NCBI RefSeq assembly: GCF_029626265.1
Contig: NZ_JARUBN010000001.1
Location: 1,612,001 to 1,676,000, forward strand
Direction of reading: 5' to 3'
From: Micromonospora sp. WMMD1102
GTDB taxonomy: Bacteria; Actinomycetota; Actinomycetes; Mycobacteriales; Micromonosporaceae
Length of the DNA: 64,000 nt
Both the position numbers and the translations under genes were made by a program. Position 1 is the stretch's first letter, and every line of letters begins with the position of its first letter. The notes under the pieces are model-generated. The model did no database searches and was not told the DNA's origin. It saw only the letters and a list, made by a program, of their open reading frames with translations. Shown in pieces: positions 1 through 64,000 of this stretch.

Positions 1-3000
1 ACCGGGGACCGCGAACTGCGCCGCGCCCAGCCCCTCGACGAAGTAGCCCCGTCGGGCCGCCCCGCGTTCCTCCAGCGCGGCGAGCACCGGGTAGACCGCG
101 GCGAAACCGCCGGTGACCCCCTCGGCGACGACCGCTCCCCGGGTCACCACCCCGTGCCGTTCCAGCAGTACGTCGGCGAGCGCGGCCGCCCGCCGGGTCG
201 GGTCGGTGTCGCGTACCGGAAGTCGGGACCAGCGCCCGGCGACCGTCGGCGGTCCACCTCGGGCCGGCAGCGCCTGGCGACCCGGGCGCCGGTAGCGGGT
301 CCGGGGCGCTGCGCTCCGCGGCCGGTGCGCACCACCGCCTCCGACCACGGCCCGCAGCGGGGCGAGGGTGTCGTTGCCGACCCAGCCGGCCCAGACCAGG
401 TCCCAGAGGACACCGACAAGCGTCGCGTCCTCGACCGGGCCGCTGGCCGAGCCGCTGATCGACCCGCTGGCCGAACCGACGATCCGCTCGTCGGTGGCGA
501 CCCGTTCGGCCAGCGACCGGAAGAACAGCGCCTGTCCGCCGTCCAGGGCCGCCAACACCGCCTCGTGCAGCGGGGTGAGCGCCAGCGCCTCGTCCGGCGG
601 TGGCAGCAGCAGGGCCGCACTGTCGGCGTAGGCCAGGGTGATCCAGCCGTCACCCCGGCCGATCGCACCGGAGCCCGCCCAGACCACCTCGCCGCTGGCG
701 CAGAGCTCGTCGAGGTAGCCGGGGGAGTAGTCGGCGACCCGGGCGGGCAGCACCAGGCTCTCCAGCGCGGACGCCGGCACCGCGACACCCTGCAACTGCT
801 CCACCACGGCGGCCACCGCCTCGACGCCCCGGGCCGCCGCGCCGACCTGCTGCCAGCGGGGCAGGAAGGTGGCCAGCGCCTGGCCCGGTACCGGTTCGAT
901 CTCCCGGCGCAGCGCGGCCAGGGAGCGGCGGCGCAGCAGCCGCAGCACCTCCGCGTCGCACCACTCCGGACCGGCACCGGTCGGCGAGAACTCGCCGGAG
1001 ACCACCCGGCCGGCGGCGCCGAGCCGGCGCAGCGTCTGCTCCACCACGAAGACCCCGAGGCCGAACCGGGCCGCGCAGGTGGTCGCGGCGAAGGGTCCGT
1101 GGGTCCGGGCGTACCGGGCGACGAGATCGCCGAGCGGGTCGGCCACCGGTTCGAGGTACGCCTGCGCGACTCCGACCGGCAGGGCCACCCCGAGTGCGTC
1201 GCGGTAGCGGCCGGCGTCCTCGACGCCGATCCAGCGCTCCTGCCCGGCGACCCGGATCCGGAGGATCCGTCGGCTCTCCGCCAGCCCGGTCGACCAGTCC
1301 GGCCGGACGCCGCGTTCGGCGAGTTCGTCGTCGGTCAGGTCGCCGAGCAGCCGGAGCAGCTCGACGGTGTCCTCGGCGTCCCGGGGCCGGCGCTGCTCGG
1401 TCAGCCAGCGCAACTGCCGCTCGGTCTCGGCCACCACCGCCGGGTCGAGCAGCTCCCGCAGGTCGACCCGGCCGAGCAGCTCACCGAGCAGGGCCGAGTC
1501 CAGCGCCAGCGCGGCGGCCCGCCGCTCGGCGAGCGGCGCGTCGCCCTCGTAGAGGAACGCGCCGACATAGCCGAAGAGCAGCGAACGGGCGAACGGCGAC
1601 GGCCGGGGCGTCTCCACCTCGACCAGCCGCACCTTCCGGGCGGCAACCTCCCGCATCAGCGCCACCAGGCCGGGCAGGTCGAAGACGTCCTGGAGGCACT
1701 CCCGGGCCGCCTCCAGGGTGACCGGGAAGTCGGCGTACTCCCGGGCGACGTCGAGCAGCTGGGCGGCCCGCTGGCGTTGCTGCCAGAGCGGCTGGCGGCG
1801 GCGCGGGTCGCGGCGGGGCAGCAGCAGGGCGCGGGCGGCACACTCCCGGAACCTGGCGGCGAACAGGGCGGAGGTGCCGACCGACTCCTCCACGACGGCG
1901 GCGATCTCGTCGGGGTCGAAGACGACCAGCTCTGCGCCGGGCGGATCGTCGGCGGTGTCCGGCAACCGGACCACGATACCGTCGTCGGAGGGGACGACCT
2001 GGGCGTCGACGCCGTACCGCTCGGTGAGCCGGCGGGCGACGGCGAGCGCCCACGGGCCGTTGACCCGGGCGCCGAGCACACAGTGCACGGCCAGTCGCCA
2101 GTCGCCCAGCTCGTCGCGGAACCGCTCGACAAGCACCGTCCGGTCGTCCGGCACCGAACGGGTGGCGGCCTGCTGCTCGCGCAGGTACGCCACCAGGTTG
2201 TCGGCGGCCCAGTCGTCCAGCCCGCCGGAGCGCAGCGCGGCACGGGCCGCCTCGTCGTCGGCCCGGACCAGTCCACGCAGCCGGCTGCCGAGCGCCCGAC
2301 CCAGCTCCACCGGGCGGCCGAGCTGGTCGCCCTTCCAGAACGGCATCCGGGCCGCCTGGCCCGGCGCGGGGGAGACCAGCACCCGGTCCGGGGTGATGTC
2401 CTCGATCCGCCAGGACGACGAGCCGAGCAGGAAGACGTCGCCGACCCGGGACTCGTAGACCATCTCCTCGTCCAGCTCGCCCACCCGGGCGGCCCGCTCG
2501 GCTCCGGCCAGGAAGACGCCGAAGAGTCCCCGGTCGGGGATGGTCCCGCCACTTGTCACCGCCAGCCGCTGCGCGCCCGGCCGGCCGGTGAGCAGGTCGG
2601 CGGCCCGGTCCCAGACCAGCCGGGGGCGCAGCTCGGCGAAGGCGGTCGACGGATAGCGCCCGGAGAGCATGTCGAGTACGGCGTGCAGGGCCGAGTCGGG
2701 CAGCTCGGCGAAGGGGGCGGCGCGGCGGACCAGCGCGGTCAGGTCGGCGACCCGCCACGGGTCGAGGGCGACCATCGCCACGATCTGCTGGGCGAGCACG
2801 TCCAGCGGGTTACGCGGATAGTGCAGCTCCTCGATGGCGCCGTCGGTCATCCGCTCCGCCACCACCGCGCAGGAGAGCAGGTCGCCCCGGTGCTTCGGGA
2901 AGACCACCCCCCGGGAGACCGCGCCGACCTGGTGCCCGGCCCGGCCGATCCGTTGCAGCCCGGCGGCGACGCTCGGCGGTGCCTCGATCTGCACCACCAG

Positions 3001-4230
3001 GTCGACGGCGCCCATGTCGATGCCGAGTTCCAGACTCGAGGTGGCGACCACCGCCGGCAGTTGGCCGGACTTCAACGCCTCCTCGATGTGCCGGCGCTCC
3101 TCCCGGGACACGCTGCCGTGGTGCGCCCGGGCGATCACCGGTGCCGCCCCGGCCGCCGCCCCGGACTGCGCCATGATCTCGGCCGGCAGCCGGGGCGGCA
3201 CCGCCGGTGCGCCGCTCCGGCCGGCGCCGGGTGCGCTGGTCGGGTCGGCAGCGGGCGCGCCGCTCCGGCCGGTGCCGGCCGCGGCGCTCGGGTCGGGGGC
3301 CAGCTCGGCCTCGTCGGCGGCCAGCTCGTTGAGCCTGGCACAGAGCCGCTCCGCGCCGCGTCGGGAGTTGGTGAAGACGATCGTGGACCGGTGTGACCGG
3401 ACCAGGTGGTAGACCCGCTCCTCCAACGCCGGCCAGATCGACGCCCGGCGCGGGGTGCCGAACTCGTCGTCCGGCGCCTCCTGCTCGTCCAGCCGGGTCA
3501 TGTCCTCGACCGGCACCTGCACGCTGACCTCGATGGTCTTCGCGGTCTCCGGTTGCACCACGGTCACCGGCCGGGCGCCGCCGAGGAACCGGGCGGTGGC
3601 GTCGATCGGGCGCACCGTGGCGGAGAGCCCGATCCGCTGGGCGGGGGTGGGCAGCAGGGCGTCCAGCCGCTCCAGGGAGAGCGCCAGGTGGGCGCCGCGC
3701 TTCGTCCCGGCGACCGCGTGCACCTCGTCCACGATCACCGTCTGCACGCCGCGCAGCGAGTCCCGGGCGGCGGAGGTGAGCAGCAGGAAGAGCGACTCCG
3801 GCGTGGTGATCAGGATGTCCGGCGGAGTACGCGCGAACGCCCGCCGCTCGTCGGCCGGGGTGTCACCGGTCCGCATCCCGACGGTGATCTCGGGTGGCGG
3901 CAGACCCAGCCGGGCCGCCGCGTGCCGGATGCCGGTGAGCGGAGCGCGTAGGTTGCGTTCGACGTCGACGGCGAGCGCCTTCAGCGGGCTGACGTAGAGC
4001 ACCCGGCAGCGCCGCCGGGGGTCTGCCCCGGCCGGCTCGCGAGTCAACCGGTCCAGTGACCAGAGGAACGCCGCGAGGGTCTTGCCGGAGCCGGTCGGCG
4101 CGACCACCAGGGCGTTGTGGCCGGCGCCGACGGCACGCCACGCCCCGGCCTGGGCCTCGGTGGGTGCGGCGAACGCGGCGCCGAACCACTCCCGGGTCGC
4201 CGCGCCGAACGTCGCCAGCACATCGCTCAC
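1..4230 (-). CDS. lhr: Lhr-type ATP-dependent DNA helicase, C-terminus off the left edge
   Basis: Superfamily 2 helicase of the Lhr (large helicase-related) family, implicated in DNA repair. The minus-strand frame is open for all 1410 codons from a GTG at 4230 to base 1. In order I see a Q-motif-like start, Walker A GSGKT (about residue 47), DEVHA box II, SATVRP motif III, and GRAGH motif VI, followed by the winged-helix and Lhr-core regions. Family members are about 1500 residues, so roughly the last 100 are missing. A proline/alanine-rich insert with a repeated GRSGAPA sits near residues 310-345, between the two RecA lobes. The start is a GTG with no strong ribosome site; it is divergent from the next gene. 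Family assignment is confident; the exact start is less so. Confidence 0.93.
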   Translation of the reverse strand, partial: MSDVLATFGAATREWFGAAFAAPTEAQAGAWRAVGAGHNALVVAPTGSGKTLAAFLWSLDRLTREPAGADPRRRCRVLYVSPLKALAVDVERNLRAPLTGIRHAAARLGLPPPEITVGMRTGDTPADERRAFARTPPDILITTPESLFLLLTSAARDSLRGVQTVIVDEVHAVAGTKRGAHLALSLERLDALLPTPAQRIGLSATVRPIDATARFLGGARPVTVVQPETAKTIEVSVQVPVEDMTRLDEQEAPDDEFGTPRRASIWPALEERVYHLVRSHRSTIVFTNSRRGAERLCARLNELAADEAELAPDPSAAAGTGRSGAPAADPTSAPGAGRSGAPAVPPRLPAEIMAQSGAAAGAAPVIARAHHGSVSREERRHIEEALKSGQLPAVVATSSLELGIDMGAVDLVVQIEAPPSVAAGLQRIGRAGHQVGAVSRGVVFPKHRGDLLSCAVVAERMTDGAIEELHYPRNPLDVLAQQIVAMVALDPWRVADLTALVRRAAPFAELPDSALHAVLDMLSGRYPSTAFAELRPRLVWDRAADLLTGRPGAQRLAVTSGGTIPDRGLFGVFLAGAERAARVGELDEEMVYESRVGDVFLLGSSSWRIEDITPDRVLVSPAPGQAARMPFWKGDQLGRPVELGRALGSRLRGLVRADDEAARAALRSGGLDDWAADNLVAYLREQQAATRSVPDDRTVLVERFRDELGDWRLAVHCVLGARVNGPWALAVARRLTERYGVDAQVVPSDDGIVVRLPDTADDPPGAELVVFDPDEIAAVVEESVGTSALFAARFRECAARALLLPRRDPRRRQPLWQQRQRAAQLLDVAREYADFPVTLEAARECLQDVFDLPGLVALMREVAARKVRLVEVETPRPSPFARSLLFGYVGAFLYEGDAPLAERRAAALALDSALLGELLGRVDLRELLDPAVVAETERQLRWLTEQRRPRDAEDTVELLRLLGDLTDDELAERGVRPDWSTGLAESRRILRIRVAGQERWIGVEDAGRYRDALGVALPVGVAQAYLEPVADPLGDLVARYARTHGPFAATTCAARFGLGVFVVEQTLRRLGAAGRVVSGEFSPTGAGPEWCDAEVLRLLRRRSLAALRREIEPVPGQALATFLPRWQQVGAAARGVEAVAAVVEQLQGVAVPASALESLVLPARVADYSPGYLDELCASGEVVWAGSGAIGRGDGWITLAYADSAALLLPPPDEALALTPLHEAVLAALDGGQALFFRSLAERVATDERIVGSASGSISGSASGPVEDATLVGVLWDLVWAGWVGNDTLAPLRAVVGGGGAHRPRSAAPRTRYRRPGRQALPARGGPPTVAGRWSRLPVRDTDPTRRAAALADVLLERHGVVTRGAVVAEGVTGGFAAVYPVLAALEERGAARRGYFVEGLGAAQFAVPG

Positions 4231-4402
4231 CGGACTATCGTGCCCGGTCGGTCCGACAGGTTCACCGGACGGTTGTCCGCATGCCCGGTTGATCGTTGTT
4301 TTCGGCTGAGATGAGGGCTAAGTCTCACTTAACTGCTTGCGAATGATGTGCAACTTACAGTAACTTCTCGGAAACCCAAGCTCGGCGCCAGAGGGGGTCC
4401 GG

Positions 4403-4846
4403 ATGACAGGCGTTCCGCGCGATGCCCCCGCCACCACGGACGTGCTGACCCGTCGGGTCGAGACCTATCTGACCGTGGCGCGGGCCGGCCTGCGCGGCGA
4501 CGACCTCGAACTCGCCGAACGGCTCGCCGCCTCCCTCCGCCAGTTGGTCGCCGCCACCGCCACGGCAAGCGCGGCGGACCGGGCCCGGGTCCGGGCCGCG
4601 GTGCACGCCCTGGTGCTGCGCCGGGCGGCGCGCGGCCGGGTGCTGCCCAAGCGGTCTCTCGGCGCCGCCCAACAAGTGATCAACCAGATCGTCCGGCAAC
4701 TCGGCCGTCCCGACCTGGTGGTGCCGTCCACACCGGACGCCTCGGACGACAGCGCCGCCGGTGCCCGCCCCGACCGGCGCACGGCCCCGGTCCGCCTCGA
4801 CGGCAGCCCGACGCCCGCCGTCGACTTCCCGTGCACCGTCGGCTGA
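4403..4846 (+). CDS. Conserved-looking hypothetical protein, 147 aa
   Basis: I do not recognise this protein. It starts at an ATG with an AGGGGG ribosome site about 7 bases upstream. Residues 12-110 are predominantly alpha-helical, rich in Ala, Arg and Leu, with no membrane segment and no signal peptide. Residues 115-147 are a polar, proline-rich, probably disordered tail. The third-position GC bias is that of a real gene and no other frame here is convincing. It is divergent from lhr and ends 233 bases before the mrp operon, so it is probably its own transcript. A soluble helical regulator or partner protein is possible, but nothing in the sequence decides it. Confidence 0.6.
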   Translation: MTGVPRDAPATTDVLTRRVETYLTVARAGLRGDDLELAERLAASLRQLVAATATASAADRARVRAAVHALVLRRAARGRVLPKRSLGAAQQVINQIVRQLGRPDLVVPSTPDASDDSAAGARPDRRTAPVRLDGSPTPAVDFPCTVG

Positions 4847-5079
4847 TCCCGGCCCGGTAGCCCGCCAACCCCGCGAGCCTTCGGCCAGCGTTCGGCCCGG
4901 CCAGCGTTCGGCCCGCCGGTTCTCGACCTCCCGGCGGAGTGGCTGGTCGTACGAACAGCGATACCGCCCCGCTCGGGTGGTTTCGCGCCATTTCGGGCGC
5001 CGAGCCGGACTTCGCCGTGTGATCTGTCTGAGTCCACGTCCTCGCCGCCGGGCCGTGCCGGCACCTACCTGGAGTACGC

Positions 5080-8034
5080 ATGCTGATGCTGCTGGCGCTG
5101 CACCTGGTGGCTGCGGCGCTGGCGCCCGCGTTGGTGCACCGGTGGGGCCGGTTGGCCTTCCTGCCGTTGGCGCTGCCACCGGCCGCCGCGTTCGGCTGGG
5201 CACTCGGGCAGACGGGTGTCGTGACGGCCGGCGGGGCGGTCGTCGAGGCGTACCCGTGGGTGCCGGAACTGGGTATCGGGCTGGCCCTGCGGGTCACCAC
5301 CCTCTCCTGGCTGATGGTGCTGCTGGTCGGCGGGATCGGCGCGCTGGTGCTGGTCTACTGCGTCCGCTACTTCGACGCCGACGAGCCCGGACTCGGCCGG
5401 TTCGCCGCCGTCTTCGTCGGCTTCGCCGGCGCCATGCTCGGGGTCGTGGTCGCCGACGACCTGCTGCTGCTCTACGTCTTCTGGGAACTGACGAGCGTCT
5501 TCTCCTACCTGCTGATCGCACACCATCCGGAGCAGCAGGCCAGCCGGCGGTCGGCCAACCAGGCACTGCTGGTCACCACCCTCGGCGGGCTGGCCATGCT
5601 TGTCGGCTTCGTCATGCTCGGCCAGCATGCCGGCACGTACCGGTGGTCGGAGATCGCGGCCCGGCCGCCGCCGCCCGGCGGGTACCTCGGGACCGCGCTG
5701 GTGCTGATCCTGGTCGGCGCGCTGAGCAAGTCGGCGATCTTCCCGACCAGCTTCTGGCTGCCGGCGGCGATGGCCGCACCCACCCCGGTCAGCGCCTACC
5801 TGCACGCCGCCGCGATGGTGAAGGCCGGCGTCTACCTGGTCGCCCTGCTCGCCCCCGGCTACGCCCAGGTCGGCCCGTGGCGCCCGATCGTCTACCTGAC
5901 CGGGATCGTCACCATGCTGGCCGGCGGCTGGGCGGCGATGCGCCAGGTCGACCTGAAACTGCTGCTGGCGTACGGCACGGTCAGCCGGCTCGGGCTGCTT
6001 GTCGTACTCTTCGGCGCCGGTACCCCGGACGCCGCGCTCGCCGGCATGGCGCTGCTGCTCGGGCACGCCATGCTCAAGGCGACCCTGTTCCTGGTGGTCG
6101 GGGTGATCGACAAGCGGGCCGGTACCCGGGACCTGGCCCTGCTCTCCGGGCTGTGGCGGCGGATGCCGGTGGTCTGCGCGACCGGCCTGCTCGCCACCGC
6201 CTCGATGGCCGGGATACCGCCGCTGTTCGGGTTCGTCAGCAAGGAGGCGGTGCTGACCGCGTTCACCGGCGACCCGCTGCTGCTCACCGCGATGGTGCTC
6301 GGGTCGACACTGAGTACCGCGTACAGCATCCGGTTCGCCTGGGGGGCGTTCGGGAGCCGGCCGCACGCGGAGCCGACCCCGTCCCGGCCGGTCGAGGCGA
6401 TCCTGCTCGCCCCGGCTGCCGTGCTCGCCGTCGCGGTCGTGGTGCTCGGCGTACTGGCCGGGACGGTCGGCGAGGCGCTCGCCGGTTATCCGCGGCTCTT
6501 CGGGCCGATCCCGCACGAACTCGGGCTGCTGCCCGGATCGGGGCTCACCATCGTGCTGTCCCTGCTGGCGCTCTCCGCCGGTCTGCTGCTCTTCCTGCTG
6601 CGGACTCCGGTAGGGGCGGTGCAGGCCCGGGTGCGGGCGCCGTTCGACGGGGACACCGCCTACCAGGTGCTGAGCCGGGGACTCGACCGGTTGGCCGTGG
6701 TGGTGACCGGGGCGACCCAGCGCGGTTCGCTGCCGCAGTACCTCGGTGTCATCCTGCTGGTCCTGCTGGTGGTGCTGGGCGGCGCGCTGCTGGGCGGTTC
6801 GTGGCCGGATCACGTCCGCGCCTGGGACAACCCGATCCAGGCCGTCGTCGGGGTGGTGCTCGCCGTCGCCGCGGTGCTCGCCGTGAAGGCCCGACGGCGG
6901 CTGACCGCGGTGATCCTGACCGGCGTCTCCGGGTACTGCGTCGGTGTCCTGTTCGTGCTCTACGGCGCGCCCGACCTGGCGCTGGCGCAGTTCCTGGCGG
7001 AGACCGTCACCATCGTGATCTTCGTCCTGGTGCTGCGCCGGCTGCCGGAACGGTTCTCGGTGCGTCCGCTGCGGCGCAGCCGGTGGTTCCGGGTCGCCCT
7101 CGGGGTGGCGGTCGCGACCGTGGTGAGCGCGGCGGCGGTGGTCGCGGCCGGGGCCCGGCGGGCACCGACGGTCGCGACCGAGTTTCCCGGACCGGCGCAG
7201 TCCTTCGGGTACGGCCGCAACATCGTGAACGTGACCCTGGTGGACATCCGTGCCTGGGACACCATGGGCGAGATCGCCGTGCTGGTGGTGGCGGCGACCG
7301 GGGTGGCCAGCCTGATCTTCCAGCGCAAGCGCGGTCCGGACCGGGTCCGGCCGGAGGAGCTTCCGCCGCCCGGCGCCGAGCGGGTCTGGCTGCGGGCCGG
7401 GCCCACGCTGCGGACCCGGAGCCGGTCGATCGTCTTCGAGGTGGTCGTCCGGCTGATCTTCCACACCGTCGTACTCTTCTCGATCTTCCTGCTCTTCTCC
7501 GGGCACAACGCCCCCGGTGGCGGCTTCGTCGCGGGTCTGGTGGCCGGACTCGCGCTCGCGGTCCGCTACCTCGCCAGCGGACGGCACGAACTCGACCAGG
7601 CGGCCCCGGTCGACGCCGGGATGCTGCTCGGGGTCGGCCTGTTCGTCTCGGTCGGCACCGGGTTGCTGGCCATGACGACCGGCGGGGAGATCCTGCGCAG
7701 CTTCCAGCTCAACTGGGAGCTGCCGCTGGTCGGGGAGCTGCACCTGGTCACCTCGGTCTTCTTCGACATCGGTGTCTACCTGATCGTCGTCGGCCTGATG
7801 CTGGACATCCTGCGCAGCCTCGGTGCCGAGGTGGACCGGCAGATCGAGGTGGAGGACGAGCCGGGCACCGGGCTGCGCACGGACCGGCCGCCGGGACCGG
7901 CGCCGCGGTCGGTGGACGCCGCGGCCGGCCCGGATCCGGCCGGCCACCCCGGACCGGCCGCTGCCCCTGGCCCGATCGGCGGTGCCGACCCGACCGCCGG
8001 TCCCGGGCCGGCTGGCACGGAGGGTCGGCGGTGA
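5080..8034 (+). CDS. mrpA: Mrp Na+(K+)/H+ antiporter subunit A, with fused MrpB domain
   Basis: Largest subunit of the Mrp cation/proton antiporter, a membrane complex related to respiratory complex I that exports Na+ or K+ using the proton gradient. The 984-residue protein has many hydrophobic segments. The first ~500 residues are the NuoL/proton-translocating type, with conserved stretches such as FWELTSVFSYLLI and FPTSFWLPAAMAAPTPVSAYLHAA. A middle MbhE/MbhD-like part follows, and the last ~150 residues (from FEVVVRLIFHTVVLFSIF) are an MrpB domain, which is fused here. A proline/alanine-rich cytoplasmic tail ends the protein. ATG start with GGAG upstream. First gene of a six-gene operon whose junctions all overlap. 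Confidence 0.95.
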   Translation: MLMLLALHLVAAALAPALVHRWGRLAFLPLALPPAAAFGWALGQTGVVTAGGAVVEAYPWVPELGIGLALRVTTLSWLMVLLVGGIGALVLVYCVRYFDADEPGLGRFAAVFVGFAGAMLGVVVADDLLLLYVFWELTSVFSYLLIAHHPEQQASRRSANQALLVTTLGGLAMLVGFVMLGQHAGTYRWSEIAARPPPPGGYLGTALVLILVGALSKSAIFPTSFWLPAAMAAPTPVSAYLHAAAMVKAGVYLVALLAPGYAQVGPWRPIVYLTGIVTMLAGGWAAMRQVDLKLLLAYGTVSRLGLLVVLFGAGTPDAALAGMALLLGHAMLKATLFLVVGVIDKRAGTRDLALLSGLWRRMPVVCATGLLATASMAGIPPLFGFVSKEAVLTAFTGDPLLLTAMVLGSTLSTAYSIRFAWGAFGSRPHAEPTPSRPVEAILLAPAAVLAVAVVVLGVLAGTVGEALAGYPRLFGPIPHELGLLPGSGLTIVLSLLALSAGLLLFLLRTPVGAVQARVRAPFDGDTAYQVLSRGLDRLAVVVTGATQRGSLPQYLGVILLVLLVVLGGALLGGSWPDHVRAWDNPIQAVVGVVLAVAAVLAVKARRRLTAVILTGVSGYCVGVLFVLYGAPDLALAQFLAETVTIVIFVLVLRRLPERFSVRPLRRSRWFRVALGVAVATVVSAAAVVAAGARRAPTVATEFPGPAQSFGYGRNIVNVTLVDIRAWDTMGEIAVLVVAATGVASLIFQRKRGPDRVRPEELPPPGAERVWLRAGPTLRTRSRSIVFEVVVRLIFHTVVLFSIFLLFSGHNAPGGGFVAGLVAGLALAVRYLASGRHELDQAAPVDAGMLLGVGLFVSVGTGLLAMTTGGEILRSFQLNWELPLVGELHLVTSVFFDIGVYLIVVGLMLDILRSLGAEVDRQIEVEDEPGTGLRTDRPPGPAPRSVDAAAGPDPAGHPGPAAAPGPIGGADPTAGPGPAGTEGRR

Positions 8035-8519
8035 GACCGAACCTGGTGCTGGCGCTGGTCGTCGGGGTGCTCTTCGGCTGCGGGGTCGTCCTGCTGCTGG
8101 AACGCACCCTCAGTCGGGTGCTGATCGGCACCATCCTGCTCACCAACGGCACCAACCTGTTGATCCTGCTCGGCGGCCGGTCCGGCGGGGCACCGATCCT
8201 CGGCGTCACGCCGACCGCGGAGATGAGCGATCCGCTGGCCCAGGCGATGGTGCTGACGGCGATCGTGATCACCCTGGGCCTGACCGCGTTCCTGCTGGCG
8301 ATGGCGTACCGGAGCTGGCAGTTGACCGGCCACGACGAGGTACGCGACGACCCGGAGGACCGCCGCATCGTGCGCCGCGCCGAGCGGCACGAACTCGCCG
8401 GCCCGGACGACAACGCCGGGGAGGGGCCGTGGGCGCCGCCCGACGGGGTGCCCGGCGTCGACCCGGAGCAGGTCGACCCGGAACCGCCGCCGCGCCGACT
8501 CGACGACGGGCCGGACTGA
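8031..8519 (+). CDS. mrpC: Mrp antiporter subunit C (NuoK-like)
   Basis: Small three-helix membrane subunit homologous to NuoK of complex I. The GTG start lies inside the mrpA stop (GTGA overlap), indicating coupled translation. Hydrophobic segments cover about residues 4-22, 28-46 and 68-92, including RTLSRVLIGTILLTNGTNLLIL typical of MrpC (quoted here by its core VLIGTILLTNGTNLLIL). The usual MrpC is about 110 residues; this one has 162 because of a charged, proline-rich cytoplasmic tail from about residue 100. It is followed directly by mrpD. Confidence 0.93.
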   Translation: MRPNLVLALVVGVLFGCGVVLLLERTLSRVLIGTILLTNGTNLLILLGGRSGGAPILGVTPTAEMSDPLAQAMVLTAIVITLGLTAFLLAMAYRSWQLTGHDEVRDDPEDRRIVRRAERHELAGPDDNAGEGPWAPPDGVPGVDPEQVDPEPPPRRLDDGPD

Positions 8520-10024
8520 TGAGGTACCTCGTACCGCTGCCGGTGGTGATGCCGCTGTTGGGTGCCGCGCTGACCCTGGTGCTGGCCCGCCGGCCGGTGG
8601 CGCAGCGGATGATCAGCGTCGGCGTCCTGACCATCACCCTGGTCGTCGCACTCCTGCTGCTGCTGAACGCGCACTGGCACGCCCCGCTCGTCGTACGCCT
8701 CGGTGGCTGGCCGGCCCCGCTCGGCATCGTCCTGGTCGCCGACCAGCTGGCCGCGCTGATGCTGGCGGTCTCGGCGGCGGTGACGCTCTGCGTGCTGCTC
8801 TACTCGATCGGCGAGGACCAGGCCGATCCCGGGGTGCACGCCCCGGTGGTCATCTACCACCCCACCTATCTGGTGATGACGGCCGGGGTGACGAACGCCT
8901 TCCTCTCCGGTGACCTGTTCACCCTCTTCGTCGGCTTCGAGGTGCTGCTCTCGGCCAGCTACGTACTGCTCACCCTCGGCGGCACCGAGGAGCGCATCCG
9001 GGCCGGCACCACGTACGTCGTGGTCAGCCTGCTCTCGTCGCTGATCTTCCTCACCGCGATCGCCCTGGTGTACGCCGCGACCGGCACGCTGAACCTCGCC
9101 CAGCTGGTCGGCCGGCTGGACGCCCTGCCCTCGGACCTGCGGCTGGCGCTGCACGGGCTGCTGCTGCTCGCCTTCGCCATCAAGGCGGCGGTCTTCCCGC
9201 TGGCGGCCTGGCTCCCGGACAGTTACCCGACCGCTCCGGCGCCGGTCACCGCGGTCTTCGCCGGCCTGCTGACGAAGGTCGGCATCTACGCGATCATCCG
9301 GACCGAGACGCTGCTCTTCCCGGACCGCCGCGCCGCCGAGGTGTTGCTGGCCCTGGCCCTGCTGACCATGCTTGTCGGCATCCTGGGCGCGATCGCGCAG
9401 TCCGACATCAAGCGGCTGCTGTCCTTCACCCTGGTCAGCCACATCGGCTATCTGCTCTTCGGGGTGGCGCTGGCCTCGGGACCCGGGCTGGCCGCCGCGA
9501 TCTACTACGTGGTGCACCACATCACCGTGCAGACGGCCCTGTTCCTGGCGGCCGGGCTGGTCGAGCGGCGGGCCGGCAGCACCCACCTGGACCGGATCGG
9601 CGGGCTGGCCCGGGTCGCCCCGCTGCTCGGCGTGCTGTTCCTGGTGCCGGCGCTGAGCCTGTCCGGCATCCCGCCGCTGTCCGGCTTCCTCGGCAAGCTG
9701 GGGCTGATCCAGGCCGGGGTGTCGGTCGGCGGGGTGATGCCCTGGCTGCTGGTGGGTGGCGGCACGCTGACCAGCCTGCTCACCCTCTACGCGACGACGA
9801 AGGTGTGGAGCCTGGCGTTCTGGCGGCAGCCCCGGCTGGCCGATCCCGAGGAGCCGACCCGGCTGCCCCGGTTGATGGTCGGCGCCACCACCCTGCTGGT
9901 GCTGATCGGGCTCGGGCTGACCGTGGCGGCCGGGCCGCTCTTCGAGGTCAGCACCGAGGCCGCCGACGACCTACGGCAACGTCTTCCGTACGTGCGAGCG
10001 GTGCTACCGGAGGGCAAGCCGTGA
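8519..10024 (+). CDS. mrpD: Mrp antiporter subunit D (NuoN/NuoM-like)
   Basis: Second complex-I-like proton-channel subunit of the Mrp antiporter, about 501 residues with around 14 hydrophobic segments. Diagnostic stretches are FVGFEVLLSASYVLLTLGG, FPLAAWLPDSYPTAPAPVTAVF and LSFTLVSHIGYLLFG, with the buried lysines and glutamate expected for proton transfer. The ATG starts at the last base of the mrpC stop codon (TGATG), so no separate ribosome site is needed. Its end overlaps mrpE by four bases. Confidence 0.95.
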   Translation: MRYLVPLPVVMPLLGAALTLVLARRPVAQRMISVGVLTITLVVALLLLLNAHWHAPLVVRLGGWPAPLGIVLVADQLAALMLAVSAAVTLCVLLYSIGEDQADPGVHAPVVIYHPTYLVMTAGVTNAFLSGDLFTLFVGFEVLLSASYVLLTLGGTEERIRAGTTYVVVSLLSSLIFLTAIALVYAATGTLNLAQLVGRLDALPSDLRLALHGLLLLAFAIKAAVFPLAAWLPDSYPTAPAPVTAVFAGLLTKVGIYAIIRTETLLFPDRRAAEVLLALALLTMLVGILGAIAQSDIKRLLSFTLVSHIGYLLFGVALASGPGLAAAIYYVVHHITVQTALFLAAGLVERRAGSTHLDRIGGLARVAPLLGVLFLVPALSLSGIPPLSGFLGKLGLIQAGVSVGGVMPWLLVGGGTLTSLLTLYATTKVWSLAFWRQPRLADPEEPTRLPRLMVGATTLLVLIGLGLTVAAGPLFEVSTEAADDLRQRLPYVRAVLPEGKP

Positions 10025-10629
10025 CCGGCGCCGGGCGGCTGCGCTGGCGGGCGCTGCGGGACCGGCTTCCGGACCGGCGACGCTGGCGGGACCAGCTGAT
10101 CACGGTCGGCTGGCTGGTCGTGGCCTGGAGCCTGCTCTGGGGCGAGTTCAGCTTCGGCAACCTGGTCAGCGGCGTACTGGTGGCCGCCGTGATCCTGGTT
10201 TTCCTGCCGCTGCCCCGGGTGACCTTCGGGGGCCGGCTCCGGCCACTGGCGGTGATCGGCTTCGTCGTACGGTTCGTCGCCGAACTCGTGGCCGCCAGCG
10301 TGCACGTCGGCTGGGCCGCCGTACGCCCCGGGCCGGGGCCCCGCAACGCGATCATCGCCGTCCGGCTGCGGGTGCGTACCGACCTCAACCTGGCGCTGAC
10401 CGCGGAGGTGCTGTCGCTGGTCCCGGGCACGCTGATCGTCGAGGCGGACCGGGACAGCGGCACCCTCTACGTGCACGTGCTGGACGTGCGCGGCGCCGAG
10501 GACCTGACCCGGAGCCGGGAGCGCATCCTGGCCGTCGAGGCCCGCATCGTCCGTACCGTCGGATCCGAGGCCGAGCTTCGGTTGCTCAGGGCGACGGTCG
10601 AGAACGCCGAACCGGGAGGACCATCGTGA
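10021..10629 (+). CDS. mrpE: Mrp antiporter subunit E
   Basis: MrpE membrane subunit, 202 residues. The GTG start overlaps the mrpD stop (GTGA). An N-terminal basic cytoplasmic stretch is followed by two or three membrane segments (about 28-62 and 78-95). A soluble C-terminal domain then contains the family sequence LNLALTAEVLSLVPGTLIVE. MrpE is required for full complex activity in characterised systems. It sits between mrpD and mrpF as in the canonical order. Confidence 0.93.
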   Translation: MTGAGRLRWRALRDRLPDRRRWRDQLITVGWLVVAWSLLWGEFSFGNLVSGVLVAAVILVFLPLPRVTFGGRLRPLAVIGFVVRFVAELVAASVHVGWAAVRPGPGPRNAIIAVRLRVRTDLNLALTAEVLSLVPGTLIVEADRDSGTLYVHVLDVRGAEDLTRSRERILAVEARIVRTVGSEAELRLLRATVENAEPGGPS

Positions 10630-10886
10630 TCGTCGCCGTCATCCTCGTCGCCCTCCTGCTCTCGAGCGCGGCGGCACTGGCCCTGTTCCGCGTGGTACGC
10701 GGCCCGAACCTGCTGGACCGGGTGGTCGCCGCCGAGGTGCTGATCTCGATCATGATCGGGGCGCTCGGCGCCGAGGCGGCGGTCAACCGGCACGCCACCA
10801 CACTGCCGATCCTGATCGTGCTCAGCTCGCTGGGCTTCGTCGGCTCGGTGGCCCTGGTGCGCTTCGCCGCCGGGGAGGAGGCGTGA
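10626..10886 (+). CDS. mrpF: Mrp antiporter subunit F
   Basis: Short three-helix membrane subunit of 86 residues. Family hallmarks are RVVRGPNLLDRVVAAEVL and a hydrophobic end reading LPILIVLSSLGFVGSVALVRF. The GTG start lies four bases inside the mrpE gene, and its own end overlaps mrpG. Length is normal for MrpF. Confidence 0.93.
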   Translation: MIVAVILVALLLSSAAALALFRVVRGPNLLDRVVAAEVLISIMIGALGAEAAVNRHATTLPILIVLSSLGFVGSVALVRFAAGEEA

Positions 10887-11242
10887 GCTGTACCGTCGCG
10901 CTGGACGTGCTGACCGGGATCTTCCTGGTCGCCGGGGGACTGCTGAGCCTGGTCGCCGCGATCGGGCTGGCCCGCTTTCCGGACGTGATCAGCCGGATGC
11001 ACACCGCGACCAAGCCGCAGGTGCTCGGCGTACTGCTGATCCTGCTGGCGCTGGCGGTGAGCCTGCGCGACGGCGCCGAGCTGGCCACGCTGGTGCTGAT
11101 CGGCGGGTTGCAGCTCGCCACCGCCCCGCTCGCGGCGCAGATGATCGGCCGGGCCGCCTACCGCACCGGGCGGGTCGACCGGGATTCGCTGGACGCCGAC
11201 GAGCTGGCCGACCGGGACCGCGCGCCGGGCGCGGTGGAGTGA
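10883..11242 (+). CDS. mrpG: Mrp antiporter subunit G
   Basis: Last Mrp subunit, 119 residues with three membrane segments. The conserved sequence GLARFPDVISRMHTATKPQ is the MrpG signature. The GTG start overlaps the mrpF stop. The C-terminal 25 residues are acidic and cytoplasmic. With this gene the operon holds A(B), C, D, E, F and G, so a functional complex can be encoded. Confidence 0.93.
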   Translation: MSCTVALDVLTGIFLVAGGLLSLVAAIGLARFPDVISRMHTATKPQVLGVLLILLALAVSLRDGAELATLVLIGGLQLATAPLAAQMIGRAAYRTGRVDRDSLDADELADRDRAPGAVE

Positions 11243-11377
11243 GCGGCCGGGCCAGACGATGTCCGGTCGGAGTCTTGCGCTAAATAGAAGACTGTAAATA
11301 GGATTCGTGGCCCCGGGTGCCGAGCGCCGTCCGTTACGGGCGAAGTCGACCGGCACCTGCCGGCACCGAGGAGAACC

Positions 11378-11824
11378 ATGCGTACCCGTTCGTTGCTCGC
11401 CGCCGCCGCGACGGCGGTGACGGCGGCGCTGAGCCTGGCCGCCCCGGCCGGCCCCGCGGCCACCCCGAGCTGTGCCCCCACCGACCCGACCGGTCGGCCC
11501 GTCCGGCTCGGCAACGCCGACAACGGCCGGACCCTCTGCCTGCTCCGGCGCCAGCGCCTGCACGTGACACTGACCGTCGACGCCACCAGGTATCCGAACC
11601 CGGCCAACTGGTGGAAGCCCATCACGACCTCCGGCACGGCGCTCACCCCGGTACCCCTGCCGGCCCTGCCGCCGCCCGGTGTGACGGCGGCGAGCTTCGT
11701 GGTCACCGGTGCCGGGCCGGCCACCGTCACCTCCTACTGGGACATCTGCCCGCAGACCGGACCGCCCTGCGGCGCGCCGGTGCTGCTGTGGCAGGCGACC
11801 GTCGAGGTGGCGCACGGCCGGTAG
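11378..11824 (+). CDS. Small secreted protein, possibly chagasin-like beta-sandwich
   Basis: Starts at an ATG after GAGGAGAACC. Residues 1-28 form a Sec signal peptide (RTR, then an alanine/leucine core, then APAGPAA), so the mature protein of about 120 residues is exported. Four cysteines (in ATPSCAPT, GRTLCLLRR, WDICPQT and GPPCGAP) could form two disulfides. The pattern of beta-strands, the NWWKP stretch and a late GPATVTSYW strand recall chagasin-type (I42) protease inhibitors, but I cannot confirm this without a profile search. It is separated from mrpG by 135 bases and is probably transcribed alone. Confidence 0.6.
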   Translation: MRTRSLLAAAATAVTAALSLAAPAGPAATPSCAPTDPTGRPVRLGNADNGRTLCLLRRQRLHVTLTVDATRYPNPANWWKPITTSGTALTPVPLPALPPPGVTAASFVVTGAGPATVTSYWDICPQTGPPCGAPVLLWQATVEVAHGR

Positions 11825-11894
11825 CCGGGGCGTGGCCCGCGTTTCGGCGACGGTGTCCGCAGCGGAACGAGTACCGCGAGTTCGGCGGCGACCG

Positions 11895-12275
11895 TCAGGG
11901 CTCGGCGGGGAAGGCCATCGTGCCGGTCAGCCCGACGGAGCCGGGCAGCCGGGTGTCCTGGCGGAGGAACTGCACCACCACCGGTACCGGCGAGCGGACG
12001 ACGCAGCCGAACGGCCGGTCCAGCAAGATCGCCTCCGGGTCGACCAGGTCGTTGAGGCGTACGTGCCGGATCCGCCGGGCGCCGACCGTGACCGGGTACG
12101 GGCCGACCGGCTCCCGGTCCTGGTAGTAGACGGTGATCTCCAGGTGGGCCGGTTCGTCCCCGGTGTTGAGCACCGACAACTGGTCGAAGCCGGTGAACTC
12201 CGGCTCCTCTCCGTGGCTGGGGAACGGGATCCGGCCGCCCGGCACCACCCAGACCCGCCCGCCGAGCCCGGCCAT
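11895..12275 (-). CDS. Anabaena sensory rhodopsin transducer (ASRT)-like protein
   Basis: A 126-residue soluble protein that clearly belongs to the ASRT family. Recognisable stretches are GGRIPFPSHGEEPEF, LNTGDEPAHLEITVYYQDR, EPVGPYPVTVGARRIRHVR and NDLVDPEAILLDRPF. In Anabaena the homologue is a tetrameric beta-sandwich that binds a microbial rhodopsin. Most relatives occur in genomes without rhodopsin and have been proposed to bind sugars or other small molecules. No rhodopsin gene is visible here. The ATG overlaps the stop of the upstream flavoprotein gene (ATGA), so the two are translated together. The context suggests a role with sugar acid or lactone oxidation; that is inference. Confidence 0.85.
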   Translation of the reverse strand: MAGLGGRVWVVPGGRIPFPSHGEEPEFTGFDQLSVLNTGDEPAHLEITVYYQDREPVGPYPVTVGARRIRHVRLNDLVDPEAILLDRPFGCVVRSPVPVVVQFLRQDTRLPGSVGLTGTMAFPAEP

Positions 12276-13468
12276 CAGCCGTCCTCCAACAGCTGGGCGA
12301 GATCGGGGGTCAGGAACACCCCGTCCGGGTCGAGCCGGCGGCGCAGTTCCCGGAAGCTGTCGAAGCACGGATAGACCCGGCGCAGGTCCGGAGCGGTCAG
12401 CGAGTGCTTCTTGCCCCAGTGCGGGCGGCCGTCGTGCTCCCGGAACACCGCCTCGACGTCGGCGAAGTACTCGTGGTGGGGCAGGGAGTTGTTCTGTAGG
12501 CAGGCGATCGTCGTGGTGGCCCGGTCGTACGCCGGACTGAGCCAGATGTCGTCCGGGGCGATGGTGCGGACCAGGACCCGCCAGGCCACCCCGGTCCGGT
12601 GCCGCTCCAGGACCCGGCGCCGGATCTCGGTGAAGCAGGCGTGGAAGGCCTCCGACGGCACGGCGTACTCGATCTCCTCGAAACGCAGGTCCCGGTGCCG
12701 GGGGATGGTCCGGTGGCTCGGGCCGGTCTCCATGGTCCGGGGCTCGCCGGACGGAATCACCTCCGGCTCCTCGCCGGCCCGGTTGAGGGTGCGGATCTGG
12801 GTGGTGTCGGTGCGCGGATACCAGTAGAAGTCCATGTTGCGGTTCTGCCGCTGCAACTGGTCCAGGTGATCGAGGGTCCAGGCGATCGACGAGCACCAGT
12901 TGCGCCGGCGCAGCTGGTAGGTGGGGGTGAGCCGGAGCGTCAGTTCGGTCACCACGCCGAGCGCGCCGAGGGAGAGCCGCGCCGCCGGCAGCAGTTCGGG
13001 GTTGCGCTGCCCGCAGATGTCCAGCGCCTCGCCGGTGCCGGTGACCAGCCGGAGCCCGGCCACCTGGGTGGAGAGGTTGCCGAACCGGAGACCGGTGCCG
13101 TGCGTGCCGGTGGCGGTGGCACCTCCGATCGACTGCACGTCGACGTCGCCCAGGTTGTCCATGGCGAGCCCGGCCTCGTAGAGCGACTCGCCCAACTCGC
13201 CGAGCGGCATCCCGGCGCAGACCGTGGCCAGGTTCGGGTCGTCGTGCCGGCGCACGCTGCGCGGCAGCCCGCCCAGGCTGACGAGTACGTCGTCCGTGCG
13301 GACCAGCGGACTGGACGAGTGGCCGGAGCCGACCGGCCGGAGCTTGGTCGAGGTCTGCCGGGCCCGGTCGACAAGCGCCCGGACGTCTTCCTCGCGTTCC
13401 GGCGTGGCGTACTCCCGAGGGGTGAATCGAAGGCTGCCCGACCAGTTGCACCACTCCCGTCCCAACAC
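12275..13468 (-). CDS. FAD-dependent aldonolactone-oxidase-like oxidoreductase
   Basis: Vanillyl-alcohol-oxidase-fold flavoprotein of the L-gulonolactone / D-arabinono-1,4-lactone oxidase family, 397 residues. The N-terminal FAD domain has PVGSGHSSS with His50 in the position that carries covalent FAD in relatives, and IGGATATGTHGTG for the pyrophosphate. The C-terminal ALO domain ends with HWGKKH (about 350-355), the substrate-site signature. The GTG start follows a good GGGAGG. Such enzymes oxidise sugar lactones or related polyols to the 2-keto (ascorbate-like) product with O2 or another acceptor. It is the first gene of a two-gene operon with the ASRT-like protein. Confidence 0.9.
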   Translation of the reverse strand: MLGREWCNWSGSLRFTPREYATPEREEDVRALVDRARQTSTKLRPVGSGHSSSPLVRTDDVLVSLGGLPRSVRRHDDPNLATVCAGMPLGELGESLYEAGLAMDNLGDVDVQSIGGATATGTHGTGLRFGNLSTQVAGLRLVTGTGEALDICGQRNPELLPAARLSLGALGVVTELTLRLTPTYQLRRRNWCSSIAWTLDHLDQLQRQNRNMDFYWYPRTDTTQIRTLNRAGEEPEVIPSGEPRTMETGPSHRTIPRHRDLRFEEIEYAVPSEAFHACFTEIRRRVLERHRTGVAWRVLVRTIAPDDIWLSPAYDRATTTIACLQNNSLPHHEYFADVEAVFREHDGRPHWGKKHSLTAPDLRRVYPCFDSFRELRRRLDPDGVFLTPDLAQLLEDG

Positions 13469-13718
13469 GAGCCTCCCTTCTCGGCTGCCCGGCCTTGCGT
13501 TCTCGGGGTCGGGACAGATCGGGACACGCGTCTCTACCCGGTCGGAGGTCCGGGAAACGGCTGGTCACAGCCCGTGGCGGTTGCCCGGCAGCGGCCGGCG
13601 GGGCTCGGTAGGATGGTCTGGTGATCGACTCAACTGTCCAGGAGGGCAGCTGTAGCCAGCCGGGTCGGACCCGGCGCCTCTCGTACCGGCCGCGACAGCG
13701 GGGAGCGCTGAGCACCCC

Positions 13719-15083
13719 GTGCTGATCGCAATCGGTCTTGTCCTGATCATCGTGCTCACCGCGGCGACGGGATACTTCGTCGCCCAGGAATTCGGTTACG
13801 TCGCCGCAGACCGCAACAAACTGCGCCAACTCGCCGAGGACGGCGACGTCGCCGCCGAACGCGCCCTGACGGTCACCGGACGGCTCTCCTTCATGCTCTC
13901 CGGGGCCCAGCTCGGGATCACCGTCACCGCCCTGCTCGTCGGTTACGTCGCCGAGCCGTACCTCGGCGACGGCCTCGCCGACCTGCTCGGGGTGGCCGGC
14001 GTCTCGGCCGCGGTCAGCACGCCGCTCGCGGTCGCGCTGGCCCTGGTGATCGCCACGGTCGTGCAGATGGTCTTCGGCGAACTCGCCCCGAAGAATCTCG
14101 CCATCGTCCGGGCCGAGGCACTCGCCCGGGCCCTGTCCCGCTCCACGCTGTTCTACCTCGCCGTCGCCGGGCCGGTGATCCGGCTCTTCGACGCCGCCGC
14201 CACCCGGCTGCTGCGCCGGGTCGGCATCGAACCGGTCGAGGAACTGCCCAGCGGCGCGACCCCGGAGGACCTGGAACAGATCATCGCCGAGTCCCGCGAG
14301 GAGGGGCACCTGGACGCCGAGATGTCCACCCTGCTCGACCGGGGACTCGACTTCCGGCAACTCACCGCCGCCGAGGCGATGGTGCCCCGGGTCGACGTGC
14401 ACACCGTACGGCCCGACGAGCCGCTCAGCCGGCTGGTCGAGCTGCTCGACACCGGACACTCGCGCTTCCCCGTCCGCGGTGCCGAGGGGGTGGACGACGT
14501 CGTCGGGGTGGTCGGGATCGCCGACGTACTCGGGGTGCCGCCGGCCAAGCGGGCCAGTACCCCGGTCGAGGCGGTCGCCGTACCCCCGTTGCTGGTGCCG
14601 GCGACGCTGCCGCTGCCGACGGTGCTGGACCGGCTCCGGGCCGGGCACCGCCAGCTCGCCTGCGTGGTCGACGAGTACGGCGGCTTCGCCGGGGTGATCA
14701 CCCTGGAGGACATCGCCGAGGAACTGGTCGGGCCGATCCGGGACGAGGACGACCCGCCGGAGCGGGCCCCGGTCCGGCAGGCCGACGGCTCCTGGGTGGT
14801 GCCGGCCCGCTGGCGGATCGACGAGGTCGCCGACAGCACCGGGATCACCCTGCCGGAGGCGCCCGAATACGACACCCTCTCCGGGCTGGTGATGCGGGAG
14901 CTGGGCCGGATCCCCGAGGTCGGCGACCGGCTGGAGATCAGGCTCTCCGCCGAGGCGGAACCGGACCAGGAGGCGACGCTGCCCCGGGCGCACGTCGAGG
15001 TGCTCGCCGTCGACCGGCACGTCGCCGACTCGGTCCGGCTCCGGATCCTGGTGCCGCAGGGCGGGGCGGAGCGGTCCTCGTGA
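13719..15083 (+). CDS. CNNM/HlyC-CorC family membrane protein with CBS pair
   Basis: Complete DUF21-CBS-CorC_HlyC protein of 454 residues. The CNNM transmembrane domain spans about 1-180 (FMLSGAQLGITVTALLVGY, FGELAPKNLAI). Two CBS domains span about 205-325 (MVPRVDVHTV; VVDEYGGFAGVITLEDIAEELVG, quoted by its core DEYGGFAGVITLEDI). The C-terminal CorC_HlyC domain covers about 340-430. Relatives are tied to magnesium or cobalt efflux; the old name haemolysin is misleading. GTG start. The following homologue overlaps it by four bases, so the two may work as a heterodimer. Confidence 0.9.
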   Translation: MLIAIGLVLIIVLTAATGYFVAQEFGYVAADRNKLRQLAEDGDVAAERALTVTGRLSFMLSGAQLGITVTALLVGYVAEPYLGDGLADLLGVAGVSAAVSTPLAVALALVIATVVQMVFGELAPKNLAIVRAEALARALSRSTLFYLAVAGPVIRLFDAAATRLLRRVGIEPVEELPSGATPEDLEQIIAESREEGHLDAEMSTLLDRGLDFRQLTAAEAMVPRVDVHTVRPDEPLSRLVELLDTGHSRFPVRGAEGVDDVVGVVGIADVLGVPPAKRASTPVEAVAVPPLLVPATLPLPTVLDRLRAGHRQLACVVDEYGGFAGVITLEDIAEELVGPIRDEDDPPERAPVRQADGSWVVPARWRIDEVADSTGITLPEAPEYDTLSGLVMRELGRIPEVGDRLEIRLSAEAEPDQEATLPRAHVEVLAVDRHVADSVRLRILVPQGGAERSS

Positions 15084-16144
15084 GCGCCACCTGGGCCCTG
15101 CTGATCTCGCTGCTGCTGCTCGCCCTGAACGGCTTCTTCGTGGCCGCCGAGTTCGCCCTGCTGGCCTCGAAGCGCTACCGGCTGGAGCAGGCCGCCGCCT
15201 CCGGCGGCCGGGCGGCCCGGGCGGCGCTGGACGGGGTACGCGAGCTGACCCTGATGCTGGCCGGCGCGCAGTTCGGCATCACCGTCTGCACCCTGGGGCT
15301 GGGCGCGCTGGCCGAGCCGGCGATCGAACACCTGCTCAGCCCGGCGCTGCACGCGGTCGGCCTGCCGAACACGGCGAGCCACATCGTCGCGCTGGTCTTC
15401 GCGCTGGGCCTGGTCACGTTCTTGCACCTGGTGGTCGGCGAGATGGCCCCGAAGTCGTGGGCGATCACCGACCCGGAGCGCTCCGCGCTGCTGCTCGCCC
15501 TGCCGTTCCGGGCGTTCGCCCGGGTGGCCCGGCCGGTGCTCTCCGCACTGAACGGGCTGGCCAACGTCACACTGCGGCTGGTCCGGGTACGCCCCGAGGA
15601 GCAGTTGGCGGTGGCGCACGGGCCGGAGGAGCTGCGGATGCTGATCCAGCAGTCCCGCGAGCACGGCCTGCTCGCCGCCGACCAGCACGAGATGCTGACC
15701 AGCATGCTGCAACTCCAGGGCACCACCGTCGAACAGGTGATGGAGCCGGTCGCCACGATCGTCTCGGTACGCCCCGACGACTCCGCGGAGCGGATCGAGG
15801 AGGTGTGCCGGTCCAGCGGCCGGTCCCGGCTGGCCGTCTTCGACTCACCGGGCGAGGTGGCCGGGCTGGTGCACGTCCGGGAGGCGGTCCGGGCCACCAC
15901 CGCCGGCCGGGCGGCGACGGCACGGGAGCTGATGACCGTCCCGTTCACCCTGGAGGCGACCGCGACCGTCACCGAGGCGGTGGCCGCGATGCGGGCCGAA
16001 CAGGTGCAGTTGGCGCTGGTCAGCAACGGTGCCGGCGCGGGTCGGCCGATCGGCTTCGTGGCCCTGGAGGACCTGCTGGAAGAGGTCATCGGCGAGTTCG
16101 ACGACGAGACCGACCCGATCCCGCGGGGCCGCCGCCTGCGCTGA
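15080..16144 (+). CDS. Second CNNM/CBS membrane protein, lacking the CorC_HlyC domain
   Basis: Paralogue of the preceding gene, 354 residues. The CNNM domain (about 1-180) contains LAGAQFGITVCTLGLGALAEP and the conserved VVGEMAPKSWAI. A CBS pair follows (VMEPVATIVSV; GFVALEDLLEEVIGEF). It stops at about the point where CorC_HlyC would begin, so that domain is absent. The GTG start overlaps the upstream stop (GTGA). A tandem pair of one long and one short CNNM protein is common in actinomycetes; a paired transporter is likely but not shown. Confidence 0.9.
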   Translation: MSATWALLISLLLLALNGFFVAAEFALLASKRYRLEQAAASGGRAARAALDGVRELTLMLAGAQFGITVCTLGLGALAEPAIEHLLSPALHAVGLPNTASHIVALVFALGLVTFLHLVVGEMAPKSWAITDPERSALLLALPFRAFARVARPVLSALNGLANVTLRLVRVRPEEQLAVAHGPEELRMLIQQSREHGLLAADQHEMLTSMLQLQGTTVEQVMEPVATIVSVRPDDSAERIEEVCRSSGRSRLAVFDSPGEVAGLVHVREAVRATTAGRAATARELMTVPFTLEATATVTEAVAAMRAEQVQLALVSNGAGAGRPIGFVALEDLLEEVIGEFDDETDPIPRGRRLR

Positions 16145-16153
16145 GCACCGGAG

Positions 16154-17188
16154 GTGGTGACGGTGGGTCTCGGGGGACTTCCGCCCGCTGCGGGACTGAC
16201 CGTGCGGACCACGCTGCCGAATCCGAGTACCCGGCCGGGGTTGTCGCTGCCCGGCCGGGTCACCGTCACCGCCGGCCGGTCGCCGGCAACCGTCGATCGC
16301 GTCACCCTCGGCCTGGTCACCCGGGTCGAGCCGGCCGGCGGCGCGGTGGAGTACCAGCCGGTGGAGTTCCACCGGGTGCCGGCCGCCGGTGCGTTCGTGC
16401 TGGCCCCCGGCGAGCGCCGGGTCCTCGACTTCGAGCTGCCGGTGCCCTGGGAGACCCCGGTGACGGTGGTCGACGGGCACTGCCTGCTCAACCTGCGGAT
16501 GGGACTGCGCACCGAGGTCGCGGTCAGCGCGCTGCTCGACCGGGGTGACCTGCGCCCGGTGTACGTGCATCCGCTGCCCGCCCAGGCCGGGGTGCTCGGC
16601 GCACTTGCCGAACTCGGCTTCGAGCTGCGGCAGGTCGGGCTGCTCGCCGAGCGGCTGCCCGGGATCGACCAACGGCTGCCGTTCCACCAGAAGATCGCGT
16701 ACTGGGCGGCGCCGCTGTACGGCGGCCCGTTCAGCGAGCTGGAGGTGTCGTTCTTCACCGACCCGGAGCGGGTGGAGGTGCTCTTCGCGCTGGACCGCCG
16801 GGTGGCGCTGGCCGGTGCCGGGCACGTCAGCTTCAGCCGGTTCCGGGCGGCGCACCGGGGCGCGGCCGAACTGGACTGGGTCACGGTGCTGGACAGCTGG
16901 CTGCGGTACGCCGTACAGCGGCACGCGGCCACCGCCGCCGGCTACCGGGTGCTCACCGAACGCCGGCCGTCGCCGCCGCCCCGGCCGAGTGACCCCGACA
17001 AGTCGCACACCGGCCCGTCCGGCACCAACACCCGGGACAGCGTCCCGCCCGGCGAGGAACCGTCCGGCGCCGCGCCGGCCGCCGGCCACGACCCGGAGCG
17101 CGGGCTGCGCCCGATCGGCGGCGGCGAGGGCGGCATCGGCGGCGGTGCGGGCGGGGCCGCCGGCGGCGGTGGCGGCGGCGGCACGTGA
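16154..17188 (+). CDS. Spo0M-like sporulation-control protein, glycine-rich tail
   Basis: Arrestin-fold Spo0M family protein of 344 residues. The N-terminal half (about 1-245) shows the two-sandwich pattern of the family, including LPFHQKIAYWAAPL and SELEVSFFTDPERVEVLF. From about residue 270 the chain becomes polar and ends in a glycine/alanine-rich run, probably disordered. In Bacillus, Spo0M affects entry into sporulation and interacts with cell-division proteins. The GTG start has a GGAGGTG ribosome site and lies 9 bases after the CBS gene, so it belongs to the same operon. Confidence 0.8.
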   Translation: MVTVGLGGLPPAAGLTVRTTLPNPSTRPGLSLPGRVTVTAGRSPATVDRVTLGLVTRVEPAGGAVEYQPVEFHRVPAAGAFVLAPGERRVLDFELPVPWETPVTVVDGHCLLNLRMGLRTEVAVSALLDRGDLRPVYVHPLPAQAGVLGALAELGFELRQVGLLAERLPGIDQRLPFHQKIAYWAAPLYGGPFSELEVSFFTDPERVEVLFALDRRVALAGAGHVSFSRFRAAHRGAAELDWVTVLDSWLRYAVQRHAATAAGYRVLTERRPSPPPRPSDPDKSHTGPSGTNTRDSVPPGEEPSGAAPAAGHDPERGLRPIGGGEGGIGGGAGGAAGGGGGGGT

Positions 17189-17199
17189 GGGCTTCCGGC

Positions 17200-17868
17200 T
17201 CAGCCCGCGCTGGCGGTGGCCAGCTTGAGACCGAAGCCGAGGAAGAGCGCGCCGATCCCGGTGCTCACCCCGGCGGCCAGCCGCCGACGACTGCGGAACT
17301 GCGCGGCCAGGTAGGTGCCGGCGAAGATCAGCATGGTCAGGTAGATCACGCTGGTGACCTGGGCGATCGCCCCGAGCAGCAGGAACGACAGCGCCGGGTA
17401 GGGATAGGCCGGGTCGACGAACTGGATGAAGAACGAGATGAAGAAGAGGATCGCCTTCGGGTTCAGCAGGCTGATCACCGCCGCCCGCCGGAACGGCCGG
17501 TCGGCCGCCGCCGGCCGGGTGTCGACGAGCGGCGCGACCGCCGGGTCGTTCCGGGTACGCCAGCGCCGCCACGCGCCGCGCAGCATCATCAGCCCGACAT
17601 AGCCCAGGTACGCCGCACCGGCGTACTTGATCACCAGGAAGATCGGCGGGTACGCCTTCAGCAGCGACGCCACCCCGGCGGCGGAGAGGACCATCAGCAC
17701 GGTGTCGCCGAGAAAGACCCCGGCGGCCGCCCGGTAGCCGGCCCGTACCCCGGTCTTCGCGGCGGTGGTCAGCACGTAGAGCGAGTTCGGTCCGGGCAGC
17801 AGGATGATGGCGACCGTGCCCAGCACGTAGGTCCAGATGTCGGTGATCCCCAGCACGCCGGTCATCAT
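17200..17868 (-). CDS. leuE: LysE-superfamily amino acid exporter, LeuE-like
   Basis: Six-segment LysE-type exporter, 222 residues. It resembles E. coli LeuE (leucine and related amino acid export) along its length: LPGPNSLYVLTTAAKTGVR, FLGDTVLMVLSAAGVASLL, SLLNPKAILFFISFFIQF. The first of two adjacent ATG codons is used (17868), which overlaps the stop of the upstream fusion gene by ATGA. The two genes form an operon. Substrate assignment rests on resemblance only. Confidence 0.85.
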   Translation of the reverse strand: MMTGVLGITDIWTYVLGTVAIILLPGPNSLYVLTTAAKTGVRAGYRAAAGVFLGDTVLMVLSAAGVASLLKAYPPIFLVIKYAGAAYLGYVGLMMLRGAWRRWRTRNDPAVAPLVDTRPAAADRPFRRAAVISLLNPKAILFFISFFIQFVDPAYPYPALSFLLLGAIAQVTSVIYLTMLIFAGTYLAAQFRSRRRLAAGVSTGIGALFLGFGLKLATASAG

Positions 17869-19385
17869 TGCCCCGCCGGGACCGCCGCGCGAAGCCTTTC
17901 CCGTAGCCTGACCTGTGCTTTCGACCACTCGTCGGCGAGCATCACGTACTGCACGGTGTCCCGCCACGAGCCGTCCGGCCGGATCCGGTGCCGCCGCAGC
18001 ACCGCCTCCCGGGTGGCGCCGAGCCGCTCGATGGCACGCTGCGAGCGCTCGTTGCGGATGTCGGTGTGCCAGACCACCCGCTCGGCGCCCAGCTCGTCGA
18101 AGGCCCGGGTCAGCAGCAGCAGTTTCGCCTCGGTGTTCACCCCGGTACGCCACCAGCGCCGGCCCAGCCAGGTGTGCCCGATCGCGACGCGGCGGTGCTC
18201 GGGGTCGATCTCGTAGTAGGAGGTGGTCCCGACCACCTCGCCGGTCGTCGCGTCGAGCTGCACCCACGGCACCCGCTCGCCCCGCCAGTGCGCGTCCAGG
18301 GCGGTCCGGACGATCCCGGCCATCCCGGCCGGGTCGGCCGGCTGGGCGACGGACAGGTGCGGCCAGACCTCCGGGTCGCGGCTGGCGGCGTAGAGGGCGT
18401 CGACGTGCGACTCGGCCAGCGGGGCGAGCCGGACGTGGATGCCCGCCATCGGCGCCGGGGTGTGCCAGGGGGAGCGTTCCGGGCGCAGGTACGCCGGCAG
18501 CGGGGCGGTCACCCCGGCGTCCGGCTCGGGCCGCCCGGCGACGGTACGCAGCGGCAGCACCCCGGCCCAGTGCGGCAGGTCGTAGTCGTCGGGCTCGTCG
18601 TGCGCGTTCCCGGTGCGGGTACGCAGCGACACCTCGGACAGCGGCAGCGCGAGTACGGCTGTCTTCGCGAGTTCCCGGCGGCTCGGCGGCCGGCTGTCGG
18701 CACTGCGTCCCCGGCCGACCTTCTCGACGAGGGCGGTGAGCACGTGCCGCTTCTCCGCCTCGTCGGTGACCAGGTGGGCGGTGCCGTGCGCGACCAGGGA
18801 ACGGTAGTTGGCGCTGTGGTGGAAGTGGGACCGTCCGTAGATCAGCCCGTCGAGCTGGGTGACCGCGACGCAGACCGGCAGGCCGCCGTCGCCCCGGGCG
18901 GCCAGCAGCGGCCGGCTGCCGGTCGAGCCGTGCAGGTAGAGCGTCTCGCCGACCCGTACGTGCAGGGTGGGCAGGATCCGGGGTTCACCGTCCACGGTGA
19001 ATCCGAGGTGGCAGTGGTACGCCTCGTCGAGCAGGTCGTGCGCGGCGTCCCGCCGGTAGTTCATCTTCGACCGGTCCCGGCTGGCGACGGTCCGCCGGGT
19101 CTGCGGATACGTCCGGGACCCCGCCGGCTGCGGCTGCGGCTGACTCGGCATCTGTGCCGGTGCCAGTGCCTGACCTTGCGTCTGGGGCTGGGGCTGCGTC
19201 TGGGGCTGGGGCTGCGTCTGGGGCTGGGGCTGCGTCTGGGGCTGGGGCTGCGTCTGGGGCTGGGGCTGCGTCTGGGGCTGGGGCTGCGTCTGGGGCTGGG
19301 GCTGCGTCTGGGGCTGGGGCTGCGTCTGGGGCTGGGGCTGCGTCTGGGGCTGGGGCTGCGTCTGGGGCTGGGGCTGCTCGGCCAT
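17865..19385 (-). CDS. Fusion of PNPOx-like flavin-binding domain and GNAT acetyltransferase, with Pro/Gln repeat at the N-terminus
   Basis: Two-domain protein of 506 residues. Residues 1-90 are low-complexity: after MAE come eleven QPQPQT units. Residues about 95-305 are a split-barrel pyridoxamine-5'-phosphate-oxidase-like domain of the NimA/flavin-nucleotide-binding type (HCHLGFTVDGEPRILPT, LYLHGSTGSRPLLAA, SHFHHSANYRSLVAHG). Residues about 340-490 are a RimJ/RimL-type GNAT domain (GTTSYYEIDPEHRRVAIGHTW, VNTEAKLLLLTRAFDELGAERV, NERSQRAIERLGA). This fusion order is known in actinomycetes but its substrate is not. The ATG lies 38 bases from the divergent MocR gene, which probably regulates it. 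It overlaps leuE, suggesting modification plus export of an amino-acid-like compound; that is inference. Confidence 0.88.
   Translation of the reverse strand: MAEQPQPQTQPQPQTQPQPQTQPQPQTQPQPQTQPQPQTQPQPQTQPQPQTQPQPQTQPQPQTQPQPQTQGQALAPAQMPSQPQPQPAGSRTYPQTRRTVASRDRSKMNYRRDAAHDLLDEAYHCHLGFTVDGEPRILPTLHVRVGETLYLHGSTGSRPLLAARGDGGLPVCVAVTQLDGLIYGRSHFHHSANYRSLVAHGTAHLVTDEAEKRHVLTALVEKVGRGRSADSRPPSRRELAKTAVLALPLSEVSLRTRTGNAHDEPDDYDLPHWAGVLPLRTVAGRPEPDAGVTAPLPAYLRPERSPWHTPAPMAGIHVRLAPLAESHVDALYAASRDPEVWPHLSVAQPADPAGMAGIVRTALDAHWRGERVPWVQLDATTGEVVGTTSYYEIDPEHRRVAIGHTWLGRRWWRTGVNTEAKLLLLTRAFDELGAERVVWHTDIRNERSQRAIERLGATREAVLRRHRIRPDGSWRDTVQYVMLADEWSKAQVRLRERLRAAVPAGQ
19181..19378 (-). repeat. Eleven-copy 18-bp coding tandem repeat
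   Basis: The + strand unit is TCTGGGGCTGGGGCTGCG, repeated eleven times with no internal mismatch; only the last two bases of the final copy differ. In the gene it encodes QPQPQT units. Because the unit is six codons, copy-number change keeps the reading frame. The perfect identity suggests recent expansion or ongoing homogenisation, so copy number is likely to vary between strains. All six frames are open through it, which produces spurious repeat ORFs. Confidence 0.95.
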
Positions 19386-19399
19386 TGTGCGTCCGCTCT

Positions 19400-19413
19400 T
19401 TGTTCTAGTACAA
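19400..19413. promoter_or_regulatory. Near-palindrome in divergent promoter region
   Basis: TTGTTCTAGTACAA is an inverted repeat with one mismatched pair, in the 38-base gap between the PNPOx-GNAT gene and the MocR gene. On the + strand it overlaps TACAAT (19408-19413), a good -10 hexamer 10 bases before the MocR GTG. It is a candidate MocR binding site that could set both promoters. Candidate only. Confidence 0.45.
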
Positions 19414-19423
19414 TCTGACAACT

Positions 19424-20767
19424 GTGACAGCACATTATCAGATCGCCGGGGCGACGGCGGCCGAGATTTCGGCCAGCGTGGAGGCGGGAGTCCGCACCGG
19501 AGAGCTGCCGGCCGGTGCCGGGCTGCCCGCCGTCCGGGCGCTCGCCCAGCGGCTCGGAGTCAGCCCGGGAACGGTCGCCAAGGCGTACCAGGGGCTTCGT
19601 CAGCGTGGCGTGGTGGAGACCGCCGGTCGCAACGGCACCCGGATCCGCCCGACGCCACCTGTCACCGGCCGGCGGGCCGCGCTGCGACTGCCCGCGCCGC
19701 CCGGCGCGCTCGACCTCTCGGTCGGCGAGCCCGACCCGGCGCTGCTGCCGCCGATCGGCCCACACCTGGCCGCGCTGGCCGAGACCGCGGGTGCCCCGGT
19801 CAACTACCGGGACGGCGGCCTGCTCCCCGAACTCGTCGAGGCGGCCCGGGAGCGGCTGGCCGCCGACGGGGTGCCGGTCGAGGCGGTGACGGTGACCGGC
19901 GGCGCGTCGGACGCCATCGAGCTGCTGCTGCTGGGCAACCTGAGCCCCGGCGACGCGGTCGCGATCGAGGACCCGGGCTGGGCCAACACCATCGACCTGG
20001 TGGCCACCCTCGGGCTGCGGGCGGTGCCGATGCCTGTCGACGACGCCGGTCCCACCCCGGCCGGGCTGCGCGCCGCACTTGCCGCCGGAGCCCGGGCCGT
20101 GCTGGTGACCAGCCGGGCACAGAACCCGACCGGGGCGGTGGTCACCGCGGCGCGGGCGGCGGCGCTGCGGACGGAACTCGCCGGCCACCCGGACGTACTC
20201 CTCGTCGAGGACGACCACGCCGCCGAGCTGTCCGTCGAGCCGCTGCACACCCTGGCCGGCGCCACCGGAAGCTGGGCCTTCGTCCGGTCGGCCAGCAAGC
20301 CGTACGGGCCGGACCTGCGGCTGGCCGTGCTGGCCGGCGACGAGGTGACAGTGGCCCGGGTGGCGGGGCGGCTGCGGGTCTGCTCCGGCTGGGTCTCCAC
20401 GCTGCTGCAACGGCTCACCCTCGCGCTGTGGCGGGACCCGGCGGTCGCCGAACGGATCGCGCTGGCCCGGCGGAGTTACGCCGGGCGGGTGACCGCGCTG
20501 CGTGCCGCGCTCGCCGAGCGGGGACTGACCGGGCACGGGCGTACCGGGATCAACGTCTGGTTGCCGGTCTCCGACGAGACTCGGGCGGTCGCGGTGCTGC
20601 GCGACGCCGGCTACGTGGTGGCGCCCGGCTCGCTGTTCCGGCTGGCCAGCGCCCCGGGAATCCGGATCACGGTGAGCCCGCTCGCCGAGCCGGACATCAC
20701 CCCCCTGGCCGACGCCATAACCCAAGCCACCACCCCCACCACCACCCCCACCCCACTGAGCGCCTGA
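19424..20767 (+). CDS. MocR/GabR-family transcriptional regulator (GntR HTH + aminotransferase domain)
   Basis: 447 residues. An N-terminal GntR winged helix (about 5-70; LPAVRALAQRLGVSPGTVAKAYQ) is joined to a class I aminotransferase-fold domain (about 85-440). The PLP lysine is in SASKPYGPDLRLAVLAG, and AQNPTGAVV and EDDHAAEL are the usual PLP-site stretches. MocR proteins sense PLP, or a PLP adduct with an amino compound, and usually control an adjacent divergent gene. Here that is the PNPOx-GNAT/leuE operon. GTG start with almost no leader. Its sensed ligand is unknown. Confidence 0.9.
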   Translation: MTAHYQIAGATAAEISASVEAGVRTGELPAGAGLPAVRALAQRLGVSPGTVAKAYQGLRQRGVVETAGRNGTRIRPTPPVTGRRAALRLPAPPGALDLSVGEPDPALLPPIGPHLAALAETAGAPVNYRDGGLLPELVEAARERLAADGVPVEAVTVTGGASDAIELLLLGNLSPGDAVAIEDPGWANTIDLVATLGLRAVPMPVDDAGPTPAGLRAALAAGARAVLVTSRAQNPTGAVVTAARAAALRTELAGHPDVLLVEDDHAAELSVEPLHTLAGATGSWAFVRSASKPYGPDLRLAVLAGDEVTVARVAGRLRVCSGWVSTLLQRLTLALWRDPAVAERIALARRSYAGRVTALRAALAERGLTGHGRTGINVWLPVSDETRAVAVLRDAGYVVAPGSLFRLASAPGIRITVSPLAEPDITPLADAITQATTPTTTPTPLSA

Positions 20768-20782
20768 CCCACCCCGGTCGGT

Positions 20783-20837
20783 CAAGATTCTTGTTGATCC
20801 GTGGTCAGCAGCTCGCCACGGATCAACAAGAATCTTG
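20783..20837. repeat. Perfect 22-bp inverted repeat
   Basis: Two 22-base arms (20783-20804 and 20816-20837; left arm begins CAAGATTCTTGTTGATCC) are exact reverse complements around an 11-base loop. It lies between the MocR gene and udgX, both read rightwards, with no T-run after it. It could fold into a transcript hairpin that ends or stabilises the MocR mRNA, or be one copy of a dispersed palindromic repeat. Its AT content is well above that of the neighbourhood. Confidence 0.85.
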
Positions 20838-20899
20838 CCGGCCCGCCACGCCGGGCGGGCTCGGTGCGTGAGGCCGGGGTGGCGGGTAGAACATGCGCT

Positions 20900-21598
20900 A
20901 TGGCTGAGACGGAGACCGCTCCCGGAGCGCAGGAGTTCATCCCACCCGACGCCGGCAGCCTGGCCGAGCTGCGCGACGCGGCCGGCGGCTGCCGGGGCTG
21001 CGAGCTGCACCGGGACGCCACCCAGACGGTCTTCGGCCGGGGCGACGAGCACGCCCGGGTGGTCTTCGTCGGCGAGCAGCCCGGCGACGTGGAGGACCAG
21101 AAGGGACTGCCGTTCGTCGGGCCGGCCGGGCACCTGCTGCGGCGGGCCGTCGACGAGGCGGGCATCGACCCCGCCCAGCTCTACATCACCAACGCGGTCA
21201 AGCACTTCAGGTTCGAGATGCGCGGCAAGCGCCGGCTGCACAAGACACCGGACCGGGTGCACATCGTCGCCTGCCGGCCCTGGCTGGTCGCCGAGTTCGC
21301 CCGGCTGCACCCCGAGGTCGTGGTGGTGCTCGGCGCGACGGCTGCCAAGGCGCTGCTCGGCCCGTCGTTCCGGGTCACCCAGTCCCGTGGCGTGATCCTG
21401 CCCTGGCCCGAGTCCGCGCAGCGGCCACAGGACTTCGCGAAGGTGCCGGTCGGGCCGACCGGACAACAGGAGTCGGTCGCGCCGACCCGGCTGGTCGCCA
21501 CCATCCACCCGTCCGCGGTGCTTCGGGCCGACGACCGGGACGCCGCGTACGCCGGTCTGGTCGCCGACCTGTTGGTGGTGGCCGGCGCCCTCGGCTGA
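20900..21598 (+). CDS. udgX: Uracil-DNA glycosylase UdgX (covalent uracil-DNA binding)
   Basis: 232 residues, family 4-related Fe-S uracil-DNA glycosylase of the UdgX type. Motif A reads GEQPGDVED (58-66), followed by GLPFVGPAG. The UdgX-specific loop is K110-R-R-L-H114 within MRGKRRLHKTP; the histidine is the residue that forms a covalent bond to the deoxyribose after uracil release in characterised UdgX. The usual loop is KRRIH, so Ile is Leu here. HPSAVLR is the C-terminal motif. Cluster cysteines are visible at C31, C34 and C125; at the place where family 4 has a KC pair this protein has KHF. The ATG at 20900 is chosen because upstream codons fall in the inverted repeat. Confidence 0.9.
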   Translation: MAETETAPGAQEFIPPDAGSLAELRDAAGGCRGCELHRDATQTVFGRGDEHARVVFVGEQPGDVEDQKGLPFVGPAGHLLRRAVDEAGIDPAQLYITNAVKHFRFEMRGKRRLHKTPDRVHIVACRPWLVAEFARLHPEVVVVLGATAAKALLGPSFRVTQSRGVILPWPESAQRPQDFAKVPVGPTGQQESVAPTRLVATIHPSAVLRADDRDAAYAGLVADLLVVAGALG

Positions 21599-21650
21599 GC
21601 CGGAGGACGGCGGGTTGGGCCCCGTGCGTCGCCGGGGCAGACTGACCGGC

Positions 21651-22793
21651 ATGGAACAGCACCTCTACGAGCCCGTGCACGAGGAGTTCCGCGAGCTGTG
21701 CCGGGCGTTCCTGGCCCGCGAGGCGGTGCCGCACCACGACCGGTGGGAGTCCGCCGGCATCGTGGACCGCGAGGTGTGGCGCCGGGCCGGTGCCGCCGGG
21801 CTGCTCGGGACGGACATCCCCGAGGAGTACGGCGGCGGCGGCCAGCGCGACTTCCGGTTCAACGCCGTACTCGTCGAGGAGATCGTGGCCAGTGGCTGCT
21901 CGGGGCTCGGATTCGGGCTGCACAACGACGTGGTGGCGCCGTACCTGAGCGAGTTGGCCACCGAGGCGCAGCGGGCGCGCTGGCTGCCCGGCTTCTGCGC
22001 GGGCGACATCGTCACCGCGATCGCGATGAGCGAGCCCGGCGCCGGCTCCGACCTGGCCGGGATCCGCACCACCGCGACCCGGGACGGCGACGACTACGTC
22101 CTGGACGGCCAGAAGACCTTCATCACCAACGGCGAGCTGGCCGACCTCGTCGTGGTGGTGGCGAAGACCGCGCCGGAGCGGGGCGCGCACGGGGTGAGCC
22201 TGCTGGTGGTCGAGCGCGGCACGCCCGGGTTCACCCGGGGCCGCCGGCTGGCCAAGGTCGGCCTGAGGGCCAACGACACGGCCGAACTCTTCTTCGACGG
22301 GTGCCGGGTGCCGGCGGCCAACCTGCTAGGCGTGCAGAACAGGGGCTTCTACCACCTGATGGCGAACCTGCCCCGGGAACGGCTCGGCATCGCGGTCGCG
22401 GCGGTCGCCGCCGCCGAGCGGCTGCTCGCGGTCACCCTGGAACACGCCCGGTCCAGGGAGGCGTTCGGGCAGCCGATCGGGGCGTTCCAGCACAACAGGT
22501 TCCTCCTCGCCGAGCTGGCCACCGAGGTCACCGTCGCCCGGACGTTCCTGAACCACTGTGTCGCCGAGCACAATGCCGGCCGGCTGACCGCCGTGGACGC
22601 GGCGAAGGTGAAGTGGTGGACCACCGAGTTGCAGAACCGGGTCGCCGACCGCTGCGTGCAACTGCACGGCGGCTACGGCTACATGCTGGAGTACCCGGTC
22701 GCCCGGGCCTGGCTGGACGGGCGGGTGCAGACCATCTACGGCGGTACGACCGAGATCATGAAGGAGATCATCGGCCGCGATCTGGGCCTGTGA
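21651..22793 (+). CDS. Acyl-CoA dehydrogenase
   Basis: FAD-dependent acyl-CoA dehydrogenase, 380 residues, normal length. FAD and substrate motifs are AMSEPGAGSDLAGIRTTA, FITNGELADLVVV, RSREAFGQPIGAFQ, QLHGGYGYM and IYGGTTEIMKEII. The position that holds the catalytic Glu in medium-chain enzymes (YEG) is Gly here, so the base is probably the Glu in NLPRERLGI, as in long-chain and isovaleryl-CoA dehydrogenases. Substrate is therefore a long or branched acyl-CoA by inference. It stands alone between udgX and an MFS gene. Confidence 0.93.
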   Translation: MEQHLYEPVHEEFRELCRAFLAREAVPHHDRWESAGIVDREVWRRAGAAGLLGTDIPEEYGGGGQRDFRFNAVLVEEIVASGCSGLGFGLHNDVVAPYLSELATEAQRARWLPGFCAGDIVTAIAMSEPGAGSDLAGIRTTATRDGDDYVLDGQKTFITNGELADLVVVVAKTAPERGAHGVSLLVVERGTPGFTRGRRLAKVGLRANDTAELFFDGCRVPAANLLGVQNRGFYHLMANLPRERLGIAVAAVAAAERLLAVTLEHARSREAFGQPIGAFQHNRFLLAELATEVTVARTFLNHCVAEHNAGRLTAVDAAKVKWWTTELQNRVADRCVQLHGGYGYMLEYPVARAWLDGRVQTIYGGTTEIMKEIIGRDLGL

Positions 22794-22963
22794 CGGCGGC
22801 CGGGCGGGTTGCGCCCTCGGCGAATCGGGGTTGAAGAGTTCCCGGCGGGCGTGCTTCGATCCGCGGGTAAGGATGGCCCCGCCCACCGCTCCTTGCCGCG
22901 GCTGACGGGTGCCGCCCGGCGCCTGGCGGTGGCGGGTCCGGACGGGGGACGGGAGCGGCCTGC

Positions 22964-24448
22964 ATGGCGACGGAACTGCGCACCGGAGTCGACGCCCGAC
23001 CCGTCGGGGCGGCACCCCTCGACGTACGCCGGGTCCAGCGGCGCACCCTGCTGCTGCTCTGCCTCACCCAGGTAATCGGCGGCACCGGGATGACCATCGG
23101 GATGACCGTCGGCGTGCTGCTCGGTGCCCGACTCGGCGGCACCGCGGTCTCCGGCCTGGTGCAGAGCGCCTCGGTGGTCGGCGGCGCGCTGCTCGCCCTG
23201 CCGGTGAGCCGGATCATGCGTACCGGCGGGCGGCGCTCGGGGCTGGCGGTCGCGTACCTGGCCGGTGCGCTGGGCGGGGTCCTGATCGTCGTCGCGGCGA
23301 TGCTGGAGTGGGTGCCGCTGCTCTTCGTCGGCGCGGTGTTCTTCGGCGGCGGGACGACCGCCGGGCTCCAGGCCCGGTACGCCGCCGTCGACCTGGCCGA
23401 GCCGACCCGCCGGGGGCGGCACCTGTCGATCGCCGTCTGGGCCACCACCATCGGCGCGGTCACCGCCCCGAACCTCGCCGCGCCGGCCGACCGGGCGCTG
23501 GCCTGGACCGGGGTACCCGTGCTGGCCGGCCCGTTCGTCTTCAGCGTGCTCGCCTTCGTGCTGGCTGCCGGCGTACTCCTGGTGTTCCTCCGGCCCGACC
23601 CGCTGCTGACCGCGCGCCGGCTCGCGGCGGCCGGTGCCAACGGCGCCGCGGCGACCGGCACCCCCGTCGACGGTGCCGGGACCACCGCCACCGCTGCCGA
23701 CGGCGTTCCCGGCGGCGGCGTTCCCAGCAGTGGCGCGCCCGGCGGCGGCGTTCCCGGCAGCGGGGTTTCCGGCGCCGGTGCTCCGGGCAGTGGCGCGCCC
23801 GCCAGCGGTGCGCCGGGCAAGGGGGCGCGGGCCGGGCGGGACGAGGGGCTGCGCGGCGCGCTGCGGGTGGTCCGGGACCTGCCGGCCGCCCGGCTCGGCA
23901 TCTCCGCCGTCGCGATGGGGCACCTGGTGATGGTCGGGGTGATGGTGATGACCCCGGTACGCCTCGGCGAGTGGCACTCCGACGCCCACCTGCTCCGGGT
24001 GGTCGGCTTGGTCCTCAGCCTGCACATCGCCGGGATGTTCGCGCTCGCCCCGGTGGTCGGCTGGCTCACCGACCGGGTCGGCCGGCGGGCGGTGATCCTC
24101 GGCGGGCTCGGCCTGCTCCTGGTCGCCTGCGCGGTCGCCGGGACGGCCGGGCACGACACGGTCCGGATCTCGATCGGGCTCACCCTGCTCGGGCTGGGCT
24201 GGTCCGGGACCATGGTGGCCGGCTCGACCCTGCTGTCGGAGTCGGTGCCGGTCGAGGTGCGTCCGTCGGTGCAGGGGCTCTCCGACCTGACGATGGGGCT
24301 GGCCGGAGCGCTCGCCGGGGCGCTGAGCGGGTTTGTCATCCAGGTGGCCGGCTATCCCGTGCTCAACCTGCTGGCGGCGGTCGCCGTGGTGCCGCTGCTG
24401 GCGCTAGCGTTGCGGACGGCGCTGCCACGGGTACGCGCCGACGGGTGA
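22964..24448 (+). CDS. MFS transporter with long low-complexity central loop
   Basis: Twelve-segment major facilitator of 494 residues. The N-terminal half (about 25-212) and C-terminal half (about 300-485) are joined by an unusual 65-85 residue cytoplasmic loop of Gly, Ala, Ser, Pro and Thr, with repeated VPGGG and SGAPG. The loop between helices 8 and 9 reads GWLTDRVGRRAV, the MFS signature. ATG start. Substrate unknown; drug or metabolite efflux is the usual guess. It is 43 bases upstream of the DUF3046 gene. Confidence 0.85.
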   Translation: MATELRTGVDARPVGAAPLDVRRVQRRTLLLLCLTQVIGGTGMTIGMTVGVLLGARLGGTAVSGLVQSASVVGGALLALPVSRIMRTGGRRSGLAVAYLAGALGGVLIVVAAMLEWVPLLFVGAVFFGGGTTAGLQARYAAVDLAEPTRRGRHLSIAVWATTIGAVTAPNLAAPADRALAWTGVPVLAGPFVFSVLAFVLAAGVLLVFLRPDPLLTARRLAAAGANGAAATGTPVDGAGTTATAADGVPGGGVPSSGAPGGGVPGSGVSGAGAPGSGAPASGAPGKGARAGRDEGLRGALRVVRDLPAARLGISAVAMGHLVMVGVMVMTPVRLGEWHSDAHLLRVVGLVLSLHIAGMFALAPVVGWLTDRVGRRAVILGGLGLLLVACAVAGTAGHDTVRISIGLTLLGLGWSGTMVAGSTLLSESVPVEVRPSVQGLSDLTMGLAGALAGALSGFVIQVAGYPVLNLLAAVAVVPLLALALRTALPRVRADG

Positions 24449-24490
24449 GGCGACCGGGCCGGCGGGTCCGGGGTGGAGGGGGAGTTTCCG

Positions 24491-24691
24491 GTGCGGCTGA
24501 CAGACTTCTGGGCGCGGCTGGAGCAGGCGTTCGGTCCGGCGTACGCCGGCAGTATCGCCGCCGACCAGGTGTTGCCGCAGTTGGGTGGCCGGACCGTCCG
24601 GGAGGCGCTGGAGGCCGGCGAGGAGACCGTGGTGGTGTGGCGGGCGGTCTGCGCGGCGTACCCCGACCGGGTGCCGGCTCGGCTACGCTGA
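24491..24691 (+). CDS. DUF3046 protein
   Basis: 66 residues beginning VRLTDFWARLEQAFG, the DUF3046 signature, followed by LPQLGGRTVREALEAGE and VWRAVCAAY. This small protein of unknown function sits directly upstream of recA in many actinomycetes, as it does here. The GTG at 24491 is chosen over a GTG at 24473 because the family begins at MRLTDFW. Confidence 0.85.
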   Translation: MRLTDFWARLEQAFGPAYAGSIAADQVLPQLGGRTVREALEAGEETVVVWRAVCAAYPDRVPARLR

Positions 24692-24762
24692 CCCGTCGAT
24701 CGACGTACGTCTCCACGTGATCGCTTGGGCACTTACGGTAGTTTGGCGTGTCGTGTGTCGAG

Positions 24763-24778
24763 TCGTACACCTGTTCGG
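24763..24778. promoter_or_regulatory. LexA (SOS) box upstream of recA
   Basis: TCGTACACCTGTTCGG matches the actinobacterial SOS box TCGAAC-N4-GTTCGA at 10 of 12 fixed positions. It lies 146 bases before the recA ATG. LexA, encoded in this window, should repress recA from here. Confidence 0.8.
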
Positions 24779-24832
24779 CTATTGTCCACAGCGGGGTGCC
24801 CGTCCACAGGTCGCGGCCAGCCGGCTGTTTTC

Positions 24833-24854
24833 TGTCGGACCGAGCGCCTAGCGT
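24833..24854 (+). promoter_or_regulatory. PafBC-type (RecA-NDp-like) damage-inducible promoter motif
   Basis: TGTCGGAC-N8-TAGCGT fits the LexA-independent DNA-damage promoter of actinobacteria (TGTCRGTG-N8-TAnnnT) in spacing, in six of eight upstream bases and in the -10. Transcription would begin near 24861, where an in-frame GTG lies. recA is thus probably driven by two separate damage responses. Confidence 0.55.
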
Positions 24855-24908
24855 GTGCGCGTGACGAAAAGCTCAGCGAAGCAGCCGGCGAAGGCAGGGG
24901 TGGCAACC

Positions 24909-27062
24909 ATGGCGGCAGGGCCTGACCGGGAGAAGGCACTCGACCTTGCTCTCGCTCAGATCGACAAGCAGTTCGGCAAGGGCTCGGTGATGCGGCTGGG
25001 GGAGCGGCCGGTCATCCAGACCGCCGTGATCCCGACCAGCTCCATCGCGCTCGACGTGGCGCTCGGCGTGGGCGGCCTGCCGCGCGGCCGGGTCGTCGAG
25101 ATCTACGGCCCGGAGAGCAGCGGTAAGACCACCGTCGCGCTGCACGCGGTGGCCAACGCGCAGAAGGCCGGCGGGATCGCCGCGTTCATCGACGCCGAGC
25201 ACGCCCTCGACCCGGAGTACGCGAAGGCGCTGGGCGTCGACACCGACGCGATGCTCGTCTCCCAGCCCGACACCGGTGAGCAGGCGCTGGAGATCGCCGA
25301 CATGCTGATCCGGTCCGGCGCGCTGGACATCATCGTGATCGACTCGGTCGCCGCGCTTGTGCCGCGCGCCGAGATCGAGGGTGAGATGGGCGACAGCCAC
25401 GTCGGCCTCCAGGCCCGGCTGATGAGCCAGGCGCTGCGGAAGATCACCGGCGTGCTCAGCCACACCGGCACCACCGCGATCTTCATCAACCAGCTCCGGG
25501 AAAAGATCGGGGTCATGTTCGGTTGTGGATCATGGGATACGAAGGTGACCCTGGCCGACGGATCTCAGGAGCTTCTCGGCAGGATCGTCACGGAGAAGAT
25601 GGACGTCGAGGTGCTCTCCTACGACGGAGAGCTGGGTTGCCTCAGGCCGCGTCGGGTCGTCAACTGGTTCAACAACGGTAAGACCGAGGAGTTCCTGCGG
25701 TTCAAGGTCGATCGGGCCGGTGGTGGCTCGGGACATGGTCGGGCAACCATGTCGATGACCCGGAACCATCTCATCATGACCCCCGGTGGTTGGCGCGAGG
25801 CCGGCGAGCTTACGGTCGGCGACCGGGTGATGCTCGCCCAGCCGCACCTGCTCGGCCCCTCGCAGTGGCAGATCGTGCTCGGCTCGCTGATGGGAGACGG
25901 CAATCTCTCGCCTGCCGCCCGGCCAGACAGTGAGAGCGGAAGGTTCCGGATGGGGCACGGCGCCAAGCAGGCCACCTACCTGGACTGGAAGGTCTCGCTG
26001 CTGGCCAACGTCCCGCACTGTCGCACCTCCAACGCCAAGGGTGCCGTCTTCGCCGACTTCACACCGCTCGCCGAGCTGGGTGAGTTGCGTCAGGCGGTCT
26101 ACCTGGGCGATGGCAAGAAGCACCTGAGCTGGGATTACCTCAAGGGGCTCACTCCGCTGGCTCTCGCCGTGTGGTACATGGACGACGGGACTTTCACCCT
26201 GCGCTCGAAGGGGCTCCAGGAACGAACCAGGGGCGGCAGCGGTCGCGTCGAGATCTGTGTCGAGGCGATGAGCGAGGGAAGTCGGCAACGTCTGTTGGAA
26301 TACCTACGCGACGGTTGGCGCCTCGACGTCAAACTGGACCGCCGAGGTAAGCGCCAGGTCAACACTTTGTTGTTCACCACCGCAGCATCGGAGAAGTTCC
26401 AGGAGCTCGTGGCGCCCTACATCCCCGAATGCATGGAATACAAGCTCCTGCCGAAGTTCCGTAGGCAGTGTGCCGTGGTGCCGGAGTTCATGGAGCCGGT
26501 CATGCATCCGCTTCCCGCACGGATTCTCGACATCGAGGTGCGGCGCGACTACAAGACGATGGACCGGTTCGACATCGAGATCGAGGGCTCGCACAATTAC
26601 CTCGCGGACGGCATCCTGGTACACAACAGCCCGGAGACCACCACCGGTGGGCGAGCGCTGAAGTTCTACGCCTCGGTCCGGCTCGACGTGCGACGCATCG
26701 AGAGCCTCAAGGACGGCACCGACGTGGTCGGCAACCGGACCAGGGTCAAGGTGGTCAAGAACAAGGTCGCGGCCCCCTTCAAGCAGGCCGAGTTCGACAT
26801 CATGTACGGCAAGGGCATCTCCCGGGAGGGCTCGCTGATCGACGTCGGCGTCGAGCAGTCGATCATCCGCAAGTCCGGTGCCTGGTACACCTACGACGGC
26901 GACCAGCTCGGCCAGGGCAAGGAGAAGGCCCGCGAGTTCCTCCGGGAGAACCCGGACGTGGCCGCCGAGATCGAGAAGAAGATCCTGGAGAAGCTCGGCG
27001 TCGGGGTGGCCTCCGGCGCGGACGCGGCCGGCGGGCCGGAGCTGCCGCCGGTGGACTTCTGA
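24909..27062 (+). CDS. recA: RecA recombinase precursor, interrupted by an intein
   Basis: Precursor of 717 residues: 349 residues of RecA plus a 368-residue intein. RecA binds single-stranded DNA, drives strand exchange and activates LexA self-cleavage. Walker A is GPESSGKTT and Walker B ends [12 protein letters not shown]. The first extein ends at REKIGVMFG (Gly205) and the second starts [18 protein letters not shown], so the intein splits the DNA-binding L2 loop and blocks activity until spliced. The ATG at 24909 begins the typical [20 protein letters not shown] codons at 24855 and 24861 are in frame and possible for the PafBC-type transcript. recX follows 23 bases downstream. Confidence 0.97.
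25524..26627 (+). other. RecA intein with LAGLIDADG homing endonuclease
   Basis: 368-residue in-frame intervening sequence. It begins [14 protein letters not shown] (Cys1 nucleophile), has a block B TRNHLIMT, and ends [11 protein letters not shown] (penultimate His, terminal Asn) followed by extein Ser+1. The endonuclease half has both LAGLIDADG motifs, [10 protein letters not shown] and [11 protein letters not shown], with acidic residues kept, so it may still cut. The site after Gly205 corresponds to the Mycobacterium leprae RecA intein site, not the M. tuberculosis one. Codon use is slightly less GC-rich than in the exteins, as expected for a mobile element. Confidence 0.95.
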
Positions 27063-27085
27063 CCGTCGACTGACTCCACATCGAC

Positions 27086-27856
27086 GTGGCAGGACGACGT
27101 GGTGCCCGTACGGGCCGGGGGTGGGATGCCGCCCCGTCGGCCCGTACGGGCGGTAGTGGCAGTGGCCGCTCGCGCCGAGGCAGGGCCGGTGACCCGGCGG
27201 CGGCTTCCGGCCAGGGGGCCGGCGCGGGCCGGTGGCCCGGGAGGGGCGGCGGGCCCGGCGAAGCACCCGGGTCCGGTGACGGGGCGGACGAGGCGCCGGC
27301 GCCGAAGCCGCGTGACGAGGCGGAGGCGGCCCGGGAGATCTGCCTGCGCCAGCTCGCCGTACGTCCGCGTACCCGAGCCGAGCTGGCCACCGCAATGGCC
27401 CGGCGGGGCATCTCGACGGAGGTGGCCGCCGAGGTCCTCGACCGCTACGACGAGGTCGGCATCATCGACGACGCCGCCTTCGCCCGGGCCTGGGTGAGCA
27501 GCCGTCACCAGGGTCGGGGGCTGGCCCGCCGGGCGCTCGCCAACGAGTTGCGCCAGCGGGGTGTGGATGCCGAGATCGCCACCGAGGCGCTCGGCGAGCT
27601 GGACGAGTCGACCGAGGCGCAGACCGCCCGGCAACTCGTCGACCGGAAACTGCGTACCGTTACCGGCTCGCCGGAGGCGGTCTTCCGGCGGCTGGTCGGG
27701 ATGCTGGCCCGGAAGGGCTACCCGCCCGGGGTGGCGATCCGGGCGGTGAAGGACGCGCTTGCCGAGCGGGACGCCGAGGCGGCCGAGTTCGCCGACCAGA
27801 TCGACGCGGACGCGCTGGCCGAATCCGGTGCGGAACCCGATCGGGACGCGATCTAG
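27086..27856 (+). CDS. recX: RecX regulator of RecA
   Basis: 256 residues. The C-terminal ~165 residues are RecX: REICLRQLAVRPRTRAELA, RYDEVGIIDDAAFARAWVSSR, RALANELRQRGVD and RLVGMLARKGYPPGVA. RecX binds the RecA filament groove and limits its activity. The first ~80 residues are a Gly/Arg/Ala-rich extension, longer than in most species. GTG start, same operon as recA. Confidence 0.9.
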   Translation: MAGRRGARTGRGWDAAPSARTGGSGSGRSRRGRAGDPAAASGQGAGAGRWPGRGGGPGEAPGSGDGADEAPAPKPRDEAEAAREICLRQLAVRPRTRAELATAMARRGISTEVAAEVLDRYDEVGIIDDAAFARAWVSSRHQGRGLARRALANELRQRGVDAEIATEALGELDESTEAQTARQLVDRKLRTVTGSPEAVFRRLVGMLARKGYPPGVAIRAVKDALAERDAEAAEFADQIDADALAESGAEPDRDAI

Positions 27857-27865
27857 GGACCTCTC

Positions 27866-28573
27866 GTGTTGCTGAAGGCATGCCTCAACGGCGGGGTACG
27901 CCGTGCCGAGCACCCCGCCGTGCCGATCAGTCCCGCCGAGCTGGCCGCCGACGCGGCCCGGTGCCGTCTCGTCGGTGCCGGCGCGGTGCACGTCCACCCT
28001 CGGGACCGGGACGGGCGGGAGTCGCTGGCCGGTGCCGACGTCGCGGCCGCGGTCGGCGCGATCCGTCGAGCCTGCCCCGGCCTGCCGGTCGGGGTCAGCA
28101 CCGGCGCCTGGATCGAGCCGGATCCGGCGGCCCGGGTGGCGGCGGTGCGCGGCTGGACCGTGCTGCCGGACTTCGCCTCGGTGAACGCGCACGAGCCGGG
28201 TGCCGAGCTGGTGGCCGCCGCCCTGCACGAGCGGGGCGTCGGGGTCGAGGCGGGCGTCTGGACGGTCGAGGCCGCGGCGAATCACCGGCGGTGGCGGGTG
28301 CCCTGCCTGCGGGTCCTGGTCGAGTGCATGCGCCCGGAGCCGGCCGACGCGCTGGCCGACGCCGTCGCGATCCTCGGCACACTTCCCGACGACGCCCCAC
28401 CGGTGTTGCTGCACGGCGAGGGCCCGGCGACCTGGGCGGTACTGGCCGACGCGGTCCGGCGCGGGCTCGCCACCCGGATCGGACTGGAGGACATCCGTAC
28501 CCTCCCGGACGGCTCACCCGCACCCGGCAACGCGGAGCTGGTCGCGGCGGCGGTGGCGCTGGGCGCCGGTTGA
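27866..28573 (+). CDS. BKACE-family (DUF849) beta-keto acid cleavage-like protein
   Basis: 235 residues, shorter than the usual 270-310. Family features are an N-terminal LKACLNGGVRRAEHP, the metal-binding AVHVHPRDRDGRESL and a C-terminal TRIGLEDIRTLPDG. Characterised BKACE enzymes condense a beta-keto acid with acetyl-CoA to give acetoacetate and a new CoA ester. Several loops of the full family are missing, so activity is uncertain. GTG start 9 bases after recX, so probably cotranscribed, an unusual partner for recA-recX. Confidence 0.75.
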   Translation: MLLKACLNGGVRRAEHPAVPISPAELAADAARCRLVGAGAVHVHPRDRDGRESLAGADVAAAVGAIRRACPGLPVGVSTGAWIEPDPAARVAAVRGWTVLPDFASVNAHEPGAELVAAALHERGVGVEAGVWTVEAAANHRRWRVPCLRVLVECMRPEPADALADAVAILGTLPDDAPPVLLHGEGPATWAVLADAVRRGLATRIGLEDIRTLPDGSPAPGNAELVAAAVALGAG

Positions 28574-29063
28574 CCGCGCAGCGGCACGGCCGAACGTCGG
28601 GCCTCGGGACAACCGAAAGTTGAGCGGCGCCGGCCCCGACGGTGGAGTCGGATTTCGGACTCGCCCCCTTATGCCCGCCCTGCTAACAGCTAGTGGTGAG
28701 CGTGCCGTCGCCCTCCGTCAGGCAGGGGGCTGGATCATGAGTTTCTTGACCGAATGCCCCATCGCGACCTAGCCTCGCCTTAGACGAGTTTTCCCGACCA
28801 TTGCAGGCTAAGCGCACAACATAGATCGCGTAACAGTACGGCATCACTTCAGGCCGGGTTCACCGGCCAGATATTTCGGTCACCGAACGGGCCGGTCCGG
28901 TGACCGCAGCACCAGCAGCACCCGGTCGTCGGCGGTGTCCCCGGGGGCACTGCCCGGTGGCCGTACCCTCGGCCAGCCGCCTCGGTCGGGCGTCGTGACA
29001 GCCGTAGGGCACGTCTCACCCATGGACGTGACCTCCGGCGCGGACGGCACAGGGGAGGCGGCC
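28574..29063. other. 490-base intergenic region before the rny leader
   Basis: I see no convincing gene here. TTGACC (28746-28751) and TAGCCT (28770-28775) with an 18-base spacer make a possible sigma-70-type promoter reading right. Base composition around 28740-28850 is clearly less GC-rich than coding neighbours, as expected for a regulatory stretch. Short ORFs in both strands lack ribosome sites and coding bias. Confidence 0.4.
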
Positions 29064-29120
29064 ATGACCGAGCGGGCCAAGATCGGTAGCGGATGCAGGC
29101 ACGCCGGAGTGCCGGCATGA
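29064..29120 (+). CDS. Leader mini-ORF 0 (18 codons), ATGA-coupled
   Basis: ATG with GGGGAGG upstream, encoding MTERAKIGSGCRHAGVPA. Its TGA overlaps the ATG of the next mini-ORF. An in-frame ATG at 29022 would add 14 residues. It ends in GVPA like the two following mini-ORFs. Whether it is translated is unknown; the layout suggests a coupling leader for rny. Confidence 0.4.
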   Translation: MTERAKIGSGCRHAGVPA

Positions 29121-29200
29121 GCGAGCAGCGCGAGCGAATCGGCCTGTTCAGTGCGGATGTGCCTCATGGCGGCACGCAGCGCAGCGGAGTGCCGGCATGA
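29117..29200 (+). CDS. Leader mini-ORF 1 (27 codons), first 80-bp repeat copy
   Basis: Begins MSEQRERIGL and ends RSGVPA. The start is preceded by GGAG at a normal distance. The stop codon overlaps the start of mini-ORF 2 (ATGA). Its peptide differs from mini-ORF 2 at one residue, Leu for Gln. No known family. Confidence 0.45.
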   Translation: MSEQRERIGLFSADVPHGGTQRSGVPA

Positions 29201-29280
29201 GCGAGCAGCGCGAGCGAATCGGCCAGTTCAGTGCGGATGTGCCTCATGGCGGCACGCAGCGCAGCGGAGTGCCGGCATGA
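29197..29280 (+). CDS. Leader mini-ORF 2 (27 codons), second 80-bp repeat copy
   Basis: Second copy of the peptide, beginning MSEQRERIGQ and ending RSGVPA. Its TGA overlaps the ATG of rny (ATGA), so ribosomes ending here could restart on rny. The same GGAGTGCCGGCATGAGC string precedes this ORF and rny. Confidence 0.45.
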   Translation: MSEQRERIGQFSADVPHGGTQRSGVPA

Positions 29281-31052
29281 GCGCCCTCGAATGGGCGCTG
29301 CTGGCCGCCATCGTCGGGCTGGCCGCGCTGGTGGTCGTCGCGATCAGTCTGGGTGCCCGTGCGCTGCGCCGGATCGGAACCGTGACCGCCGCGCCGGCAG
29401 CCGACGACCCGGCCTTCGTCGCCGAGAAGGACCGGCAGGAGCAGTCGCTTGCGGCGCTGCGTACCGCAGCCGACGAGGCGTCGTCGAGCGTCGACACGGC
29501 CAAGTCCGCCGCGGCTGCCGCCCGAGCCGACGCCGCCGCGGCGAAGGCCGAGGCGAGCGCCGCCCGGGCCGAGGCACAGCGGGTACTCGACGCCGCCCGG
29601 GCCGAGGCCGACACCGTGCTGGACCGGGCGCACCGGCAGGCCGAGGCGGATGCCGAGCAGGTACGCGCGGCGGCCCGGCGCAGCGGCGAGCGGGAGATCT
29701 CGCTGCTCGCCTCCACCACCAGGGAACAGGCGGCCGAGGTGGAGCGGCGGGCACAGCGGATGGACGAGCGGGAGCGGCTGCACACCGAGGAGGTGGAGCG
29801 GCTCGCCGAGCGGGAGCGCGGGCTGACCGCGATGGCCGCCGAACTGGCCGCCCGCAAGGCGGCACTGGTCGCCCGGGAGAAGGCGCTGGCCGAGGCGGAG
29901 GAGCAGCGCAGGCGGGAGCTGGAGCGGATCGCCGGGCTGACCGCCGAGTCCGCCCGGGTCGAGCTGGTGGAGGCGATCGAGGGCCAGGCGAAGCGGGAGG
30001 CGGCGATCCTGGTCCGGGACATCGAGTCCGACGCCCGGAACACCGCCGAACAGCGGGCCCGGCACATCGTGGTGGACGCCATCCAGCGGGTGGCCAGCGA
30101 GCAGACTGCCGAGAGCGTGGTAAGCGTGCTGCACCTGCCCGGCGACGAGATGAAGGGCCGGATCATCGGCCGCGAGGGGCGCAACATCCGGGCCTTCGAG
30201 TCGGTCACCGGGGTCAACCTGATCATCGACGACACCCCCGAGGCGGTGCTGCTCTCCTGCTTCGACCCGGTACGCCGGGAGATCGGCCGGCTGACCCTGG
30301 AGAAGCTGGTCCTCGACGGCCGGATCCACCCGCACCGGATCGAGGAGGTCTTCGAGACCGCCCGGCACGAGGTGGAGCGGCTCTGCCAGCGGGCCGCCGA
30401 GGACGCCCTGGTCGAGGTGGGGATCACCGAGATCCACCCGGAAATGGTCAGTCTGCTCGGCCGGTTGCGCTATCGGACGTCGTACGGGCAGAACGTGCTC
30501 AAGCACCTGGTCGAGACCGCGCACATCGCCGGGATCATGGCTGCCGAGCTGCGCCTGGACATCCCGTTGATCAAGCGGTCCGCCTTCCTGCACGACATCG
30601 GCAAGGCGCTCACCCACGAGGTCGAGGGGAGCCACGCGCTGATCGGCGCCGACCTGGCCCGCAAGTACGGCGAGACCGAGGAGGTGGTGCACGCGATCGA
30701 GGCGCACCACAACGAGGTGCAGCCGCAGACCGTCGAGGCGGTGCTGACCCAGGCGTCCGACGCCTGCTCCGGCGGTCGGCCGGGCGCCCGCCGGGAGAGC
30801 CTGGAGGCGTACGTCAAGCGGCTGGAGCGGATCGAGGAGATCGCCGCCGGCAAGTCCGGGGTGGAGAAGGTCTTCGCGATGCAGGCCGGACGGGAGATCC
30901 GGGTGATGGTCAAGCCGGACGACGTCGACGAGATCGGCGCCGCGGTGCTGGCCCGGGACGTGGCCAAGCAGATCGAGGAGGAGCTGACCTATCCCGGTCA
31001 GATCCGGGTGACAGTGGTACGCGAGTCCCGGGTCACCGAGATCGCCCGCTGA
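29277..31052 (+). CDS. rny: Ribonuclease Y
   Basis: Membrane-anchored endoribonuclease that starts mRNA decay, 591 residues. A single N-terminal membrane helix (about 5-28) is followed by a long Ala/Glu/Arg coiled coil (about 40-270). A KH RNA-binding domain has GRIIGREGRNIRAFESVTG (about 297), and an HD domain has FLHDIGKALTHE (about 440) holding the metal-binding His-Asp. The usual length is about 520, the extra residues lying in the coiled coil. The ATG overlaps the stop of leader mini-ORF 2. Confidence 0.95.
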   Translation: MSALEWALLAAIVGLAALVVVAISLGARALRRIGTVTAAPAADDPAFVAEKDRQEQSLAALRTAADEASSSVDTAKSAAAAARADAAAAKAEASAARAEAQRVLDAARAEADTVLDRAHRQAEADAEQVRAAARRSGEREISLLASTTREQAAEVERRAQRMDERERLHTEEVERLAERERGLTAMAAELAARKAALVAREKALAEAEEQRRRELERIAGLTAESARVELVEAIEGQAKREAAILVRDIESDARNTAEQRARHIVVDAIQRVASEQTAESVVSVLHLPGDEMKGRIIGREGRNIRAFESVTGVNLIIDDTPEAVLLSCFDPVRREIGRLTLEKLVLDGRIHPHRIEEVFETARHEVERLCQRAAEDALVEVGITEIHPEMVSLLGRLRYRTSYGQNVLKHLVETAHIAGIMAAELRLDIPLIKRSAFLHDIGKALTHEVEGSHALIGADLARKYGETEEVVHAIEAHHNEVQPQTVEAVLTQASDACSGGRPGARRESLEAYVKRLERIEEIAAGKSGVEKVFAMQAGREIRVMVKPDDVDEIGAAVLARDVAKQIEEELTYPGQIRVTVVRESRVTEIAR

Positions 31053-31110
31053 CCGGACCGACCACCACGACCGCGCGTACGCCTCTCAAGGGCCGGCCGC
31101 CGGTTGCTTC

Positions 31111-31998
31111 TCAGGCGGTGCCGGTGGTGGTGCCGCTGGTGGGCTTGCCGAGGTCCTCCCCGGCCTGCACCACCGGGGCGGCCGTCTTCGGGGTACGCGT
31201 CATCCGCTTCTGTAGCCACCAGGCCAGCAGCGAGAGCAGGCCGCAGATGGAGATGTAGATGGCGGCGACGATCAGGTACGTCGGCACGTACGGCAGCCCG
31301 AACGACAGCCGGCCGCCGATCGTCTTGCCGACGTAGAGCAGCTCCGGGTAGGTGATGATGAACCCGAGTGCGGTGTCCTTGAGCAGCACGACGAGCTGGC
31401 TGACGATCGCCGGCAGCATCGAGCGGACCGCCTGGGGCAGCAGGATCAGCCGCAGCACCTGGTTCTTCCGCAGGCCGATCGCGTACGCGCCCTCGGACTG
31501 GCCCCGCGGCACGGCGTTGAGGCCGGCCCGGAAGATCTCGGCCAGCACCGAGCCGTTGTACAGCGTCAGCCCGATGACCAGGGCCCAGATCTTGTCGATC
31601 GGCCAGCCGTACTGCAACGGCACGTAGTAGCCGAAGAAGATCAGGATCAGCAGCGGGATGGCCCGGAAGAGTTCGACGACGAAGCTGGCCGGGGCACGCA
31701 GGATCCACTTGTCGCTGAGCCGGGCGCTGGCGAACACGGCGCCGAAGAGCAGGGCGAGCACGGCGGCGATGCCGGCCGCCTTGAGGGTGGCCCAGAGCCC
31801 GTTGAGCAGCTCGATCTGGACGGCCTCGAACCTGAACTGCTCCCACTTGCGCGCCTCGAACTGGCCGGTCTCCCAGAGCCGGTAACCGACGAAGGCGATC
31901 AGGCCGGCGATGCCGACGATCGTGAGGATCCCGATCAGGCCGTTGCGGCGGCGTGCCTTCGGCCCGGGCAGGTCATAGAGAACCGTCGCCTGGCTCAC
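31111..31998 (-). CDS. gluD: Glutamate ABC transporter permease GluD
   Basis: Polar amino acid permease, 295 residues, with five or six membrane segments. The EAA loop reads GAYAIGLRKNQVLRLILLPQAVRSMLPA. A charged C-terminal tail follows. The GTG start at 31998 overlaps the gluC stop (GTGA). Last gene of gluABCD; family and gene order match the Corynebacterium glutamate uptake system. Confidence 0.9.
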   Translation of the reverse strand: MSQATVLYDLPGPKARRRNGLIGILTIVGIAGLIAFVGYRLWETGQFEARKWEQFRFEAVQIELLNGLWATLKAAGIAAVLALLFGAVFASARLSDKWILRAPASFVVELFRAIPLLILIFFGYYVPLQYGWPIDKIWALVIGLTLYNGSVLAEIFRAGLNAVPRGQSEGAYAIGLRKNQVLRLILLPQAVRSMLPAIVSQLVVLLKDTALGFIITYPELLYVGKTIGGRLSFGLPYVPTYLIVAAIYISICGLLSLLAWWLQKRMTRTPKTAAPVVQAGEDLGKPTSGTTTGTA

Positions 31999-32651
31999 CG
32001 TGCCACCGTCCACTTGCGCTCGAGGAACCGCTGTAGGAAGACCAGCGGGAGGATGAGGATGAGGAAGCCGATCGTGATCCAGAGCAGCACGGCGAACTGC
32101 GGTTCACCCCGCTCGGCCATGTACGCCGGGATGGCGCCGGCCTCCAGCACGGAGAAGCCGGCGGCGATCGTGGTGTTCTTGAGCATCGCGATCAGCACGC
32201 TCATCATCGGCGGGACCATCGAGCGGAACGCCTGCGGCAGGACGATCAGCCCGAGTACCTGGTCGAAGGTCATGCCCAGGGCCCGGGCCGCCTCGGCCTG
32301 CCCGGCCGACACGGTGTTCACGCCGGAGCGGACCACCTCGCAGACGAACGCGGAGGTGTAGAGCGTGAGGGCGATGCAGGCGGCCGGGAAGTAGTCGATG
32401 TTGACGTCGAGCTTCGGCACCGCGAAGACGAGGAAGGCGAAGACCAGGGTCAGCGGGGTGTTGCGGAGCACGTTGACGTACGTTGCCCCGAAGGCGCGCA
32501 GCGCGGGGATCGGGGAGACCCGCATCGCCCCGAGCAGGGTGCCGAGAACGAGGGTGAAGACGGCGGAGATAAGGAAGAGTTGGACGGTGGTGGTGAACCC
32601 GTCGACGAACAGTTTGTGGTTGTCCGTCAGCACGCGGAAGAACTCGCCCAT
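31995..32651 (-). CDS. gluC: Glutamate ABC transporter permease GluC
   Basis: 218-residue permease with the HisM-type fold. LRNTPLTLVFAFLVFAVPKL and the EAA loop ARALGMTFDQVLGLIVLPQAFR identify it as the partner of GluD. ATG start. It lies between gluB and gluD in the operon, 86 bases after gluB. Confidence 0.9.
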   Translation of the reverse strand: MGEFFRVLTDNHKLFVDGFTTTVQLFLISAVFTLVLGTLLGAMRVSPIPALRAFGATYVNVLRNTPLTLVFAFLVFAVPKLDVNIDYFPAACIALTLYTSAFVCEVVRSGVNTVSAGQAEAARALGMTFDQVLGLIVLPQAFRSMVPPMMSVLIAMLKNTTIAAGFSVLEAGAIPAYMAERGEPQFAVLLWITIGFLILILPLVFLQRFLERKWTVAR

Positions 32652-32737
32652 GCCTCGCTCTCAGTTCTCGCCGGGCCGGGCGGGGAGCGGACTCCCCGCC
32701 CGGCGTCGTCAGCAGGTCAGTTGCGGTTGCGCGACTG

Positions 32738-33673
32738 TCAGTACCGCTCCAGGGTCGGCGGGGTCGCCGCGGAGCCGGACTTGCCCAGCGTGCCGTCGTA
32801 GACCTTCTGCCAGGTGCCGTCGGTGAACGCCGCCTCGATCTGGTCGTTGACGTAGTCCCGCAGCGCCTTGTCGTCCTTGGGCAGGCCGATGCCGTACTTC
32901 TCGGTGCTGAACGGCTCGCCGACGACCTTCAGCTCGTCGCCGGCCTGCGCGGCATAGCCCTTCAGGATGGCGTCGTCGGTGGTGACCGCGTCGACCTTCT
33001 TGTCGAGCAGCTGCGACACGCACTCGGAGTACGTCTTGAACTCGACGATGTTCTCCGGCTCGGTCAGGCCCTCGTCCCGGACCTTCTGGATCGGGGTCGA
33101 CCCGGTCGCGGAGCAGACCTTCTTGCCCTTGAGGGTGTCCTTGCCGGTGATCGCCGACTCGTCCTTGCGGACCAGCAGCGCCTGCCCGGCGACGTAGTAC
33201 GGCCCGGCGAAGGAGATGTCGTTCTTCCGCTTGTCGGTGATCGAGTAGGTGCCGACGTAGTAGTCGACCTCGCCACCCTTGATCGCGGTCTCCCGGTTGG
33301 CCGACGGGATCTCCTTGTACTCGATCTTCGACGGGTCGACGCCGAGCTTGCTCGCGACGTACTGGGCGATCTCGATGTCGAAGCCGCACCGGGTGCCCTG
33401 GGCGTCCTTGTAACCGAGGAAGGGCTGGTCGAACTTGACGCCGACGGTGACCTTGCCGGCCGACTTGATCTTGTCGTAGGTCGGGCTGCCGGTGATGGTC
33501 ACGCTGGAGGCCGGGGTGAAGGTCGTGCCGGACGTCTGGCAGGTGTCGCTGCTCGGGGCGTCGGAACCGTTGCCGGCGCCGCTCGGCGTCGGTGTGCCCT
33601 CTTCACCACAGGCCGCCGCCGACAGGGCGAGCGCCGCCATCGCGGTCAGCGCCGCCATGCGTGCGATACGCAT
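32738..33673 (-). CDS. gluB: Glutamate-binding lipoprotein GluB
   Basis: 311-residue substrate-binding protein. The signal peptide ends in the lipobox LSAAAC, so the mature protein is anchored by lipid at Cys. A Ser/Gly/Thr linker is followed by the type II periplasmic fold: VGVKFDQPFLGYKD, GFDIEIAQYVASKLG, VDYYVGTYSITDKRK, ITGKDTLKGKKVCSATGST. The ATG at 33673 follows GAGGAGGAG; an upstream in-frame start would spoil the signal peptide. Confidence 0.92.
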   Translation of the reverse strand: MRIARMAALTAMAALALSAAACGEEGTPTPSGAGNGSDAPSSDTCQTSGTTFTPASSVTITGSPTYDKIKSAGKVTVGVKFDQPFLGYKDAQGTRCGFDIEIAQYVASKLGVDPSKIEYKEIPSANRETAIKGGEVDYYVGTYSITDKRKNDISFAGPYYVAGQALLVRKDESAITGKDTLKGKKVCSATGSTPIQKVRDEGLTEPENIVEFKTYSECVSQLLDKKVDAVTTDDAILKGYAAQAGDELKVVGEPFSTEKYGIGLPKDDKALRDYVNDQIEAAFTDGTWQKVYDGTLGKSGSAATPPTLERY

Positions 33674-33754
33674 TATCTTTCTCCTCCTCTTGACGGAGCG
33701 GCGCCCGCAGCGACGCTCCACACTGGACCTAAAGGCTCGGGGCCGGTGTTCGAC

Positions 33755-34537
33755 CTAGTGGGTCAGGATCTTCGACAGGAAGTCCTTGGCCCGCTCGCTG
33801 CGCGGGTTGCCGAAGAACTCGTCCGGCGGCGCGTCCTCGACGAGCTGGCCGTCGGCCATGAAGATGACCCGCCTGGCGGCGTGCCGGGCGAAGCCCATCT
33901 CGTGGGTGACCACGACCATCGTCATGCCGTCGTTGGCCAGCGAGGTCATCACCTCCAGCACCTCGCCGACCATCTCCGGGTCCAGCGCGCTGGTGGGCTC
34001 GTCGAAGAGCATCGCCTTCGGCTGCATGGCCAGGGCCCGGGCGATGGCGGCCCGTTGCTGCTGCCCGCCGGAGAGCTGGGCGGGATATTTCTCCGCCTGG
34101 CTGGCGATGCCGACCCGCTCCAGCAACTGCATCGCACGGTCCCGGGCGGCGGTCGGCTTCTCCTTGCGGACCTTGATCGGGCCGAGGGTCACGTTGTCCA
34201 GGATGCTCTTGTGGGCGAAGAGGTTGAACGACTGGAAGACCATGCCGACCTCGCTGCGCAGCCGGGCCAGCGCCCGACCCTCGGCCGGCAGCGGCTGGCC
34301 GTCGAACGTGATCGTCCCGGAGTTGATCGGCTCCAGCCGGTTGATCGCCCGGCACAGGGTCGACTTCCCGGAGCCGGACGGGCCGATGACCACGACGACC
34401 TCGCCCCGGTGCACGGAGAGGTCGACGTCCTGCAACACGTGCAGCGGGCCGAACCACTTGTTGACCCCGTCAAGCCTGATGAGCGGCTGGTCGGTCGTCG
34501 CACCGGCCACTTCGCCCGCCTCGCTCCGCTCGGTCAT
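33755..34537 (-). CDS. gluA: Glutamate ABC transporter ATPase GluA
   Basis: 260-residue ABC ATPase. Walker [11 protein letters not shown]-loop [12 protein letters not shown], signature [15 protein letters not shown], Walker [15 protein letters not shown] and the switch His in [11 protein letters not shown] are all present. The ATG at 34537 has GGTGGGGG upstream; an ATG at 34558 is an alternative. First gene of gluABCD. Energises glutamate import. Confidence 0.92.
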
Positions 34538-34683
34538 GCCCCCACCTGTCTCGTCCATGAGCTGTCGCACCGGATTCAGGCCGAATCGGTTACGCAACTG
34601 TAGGGGACCTGACGTGCTGGAATGTAATCGAGTTCATCACGGGGCGATAACAGCAGGGCTGGTGATCCTCACCATCCGTCAAC

Positions 34684-34711
34684 GAGATGTGACTGTGAGT
34701 AGTTACATCTC
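34684..34711. repeat. Inverted repeat downstream of the tRNA-Sec gene
   Basis: Arms GAGATGTGACT and AGTTACATCTC pair with one mismatch around GTGAGT. It lies 60 bases past the 3' end of the tRNA gene and upstream of gluA. It may end the tRNA transcript or act as an operator for gluA. Confidence 0.45.
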
Positions 34712-34771
34712 ATCGGTCCGCTGCTCGGGCGGGACCCGAACCGGGCGAGCGGTCCGTGCGGGGAGGAAAGC

Positions 34772-34867
34772 TGGCGGAGGCGTACGGGAATCGAACCCGC
34801 CCGACCGAGCTGCTCGGCCGCATCGGTGTTGAAGACCGTGAGGACCACCAGGCGCCTGCCCGCCTCC
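34772..34867 (-). tRNA. selC: tRNA-Sec (anticodon UCA)
   Basis: 96-base minus-strand tRNA with an encoded CCA end (34774-34772). The acceptor stem GGAGGCG pairs with CGCCTCC, the discriminator is G, and the anticodon loop reads CTTCAAC with UCA at 34832-34830. A long variable arm (GGCCGAG / CTCGGTC) and the T-arm CGGGTTCGATTCCCG are present. The length, long extra arm and UCA anticodon identify the selenocysteine tRNA, which is charged with Ser and converted by SelA. No selABD gene is in this window. Confidence 0.93.
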
Positions 34868-35145
34868 GAGGCCAGCGGCGTTGTTTCGCCCCTGATCGTA
34901 GGCGGTGCGCCGTTTCCGGTGTTCCGCCGGGTCTGCCATAACTCCCCCGCTTGGCGGTCAGATCGTCTGCCCGCACGGGCGCCCGGTCCACCTGGAGCCT
35001 GCGACTGTTCCGCGGGGGCGCGGACCGTGCTGGATTGCGGAATCACGCAACGAATTCTTTGATGATCTTGCGGAATGCAGACATCGTCGTACTCACGTGC
35101 TTGTATCGCTGCGTACCAGGTCTGTCGGTTCGGGGGAGGGCGTAG

Positions 35146-36195
35146 ATGACAGGCAGGAGAGCGGGGGTGCTCACGATCGGAAGGGCCGTACCGGCGCTGG
35201 TTCGCTGGGGGGTCTCGGCGGACGCCGATCTGGTGTACCGATGTCTGCTGACCTTCGGGCCACAAGCCGCCGGTGAAGTCGCGGTAGAGCTTGGTTTGGG
35301 GGTACGGAGGATCCGGACCGCGCTGGACGAGTTGCTGGCCGTCGACATCGTCAAGGTGGAGCGCGAGCCGTCGGGGCACGGCGCGGACGCCTCGGTCTGG
35401 CGGGCACGGCCCGCAGCTGCGGTGGTGACGACCCTGCGGCGCCAAGCGCTCCGGCGTGCCGCTGCGGCTACCGGCGGCACTGTTGGGCCATCTGAGCGGG
35501 TCGCGCTCTCGGCGAGGCACCTGCCGGACCGCGAGTCGCGCCGCCGGCGCATCGCCGAGTTGGCCGCCCTGGAGCGGATCGAGCATCTGTCGATGCAGCC
35601 CGAGCAGGTTTTCAGCACGGACGAGTTGACGGTCGGAGCGCCGCTGGATGTCGCGGCCCTGCGTCGCGGCGTGCGAATGCGCACGCTGAGCCGCCCGCCC
35701 GCGGACGGGGACCGCTCGGCGCAGCATGCGGTCGAGTTCGGCCGGCTCGGCGGCGAGTACCGGGAGGCGGCGCGGCTTCCGCAGAAACTCATGATCTTCG
35801 ACCGACGCGTGGCACTGCTCGCCGTCGATCCTTTTGACCTGGATCGCGGCACATGGGAGATCGTCGACCACGCTGCGGTCGATTCGCTTGTCAGACTGTT
35901 CATCCGGCACTGGAGCAACGCGGTGGACCCTAGCCGAAACGGAGTGCCTGCAATCGTGTTGACATCACGCGAGAACGCGATCGTCGCACTGCTCGCCAAG
36001 GGATACACCGATGCCGCCTCCGCGCAGGAGATGGGCATCTCCACCCGTTCGCTCACCTACACCCTGAGGGCGTTGATGGACCGCCTCGGTGTCGACAACC
36101 GCTTCCAGTTGGGCCTCGCGCTCGGCGCACTGAACGTGGCGACGCCATCCGTTTCGTCCGCACCCACCGACAGCATCGATGGGAAGAACCGATGA
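35146..36195 (+). CDS. TrmB-like/LuxR-type transcriptional regulator
   Basis: 349 residues. An N-terminal winged helix of TrmB type covers about 20-90 (LVYRCLLTFGPQAAGEVAVE). A middle sensor-like region with a PLD-like arrangement covers about 130-270 (LPQKLMIFDRRVALLAVDP). A C-terminal LuxR helix-turn-helix covers about 280-340 (LTSRENAIVALLAKGYTDAAS, LMDRLGVDNRFQLG). This architecture is frequent in actinomycetes, often beside genes for secreted or specialised products. The ATG has a GGGGGAGG nearby. It overlaps the secreted-protein gene by ATGA, so they form an operon next to the tRNA-Sec gene. Confidence 0.75.
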   Translation: MTGRRAGVLTIGRAVPALVRWGVSADADLVYRCLLTFGPQAAGEVAVELGLGVRRIRTALDELLAVDIVKVEREPSGHGADASVWRARPAAAVVTTLRRQALRRAAAATGGTVGPSERVALSARHLPDRESRRRRIAELAALERIEHLSMQPEQVFSTDELTVGAPLDVAALRRGVRMRTLSRPPADGDRSAQHAVEFGRLGGEYREAARLPQKLMIFDRRVALLAVDPFDLDRGTWEIVDHAAVDSLVRLFIRHWSNAVDPSRNGVPAIVLTSRENAIVALLAKGYTDAASAQEMGISTRSLTYTLRALMDRLGVDNRFQLGLALGALNVATPSVSSAPTDSIDGKNR

Positions 36196-36692
36196 AATAC
36201 CTGGCTGTGCTGACCGCCGCGTTCGTCGCGATCTTCGGCGCCGGTGCATCCGCTGCGGCGGACGGCGGATGGCTGCGCGTTCCGTGCTTCTCCGGGGCCA
36301 TCGAGCAGACGCAGGTCACCGACGGCGACTATCTCACCCTGACCGGATATCTGGACTGCGACGTGCCGGACAGCAGCCTCGAAGCGCGGTGGGGATACGC
36401 CGTCTTCATCGGGAGTCTCCCCTACGGCTCCCTCAACGACACGGACCTGCGGGCGTACTCCTATGAGGGCAGGACGGCGTTCTCCGACAGGATGCGCGTG
36501 GACAGGCTCCTGGAGCTGGGAATCTGCGTCGTCACGGACTACGAGGTGCGTATCGCGTGTGTCGAAGTCACCCGGAAGAGCGCGACATCACCGATGCTGG
36601 TGTGGCCCACGCCCGTCGACGACGAACTCGTCGACCGGCCGTTCCAACGGCGGGGGGACGGCGCTCCCAACCCGATCTGCGGCCATTGCTAG
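36192..36692 (+). CDS. Small secreted cysteine-rich protein
   Basis: 166 residues, function not recognised. Residues 1-24 are a Sec signal peptide ending GASAAADG. The mature part has six cysteines (VPCFSG, LDCDVP, GICVVT, IACVEV and the final ICGHC), enough for three disulfides. Strand-rich pattern suggests a small beta domain. The ATG overlaps the regulator stop. Codon third-position GC is lower than in housekeeping neighbours, which may point to transfer. Confidence 0.7.
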   Translation: MKYLAVLTAAFVAIFGAGASAAADGGWLRVPCFSGAIEQTQVTDGDYLTLTGYLDCDVPDSSLEARWGYAVFIGSLPYGSLNDTDLRAYSYEGRTAFSDRMRVDRLLELGICVVTDYEVRIACVEVTRKSATSPMLVWPTPVDDELVDRPFQRRGDGAPNPICGHC

Positions 36693-36733
36693 TCCCCTCT
36701 CAGGACGCCACGACCGTGCCGAACCAGCACCGC

Positions 36734-36802
36734 CGCCATCCCACGACGAGGGACCGCCGACCGGTCCGGCTTGACCGGTCAGCGGTCCCTCGTCGGATGG
36801 CG
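36734..36802. terminator. Long hairpin between convergent genes
   Basis: CGACGAGGGACCGC (36744-36757) pairs exactly with GCGGTCCCTCGTCG (36782-36795). The stem extends outwards with CGCCATCC and GGATGGCG and inwards with GACCGGTC on both sides. It lies between the secreted-protein gene and the end of nrdB, and can serve both strands. Confidence 0.8.
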
Positions 36803-36812
36803 TGGTCCTCGA

Positions 36813-37871
36813 TCAGAAGTCGTCGTCGAAGCTGACCGAGCCGGTCACCCCGACCTGGTAGGCCGAGACCCGCCGCTCGAAGAAGTTCGACAGTTCTTGG
36901 ACGTCCTGCAACTCCATGAACGCGAACGGATTGCGGCTGCCGTAGCTGGGCTCGATGCCGAGTACGGCCAGCCGGCGGTCGGCGACGTGCTGGAGGTACT
37001 CGCGCATGTCGGCAAGCGACATACCGGAGACGCCCTGTTCGAGCAGGTCCTCGGCGAACTGGACCTCGCATTCCACCGCCTCGGCCAGCATCTGCCGGAC
37101 CTGCTGTTCCAGCTCGGCGTCGAACAGCTCCGGCTCCTCGGCGCGTACGGTCTGCACCACGTCGAAGGCGAACGCCATGTGCATGGACTCGTCCCGGAAC
37201 ACCCAGTTGGTGCCGGAGGCGAGCCCGTGCAGCACTCCCCGGGAGCGCAGGAAGTAGACGTACGCGAAGGCGCCGTAGAAGAACAGCCCTTCGATGCAGG
37301 CGGCGAAGCAGATCAGGTTGAGCAGGAACGCCCGCCGGTCCGCCCGGGTCCGCAGTTCGCGCAGCTCGAAGATGGACTCGATCCACCTGAAGCAGAACTC
37401 GGCCTTGCGGGCGATCGACGGGATGTTCTCCACCGCCGCGAATGCCGCGAACCGCTCCCGCTCGTCCGGGACGTACGTGTCGAGCAGGTTCAGGTAGAAC
37501 TGGACGTGCACCGCCTCCTCGAAGAGTTGCCGGGAGAGGTAGAGCCGGCCCTCCGGGGAGTTGACGTGCTGGTAGAGGTTCAGCACCAGGTTGTTGGCCA
37601 CGATGGTGTCGCCGGTGGCGAAGAACGCGACAAGCCGGGAGACCAGGTGCTGCTCGGCGGGGGAGAGCCGGGCCAGGTCGGCGAGGTCGGAGTGCAGGTC
37701 GACCTCCTCGACGGTCCAGGTGTTCTTGATCGCGTCCTTGAACCGGTCGAAGAACTGCGGGTAGCGCATCGGTCGCAGCGTCAGGTCCATCCCCGGGTCG
37801 AGCAGCATCCGCCGCTCAGCGGAGCCGGTACTGCTGCTGGTACTGGTACGGAGATCGGGAGTGGTGGTCAC
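36813..37871 (-). CDS. nrdB: Class Ia ribonucleotide reductase, small (radical) subunit
   Basis: 352 residues, R2 fold. Iron ligands correspond to D88, E119 and H122, with a later DESMHM supplying the Glu-x-x-His pair. The radical tyrosine is Y126 (four after H122, in VHVQFY), so this is a tyrosyl-radical enzyme rather than the Phe-type class Ic. The C-terminus SVSFDDDF is the tail that docks on NrdA. The GTG start overlaps the nrdA stop (GTGA). It makes dNTPs together with NrdA under oxygen. Confidence 0.93.
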   Translation of the reverse strand: MTTTPDLRTSTSSSTGSAERRMLLDPGMDLTLRPMRYPQFFDRFKDAIKNTWTVEEVDLHSDLADLARLSPAEQHLVSRLVAFFATGDTIVANNLVLNLYQHVNSPEGRLYLSRQLFEEAVHVQFYLNLLDTYVPDERERFAAFAAVENIPSIARKAEFCFRWIESIFELRELRTRADRRAFLLNLICFAACIEGLFFYGAFAYVYFLRSRGVLHGLASGTNWVFRDESMHMAFAFDVVQTVRAEEPELFDAELEQQVRQMLAEAVECEVQFAEDLLEQGVSGMSLADMREYLQHVADRRLAVLGIEPSYGSRNPFAFMELQDVQELSNFFERRVSAYQVGVTGSVSFDDDF

Positions 37872-40342
37872 TGGCAGGCCTCGCAGCTCTCGGGGTTTTT
37901 CAGGGAACAGGCCAGCGCCTCGTCCTCAGTCACGGTCACCAGGGGCTTGACGACCGGGGTGACGGCGACGGTGGCCTGCTGGATGCGGGTGGCGGGTCGG
38001 GAACGCAGGTAGTAGGTGGTCTTCAGCCCGGACTTCCAGGCGTGCAGGTACATCGAGGAGAGCTTGCCGATGGTCGGCGCGCTCATGAACAGGTTCAGCG
38101 ACTGCGACTGGTCGACGTAGGGCGCGCGGGCGGCGGCCAGGTCGACAAGCGCCCGCTGCGGCAGCTCCCAGGCGGTGCGGAACAGCTCCCGTACCTCCGG
38201 CGGCAGTTCGGAGATGCCCTGCACCGAGCCCTCGGCCCGCTTGATCTGGTCGCGGATCGGCGCCGTCCAGAGTCCGCGCGCCTTCAGCTCGCGTACCAGA
38301 TAGGTGTTGATCTGGAGGAACTCCCCGGACATCGTCTCGCGCTTGAACAGGTTGGAGACCTGCGGCTCGATGCACTCGTAGCAGCCGGCGATCGAGGCGA
38401 TCGTCGCCGTCGGGGCGATCGCGACCAGCAGCGAGTTGCGCAGGCCGTGCGCGGCGATCGTCGACCGCAGCGCGGCCCACCGCTCCGCCTGGGCCGGCTC
38501 CGCGCCGCACAGGTCCGGGTGCAGCTCACCCCGGGCCGCCCGGGTCTGTGGGTACGCCGGATGCGGACCGAACCGCTCGGCCAACCCGGCCGAGGTCTCC
38601 AACGCGGTCAGGAAGATCTCCTCCTGTACCCGGGTCGACAGCTCCCGGGCCGGCGCCGAGTCGAACGGCAGCCGAAGTGTGAAGAACGCGTCCTGCAAGC
38701 CCATCAGCCCGAGCCCGACCGGCCGCCAGCGGGGGTTCGACGCCGCCGCCTGCGCCGCCGGGTAGTAGTTGATGTCGATCACCCGGTCCAGGAACACCAC
38801 CGCCGTGCGTACGGTGTCGCGCAGCTTCGCCCAGTCGACCCCGTCGGCGGTGACGTGCGCGGCCAGGTTGACCGAGCCGAGGTTGCAGACCGCGGTCTCG
38901 GTGTCGCTGTTGACCTCCAGGATCTCGGTGCAGAGATTCGACAGGTGGATGGTGTTGCCCGGCTCGCCGGTCTGGTTGGAGAGCCGGTTCGAGGCGTCCT
39001 TGAACGTCATCCACCCGTTGCCGGTCTGCGCCAGGGTGCGCATCATCCGCCCGTACAGTTCCCTGGCCCGCACGGTCCGGACGGCCTTCTTCTCGGCCGC
39101 CCGGTACGCCTCGTCGAAGGTGTCCCCGAACAGGTCGGGCAGCTCGGGCGCGTCGGACGGGTCGATCAGCGACCAGTCGCCGTCGGCCTCGACCCGACGC
39201 ATGAACTCGTCCGGGATCCAGTTCGCCAGGTTCAGGTTGTGGGTACGCCGGGCCTCCTCGCCGGTGTTGTCCCGCAGCTCCAGGAACTCCTCGACGTCCG
39301 GATGCCACGGCTCCAGGTAGACGCAGGCCGCACCCTTGCGCCGGCCACCCTGGTTCACCGCCGCCACACCCGCGTCGAGCGTCTTGAGGAACGGCACGAT
39401 CCCGTTCGACCGGCCGTTGGTGCCCCGGATCAGCGCGCCCCGGCCCCGTACCCGGGACCAGGAGATGCCGATGCCACCGGAGAACTTGGACAGCTTCGCC
39501 ACCTGGTGGTAACGCTCGTAGATCGAGTCCAGCTCGTCCCTCGGCGAGTCGACCAGGAAACAGGACGACATCTGGGTGTGCCGGGTGCCGGAGTTGAACA
39601 GCGTCGGCGAACTCGGCAGGTAGGCCAGCGACGACATCAGCCGGTAGAACCCGATCGCCTCGCCCGGCGTCCGGGACAGTCCGCAGGCGACCCGCAACAG
39701 CCAGTGCTGCGGCGTCTCCACCACCAGTCGGGTCTCCGGATGCCGCAGCAGGTAACGGTCGGCGACGGTACGCAGCCCGAAGTACTCGAACCGCCGGTCA
39801 CCGTCCGGGTCGACGGCGTCGTCGAGCTTGCGGGCGTTTCGGGCCACGAACGCGGCCGTGTCGTCGCCGATCAGGCCCAGACCGTGCGCGTACCGGATGG
39901 ACTGGCTGAAGCTGGCCACCCCCTGACCGCGTACCTCCTTGTCGACGAACGCGGCCAGCAACCGGGCCGCCAGTCTCGAGTACTGCGGCTCCGTGCCGAT
40001 GAGTTCCGCCGCCGTCTGGATCGAGAGCCTGTCCAGTTCGGCGGTGGTCGCCCCGTCGTACAGCCCGCTTATCGTCTTCGTCGCCACCCGTAGCGGATCG
40101 ACCTCGTCCAGGTCGTCGACCCAGCGCTCCACGGCCCGGACGATCTTGTTGACGTCCACCGACTCCAGGTCGCCGTTCCGCTTGCGGACCCGCATGACCT
40201 GCCGGCGCTGCTCCGGCACCGCGGCCGGCTCCGGCACCGCGGCCGGCTCCGGCACCGCGGCCTGCCCCGGCCCAGTTGCATCCTGGTCCGGCCCACCCGC
40301 AGCCTGCTCCGGCGCCGCGGTCTGCTCGTGCGCGACCGTCAT
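37868..40342 (-). CDS. nrdA: Class Ia ribonucleotide reductase, large subunit
   Basis: 824 residues. A Pro/Glu/Ala leader with AAVPEP repeats (about 20-48) precedes an ATP-cone (VMRVRKRNGDLESVDVNKIV). The catalytic region has SSCFLVD, NLCTEILEV (radical Cys and Glu), ETAVCNLGSVNL, and the phosphate loop IAPTATIASIAGC. The C-terminus is ESCEACQ, the swinging dithiol. The ATG at 40342 has GGAGAGG upstream. It is read from a cobalamin riboswitch, so B12 should shut it off when NrdJ can work. Confidence 0.95.
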   Translation of the reverse strand: MTVAHEQTAAPEQAAGGPDQDATGPGQAAVPEPAAVPEPAAVPEQRRQVMRVRKRNGDLESVDVNKIVRAVERWVDDLDEVDPLRVATKTISGLYDGATTAELDRLSIQTAAELIGTEPQYSRLAARLLAAFVDKEVRGQGVASFSQSIRYAHGLGLIGDDTAAFVARNARKLDDAVDPDGDRRFEYFGLRTVADRYLLRHPETRLVVETPQHWLLRVACGLSRTPGEAIGFYRLMSSLAYLPSSPTLFNSGTRHTQMSSCFLVDSPRDELDSIYERYHQVAKLSKFSGGIGISWSRVRGRGALIRGTNGRSNGIVPFLKTLDAGVAAVNQGGRRKGAACVYLEPWHPDVEEFLELRDNTGEEARRTHNLNLANWIPDEFMRRVEADGDWSLIDPSDAPELPDLFGDTFDEAYRAAEKKAVRTVRARELYGRMMRTLAQTGNGWMTFKDASNRLSNQTGEPGNTIHLSNLCTEILEVNSDTETAVCNLGSVNLAAHVTADGVDWAKLRDTVRTAVVFLDRVIDINYYPAAQAAASNPRWRPVGLGLMGLQDAFFTLRLPFDSAPARELSTRVQEEIFLTALETSAGLAERFGPHPAYPQTRAARGELHPDLCGAEPAQAERWAALRSTIAAHGLRNSLLVAIAPTATIASIAGCYECIEPQVSNLFKRETMSGEFLQINTYLVRELKARGLWTAPIRDQIKRAEGSVQGISELPPEVRELFRTAWELPQRALVDLAAARAPYVDQSQSLNLFMSAPTIGKLSSMYLHAWKSGLKTTYYLRSRPATRIQQATVAVTPVVKPLVTVTEDEALACSLKNPESCEACQ
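40211..40262 (-). repeat. 18-bp tandem repeat in the nrdA N-terminal leader
   Basis: The + strand unit CTCCGGCACCGCGGCCGG occurs twice in full and a third time for 16 bases. It encodes PAAVPE units in NrdA, upstream of the ATP-cone. In-frame copy changes would only alter a flexible leader. Confidence 0.85.
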
Positions 40343-40393
40343 GGCCCTCTCCTCACGCCTCGCCCGAGGTCGTCGAGCGCGCGGGAGGACGCC

Positions 40394-40423
40394 GCCGGCC
40401 CGCGGCGAACAACCGCGGCCGGC
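40394..40423 (-). promoter_or_regulatory. Candidate expression-platform hairpin
   Basis: GCCGGCCCGCGG and CCGCGGCCGGC pair with one bulge around CGAACAA, between the riboswitch and the nrdA ribosome site. It could be the B12-responsive terminator or a stem that controls access to the start. No U-run is seen on the minus strand. Confidence 0.4.
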
Positions 40424-40477
40424 TCCGGCGTCGGCCGTCCCGCGCGGCCTTCGACCGCCGCACACCGGTCGGCGTAC

Positions 40478-40660
40478 GGCGCGCTGGCAGGTCTTCGGAC
40501 TCGTGGGCAGGACGCCGGGGCGTCGCCTACTGGCCGTCGCTTCCCGGACCGGCTGGTCCAGTGCTTGGTTGACGGCGGTCGTTCCCACTCACCGCTGCGG
40601 GGCAGTCCCGGACTTCCACCGGGTTCCCTGTTGTCTCGACCGACCAGTCAGGACGGCCGA
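40478..40660 (-). ncRNA. Cobalamin riboswitch controlling nrdAB
   Basis: On the minus strand the conserved core reads AGGGAACCCGGTGGAAGTCC then GGGACTGCCCCGCAGCGGTG, followed by AAGCACTGG and near the 3' end GTCCGAAGACCTGCCAGC. These are the standard boxes of the adenosylcobalamin riboswitch in order and spacing. It ends about 135 bases before the nrdA start. Cobalamin binding should reduce nrdAB expression, as known in Streptomyces. Confidence 0.93.
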
Positions 40661-40934
40661 ACCAGCTGCGGGAAACACCATATCTGGGTGGGATGGGAGA
40701 TGGGCAACACCAGATGGTGTGTCGGGCGTGTCGTGGATCCCAGCAGTCGTGTCCCCGGTCGACAGTCGGACCGGAAACCCGGCCCCGGCGTCATCCAGGT
40801 CGGAGCGTTGGCGAGCAGCCGGGCCCGGAGGATGGTCGGTCCGGAACTGTCCGGTGCCCGACCGGGCTGGCCGAACAGGCCACGCTGGGTGAGCGCCACC
40901 GGCGAGGCCGCACCGGAACGAGGTGCTGCTCCGA

Positions 40935-40950
40935 CTACAATAGGTAGTCA
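40935..40950 (-). promoter_or_regulatory. Possible NrdR box upstream of nrdAB
   Basis: Minus strand TGACTACCTATTGTAG keeps seven of the eight fixed positions of the NrdR box. It also forms a GACTAC / GTAGTC inverted repeat. I could not find a second box at the usual 31-32 base spacing, so confidence is low. It lies about 275 bases upstream of the riboswitch start, which is far but possible. The rest of 40661-41133 shows no gene. Confidence 0.35.
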
Positions 40951-41133
40951 AGGCTCGTCTATTTCGGCGGATATGGTCACAGACCGGTAACTTAGCCGCT
41001 CTCGGCCCGGTGTGCCCGGCACCATCGTGGGTGAGGCCGTTACACCCAGACACCAGGGGTGATCCGGCCCGACGGGGGATGCCCGAGGTGAGACCGGCAT
41101 CCAGCCACGAACGATTACGGCGAGGAGGCGGCA

Positions 41134-41616
41134 ATGATCGAGCTGTGGAACTGGAGGACGGAGAGGCGCGTCGCCGCCTCGGAGATCCGCCGCGCGCTTG
41201 CCGACGCGCTCGACGTACCGGTGCTGCCGTTCGGCGGGGTCGACCCGGCTCGGGTGCCGTCCGGCGCGCTGCTTGTCGACGTCTGGCACCGTCGCGGGGA
41301 CTTTCCGACCTCCGTCGACTGCTACGGGGTGCCGGCAGGGCTGCCGGAGGTGGGCGCCGTCGCGGCGTTCGCCCGGCGGCTGGGCCGGGCCTGCCTGCTG
41401 CCGGACGACACCCTCGACGCCGGACGGCACCTGCTGGTGGCGGCGGACGGCACGATACGACCGGTGCACCACGACGTGCGGGAGGACGAGGACGGCGAAG
41501 TCCTCTCCGAGCAGCGGCTCTGCACCGTGCTCAGCCCGCGCTGCCGGGGCTGGTCGCCCTGCCAGCGGTCGCGTTGGACCCCGGACTCGGTGATCCCGGC
41601 CCTCGCCGCCGCCTGA
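41134..41616 (+). CDS. Hypothetical protein, 160 aa
   Basis: Unrecognised soluble protein starting MIELWNWRTERRV after a strong GAGGAGGCGGC site. It has mixed alpha/beta character with several well-bounded hydrophobic strands (GALLVDVWHR, ACLLPDD, HLLVAADG), three cysteines towards the end (LCTVL, PRCRG, SPCQR), and no signal or membrane helix. It stands alone, divergent from nrdAB and convergent with the DUF2277 gene 23 bases away. Confidence 0.65.
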   Translation: MIELWNWRTERRVAASEIRRALADALDVPVLPFGGVDPARVPSGALLVDVWHRRGDFPTSVDCYGVPAGLPEVGAVAAFARRLGRACLLPDDTLDAGRHLLVAADGTIRPVHHDVREDEDGEVLSEQRLCTVLSPRCRGWSPCQRSRWTPDSVIPALAAA

Positions 41617-41639
41617 CCGCCGACCGGGTCGCCCGGTCG

Positions 41640-41885
41640 TTAGCCTGCGGCCCGCTCGGTCGGCGTCGGTCGGCCGGGGCCGCCCTTCACCACGAGCTGG
41701 TCGAGCAGGGTCCGGGTCGCCTCGGCCACCGTGGCCACCGCGGCGTCGAAGGCCGCCGCGTTGTGCGCGGCCGGGGCCCGGAACCCGGAGATCTTGCGGA
41801 CGTACTGCAACGCCGCCGCCTCGATGTCCGTCTCGGTGACGACCTCGGCGTACGGCTGGCGAAGGGTCTTGATGCTCCGGCACAT
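41640..41885 (-). CDS. DUF2277 protein
   Basis: 81 residues beginning [11 protein letters not shown], the characteristic start of DUF2277 (MCRNI-type), followed by [12 protein letters not shown] and [13 protein letters not shown]. Function unknown. The ATG follows GGAAGGTAGCGCC. It is divergent from miaB. Confidence 0.85.
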
Positions 41886-41967
41886 GGCGCTACCTTCCCG
41901 TCGGGGCAGGGGTGGACGTCCCGGGGGGATCGGGCTTCCCGGGTCCTGCGGATACTCTGTCACTGTC

Positions 41968-43458
41968 ATGACTACCGCAACCCTCGGCAGCCCGCGCACC
42001 TATCAGGTGCGCACCTACGGCTGCCAGATGAACGTGCACGACTCCGAGCGGATCTCCGGACTGCTGGAGCAGGCCGGCTACGTGCGTGCCGCCGACTCCG
42101 ACGATCCGGACGTCGTGGTCTTCAACACCTGTGCGGTACGTGAGAACGCCGACAACCGGCTCTACGGCAATCTCGGGCACCTGCGTCCGGTCAAGGACAA
42201 GCACCCCGGCATGCAGATCGCGGTCGGCGGCTGTCTGGCGCAGAAGGACCGGGGCGAGATCGTCCGCCGGGCGCCCTGGGTGGATGTGGTCTTCGGCACC
42301 CACAACATCGGCTCGCTGCCGGTGCTGCTGGAGCGGGCCCGGCACAACACCGCCGCCGAGGTGGAGATCCTGGAGTCGCTGGAGGTCTTCCCCTCCACGT
42401 TGCCGACCCGGCGCGAGTCGACGTACGCCGGCTGGGTGTCGATCTCGGTGGGCTGCAACAACACCTGCACCTTCTGCATCGTGCCGGCCCTGCGTGGCCG
42501 GGAGAAGGACCGCCGCCCCGGCGACATCCTGGCCGAGGTAGGCGCCCTGGTCGCCGAGGGTGTGCTGGAGGTCACCCTGCTCGGCCAGAACGTGAACTCG
42601 TACGGCGTGGAGTTCGGCGACCGGCTCGCGTTCGGCAAGCTGCTCCGGGCCACCGGCGAGATCGACGGGCTGGAGCGGGTCCGGTTCACCAGCCCGCACC
42701 CGAAGGACTTCACCGACGACGTGATCGCGGCGATGGCCGAGACGCCGAACGTCTGCCACTCGCTGCACATGCCGTTGCAGTCCGGCTCGGACGACGTGCT
42801 CCGGGCGATGCGTCGGTCGTACCGGGCGGACCGCTATCTCGGGATCATCGAAAAGGTCCGGGCGGCGATGCCGGACGCGGCGATCACCACGGACATCATC
42901 GTCGGTTTCCCCGGCGAGACCGAGGCCGACTTCGAACGCACCCTGGACGTGGTCCGGGCGGCGCGGTTCGCCTCGGCGTTCACCTTCCAGTACTCCAAGC
43001 GTCCCGGCACCCCGGCCGCGACCATGCCGGACCAGTTGCCCAAGCAGGTCGTCCAGGAGCGCTACGAGCGGCTGGTCAGCTGCGTCGAGGAGATCACCTG
43101 GGCGGAGAACGGGAAGCTCGTCGGCAGCCCGGTCGAGGTGCTGGTCGCGGTCGGCGAGGGCCGCAAGGACGAGCGCACCGGACGGCTCTCCGGGCGGGCC
43201 CGGGACGGCCGGCTGGTGCACTTCGCCGCCGGCTCGTACGAGGGGAAGATCCGGCCCGGCGACATCGTGCACACCACGGTCAGCTACGCGGCCCCGCACC
43301 ACCTGAACGCCGACGGGGAGCCGCTGGCCCACCGGCGTACCCGGGCCGGGGACGCGGCCGAGGCGGGCCGGGCAACACGTACCGGTGGGGTCTCGCTCGG
43401 CCTGCCCGCCATCGGCGTGCCGCCGCCGCTGCCCACCGCCGCCGCCTGCAACGGCTGA
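41968..43458 (+). CDS. miaB: tRNA-2-methylthio-N6-dimethylallyladenosine synthase
   Basis: Radical-SAM methylthiotransferase that adds a methylthio group to isopentenyladenosine-37 of tRNAs, acting after MiaA. 496 residues. The N-terminal domain has cysteines in [15 protein letters not shown] and GGCLAQK; the radical-SAM motif is [13 protein letters not shown] domain covers about 375-445. A 45-residue alanine-rich tail is extra. ATG start; single gene followed by a terminator. Confidence 0.95.
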
Positions 43459-43472
43459 GTGCTGCCGGGGCA

Positions 43473-43508
43473 GGGCCACCGCCGCCCGCTGACGGGCGAC
43501 GGCGGCCC
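43473..43508. terminator. Hairpin terminator between miaB and the pectate lyase gene
   Basis: GGGCCACCGCCGCCCG pairs with CGGGCGACGGCGGCCC (14 of 16) around CTGA, 14 bases after the miaB stop. Convergent genes share it. No U-run, as is common in high-GC actinomycetes. Confidence 0.75.
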
Positions 43509-43510
43509 TT

Positions 43511-43548
43511 CCGGTCCGGGTGTCAGAGGCCGGTCCGGGTGTCAGAGG
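43511..43548. repeat. 19-bp tandem duplication at the pectate lyase stop codon
   Basis: CCGGTCCGGGTGTCAGAGG is present twice in a row, and the second copy contains the stop codon of the pectate lyase gene. Read on the minus strand, the copy just past the stop offers a second in-line stop. Likely a slippage duplication without function. Confidence 0.8.
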
Positions 43549-44915
43549 CCGATGCGACCGGTGCCGGCACCGCTGGTGACGATCGACTTCACGCTGCTGG
43601 CGCTGTCGAGCTGGTACGAGTACGGGATGCCGGCCACGCTGCCGCCGGTCTGCCCGCCGCCGGAGTTGACGAAGTGGTTGTTCCGGGCGACCAGGCTGCC
43701 CGGCCCCGAGTCGCCCTCACCGAGGTGGTACGGGTCGTCGGTGTTCTCGAAGTAGTTGCCCTCGACGAGTACCCCGGCTCCTTCGGTGGAGGCGACACCG
43801 TAGCCGCCGATGTTGTTGTAGTAGTTGTTGTAGACGTGCACCGGGTTGCCGAACCGGACCCGGGGGTGCCGCTGGTTGGACCCGTCGAACCAGTTGTGGT
43901 GGTAGCTGACCCGCAGGTGGCCGCGGTCCTGGCTGGCGTTGTCGTCGCTGTGTCCGAGCAGCATCGACTTGTCGTGGCCGTAGACCCGGTTCCAGGAGAC
44001 GGTGACGAAGTCGGAGCCGCGCTTGATGTCCACGGCACCGTCGTACCCGCTGGTGAAGCTGTTGTGGTCGATCCAGATGTTCGTCGCCGACTCCTGGACG
44101 TTTATCGCGTCGTCGTCCCAGCCCCGGAAGTTGAGGTTGCGGATGATGACGTTGCGGTCGCCGTTGATGTTGAGCCCGCAGCCGGAGATGGTGGCGCCGG
44201 AGCCGACCCCGACGATCGTCTTGTTGGAGCGGACCCGGAGCATTCCGGAGCAGGAGATGGTGCCGGAGACCCGGATCACCGCCGCGCTGCTGGAGCCGAC
44301 CGCGCTGGTCAGCGCCGACGCGCTGGTCACCGTCGTGGCCGCGGCGTTGCCGCCGCCGGAGGTGCCGCCGTTCTGGGTGGCCCAGCCGACCAGCCCGGTC
44401 TGCGGCGGCAGCGTCGGGCCGGTGGTCGGCGGGGTGGTCGGGTCGGTCGGCGGCCGGGTGGTCGCGGTCGGCCCGGGGGTCCCCGGGTTGGTGCCGCCGG
44501 TGCAGGCCACGCCGTTGACGGTGAAGCTGGTCGGCGCCGGGTTGCTGGAGCCCGAGTAGCTGCCGTTGAACCCGAACGACACGCTGGCGTTGGTGGCGAC
44601 ACTGCCGTTGTAGTCGACGTTCGTCGCGGTGACCTGGCTCCCGCTCTGCGTCACGTTCGCGCTCCACGCCTGGGTCACCGCCTGCCCGGCCGAATACGAC
44701 CAGCGCAGGGTCCAGCCGTTGAGCGGGTCGCCGAGGTTGGTGATCGTGACGTTGCCGTTGAAGCCACCCGGCCACTGTGAGCCGACCGAGTAGCTGACCG
44801 AACAACCGACCGCGGCGTAGGCGGATACGGCGGTTATGACGCCTGCTCCGGCGAGCGCGGCAGTGGTGGCGGCAGTGCTGAGGATCAGCGCCGTCCGGCG
44901 CCGTCGTACGAGCAT
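43542..44915 (-). CDS. Secreted pectate lyase (PL1) with N-terminal CBM2
   Basis: 457 residues. A signal peptide (about 1-36, ending ITAVSAYA) is followed by a CBM2 cellulose-binding module (about 38-140; CSVSYSVGSQWPGGFNGNVT, GWTLRWSYS), a Pro/Thr linker (about 142-180), and a parallel beta-helix pectate lyase of family 1. Catalytic and calcium motifs are IWIDHNSFTSGYDGAVDIKR, VTVSWNRVYGHDKSMLLGHS and HHNWFDGSNQRHPRVRFG. It cleaves polygalacturonate by beta-elimination outside the cell while held on plant cell wall. ATG with AAGGAG. Probably carbon-controlled. Confidence 0.93.
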   Translation of the reverse strand: MLVRRRRTALILSTAATTAALAGAGVITAVSAYAAVGCSVSYSVGSQWPGGFNGNVTITNLGDPLNGWTLRWSYSAGQAVTQAWSANVTQSGSQVTATNVDYNGSVATNASVSFGFNGSYSGSSNPAPTSFTVNGVACTGGTNPGTPGPTATTRPPTDPTTPPTTGPTLPPQTGLVGWATQNGGTSGGGNAAATTVTSASALTSAVGSSSAAVIRVSGTISCSGMLRVRSNKTIVGVGSGATISGCGLNINGDRNVIIRNLNFRGWDDDAINVQESATNIWIDHNSFTSGYDGAVDIKRGSDFVTVSWNRVYGHDKSMLLGHSDDNASQDRGHLRVSYHHNWFDGSNQRHPRVRFGNPVHVYNNYYNNIGGYGVASTEGAGVLVEGNYFENTDDPYHLGEGDSGPGSLVARNNHFVNSGGGQTGGSVAGIPYSYQLDSASSVKSIVTSGAGTGRIGL

Positions 44916-45086
44916 CGTGCTCTCCTTCTCGTTCGGACGCACGCGCGTTGGACCGGTCACCTCGGGTGCCGTGCCCTGCGGCGCCCGGTGGCCGGCCGAC
45001 CCGCGCCGCGGTTCCAAGCCGTGTTCGAGACGATGGCTCCCACGCCTACGCTGCCCCCGTACGGCCTGGTTCTGGTCGCGTCCGGA

Positions 45087-45100
45087 GGCAAGCGCTTTCC
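45087..45100. promoter_or_regulatory. LacI-type palindrome upstream of the pectate lyase gene
   Basis: GGCAAGCGCTTTCC is a palindrome with one mismatched pair, centred on AAGCGCTT with a central CpG as in LacI-family operators. It lies 172 bases upstream of the lyase start. On the minus strand TTTACA-N17-TTCCAT (about 45134-45106) just before it could be the promoter. A sugar-responsive repressor is plausible. Confidence 0.45.
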
Positions 45101-45155
45101 TCAAGATGGAATCACGGTCTTCGATGGTTGTAAATGGCCGGACGGCCGGAACGGA

Positions 45156-45185
45156 CCGGCCACCCGGTACGTACCGGGTGGCCGG
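45156..45185. terminator. Perfect 30-bp palindrome, probable terminator
   Basis: CCGGCCACCCGGTAC followed at once by its exact reverse complement GTACCGGGTGGCCGG. It lies 62 bases past the end of the DUF349 gene on the minus strand, ahead of the pectate lyase promoter region. Best read as the DUF349 transcript terminator; no loop bases are needed beyond the central GTAC. Confidence 0.65.
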
Positions 45186-45247
45186 AGCGCGGCGGTCAGC
45201 TGTGCTGTCCTGAGAGGACCGTCAGCGGTCTGGTCCCGCGAGGAGGG

Positions 45248-46456
45248 TCAGCTGGCCTGTTCGGCCAGTTCCAGGAACCGGCGCTTGGCGACGAGGGCCT
45301 GCTCGGCCTCCCGGATCCGCTTCGCGTCACCGGCTGCCTGGGCCCGGGCCAGCCGCTGCTCGGCCTCGGCGACCTGGTCGCGCATCTGCGCGAGCAGCGG
45401 GTTGGCCGACGGCTCGGTACGCCGCCACGCCGAGTCCATCGCCTGGCGGACCTTCTCGTCCACCGCGCGCAGCCGGCGGTCCAGGTTGGCCGCCGCGTCC
45501 CGGGGCACCCGACCCGCCTCGTGCCACTGCCCCTGGATCTCCCGCAGCTTCGCCTGGGCACCACGCGGATCGCCGTCGACGTCGAGTGCCTCGGCCTCGG
45601 CGAGCAGAGCCTGCTTGCGATCGAGGTTGCCGCGCTGCTCCGCGTCCCGGGCCGAGAAGACCTCGCTACGCCTGGAGAAGAAGCTGTCCTGAGCGCCTCG
45701 GAACCGTTCCCAGAGCCGCTCCTCGGCCTCCTTCGAGGCACGCGGCGCGGCCTTCCACTCGGCCATCAGCTCCCGCAGCCGGTTGGCGGTGGCGGCCCAG
45801 TCCGTCGAGTCGGCCAGCGACTCGGCCTCGACCACCAGCTCCTCCTTTGCCGCCTGAGCCTGCTTGCGCTGGGCGTCCAGGGTGGCGAAGTGCGCCCCAC
45901 GGCGCCGGGTGAAGCCGTCCCGGGCGGCCGCGAACCGCTTCCACAGCTCGCCGTCGGTCTTCTTGTCGACCCCCCGGATGGTCTTCCACTCCTCCAGGAT
46001 CTCCTTGAGCCGGTCGCCCGCGGTCTTCCACCCGGTGGACTCCGCGGCCAGCTTCTCGGCCTCCTCGACCAGACCGGTCTTCCTGGCCACCGCCTCGGCC
46101 CGGGCGGTCTCCCGGGCCGCCCGCGCCTCGCCGGCCTTTCCCTCGGCGAGGGTGGCCAGCCGGTCCAGCCGGGTGGCGAGCGCGTCGATGTCACCGACCA
46201 CGTGCGCGTCGGCGAGGGAGGCCCGCAGCCGCCGGATGGTGGCGAGCGATCCGGACGGGTCCGCCGCTCCCGAGTTGAGTCGGGCCTCGGTCAGGTCGAC
46301 CTCGGTGACCAGGTCGGCGAAGCGGCGGGCGAAGTGGGCCAGACCCTCCTCCGGCGCACCGGCCTGCCAGGAACCGACCATCCGCTCACCCTCGGCCGTC
46401 TTGACGTAGACGTTCCCGTCCGCATCCACCCGTCCAAAGGCAGTCCAGTCACTCAT
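45248..46456 (-). CDS. DUF349 coiled-coil protein
   Basis: 402 residues, almost all helical. After an N-terminal FGRVDADGNVYVKTAEGER segment, DUF349 repeats follow, each with a W-x-x-A or W-K pattern (STGWKTAGDRLKEILEEWK, STDWAATANRLRELMAEWK) and LWERFR-like ends. These proteins have been implicated in RNA or ribosome-related functions but no firm role is known. ATG at 46456 with GAGG; an upstream in-frame ATG is poorly placed. Divergent from the LigB-like gene. Confidence 0.85.
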   Translation of the reverse strand: MSDWTAFGRVDADGNVYVKTAEGERMVGSWQAGAPEEGLAHFARRFADLVTEVDLTEARLNSGAADPSGSLATIRRLRASLADAHVVGDIDALATRLDRLATLAEGKAGEARAARETARAEAVARKTGLVEEAEKLAAESTGWKTAGDRLKEILEEWKTIRGVDKKTDGELWKRFAAARDGFTRRRGAHFATLDAQRKQAQAAKEELVVEAESLADSTDWAATANRLRELMAEWKAAPRASKEAEERLWERFRGAQDSFFSRRSEVFSARDAEQRGNLDRKQALLAEAEALDVDGDPRGAQAKLREIQGQWHEAGRVPRDAAANLDRRLRAVDEKVRQAMDSAWRRTEPSANPLLAQMRDQVAEAEQRLARAQAAGDAKRIREAEQALVAKRRFLELAEQAS

Positions 46457-46665
46457 GAGCCCATCCTCGTTCTCCCGGCGCTGCCGGGGATGGGGGTCCC
46501 CGGCGGTCGCCGCCACGGCGCAGCGAAGTTCCTCCCGGCATTGTCACAGGTCCAACCCCGTCCGCGTCGAGCGCCTATCGTCGACCGTGACCATACGGTG
46601 TCCTAGAGCGCACCCGGATCGTCCACCCCGCGGGTGTAAGGTTCGCTCCCCGCTACGGTGGGGGC

Positions 46666-47409
46666 GTGCCACTGGTCGCCGCCGCAGTCTGCCCGCATCC
46701 TCCGTTGCTCGTTCCGGAACTTGCCGCCGCCGCGGCCGGTGAGCTGGATGATCTCCGTACGGCCTGTGCCGAGGCGGTCGGCCGGATGCTGGCGGCCGGG
46801 CCGGACGTCGTCGTCCTGGTGGGAGCGGGGAAGCGGAGCGACCGCTACGGGCCCGGCGACTCCGGCACCCTGCGGCCGTACGGGCTGGACCGGGAAGTAC
46901 GGCTGGCGCCCGGCGGGGCCCGGACCGGCCGGGCCGAGTTGCCGCTCAGTCTGCTGGTCGGTGCCTGGCTGCTGGACCGGGCGGGTGCGACCGGGGCGCG
47001 CCGGGGATACGGCGTCGCCGCCGACGCCACCGTCGAGCAGTGCCGGCGGATCGGTGCCGAGCTCGTCGAGAATCCGGCCGAGCGGGTCGCGTTGCTGGTG
47101 TCGGGGGACGGGTCGGCCTGCCGGGGCGAGCGGTCCCCGGGGTACGACGACCCGCGCGCCCGGCCCTACGACGACCGGACAGCCGCGGCACTGCGGGATG
47201 CGGACTGTCCCGCCCTGCTCGGTCTGGAGCCGGAACTCGCGACCCGGCTGCTGGTCGCCGGCCGGGCACCCTGGCAGGTGCTCGCCGCCGCGGCCGTCGG
47301 CAGCGGGACACCCTGGCACGGCGACCTCACCTACTATGCCGCGCCCTACGGGGTCAGCTACTTCGTGGCGACCTGGCTGCCGTCGACGCCGGATGGAGCG
47401 TCGGCATGA
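46666..47409 (+). CDS. LigB-like class III extradiol dioxygenase-family protein
   Basis: 247 residues. The N-terminus VAAAVCPHPPLLVPEL has the metal-binding His of the family, and HGDLTYYAAPYG sits near the end. A homologue occurs immediately upstream of miaA in mycobacteria. No substrate is known; a catechol dioxygenase role is unproven. GTG start, stop overlapping miaA (ATGA). Confidence 0.75.
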   Translation: MPLVAAAVCPHPPLLVPELAAAAAGELDDLRTACAEAVGRMLAAGPDVVVLVGAGKRSDRYGPGDSGTLRPYGLDREVRLAPGGARTGRAELPLSLLVGAWLLDRAGATGARRGYGVAADATVEQCRRIGAELVENPAERVALLVSGDGSACRGERSPGYDDPRARPYDDRTAAALRDADCPALLGLEPELATRLLVAGRAPWQVLAAAAVGSGTPWHGDLTYYAAPYGVSYFVATWLPSTPDGASA

Positions 47410-48512
47410 CCGGGCATGGCCGGGTCGTCGCCGTCGTCGGCCCCACCGCCACCGGCAAGTCCGGGCTGAGCGTCGCGCTGGCCGAGGCGCTCGGTGGCGA
47501 AGTGGTCAACGCCGACTCGATGCAGCTCTACCTGGGGATGGACGTCGGCACCGCCAAGCTGACCCCGGCCGAGCGGGCCGGGATACCACACCACCTGCTG
47601 GACATCTGGGCGGTGACCGAGCCGGCCAGCGTGGCGGCGTACCAGGCGTTGGCCCGGGCGGCGGTCGACGACATCCTGGCCCGGGGACGGGTACCGCTGC
47701 TGGTCGGCGGCTCGGGACTCTACGTCCGGGCGGTGCTCGACGAGTTCGAGTTCCCCGGAACGGACCCGCTGGTCCGGGCCCGGCTGGAGGCGGAACTCGC
47801 CGAGTCCGGGCCGGCTCCGCTGTACGCCCGGCTGCGGGTCGCCGATCCGACGGCGGCGGAGAACATCCTGCCCGGCAACGGGCGGCGGATCGTGCGGGCG
47901 CTGGAGGTGATCGAGCTGACCGGCGCGCCGTTCACCGCCGCGCTGCCGCACCCGACGCCGTACTACGGCGACGCGGTGCAGCTCGGGGTGGACCGGGAGA
48001 CGGCCGAGCTGGACGAGCGGATCGCCGTACGGGTGGACCGGATGTGGGCCGACGGTCTGGTCGACGAGACCCGGGCGCTGGTGGAACAGGGCCTGCGGGA
48101 GGGCCGGACCGCCAGCCGGGCGCTCGGCTACCAGCAGGTGCTCCGGCTGCTCGACGGTGAGATCTCCGAGTCGGAGGCGCGGGCCGACACGGTCCGGGCG
48201 ACCCGGCGCTTCGTCCGGCGGCAGCGCTCCTGGTTCCGCCGCGACCGACGGATCCACTGGTTGGACGGTGCCCGGGACGACCTGGTCGAGGCAGCCCTGG
48301 CGCTCCTCGCCACCCCGCCGTCATCCGCCGCTTCGCCGTCACCGGCCCACCCGCCGTCACCGGCCCACCCGCCGTCACCGGCCCACCCGCCGTCACCGGC
48401 CGATCCGGCGTCACCCGCCGACCCGGCCGTGCCGGCCGATCCGGCTTCCCCTGCCGACCCGTCCTCGCCGGCCGGGTCGCCGGGCCCGGGTCCGGCGGTG
48501 ACGAACCGGTGA
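47406..48512 (+). CDS. miaA: tRNA dimethylallyltransferase
   Basis: Adds the isopentenyl group to A37 of tRNAs reading U-starting codons, the substrate for MiaB. 368 residues; Walker A GPTATGKS, then VVNADSMQLYLGMDVGTAK, PLLVGGSGLYVRAVLD and ASRALGYQQVLRL. The enzyme core ends near residue 300. The last ~65 residues are a Pro/Ser/Ala tail with SPAHPP repeats and are atypical. ATG overlaps the LigB-like gene. Confidence 0.94.
   Translation: MTGHGRVVAVVGPTATGKSGLSVALAEALGGEVVNADSMQLYLGMDVGTAKLTPAERAGIPHHLLDIWAVTEPASVAAYQALARAAVDDILARGRVPLLVGGSGLYVRAVLDEFEFPGTDPLVRARLEAELAESGPAPLYARLRVADPTAAENILPGNGRRIVRALEVIELTGAPFTAALPHPTPYYGDAVQLGVDRETAELDERIAVRVDRMWADGLVDETRALVEQGLREGRTASRALGYQQVLRLLDGEISESEARADTVRATRRFVRRQRSWFRRDRRIHWLDGARDDLVEAALALLATPPSSAASPSPAHPPSPAHPPSPAHPPSPADPASPADPAVPADPASPADPSSPAGSPGPGPAVTNR
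48336..48407 (+). repeat. 18-bp tandem repeat in the miaA tail
   Basis: CCGTCACCGGCCCACCCG occurs three times exactly and a fourth time with changes. It encodes SPAHPP units in a probably disordered tail of MiaA. Confidence 0.9.
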
Positions 48513-48625
48513 CGAGCGGGACGGAAGGGATGGATGGGGCGGAAGTGGTGGCCGGACCCGCTGGTCCGACGGCGGCGGGCGAGGGTGCCCGGCGGGGCCG
48601 GCGGGCGCTCGGGGATGATGGACGG

Positions 48626-49471
48626 GTGCGGTTCACCAAGGGCCACGGCACCGGTAACGACTTCGTGCTCCTGCCCGACCCAGACAGCCAGCTCGACCTG
48701 ACCCCGTCGATCGTCGCGGCGCTCTGCGACCGCCGTCGCGGCATCGGCGCGGACGGGGTACTGCGGGTCGTCCGGGCGGCGAAGCACCCGGACGCGGTCG
48801 GGTACGCCGACGCGGCCGAGTGGTTCATGGACTACTGGAACGCCGACGGCTCCGTCGCGGAGATGTGCGGCAACGGGGTACGGGTCTTCACCAGGTACCT
48901 GATCTCGAACGGGCTGGCCGAGCCGGTCGACGGCGGCCTGCCGATCGCCACCCGGGCCGGAGTGGTCCGTGCCGAGGTGGCGGCCGGGGAGATCGCGGTG
49001 GATCTCGGGGCGCCTCGGATCACCGGGGGTGCCGTGGCGACGCTCGGTGGCCTGACCCTGGCGGGTACGGCGGTGGACTGCGGAAACCCGCACCTGGTCT
49101 GCGTACTGCCGGCCAGCATCGAGCTGGGCGGGCTCGACCTGACCCGTTCACCCGGCTTCGACCCGGCGGCCTTCCCGAGCGGCGTGAACGTCGAGTTCGT
49201 CGCCCCGGCCGAGCCGGTCGACGGCGCCGATCTGCACGTGCGGATGCGGGTGTACGAGCGCGGCTCGGCCGAGACGCTCTCCTGCGGCTCCGGCGCCTGC
49301 GCGGTGGCGGCGGTGGCGCTGCGCGACGCCGGGCGTACCGGTGGAGTGGTGGCGGTGGACGTGCCCGGCGGCCGGCTCACGGTGACCGTGGGCGACGAGA
49401 GCTGCTGGCTGGCCGGCCCGGCCGTGCTGGTCGCGCACGGCGAGGTCGAGCTGGCCACGTTGGCCGCCTGA
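48626..49471 (+). CDS. dapF: Diaminopimelate epimerase
   Basis: Converts LL- to meso-diaminopimelate for peptidoglycan and lysine. From the GTG at 48626 it has 281 residues beginning VRFTKGHGTGNDF. The two catalytic cysteines are in MCGNGVR and SCGSGACA. An alternative GTG at 48509 overlaps the miaA stop and would add 39 low-complexity residues; the shorter form fits the family better. miaA-dapF is a conserved actinobacterial order. Confidence 0.93.
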   Translation: MRFTKGHGTGNDFVLLPDPDSQLDLTPSIVAALCDRRRGIGADGVLRVVRAAKHPDAVGYADAAEWFMDYWNADGSVAEMCGNGVRVFTRYLISNGLAEPVDGGLPIATRAGVVRAEVAAGEIAVDLGAPRITGGAVATLGGLTLAGTAVDCGNPHLVCVLPASIELGGLDLTRSPGFDPAAFPSGVNVEFVAPAEPVDGADLHVRMRVYERGSAETLSCGSGACAVAAVALRDAGRTGGVVAVDVPGGRLTVTVGDESCWLAGPAVLVAHGEVELATLAA

Positions 49472-49592
49472 GCGTTCCCGCGTCGACCAGGCCCGCGTTC
49501 CCGGACTTCAGGATTGTGGCGCCGGTGGGGTCCACAGGGGAGTTTCCGCCCCGCCCGGGACGCCTCGTCCAGTGGGCGACACGCCTTGCTGG

Positions 49593-51074
49593 TCAGCTCG
49601 ACAGCGGGCTGGCCGGGGCGGCGGCCTCGGCGGCGATCTCGGGAAGGTCGGCCGGTCCGGGGTCCGCGGCCGGCGGAGGCGTCGGGTGCTGTGCGGCGGC
49701 CCGCACCGCGGCGGCCACCGCCGGTGCCACCCGGGCGTCGAAGACACTCGGCACGATGACCGTCGGGTTGATCTTCTCAGCCCCCACCACGTCCGCGATG
49801 GCCCGGGCGGCGGCGATCGCCATCTCCTCGGTGAACTCCTCGGCGTGCGCGTCCAGCATGCCGCGGAACACGCCCGGGAAGGCGAGTACGTTGTTGATCT
49901 GGTTGGGCTGGTCGGACCGGCCGGTGGCGACCACCGCCGCGTGCCGGCGCGCCTCCCGGGGGTCCACCTCCGGGTCCGGGTTGGCCAGCGCGAAGACGAT
50001 CGAGCCGGCGGCCATCCCGGCGATGTCGTCGCCGGTGAGCAGGTTGGGGGCGCTCACCCCGATGAAGACGTCCGCGCCGTTCAGGGCGGCCTTGAGGTCA
50101 CCGGAGAAGCCGTCCCGGTTGGTGTTCTCGGCGAGCCACTGCCAGGCCGGGTTCAGCCCGTCCAGGCCGCGGTGCAGGGCGCCCTGGCGGTCGTACGCGA
50201 TGATGTCGCCGACGCCCTGCCGGAGCAGCAGCTTCATGATCGCCGTACCGGCGGCGCCGGCACCGGAGACGACCACCCGGACGTCCGCGAGCTTCTTGCC
50301 GACCACCCGCAGCGCGTTGGTGAGCGCGGCCAGCACCACGATCGCCGTGCCGTGCTGGTCGTCGTGGAAGACCGGGATGTCGAGCATCTCGCGCAACCGG
50401 TTCTCGATCTCGAAGCAGCGCGGCGCGGCGATGTCCTCCAGGTTGATCCCGCCGTACTGCGGTGCGATCGCCCGGACGATCGAGACGATCTCGTCGGGGT
50501 CCTGGGTGTCCAGCACCACCGGCCAGGCGTCCACCCCGCCGAACCGCTTGAAGAGCGCGGCCTTGCCCTCCATCACCGGAAGTGCGGCGGCCGGACCGAT
50601 GTTGCCGAGTCCCAGTACGGCCGAGCCGTCCGTAACCACCGCCACGGTGTTCCGCTTGATGGTGAGCCGCCGCGCGTCGGCGGGATTCTCCGCGATGGCC
50701 AGGCAGACCCGCGCCACACCCGGGGTGTACGCCCGGGACAGCTCGTCCCGGTTCCGTAGCGCCACCTTCGGGGAGACCTCGATCTTGCCGCCGAGGTGCA
50801 GCAGGAAGGTGCGGTCGGAGACCTTCCGGACGTCCACCCCGTCCAGCGCGGTCAGGGCCTTCACCACCTGGTCGGCATGAGTGGCGTCGGCGGTGTCGCA
50901 GGTGAGGTCCACGACCACCGTGGTGGGGTCGGAGTCGACCACGTCGAGTGCGGTGACGATCGCGCCGGCCTCGCCGACACAGGTGGTCAGCCGGCCGATG
51001 GCCGAGGCGTCCGCCGTTACGCTGATCCGGATGGTGATCGAGAATCCGGCACTCGGCAGTCGGGTGATCGCCAC
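49593..51074 (-). CDS. NAD-dependent malic enzyme with N-terminal ACT domain
   Basis: 493 residues. The first ~85 residues are ACT-like (FSITIRISVTADASAIGRLT), a regulatory amino-acid-binding fold. The catalytic part has SRAYTPGVARVC, TDGSAVLGLGNIGP, FHDDQHGTAIVVLAAL and the dinucleotide motif VVVSGAGAAGTA. It oxidatively decarboxylates malate to pyruvate. GTG start with GGAGG. A proline/alanine tail ends the protein. Convergent with dapF. Confidence 0.92.
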   Translation of the reverse strand: MAITRLPSAGFSITIRISVTADASAIGRLTTCVGEAGAIVTALDVVDSDPTTVVVDLTCDTADATHADQVVKALTALDGVDVRKVSDRTFLLHLGGKIEVSPKVALRNRDELSRAYTPGVARVCLAIAENPADARRLTIKRNTVAVVTDGSAVLGLGNIGPAAALPVMEGKAALFKRFGGVDAWPVVLDTQDPDEIVSIVRAIAPQYGGINLEDIAAPRCFEIENRLREMLDIPVFHDDQHGTAIVVLAALTNALRVVGKKLADVRVVVSGAGAAGTAIMKLLLRQGVGDIIAYDRQGALHRGLDGLNPAWQWLAENTNRDGFSGDLKAALNGADVFIGVSAPNLLTGDDIAGMAAGSIVFALANPDPEVDPREARRHAAVVATGRSDQPNQINNVLAFPGVFRGMLDAHAEEFTEEMAIAAARAIADVVGAEKINPTVIVPSVFDARVAPAVAAAVRAAAQHPTPPPAADPGPADLPEIAAEAAAPASPLSS

Positions 51075-51390
51075 GTGGTCCTCCGTCGTCCTACCGCGGC
51101 CTCGCTGCCGCCGTAACATTCTCGCCCGCGGGCCGGATCGTCCGTCGGCCGGCCGACGCCCGGCGAGTCCGCACCACACTAGATGATTGGGTCCGAGGGC
51201 CGGGCAGGTGCTCGGTGCGGGGAGTGCCCGCTGTGCCGAACGGTCGCCGTCGCCTGCTGTCCGCGCACCCGCACAGCGGGCGTGCCGACCGTGTGCTGTC
51301 CGGCCCACCCGCTGATCGCGGCGGGGCCTCGGGCGGTTCCGCACCGAGGCGCCCGCGCGAACCGTGGGCGGGAACCGGCAAGATGTGTTG
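51075..51390. other. 316-base divergent intergenic region
   Basis: Lies between the malic enzyme and the TPR gene starts. I see no gene, hairpin or clear promoter here; base composition stays GC-rich. Confidence 0.4.
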
Positions 51391-52554
51391 ATGTCCGAGG
51401 TATCGAGACCGGTCGCGCAGGTGCGTCAGCGGGCCCGGCTGCTCGTCGAGTCCGGCCGGTACGACGAGGCCGAGCGCCAGATCCGGGCCGGGCTGGCCGC
51501 CGCACCCGACGACCCGGAGCTGCTGGTCCTGCTCGCGTACCTGCTCCGGATGTGCGGGCGGTACGCGGAGTCCCTCGCCGTCTGCGCCGCCACCGTGGCA
51601 GTCGCGCCCAATTACCCCGACACCTACGTCGAACGGGCCGAGTGCCTGCTCGCGCTTCGCCGGGGCGAGGCAGCGGTGCGGGCCGCCACCGAGGGGGTCC
51701 GACTCGATCCGCAGGAACCCCGGAGCTACCGGACCCTGGCCCGTGCGCTCGCCTTCGAGAAGGCGTACGACCGGGCGCGGGAGGCGGTTCAGCGGGCGTT
51801 GGCGGATGACCCGGACTCGGTCTTCTCGCTGCTGACCCTGGCCACCGTGGAACGGGCTGCCCCCGACCAGGCCGCGGCGGAGGCGGCGGTCCGGGCTGCG
51901 TTGCGACGCGATCCGGACAACGTCGAGGGCCGCCGCCTGCTCGCGCTCCTGCACGCCGACCGGGGGCGGGTCGACGGCTTCATGCGTACCGTCACAGCCC
52001 TCGCCGCCGACGATCCGGCCGGCACCGGGCCGCTGGCCATGATCTGGCCGGTGCGCCGGGCGCTTGCCGGGCCCAGCCTGTGGTTGGTCGCCGGCGCCAG
52101 CCTGCTGGCCGTGGCCGCTCCGCTCACAGCCGAGGCGCTGCCGGTCCCGGCCACTGTCCCGGTTCGGGTGGTCGCCGCGCTGGTCGTCGTGGTCCCCGTC
52201 GCCTTCTGGATCCGGCTGCTGCGCCACGGCGGGCGCACGCCGTGGCGGTGCCTGCCGCTGGTGTCCCCACTGCTGCGCGGGGCACTCGGCCTGGGCCTGC
52301 TCACCTCGCTCGGAATGGTCGGGTTGCTCGTCGGGTACGCCGCCACCGGTTGGTGGCCGGGATCGCTGCTCGCGCTGGCTCTCGTTCCGGTTCTGGTGGG
52401 TTGCCTGCTGGCGGAGCATGTCGGCGCGAACGCCGTCGATCCCAGCCTGCGCGTCCTCGGCCGCTGGGTGGCCGCCTGCGTGGCGGCGTTCTGGCGGTGG
52501 GCGGGCGACCGTCGCCGCGAGTCACGGGCCGCCCGGCGGAAGCCGGGTATATAG
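51391..52554 (+). CDS. TPR-repeat protein with C-terminal membrane segments
   Basis: 387 residues. Residues about 8-215 contain five or six tetratricopeptide-type helix pairs (ESGRYDEAERQIRAGLAAAP, MCGRYAESLAVCAATVAVAP, EKAYDRAREAVQRALADDP). Then four hydrophobic segments lie at about 230-250, 258-278, 300-322 and 328-350. The protein is a membrane-anchored cytoplasmic scaffold; partners unknown. ATG start. It precedes hflX by about 200 bases. Confidence 0.8.
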   Translation: MSEVSRPVAQVRQRARLLVESGRYDEAERQIRAGLAAAPDDPELLVLLAYLLRMCGRYAESLAVCAATVAVAPNYPDTYVERAECLLALRRGEAAVRAATEGVRLDPQEPRSYRTLARALAFEKAYDRAREAVQRALADDPDSVFSLLTLATVERAAPDQAAAEAAVRAALRRDPDNVEGRRLLALLHADRGRVDGFMRTVTALAADDPAGTGPLAMIWPVRRALAGPSLWLVAGASLLAVAAPLTAEALPVPATVPVRVVAALVVVVPVAFWIRLLRHGGRTPWRCLPLVSPLLRGALGLGLLTSLGMVGLLVGYAATGWWPGSLLALALVPVLVGCLLAEHVGANAVDPSLRVLGRWVAACVAAFWRWAGDRRRESRAARRKPGI

Positions 52555-52762
52555 CGGGTGCGTCTCGGGAGCGCGCGTGTAACGATTGATTGCGACCAGC
52601 GCGCAGAGCGTGACCAATGCGACGAACGTCGCCGACACGCAGTGGCGGGGACGGACCCGACAACTTCCGACCGGCTGGGCCGACCACCGGAAGGCGACAG
52701 CCGGACGGCGAGCGGACGGGCTGACCGGGCTGGATGGGCAGGACGAGATCAGGAGGAACGGC

Positions 52763-54217
52763 TTGCGAGACCAGGAAAGCTTCGTTCGGCTGGCGGACGA
52801 GGACCTTGACGCCATCGTCATCGATGGCGACGACGTCACCACCGGCGAGCTGGAGCTGGAGGACCGCCAGGCACTCCGCCGGGTGGCGGGCCTCTCCACC
52901 GAGCTCGCCGACGTCACCGAGGTCGAATACCGGCAGCTCCGGCTGGAGCGGGTGGTCCTGGTCGGCGTCTGGACGGAAGGCTCGGTGACCGAGGCGGAGA
53001 ACTCCCTCGCCGAGTTGGCCGCGCTCGCCGAGACCGCCGGTTCGCAGGTGCTGGAGGGCCTGATCCAGCGGCGCAACCGGCCCGACCCGGCCACTTACAT
53101 CGGCCGGGGCAAGGTCGACGACCTCGGCTCGGTGGTGCTCGCCTCCGGCGCCGACACCGTGATCTGCGACGGCGAGCTGTCCCCGTCCCAGCTGCGCAAC
53201 CTGGAGCAGCGCACCAAGGTCAAGGTCGTCGACCGGACCGCGCTGATCCTCGACATCTTCGCCCAGCACGCCAAGAGCCGGGAGGGTAAGGCCCAGGTCG
53301 AGCTGGCCCAGCTCGAATACCTGCTGCCCCGGCTGCGCGGTTGGGGTGAGAGCCTCTCCCGGCAGGCCGGTGGTAGCGGCCGTGGTGGCGGCGCCGGTGG
53401 TGGGGTGGGGCTGCGTGGTCCCGGTGAGACCAAGCTGGAGACCGACCGGCGGCGGATCCGGATCCGGATCTCCCGGCTCCGCCGCGAGATCAAGAACATG
53501 CGGACGGCCCGGATCACCAAGCGGGCCCGGCGGGCCCGCAACGGCGTGCCGGCGGTGGCCATCGCCGGCTACACCAACGCGGGCAAGTCCAGCCTGCTCA
53601 ACCGGCTGACAAATGCCGGGGTACTTGTCGAGGACGCCCTCTTCGCCACGCTGGACCCGACGACCCGCCGGGCGTACGCGGCCGACGGGCGGATCTACAC
53701 CCTGGCTGACACGGTCGGCTTCGTCCGGCACCTGCCGCACCAGATCGTCGAGGCGTTCCGCTCCACGCTCGAGGAGGTGGCCGACGCCGATCTCGTCGTG
53801 CACGTGGTGGACGGGGCGCACCCCGACCCGGAGGAGCAGGTCCGGGCGGTACGCGAGGTCCTTGCCGAGGTCGGCGCCGACAAGCTCCCCGAGCTGCTGG
53901 TGGTCAACAAGACCGACGCGGCGGACGAGGAGACCCTGCTCCGGCTGAAGCGGGCGTGGCCGGAGGCGGTCTTCGTCTCGGCGCGTACGGGTGGCGGTGT
54001 CGAGGACGTCCGGGCGGCCATCGAGGCCCGGCTGCCCCGCCCCGCGGTCGAGGTACGCGCGGTGCTGCCGTACGACCGGGGTGATCTGGTGGCCCGGGTG
54101 CACCGCCGGGGCGAGGTGCTCGGCACCGCGCACCTGCCGGAGGGGACGAAACTGCACGTACGGGTGGACGAGGCGCTCGCCGCGGAGTTGGCCCCGTACG
54201 GGGAGGTAGTGGCATGA
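52763..54217 (+). CDS. hflX: Ribosome-associated GTPase HflX
   Basis: HflX splits stalled or hibernating ribosomes and in mycobacteria affects macrolide tolerance. From the TTG at 52763 it has 484 residues. The HflX domain has PATYIGRGKVDDL and DGELSPSQLRNLE; the glycine-rich linker (GGSGRGGGAGGG) precedes GPGETKLETDRRR; the G-domain has GYTNAGKSSLLN, DPTTRR, DTVGFVRHLP and NKTD. The TTG start is chosen because AGGAGG lies 7 bases before it; an in-frame TTG at 52586 lacks such a site. Confidence 0.92.
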   Translation: MRDQESFVRLADEDLDAIVIDGDDVTTGELELEDRQALRRVAGLSTELADVTEVEYRQLRLERVVLVGVWTEGSVTEAENSLAELAALAETAGSQVLEGLIQRRNRPDPATYIGRGKVDDLGSVVLASGADTVICDGELSPSQLRNLEQRTKVKVVDRTALILDIFAQHAKSREGKAQVELAQLEYLLPRLRGWGESLSRQAGGSGRGGGAGGGVGLRGPGETKLETDRRRIRIRISRLRREIKNMRTARITKRARRARNGVPAVAIAGYTNAGKSSLLNRLTNAGVLVEDALFATLDPTTRRAYAADGRIYTLADTVGFVRHLPHQIVEAFRSTLEEVADADLVVHVVDGAHPDPEEQVRAVREVLAEVGADKLPELLVVNKTDAADEETLLRLKRAWPEAVFVSARTGGGVEDVRAAIEARLPRPAVEVRAVLPYDRGDLVARVHRRGEVLGTAHLPEGTKLHVRVDEALAAELAPYGEVVA

Positions 54218-54298
54218 CCCTTCGTAGCCTTGGCTGGTGACGGAGCGTCGATCACGCCGCCTCCCCGGTTGGCGGCCTCCGCATGCGACACTGGGCGG

Positions 54299-56158
54299 AT
54301 GCGGCGAGTCCTCTCCATGGTGCTGGTTGCCTCCGGCCTGCTCGGGCTGACCCTTGGCCTGCTCGGAGCCAGCCTCGGGTTCGGAGCTGTCGCGGCCTCC
54401 GCCGCTGCCGGCAAGAAGGTCTGCACGATCACCGACGAGCGGATGACGGAACTCTCCGGCATGATCGCTACGTCGAGTGGTTACGTGCTGGTCAACGACG
54501 GGAGCGAGGACGCCTCCCGGGAGCGGGTCTTCCTGCTGGACAACAAGTGCAAGCTGAAGAAGGCCGTCCAGTTCGCGAGTAATCCGCGCGACCCGGAGGA
54601 TCTCGCGCTCTCGGCGGACGGCAAGACCGTCTGGATCGCCGACACGGGTGACAACGATTCCGAGCGGCGCTCCAGCGTCGTGCTCTGGAGCATGCCGGTC
54701 AGCGGTGCGTCCAAGCCCGTCCTGCACCGGCTCACCTTTCCCGGGAACAAGCGGCATGACGCGGAGGCGCTGCTGATCGGCGCCGACGACGTACCGTTGA
54801 TCATCACCAAGACGACCGGCAAGGCGGAGATCTTCAAGCCGAGCGCGGCCCTGGAGAAGAACAACGACGAGGGTGTGCCGCTGACGAAGGCGGGTGAGAT
54901 CAGCCTGCCCAAGTCCACCACCGCCAACCCGTTCGGCGGGGCGGGCCGGGTGACCGTCACCGGCGGGGCCAGTTCGCCGGACGGCGGGCGGGTGGTGCTG
55001 CGTACGTACGCGGACGCCTTCGAGTGGGACGTCCAGGGTGACGACCTGGTCAAGACCCTGACCACCGGGAAGCCCCGGATGACCGCCCTGGCCGACCCGT
55101 TCGGCGAGGCCATCGCCTACACCGCGGACGGCAAGAGTTTCCTGACCGTCTCCGACGTCGCCTCGCTGAACGACGAGGAGGCGGAGGTGACGGTGCTGAG
55201 CTACACCCCGGCGAAGGAGTTGGCGGCGGCAGCCGGCGGATCCGAGGCCGACACCAAGAAGTCGGCGGGTTCCTGGACCAGCTCATTGACCCTTGACGAC
55301 ATCACCTACCTCATCGCGGCGGTGGGGGTGCTCGGAGCCCTGCTGGTCGGGCTCGGCATCTTCGGGATCGTCCGGGCCCGCAAGCGGCCGAGGGACGACG
55401 GTCTGGGTGCCGTCGGGCCGGGCGGTGACGACCTCGACCCGCGGGCGGGTCGGGACCGGGCGCCGGGTGGCGACCGGGAGCAGTCCGGTGGCCGGCGATC
55501 GGACTACGACGACGACTCGAACTGGGGGCCGGCGCGCTCCGGCGGGTACGACGACGGCTACCGTTCGGACCGTCCGGCCGACGACTACGAGCCGGCCGGC
55601 CGGGGCAGGTCCTCGGGCGGCGGCGGTGTCTACGGCGGAAAGCCGGCCGGCGGTGGTGTCTACGGCGGCGCGAAGCCGGCCGGCGACGGTGGTGGGTACG
55701 GCGGCAGCGGCGGACGCCCCCAGGGTGGCGGTGGCCGTCCGCAGGGTGCCGGCGGTGGCCGCCCGCAGGGTGCCGGCGGTGGCCGCCCGCAGCAGGGTGC
55801 CGGCGGCCGTGCACAGGGCGGCGGGGGTGGTGGCCGCCCGCAGGGCGGTGGCGGACGCTCCCAGGGCGGTGGCCGTGCCCCGGGCGGTGGCGTCTACGGC
55901 GGCAGTGGCGGCGCCCCGGCCGGTCGCCCCCGGGCCGGTGGTGGCGGCGGTGGCGGTGTCTACGGCGGCCAGCCCTCGGGCGGCACCTACGGCAACGGCA
56001 ACGGCCGGGGTGGTCGCCCCGGCCCGGACGACCAGTGGAGCGACCAGCCGCGCAGCGGTCAGGGCGCCGGGCCGCGTGGTGGAGCACCTCGGGGTGGCCA
56101 GTACGGCCAGCCTCGGCAGCGCTCCGGCAGGCCCCCGGACGACCACGACTACCGCTGA
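54299..56158 (+). CDS. Membrane-anchored extracellular beta-rich protein with glycine-rich cytoplasmic tail
   Basis: 619 residues. A signal peptide (1-38) is followed by an exported domain of about 290 residues with propeller-like strands (SGYVLVNDGSED, PEDLALSADGKTVWIADTGDND, PFGEAIAYTADGKSFLTVSD). A single membrane helix (about 337-360, LIAAVGVLGALLVGLGIFGIV) is followed by RARKR. The remaining ~255 residues are a cytoplasmic Gly/Arg/Gln tail rich in GGRPQG and GGVYGG. No catalytic motif is recognised. It may sense something at the cell surface; the tail resembles phase-separating or RNA-binding sequences, but that is speculation. Confidence 0.8.
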   Translation: MRRVLSMVLVASGLLGLTLGLLGASLGFGAVAASAAAGKKVCTITDERMTELSGMIATSSGYVLVNDGSEDASRERVFLLDNKCKLKKAVQFASNPRDPEDLALSADGKTVWIADTGDNDSERRSSVVLWSMPVSGASKPVLHRLTFPGNKRHDAEALLIGADDVPLIITKTTGKAEIFKPSAALEKNNDEGVPLTKAGEISLPKSTTANPFGGAGRVTVTGGASSPDGGRVVLRTYADAFEWDVQGDDLVKTLTTGKPRMTALADPFGEAIAYTADGKSFLTVSDVASLNDEEAEVTVLSYTPAKELAAAAGGSEADTKKSAGSWTSSLTLDDITYLIAAVGVLGALLVGLGIFGIVRARKRPRDDGLGAVGPGGDDLDPRAGRDRAPGGDREQSGGRRSDYDDDSNWGPARSGGYDDGYRSDRPADDYEPAGRGRSSGGGGVYGGKPAGGGVYGGAKPAGDGGGYGGSGGRPQGGGGRPQGAGGGRPQGAGGGRPQQGAGGRAQGGGGGGRPQGGGGRSQGGGRAPGGGVYGGSGGAPAGRPRAGGGGGGGVYGGQPSGGTYGNGNGRGGRPGPDDQWSDQPRSGQGAGPRGGAPRGGQYGQPRQRSGRPPDDHDYR

Positions 56159-56212
56159 CCGACTGACCCCGGGGGCTACGAACCGGCCCGTCTCGATGGA
56201 GGGACTCGCCGG

Positions 56213-56998
56213 TCAGATTCGGCGGAGGACCGCCACCACCCGGCCCATGATGGTGGCGCTGTCGCCGGGGATCGGGTCGAAGGCCGAGTTGGCCGGCATC
56301 AGCCAGACGTGCCCGTCCCGACGGCGGTAGGTCTTGACCGTCGCCTCGCCGTCCAGCATCGCCGCGACGATCTCGCCCGAGTTCGCGGTCGGCTGTTGGC
56401 GGACGACCACCCAGTCGCCGTCGCAGATCGCCGCGTCGAGCATCGAGTCGCCCTTGACCTGGAGCATGAAGACCTCGCCCTCGCCGACCAGTTCCCGGGG
56501 CAGCGGGAAGATGTCCTCGACGGCCTGCTCGGCGAGGATCGGGCCACCGGCGGCGATCTGACCGAGCAGCGGCACGTAGGCCGGGGTGGGGCGCTGGGCG
56601 CGGGCGGTCTCGTCGTCGATCAGCTCGCTCGGCGGGCGCACGTCGACGGCGCGCGGCCGGTTCGGGTCACGCCGGAGGAAGCCCTTCCGCTCCAGCTCCT
56701 TGAGCTGGTAGGCCACGCTCGACGGAGAGACCAGGCCGACCGCCTCGCCGATCTCCCGCACGCTCGGCGGATAGCCGTAGCGCTCCACCCAGTCGCGGAT
56801 GAACTCGAGGATGCGCCGCTGCCGGGCGGTGAGGTCCGCCGAGACCAGGTCGGGGAAGGCGCTCACCACCGGAGTGACCGCACGCAGGGCCGGGCCGCCG
56901 TCCCGGCTGCGCGGCGTGGCCGTACGTCGGCTGGCCCGGCTGCCCGGTGCGCCGCTTTTCTGGGGCTTCTGCCGGCTCGTCCGGTCGTCGGTCGACAC
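56213..56998 (-). CDS. lexA: LexA SOS repressor
   Basis: 261 residues. A ~55-residue polar extension is followed by the winged helix ([41 protein letters not shown]). Self-cleavage is between A150 and G151 (QIAAGGPI); the catalytic dyad is S185 (GDSML) and K222 (TVKTY). GTG start with AGGAGGACGAC. Two SOS boxes lie in the divergent promoter region. RecA filaments trigger its cleavage. Confidence 0.96.
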
Positions 56999-57175
56999 GT
57001 CGTCCTCCTGGTGGCGGTGGGTGCCTTGGCGGCTCGTGGTGCGTCGTAGGCTCGGCACCGGTGCCGCGTGCCACGCGGTCCCGGGGTCGATGTTCAAAAC
57101 CGTATAGGTGAGATCACATAGTTTCAAACATCTGTACGACATTCCGCGCGGCGTGTCGCTTCCGCCGGCTCGACA

Positions 57176-57191
57176 TCGAACGCCTGTTCTG
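57176..57191. promoter_or_regulatory. SOS box 1 in the lexA divergent region
   Basis: TCGAACGCCTGTTCTG matches TCGAAC-N4-GTTCGA at 10 of 12 positions. It is 177 bases from the lexA start and 54 from the LysM gene start. Likely autoregulation site. Confidence 0.7.
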
Positions 57192-57215
57192 ATAAACCAT
57201 CGTACGTCCGTTCGT

Positions 57216-57231
57216 TCGAACTTATGTTCGA
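57216..57231. promoter_or_regulatory. SOS box 2 in the lexA divergent region
   Basis: TCGAACTTATGTTCGA is a perfect match to the actinobacterial SOS box. It ends 14 bases before the LysM gene ATG, so LexA bound here must block that gene. Confidence 0.92.
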
Positions 57232-57245
57232 TCTTGGAGGTCACG

Positions 57246-57572
57246 ATGGGTTCGACGGGGTACCCGAGGGCTTCCCGGGGCGCCGGCCGGTTGCGGCTGA
57301 CCCGCCGGGGGCGAGTGGTCGTGACAGTGCTCCTGCTGCTTCTCGTGGCGGGGCTGGCGGCGGTCCTCTCGCCCGCCTCCCGGGCGGCCGACCCGGCCCG
57401 GCCGGCGGAGACCGCCGTGGTGCTGCCGGGCGACACTCTCTGGTCGGTGGCCGAGCGGCACCGACCCGGCCAGCGGCCGTTCGCGGTGATCGACGAGATC
57501 CGCCGGCTCAACGGGCTGGAGGACCACACGGTGCACGCCGGTCAGCGGTTGATCCTGCCGGCGGAGCGGTAA
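57246..57572 (+). CDS. SOS-induced LysM membrane protein, cell-division suppressor-like
   Basis: 108 residues. A basic N-terminus, one membrane helix (about 26-45, [18 protein letters not shown]) and a LysM domain (about 58-106, [29 protein letters not shown]). In position, size and layout it matches ChiZ (Rv2719c) and DivS, which are divergent from lexA and halt division during DNA damage. ATG with TTGGAGG, directly after a perfect SOS box. Role by context and architecture. Confidence 0.85.
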
Positions 57573-57660
57573 CCGATCCTCGGCACCGCGGTTGGAAGAT
57601 TTGCGGGGCGCGCCACGCCCTGTTCAACTTGACCTCGGCTGCTCGGCGACATACCGTCGA

Positions 57661-57676
57661 CCCCTAGATGTAGTAG
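57661..57676. promoter_or_regulatory. NrdR box 1
   Basis: CCCCTAGATGTAGTAG keeps every fixed position of the NrdR consensus (C-w-A-n-A-T-n-T-w-G). It lies 195 bases before nrdR. Confidence 0.75.
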
Positions 57677-57692
57677 TAACATGGGTGTAAGT

Positions 57693-57708
57693 CGCCTAGA
57701 AGTTGGGG
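57693..57708. promoter_or_regulatory. NrdR box 2
   Basis: CGCCTAGAAGTTGGGG keeps seven of eight fixed positions and is exactly 32 bases from box 1, three helical turns, the usual arrangement for paired NrdR sites. NrdR would thus regulate its own operon. Confidence 0.6.
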
Positions 57709-57871
57709 TTCCACTACCCACAGCTCTCAGGTCCACCCGACATCGCGGGCGCCACGACTGTGGCCGGACCGCCGGTGCCGGCTGCCTGTGGGCGGGTCGC
57801 CGCGCGCTGGGCGGCGGTGGGCGCGGTGGTTCTCCGGCGGGGTGGTTCCGGCGGTGCGAAGGAGGTCGGCG

Positions 57872-58390
57872 ATGCGGTGTCCGTACTGCCGGCACGCCGA
57901 CTCGCGGGTGGTCGACTCGCGGGAGGCCGACGACGGTCAGCTGATCCGGCGCCGGCGGGCCTGCCCGGAGTGTGGCAAGCGGTTCACCACGGTCGAGGAG
58001 GCCGTGCTGGCTGTGGTCAAGCGGAGCGGTGTCACCGAGCCGTTCAGCCGGACGAAGATCATCGGCGGGGTGCGCAAGGCGTGCCAGGGCCGTCCCGTCG
58101 ACGACGACGCGATCGCCCTGCTGGCCCAGCGGGTGGAGGAGACCGTCCGGGCCAAGGGCGCGGCCGAACTCCCGAGTCACGACGTGGGGCTGGCCATCCT
58201 GGGCCCACTGCGCGAGCTGGACGAGGTTGCCTACCTGCGCTTCGCCAGCGTGTACCGGTCGTTCGAGTCGTTGGACGACTTCGAGCGGGAGATCGACTCG
58301 CTGCGGACGGCGGCGGTGGCTCGGAGCCGGCCGGTGCAGGACGGTGGCGGGGCCGTCCAGCCGGCGGGCCAGGGCCAGTCGGTCGACTAG
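57872..58390 (+). CDS. nrdR: NrdR transcriptional repressor
   Basis: 172 residues. The N-terminal zinc ribbon has [17 protein letters not shown] and [10 protein letters not shown]; an ATP-cone follows ([20 protein letters not shown]). It senses ATP/dATP and represses ribonucleotide reductase genes. ATG with AAGGAGGTC. It lies 69 bases before nrdJ, so the two are cotranscribed. Confidence 0.95.
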
Positions 58391-58459
58391 TTCTTTCGGG
58401 TAAAGATCAGCAGAGCCGTACGGCGGGAAGAGTCGTGCGTGCGTGAGGGGGCGGATGAG

Positions 58460-61400
58460 ATGTCGGGGGAAGGTGTGACAGCGAGCAGGTCACGTGGTCG
58501 GGCGACGTCGGCGGCGGCCGGCCTGAAGGTCGAGCGCGTCTGGACGACCGAGGGAGTGCACCCGTACGACGAGGTGGTCTGGGAGCGCCGGGACGTCGTC
58601 ATGACGAACTGGCGGGACGGCTCGATCAACTTCGAGCAGCGGGGCGTCGAGTTCCCGGAGTCGTGGAGCGTCAACGCGGCCAACATCGTCACCACCAAAT
58701 ACTTCCGGGGTGCGGTCGGCACGCCGGAGCGGGAGTGGTCGCTCAAGCAGCTCATCGACCGGGTGGTGCAGACGTACCGGGCGGCGGGGGAGCAGCACGG
58801 CTACTTCGCCAGCCCGGCCGACGCGGAGGTCTTCGCGCACGAGCTGACCTGGATGCTGCTGCACCAGGTGTTCAGCTTCAACTCGCCGGTCTGGTTCAAC
58901 GTCGGAACGGCGTCGCCCCAGCAGGTCAGTGCCTGTCAGCCCTACGACTCGCTGGTGAGTACCCCCGGCGGCCTGGTGCCGATCGGCCGGCTCGTCGAGG
59001 AGAACGCGGTCGGCACGAAGGTCTACGACGCCCACGGGCTGACCAGGATCCTCGCGGTCAAGGCCAACGGCGTGAAGGACGTGTTGCGGCTACACACCAA
59101 GGCCGGCTACACGCTTGATGTCACCGCCGACCACCTGGTCTGGAAGTCGACGGGTGAGGAGAGCGGTCAGTTCGTGCCCGCAGGCACGCTCGTCGCCGGC
59201 GACGAGCTCCAGTGGCACCGCCGGGACGCCCACGGCGAGGACGAGATCCAGCTGCGGGAGATCGCCGAGGCGGCGCTGGCCGGATGGATGCAGTCGGACG
59301 GCTTCGTGGGGCAGTACCCGCATGGCACGAACCGATCGCTGACCATCGAGGCCATCACGGTGAACGACTACGAGCTCGACTGGGTGGTGACCGCCATCGA
59401 CGAAGTGTTCCCGGGAGCACACCGACACGAGCGCGAGGTCGCGACCCAGGACGAGAACCTGGACTGCCGGCGTACCCGCCTCTACGGCGAGCACCTGCGG
59501 CCCTTCGTGGACAAGTGGGGCCTGCTGAACCGGGGAACCGCGATGGAGGTGCCGGCCGCCCTCTTCGCGGCACCGCTGCCGGTGGTCGCCGCGTACCTGA
59601 AGAGCATCTTCCAGGCCGAGGGGTATGTCTCGGCGCGGGAAAGCTCCACCCGGGTGGCGGTCGACATGGTGTCCGAGAAGCTGGTCCGTGGCCTGCAACG
59701 GCTGTTGCTGCGCTTCGGGATCTTCTCCCGGGTCTCCTACAAGGCCGATAAGCGGGAAGATCGTCTCGGTTGCTGGTCGCTGGGGATCCAGAACGACGGC
59801 GACCGGCAGATCTTCGCCGACGAGATCGGGTTCGTCGATGTCTGGAAGTCGGACCGGCTGGAGCAGGGGTTCGGCAAGCCGGGTCGGGCCGCGAAGCCGA
59901 CCAAGCGGTTGCAGATCGACCGGATCGAGCGCCTCGGCCCGATGGAGGTCTACGACATCCAGACCGAGTCGGGGGAGTACCTTTCCGACAACCTCCGCGT
60001 GCACAACTGTTTCATCCTTGCTGTCGATGATTCGATGGACTCGATCCTCGACTGGTACAAGGAAGAGGGGCTGATCTTCAAGGGCGGCTCCGGTTCCGGG
60101 GTGAACCTCTCCCGGATCCGCTCGTCCAAGGAGCTGCTCTCCAGCGGCGGCACCGCCTCCGGCCCGGTCAGCTTCATGCGCGGCGCGGACGCCAGCGCCG
60201 GCACCATCAAGTCCGGCGGGGCGACCCGGCGGGCCGCCAAGATGGTCATCCTGGACGTCGACCACCCGGACGTCGAGGAGTTCGTACTCACCAAGGCACG
60301 CGAGGAGCACAAGATCCGTGCGCTGCGGGACGCCGGCTTCGACATGGACCTCGGCGGCTCCGACATCGTCAGCGTGCAGTACCAGAACGCCAACAACTCG
60401 GTCCGGGTCTCCGACGAGTTCATGCGGGCGGTCCAGGACAGCGGCAAGTTCGACCTGCGCGGCCGGCTGGACGGCGCGGTGATCGAGACCATCGACGCCA
60501 AGGGCCTGTTCCGGACCATCTCCCAGGCAGCCTGGGAGTGCGCCGACCCCGGCCTGCAGTACGACGACACCATCAACGACTGGCACACCTGCCCGGAGAC
60601 CGGCCGGATCACCGCCTCCAACCCCTGCTCGGAGTACCTGCACCTGGACAACTCCTCGTGCAACCTCGCCTCGCTGAACCTGATGAAGTTCCTCCGCGCC
60701 GACGGCGGGTTCGAGGTCGCCAAGTTCGTCCGGTCGGTCGAGCTGGTCATCACCGCGATGGACATCTCGATCTGCTTCGCCGACTTCCCGACCGAGAAGA
60801 TCGGCGAGACCACCCGGGCATACCGGCAGCTCGGCATCGGGTACGCCAACCTCGGCGCGCTGCTGATGGCGACCGGCCACCCGTACGACTCGGAGAGCGG
60901 ACGGTCGGTGGCCGCCGCGATCACCTCGCTGATGACCGGCACCGCCTACCGTCGCTCGGCCGAGCTGGCCGGCGTGGTCGGCTCCTACGACGGGTACGCC
61001 CGCAACGCCGAGCCGCACAAGCGGGTGATGCGCAAGCACGCCGCCGCGAACGACGCGATCAAGCCGACCGGCGCGGTCGCCACCGAGATCGTCCGGGAGG
61101 CCACCAGGCAGTGGACCCAGGGCAACAAGGTCGGCGACAAGCACGGCTGGCGCAACGCCCAGGCGAGCGTGCTGGCGCCCACCGGATGCCTGACCCCGGA
61201 CACGCTTGTCACGACCGACCGTGGCCTGACGCGGCTCGGCGAGATCGGCGACGTCTACGGCGATCGCTGGCAGGACCTGGACATGCGGGTCTCCACCGAC
61301 GAGGGTGCCCGCAGGGCCACCAAGTTCTTCGTCAACGGGGAGGAGCCGACCCGGCGGGTGGTCACCGCCGGCGGCTACGCGATCCAGGGCACCCTCGCGC

Positions 61401-63685
61401 ACCGGATCAAGATCGTCGACGCGCGGTCCGGCGAGTGGGTCTGGAAGCGGATGGCGGACGTCGCCCCGGGGGACCTGGTGCCGATCCAGCTCGGCACGCT
61501 TGTCGGCGAGCCGCGTCGGGTGCCGCTGCCAGTGCTCGACCAGGCGTACTACGCAGGCGATCGTCGGCTGCACGCGCCCGACCAGGTCGACACGGACCTC
61601 GCCGAACTGGTCGGCTACTTCATGGGCGACGGCAGCCTGCACGCCGAAGGTCTGCGGTTCTGCGTCGCCGACACCGATCTGGACGTCGTCGAACGGCTCC
61701 GGGTGCTGAGCAAGGGGCTTTTCGGTTTGGAGCCGGTCGTCACGGCACGGACCGGCTACCAGGAGGTGACGCTGCAGTCGGTGCGGTTGGCCCGGTGGTG
61801 GCAGGCGGCCGGATTCGCCAAGACCCTGCCGCAGGCCGACCACACCGGCAAGGGCTGGTCCCCCAGGGTGCCGTCGGCGGTCCTGGAAACCAACGACCCC
61901 GCCGTGTACGCGGCGTTCCTGCGCGGTCTGTTCGAGGCGGACGGCAGTGTCGCCGCCGGTGTGCCGGCTGTCTCGACGTCGACCGAATCGTTCGCCGCCG
62001 AGGTCCGGACGCTGCTGCTCACGCTCGGGATGGCCAGCACCACCCGGCGGACGACAAGCGGTATGGGCTCCGACATCTGGCAGGTTCGGCTGCGCAACAT
62101 GGAGCACGCCCTGGCATTCGAGGAGGTGGTCGGCTTCATCGGAGAGCGCAAGGCTCGCCTGCTGGTCGTCGAGCCGACCCAGACCGGCAACCGGGACCGG
62201 ATTCACCTGCCTGCCGGGCTCTGGGACCTGCTCGTGCCGGCCGGCCACGAACTGCGTGACGCGGTCACCCAGTCGATTCGCAAGACCGGCGGAGTGCCCC
62301 GGGCAGTGGCGATGCGGCTCTTCGCCGAGACCGGTGACGACCGGCTCGGGCATGCGCTCGGCTACCTCTTCGAGACGGTCGCGGCAAACGAGGACGGCGG
62401 AATCCAGCCGACGTACGACCTGTCGGTGCCGGAGAACGTCACCTACGTCGCCAGCGGCTTCGTCAGCCACAACACCATCGGGCTGATGATGGACTGCGAC
62501 ACCACCGGGGTCGAGCCGGACCTCGCGCTCGTCAAGTTCAAGAAGCTGGTCGGCGGCGGCTCGATGCAGATCGTCAACCAGACCGTGCCGCGCGCCCTGC
62601 GCAGCCTCGGCTACCCCGAGGAGCAGGTCGAGGCCATCGTCGAGCACATCTCCGAGCACGGCCACGTGGTCGACGCGCCGGGGCTGAAGCCGGAGCACTA
62701 CGCCGTCTTCGACTGCGCGATGGGGCAGCGCTCGATCGCCCCGATGGGGCACGTCCGGATGATGGCGGCGGTGCAGCCGTTCATCTCCGGCGCGATCTCC
62801 AAGACGGTCAACATGCCGGAGTCGGCGACCGTCGAGGAGGTCGAGGAGATCTACTTCGAGGGCTGGAAGCTCGGCCTCAAGGCGCTGGCGATCTATCGGG
62901 ACAACTGCAAGGTCGGCCAGCCGCTCTCCGCCGCCAAGAAGGAGCCGGAGAAGGCGGTCGAGCCGGTCGCGGTGGAGAAGGCGGTCGAGAAGGTCGTCGA
63001 GTACCGGCCGGTGCGCAAGCGGCTGCCGAAGAAGCGGCCCTCCGAGACGGTCTCGTTCTCGGTCGGCGGTGCCGAGGGCTACCTCACCGCCTCGTCCTAC
63101 CCGGACGACGGCCTCGGCGAGGTCTTCCTGAAGATGTCGAAGCAGGGCTCCACGCTGGCCGGGGTGATGGACGCCTTCTCGGTGGCCATCTCGATCGGCC
63201 TGCAGTACGGCGTTCCGCTGGAGACGTACGTCAGCAAGTTCACGAACATGCGGTTCGAGCCGGCCGGGATGACCGACGACCCGGACATCCGGATGGCCGC
63301 CTCGGTGATGGACTACATCTTCCGCCGGCTGGCACTGGACTTCCTGCCCTACGAGCGCCGCGCCGAGCTGGGCATCTTCACGGCCAAGGAGCGGGCCGCG
63401 CAGCTGCGGGCCGAGGCCGAGGCGGAAGGCGCGGTGGACCTCGCCGCGATGGCCGCCTCGGCGCCGGTGGAGACCGCCAAGCCGGAGCCGGCGGCTGCGG
63501 AGCCGCCGGTCGCGGCGGCGCCGGACCGCTCGGCGGTGCAGGCCGGCTCCTCCACCGAACTGCTGGAGGCGGTACTCGGCACCGCGGCCGACGCCCCGCT
63601 CTGCTTCACCTGCGGCACCAAGATGCGGCCGGCCGGCAGTTGTTACGTCTGCGAGGGCTGCGGCTCGACCTCCGGTTGCAGCTGA
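58460..63685 (+). CDS. nrdJ: Class II (B12-dependent) ribonucleotide reductase precursor with two inteins
   Basis: 1741-residue precursor; 954 after removal of two inteins. Makes dNTPs without oxygen using adenosylcobalamin. Extein 1 ends SPQQVSA; extein 2 starts CFILAVDDSMDSILDWY and contains KGGSGSGVNLSRIR, NPCSEYLHLDNSSCNLASLN and ends ASVLAPTG; extein 3 starts TIGLMMDCDTTG. The C-terminus has a cysteine cluster (CFTCGTKM, CYVCEGCGS). The ATG at 58460 has AGGGGG eight bases before; a GTG at 58439 would add 7 residues. It is cotranscribed with nrdR and followed by a hairpin terminator. Confidence 0.96.
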   Translation: MSGEGVTASRSRGRATSAAAGLKVERVWTTEGVHPYDEVVWERRDVVMTNWRDGSINFEQRGVEFPESWSVNAANIVTTKYFRGAVGTPEREWSLKQLIDRVVQTYRAAGEQHGYFASPADAEVFAHELTWMLLHQVFSFNSPVWFNVGTASPQQVSACQPYDSLVSTPGGLVPIGRLVEENAVGTKVYDAHGLTRILAVKANGVKDVLRLHTKAGYTLDVTADHLVWKSTGEESGQFVPAGTLVAGDELQWHRRDAHGEDEIQLREIAEAALAGWMQSDGFVGQYPHGTNRSLTIEAITVNDYELDWVVTAIDEVFPGAHRHEREVATQDENLDCRRTRLYGEHLRPFVDKWGLLNRGTAMEVPAALFAAPLPVVAAYLKSIFQAEGYVSARESSTRVAVDMVSEKLVRGLQRLLLRFGIFSRVSYKADKREDRLGCWSLGIQNDGDRQIFADEIGFVDVWKSDRLEQGFGKPGRAAKPTKRLQIDRIERLGPMEVYDIQTESGEYLSDNLRVHNCFILAVDDSMDSILDWYKEEGLIFKGGSGSGVNLSRIRSSKELLSSGGTASGPVSFMRGADASAGTIKSGGATRRAAKMVILDVDHPDVEEFVLTKAREEHKIRALRDAGFDMDLGGSDIVSVQYQNANNSVRVSDEFMRAVQDSGKFDLRGRLDGAVIETIDAKGLFRTISQAAWECADPGLQYDDTINDWHTCPETGRITASNPCSEYLHLDNSSCNLASLNLMKFLRADGGFEVAKFVRSVELVITAMDISICFADFPTEKIGETTRAYRQLGIGYANLGALLMATGHPYDSESGRSVAAAITSLMTGTAYRRSAELAGVVGSYDGYARNAEPHKRVMRKHAAANDAIKPTGAVATEIVREATRQWTQGNKVGDKHGWRNAQASVLAPTGCLTPDTLVTTDRGLTRLGEIGDVYGDRWQDLDMRVSTDEGARRATKFFVNGEEPTRRVVTAGGYAIQGTLAHRIKIVDARSGEWVWKRMADVAPGDLVPIQLGTLVGEPRRVPLPVLDQAYYAGDRRLHAPDQVDTDLAELVGYFMGDGSLHAEGLRFCVADTDLDVVERLRVLSKGLFGLEPVVTARTGYQEVTLQSVRLARWWQAAGFAKTLPQADHTGKGWSPRVPSAVLETNDPAVYAAFLRGLFEADGSVAAGVPAVSTSTESFAAEVRTLLLTLGMASTTRRTTSGMGSDIWQVRLRNMEHALAFEEVVGFIGERKARLLVVEPTQTGNRDRIHLPAGLWDLLVPAGHELRDAVTQSIRKTGGVPRAVAMRLFAETGDDRLGHALGYLFETVAANEDGGIQPTYDLSVPENVTYVASGFVSHNTIGLMMDCDTTGVEPDLALVKFKKLVGGGSMQIVNQTVPRALRSLGYPEEQVEAIVEHISEHGHVVDAPGLKPEHYAVFDCAMGQRSIAPMGHVRMMAAVQPFISGAISKTVNMPESATVEEVEEIYFEGWKLGLKALAIYRDNCKVGQPLSAAKKEPEKAVEPVAVEKAVEKVVEYRPVRKRLPKKRPSETVSFSVGGAEGYLTASSYPDDGLGEVFLKMSKQGSTLAGVMDAFSVAISIGLQYGVPLETYVSKFTNMRFEPAGMTDDPDIRMAASVMDYIFRRLALDFLPYERRAELGIFTAKERAAQLRAEAEAEGAVDLAAMAASAPVETAKPEPAAAEPPVAAAPDRSAVQAGSSTELLEAVLGTAADAPLCFTCGTKMRPAGSCYVCEGCGSTSGCS
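58934..60007 (+). other. NrdJ intein 1 (358 aa, LAGLIDADG)
   Basis: Starts CQPYDSLVSTPGGLV, block B YTLDVTADHLVW, ends EYLSDNLRVHN, with extein Cys+1. That Cys is C159 of mature NrdJ, one of the redox cysteines of the active site. The endonuclease motifs are LAGWMQSDGFV and LKSIFQAEGYV; the second has Glu in place of the usual Asp. It probably still splices; nuclease activity is less certain. Confidence 0.94.
61187..62473 (+). other. NrdJ intein 2 (429 aa, LAGLIDADG)
   Basis: Starts CLTPDTLVTTDRGLTRL, block B YAIQGTLAHRIKI, ends NVTYVASGFVSHN, with extein Thr+1 in the LAPTG/TIG phosphate-binding loop. Endonuclease motifs LVGYFMGDGSL and LRGLFEADGSV both keep acidic residues. Mature NrdJ insertion point is before T552. 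Confidence 0.94.
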
Positions 63686-63753
63686 TGTCGGACCGAACCG
63701 CCTCGGCCGCGAGAACCGGCCCGAGTTAGTCAGGACCGCAAATCGTTGCGACA

Positions 63754-63786
63754 GACGGGGAGCCGGCGCCGAGCCGGCTCCCCGTC
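63754..63786 (+). terminator. Hairpin terminator after nrdJ
   Basis: GACGGGGAGCCGGC and GCCGGCTCCCCGTC pair perfectly around GCCGA, 69 bases after the nrdJ stop. Confidence 0.8.
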
Positions 63787-63927
63787 CGGCCGTCGGGGAC
63801 CCGGTCGAATCCTCAAGGGTGCGACCGACGGGATCCCGACTGTTGACGGTCACGAGGTGAGCAGGGACACCTCCCGCCACACCCGATGTGGACGGACTGC
63901 TACCCGACCCGCTGCGATCATCGGGAC

Positions 63928-64000
63928 ATGACGATCGCCACCACGTATGCCGAGTTCGGCTCCCGCGAGGCGCGGGGCGTCTCGCCCGCCTACGAGCGGC
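63928..64000 (+). CDS. DUF2332-like protein, start only
   Basis: Only 24 codons lie in the window. They read MTIATTYAEFGSREARGVSP then AYER, like the start of DUF2332 proteins (YRRFAEREARGxSPLY). The right edge cuts the gene. Function of the family is unknown. Confidence 0.5.
   Translation, partial: MTIATTYAEFGSREARGVSPAYER

Follow-up and report, generated by a model that had tools for sequence, protein, structure and literature searches.

The closest described counterparts of the repeat analysed here are the MIRUs of mycobacteria, whose mini-ORF is reportedly coupled at both ends by DTGA, as described by Supply et al. in 1997. Other short, dispersed and hairpin-forming sequences, namely the REP/BIME, MITE and IS200/IS605-type elements, are presumably moved by a protein encoded elsewhere and are mostly extragenic. 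According to the sections of PMC2734929 that deal with them, MIRUs are dispersed units of 40-100 bp, variable in copy number in some cases, and their function is not well understood; the corresponding passages of PMC4128351 give 77 nt as the length of the class I MIRU and describe MIRU-based typing as widely used for M. tuberculosis. In the part of PMC12548453 on their insertion, MIRUs enter at start codons and carry an internal ORF whose coupling to the gene, at -4 nt, is taken to make insertion possible with little effect on that gene. For one M. tuberculosis gene, the variable length of an upstream tandem repeat was correlated with the mRNA level, as stated in the section of PMC2734929 on that gene. 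Overlaps of the ATGA and TGATG types between genes, with termination-reinitiation, are described in the relevant portion of PMC6728339.

In the 64,000-nucleotide stretch of DNA analysed here (the window), the gene for RNase Y (rny) is preceded by three mini-ORFs of 18, 27 and 27 codons chained into it by ATGA overlaps, the TGA of each overlapping the next ATG, and all three peptides end in GVPA. Direct reading of the sequence confirmed this arrangement, which had been reported in a first-pass annotation, together with the 80-bp tandem pair that it contains: the units at 29105-29184 and 29185-29264 differ at a single base (T at 29145, A at 29225; a Leu and a Gln codon, respectively). The tandem unit is not a product of chance: the pair has a Tandem Repeats Finder score of 351, and three further gene starts of the same genome carry the unit (E 2e-13 to 2e-19). 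The features of the region are as follows.

28746..28775, + strand: promoter-like TTGACC-N18-TAGCCT, about 500 nt before rny; the motif is visible in the rny leaders of relatives
28806..28850, + strand: conserved block GGCTAAGCGCACAACATAGATCGCGTAACAG..., conserved in the family before rny
28976..28983, + strand: GCCGCCTC, complementary to the SD region of the leader ORF (sequence; paired in the predicted fold)
29055..29062, + strand: GAGGCGGC, SD region of the native leader ORF and other arm of the stem (sequence; predicted fold)
29064..29120, + strand: native rny leader ORF, 18 aa, MTERAKIGSGCRHAGVPA, ATGA-coupled (sequence reading and relatives)
29117..29200, + strand: mini-ORF 1, MSEQRERIGLFSADVPHGGTQRSGVPA, 27 aa (sequence, family copies and rny leader comparison)
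29197..29280, + strand: mini-ORF 2, MSEQRERIGQFSADVPHGGTQRSGVPA, 27 aa (sequence, family copies and rny leader comparison)
29117..29196, + strand: 80-bp MIRU-like element copy 1, insertion unit ATG...CCGGC (tandem, with genome and family matches)
29197..29276, + strand: 80-bp MIRU-like element copy 2 (tandem, with genome and family matches)
29163..29201, + strand: start-codon hairpin of copy 1, CTCATG...CATGAG (family hairpin data)
29243..29281, + strand: start-codon hairpin of copy 2, with the rny ATG in its 3' arm (family hairpin data)
29277..31052, + strand: rny, RNase Y, 591 aa (Pfam RNase_Y_N, HD and KH_1 above cut-offs)

The distant promoter-like site and the conserved block are consistent with, but not proof of, a transcript that would cover all of the mini-ORFs. 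A strict pattern for the block matched 9 of the 23 rny loci and a single site in the window, with near matches by eye in L111-L113, and the block is kept even upstream of rny genes without a leader ORF (G008 and G011); it is possibly a promoter or an RNA element of rny. The complementarity of GCCGCCTC and GAGGCGGC was seen by eye across the genus and is altered in G014 and G012, and the predicted stem is a possible means of hiding the SD of the native leader above the relay. The fold of the whole rny leader has a z of -1.73 (4 of 100 shuffles as good), and the interval 28500-29500 had no Rfam match up to E 1. Elsewhere in the window, at 24855-27062, a recA-like ORF (735 aa) holds an inserted stretch that looks intein-like by eye.

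The gene rny was located in 23 of 29 genomes, and the leader was walked in the 14 of these whose start could be read (L107-L120); the remaining nine belong mostly to other families. An unbroken DTGA chain leads into rny in 12 of the 14, despite widely differing leader sequences and lengths, which indicates that the coupling outlives great sequence change; in G008 and G011 rny starts directly at an SD with no leader ORF. The native leader stands alone, with no 80-bp unit, in G016 (16 aa), G014 (18 aa) and G012 (24 aa, GTG start), and a single longer leader is found in G006 (43 aa), G007 (83 aa) and G009 (112 aa). The leader is followed by one further mini-ORF in G001 (26 aa), G002 (37 aa), G003 (27 aa), G004 (26 aa) and G005 (27 aa), that of G004 being a decayed unit missed by the DNA search, and by two only in the window genome (G000) among the 14. 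The suggestion of the first-pass annotation that the chain could act as a translational relay is supported by these leaders in a comparative sense. We also considered the first mini-ORF as a third copy of the unit and rejected this, as it is present in relatives without any unit; that the 18-codon leader is a decayed older unit is a guess.

The number of units at rny varies between species: two in G000, one in G001, G002, G003 and G005, and none in G012, G014 and G016. Such variation between 0, 1 and 2, together with the coupling in 12 of the 14 leaders, would suit a device in which the tandem units tune rny specifically, through the number of units or the flow of ribosomes, as feedback control of an RNase that degrades its own transcript. 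The upstream tandem repeat of M. tuberculosis whose length goes with mRNA level (section of PMC2734929 on that gene) also speaks for this, but the effect there is on the transcript, and the repeat is more complex than the 80-bp unit at rny. Specific tuning is nevertheless unlikely, since the second rny copy is a one-base-different duplication confined to the window species among the 14 leaders walked, and since the unit is also found in front of ilvN, argG, a dop-like gene and numerous unrelated genes. The proposal of a feedback device special to rny is therefore not upheld; copy-number tuning of rny as such is possible, but the pattern can be explained without it.

Four strong unit loci occur in the window genome, at rny, ilvN, argG and the dop-like gene, the last with two tandem units; Pfam identifies the genes that follow as acetolactate synthase small subunit (ilvN), argininosuccinate synthase (argG) and Pup_ligase (the dop-like gene). 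A covariance model adds two weaker copies in this genome. One of them (L206, G000:C1:1373651-1373741) lies just before a gene that looks rnc-like (RNase III) by eye, and two RNase genes of the window genome may thus carry the unit. All seven genomes of the genus (G000-G006) contain matches, 3 to 35 each, and in the family they occur in at least 58 of 121 genomes, with at most seven candidates scored per genome. The unit is thus a dispersed repeat, an outcome that the first-pass annotation had paired with a lack of relation to gene starts; the dispersal is real, and the repeat is tied to gene starts. A plain slippage duplication of the rny start region, with no mobile element, accounts for one part of the picture, in that the two window units differ at one base and the second probably arose by local duplication. 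For the unit as such it is contradicted by the empty sites and by the presence of the unit in front of other genes and in further genera, and we regard it as extremely improbable.

To describe the unit, 113 loci (L054-L106 and L130-L189) were sampled from the longer and stronger matches, and a profile search of these gave 131 distinct copies, 114 of them full-length. A mini-ORF whose TGA overlaps the next start is present in 110 of the 114, although family copies are kin and these counts are non-independent trials. The four failures comprise a lost next start (L077), two frameshifts (L078 and L161) and a start picked 6 nt upstream by the script (L158). Unit lengths were 80 nt (78 copies), 77 (21), 71 (5), 74 (3) and 68 (2), all of them 2 mod 3, as the TGA/start overlap requires; lengths of 75 and 79 are frameshifts, and 83 and 86 reflect starts picked further upstream by the script. 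What follows the 110 coupled mini-ORFs is an ORF of 80 aa or more in 92 cases, a further mini-ORF in 14 and something shorter in 4; an SD-like core is present in 108 of them. At the other end, the 5' TGA also terminates an upstream ORF of at least 100 aa in 53 of 96 first units, compared with 11.5% of 1758 control TGAs from the same loci, and many insertions therefore seem, from sequence, to have hit pre-existing ATGA gene overlaps.

Empty and filled sites were compared between sister species. At ilvN the unit lies between the SD and ATGAGCAAG in G000 and G002 and is absent from G001, G003, G004, G005 and G006, where the flanks are continuous with few base differences. The argG site is filled in G000 and G003 and empty in G001, G004 and G005; G002 and G006 gave no argG match at E 1e-60. 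At dop there are two units in G000, one in G002, G003 and G005, and none in G001, G004 and G006. Relative to G005, G000 is exactly 80 bp longer at both ilvN and argG. Where the empty sites are clear (ilvN, argG and dop), insertion left no scar and kept the target gene whole; the length of any target duplication is not readable, because the element's own 5' end is ATGAGC. Two further observations concern these sites. A 9-codon coupled mini-ORF (MGxRSEAxA) stands directly before the unit, or before dop where the unit is absent (L396-L402), and may be the 3' remnant of an older unit. Two other genera seem to have different, shorter mini-ORFs at the ilvB-ilvN junction, seen by eye at G009 ilvN (L376) and G007 ilvN (L377), which suggests repeated use of the site.

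The reading frame of the unit is open in 78 of 78 copies of 80 nt, against a mean of 61.4 of 78 (range 49-73, 2000 rounds) under neutral substitution resampling. Column variability by codon position is 0.61, 0.62 and 0.68 bits, with almost no third-position excess. It is thus the frame, rather than the peptide, that is kept, and peptide-level selection as the main force was rejected on the near absence of that excess.

A second conserved property is a hairpin at the 3' end of the unit, with the consensus CUCAUG-G-CGGCAC-GGAGCGAAGCGGA-GUGCCG-G-CAUGAG, where CAUGAG forms the start of the following ORF. In a set of 38 diverse copies, 26 cells were changed on both sides, compared with 7.4 +- 2.3 after shuffling (0 of 500 shuffles), and 88.3% of hairpin cells were paired, compared with 81.9% in shuffled and 22.5-48.6% in slid versions; the scored hairpin was derived from the same sequence family and the copies are related. 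Columns 57 and 73 illustrate the exchange in the 78 copies of 80 nt, with AT in 40, CG in 10, GT in 8, GC in 7, TA in 4 and other combinations in 9. The predicted pairing of the start codon was 0.85 in the family (n=110), compared with 0.42 when the upstream 55 nt were shuffled, and 0.80 against 0.47 in the phylum (n=76). RNAalifold gave a weak consensus on the diverse alignment (-0.95 kcal/mol, 7 pairs). For the double unit of the window the predicted stability is unremarkable (z -1.11, equalled by 23 of 200 shuffles), and in its best fold the arms of one copy pair with those of the other.

IS200/IS605 and REP/RAYT elements are hairpin-ended units moved as single strands, and an IS200/IS605 or REP-type assignment involves a link to a transposase, hairpin ends and guide pairing with the target. 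By analogy, the hairpin could be a transposon-like end moved in this way, with the element's CTCAT guiding it to ATGAG targets and any RNA effects as by-products. The 3' arm at the base of the hairpin is the target CATGAG, mostly paired with the element's CTCATG (CTCATG..CATGAG is exact in 55 of 78 copies of 80 nt); ATGAG follows all 78 of these copies, these columns being part of the profile that found them; and insertion was precise at ilvN, argG and dop. Against a purely DNA-level role, the 51 distinct arms contain 19 G-U but only 2 A-C cells, beside 260 Watson-Crick cells and 25 others. Folding also favours the sense strand over the antisense strand beyond what composition gives in shuffles: -5.06 against -3.76 +- 0.25 in the family (105 copies) and -4.23 against -2.06 +- 0.28 in the phylum (74 copies). 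These two results favour selection on the mRNA strand for the predicted hairpin, and the open frame and in-frame indels likewise point to translation. We consider it rather improbable that the hairpin serves DNA with RNA effects as mere by-products; RNA and DNA roles of the hairpin are compatible with each other.

Taken together, the 80-bp unit is likely to be a dispersed, non-autonomous element of the MIRU-like kind, which enters precisely at start codons, with a preference for ATGAG, and whose downstream gene would be translated by hairpin-gated reinitiation. As the comparison of genomes and copies shows, insertion passes the former ribosome site on to the mini-ORF of the element and places a new SD and an ATGA overlap before the target gene. 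The mini-ORF remains open and able to couple although its peptide changes, and a hairpin of the mRNA strand, in which the next gene's start codon is paired, is conserved towards the 3' end of the unit. The hairpin would then close the new start until ribosomes on the mini-ORF open it, and the target gene would be read mainly by termination-reinitiation, with ribosomes passed on from the mini-ORF. Since the translation of the gene would be borrowed from the element, insertion could be tolerated, and could be nearly harmless at any site already translated; this agrees with the view of MIRUs in the insertion section of PMC12548453. Mobility of the unit is itself something we infer. At rny, an older native leader ORF was probably already coupled to the gene, and the unit would have entered that ATGA junction within the genus; in the window species it was apparently duplicated in tandem, so that with the native leader ribosomes would be passed on three times.

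The reach of the element beyond the family was assessed by a pattern scan of named genomes across the phylum, with the 5' end and 3' motif fixed and the start codon, frame and junction left free. At least 120 stretches were found, 80 of which were listed; the scan gives no frequencies, and the 5' conservation in it follows from the selection. Among the matches listed are at least 13 named genera, namely Plantactinospora, Micromonospora, Catellatospora, Planosporangium, Paractinoplanes, Nocardia, Antrihabitans, Streptomyces, Kitasatospora, Kribbella, Nocardioides, Actinopolymorpha and Microbispora, and MAGs among them add Pseudonocardia and others. All 85 elements in these listed matches have a DTG start, and in 76 of the 85 a mini-ORF of fewer than 45 codons ends in a DTGA overlap. 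The nine failures include two elements without a stop before the end of the sequence (L214 and L220), one that reads on for 605 codons (L217), four with 45-55 codons yet an ATGA end (L229, L232, L237 and L284) and two in tandem with a CTGA end (L255). The wide distribution rests on this pattern scan and not on the first phylum model (R1), which under strict filters matched 3 of 296 genomes, the window genome included.

A sequence model built from the listed elements gave 17 matches in G434 and 5 in G180 among 41 genomes of one family (f8) and, in one genus (g51), 11 matches spread over 7 of the 148 genomes; going by abundance only, we take f8 and g51 to be Mycobacteriaceae and Mycobacterium. 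Seven of the 11 matches in g51 have a DTGA junction (five 22-aa mini-ORFs, equal to 65-nt units, one of 32 aa and one of 12 aa) and four do not. Weak matches in G458 were rejected as relatives of the unit because they belong to a different GAGCGCAGCGAGG repeat, and none of the other weak f8 matches is counted. That repeat, GAGCGCAGCGAGG...GTGTCGA, is itself dispersed, has many weak model matches and was observed at L333 and L357 (G458).

A broader reading is possible, and we offer it tentatively: a class-wide actinomycete family of mobile translation gates of about 65-80 nt, which would recognize starts through CTCAT/ATGAG, enter without scars and carry a hairpin lock reopened only by mini-ORF ribosomes. 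Starts would thereby become coupled, stacks such as that at rny would be multi-step relays, and the MIRUs would be the mycobacterial branch. The presence of the same anatomy in ordinary actinomycetes, together with the empty sites of sister species and the covarying hairpin, could in any case provide a model in harmless laboratory strains for target choice, mobility and hairpin-gated reinitiation. It also carries a warning for annotation: a mini-ORF that stems from an element stands immediately before some actinobacterial genes, and where the unit continues in frame (the single case of 605 codons, L217) the N terminus itself comes from the element.

Searches of the open-licence literature, which is not the whole literature, did not find such elements outside mycobacteria or the start-codon hairpin, and sequence and peptide strings gave no relevant paper there. 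Relative to that literature, the new elements of this work are a family outside mycobacteria (at least 13 named genera, with MAGs) and a covarying start-codon hairpin. The first-pass annotation knew of no described example of such coupled mini-ORFs; the mycobacterial MIRUs, in the insertion section of PMC12548453, are one.

The unit resembles the overlaps described in the relevant portion of PMC6728339 in having a 4-nt stop/start overlap from which coupling is expected; the partners there are ordinary genes, whereas one partner here is a mini-ORF within a dispersed element, and its product has no obvious function. It is short, dispersed and hairpin-forming, like REP/BIME, MITE and IS200/IS605-type elements, and contains a CTCATG/CATGAG match, but unlike these elements it is open, translatable and bound to start codons.

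The likeness to MIRUs is closer. A unit of 68-80 nt recurs at many loci (four strong and two weak here, up to 35 per genus genome), with tandem copies whose number differs between genomes at rny and dop. The 3' junction has the -4 coupling in 110 of 114 copies and the 5' TGA ends an ORF of at least 100 aa in 53 of 96 (control 11.5%), and insertion at start codons leaves the gene intact in the comparison of empty and filled ilvN, argG, dop and rny sites. The class I length of 77 nt, as given in the MIRU passages of PMC4128351, is shared by 21 of the 114 full-length copies. Two differences set the unit apart: the host of the window lies outside Mycobacterium, and the covarying start-codon hairpin is absent from the MIRU descriptions in the sections concerned of PMC12548453, PMC4128351 and PMC2734929. 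With a host outside the mycobacteria, and with M. tuberculosis MIRUs compared by description only, the 80-bp unit is called MIRU-like, not a MIRU.
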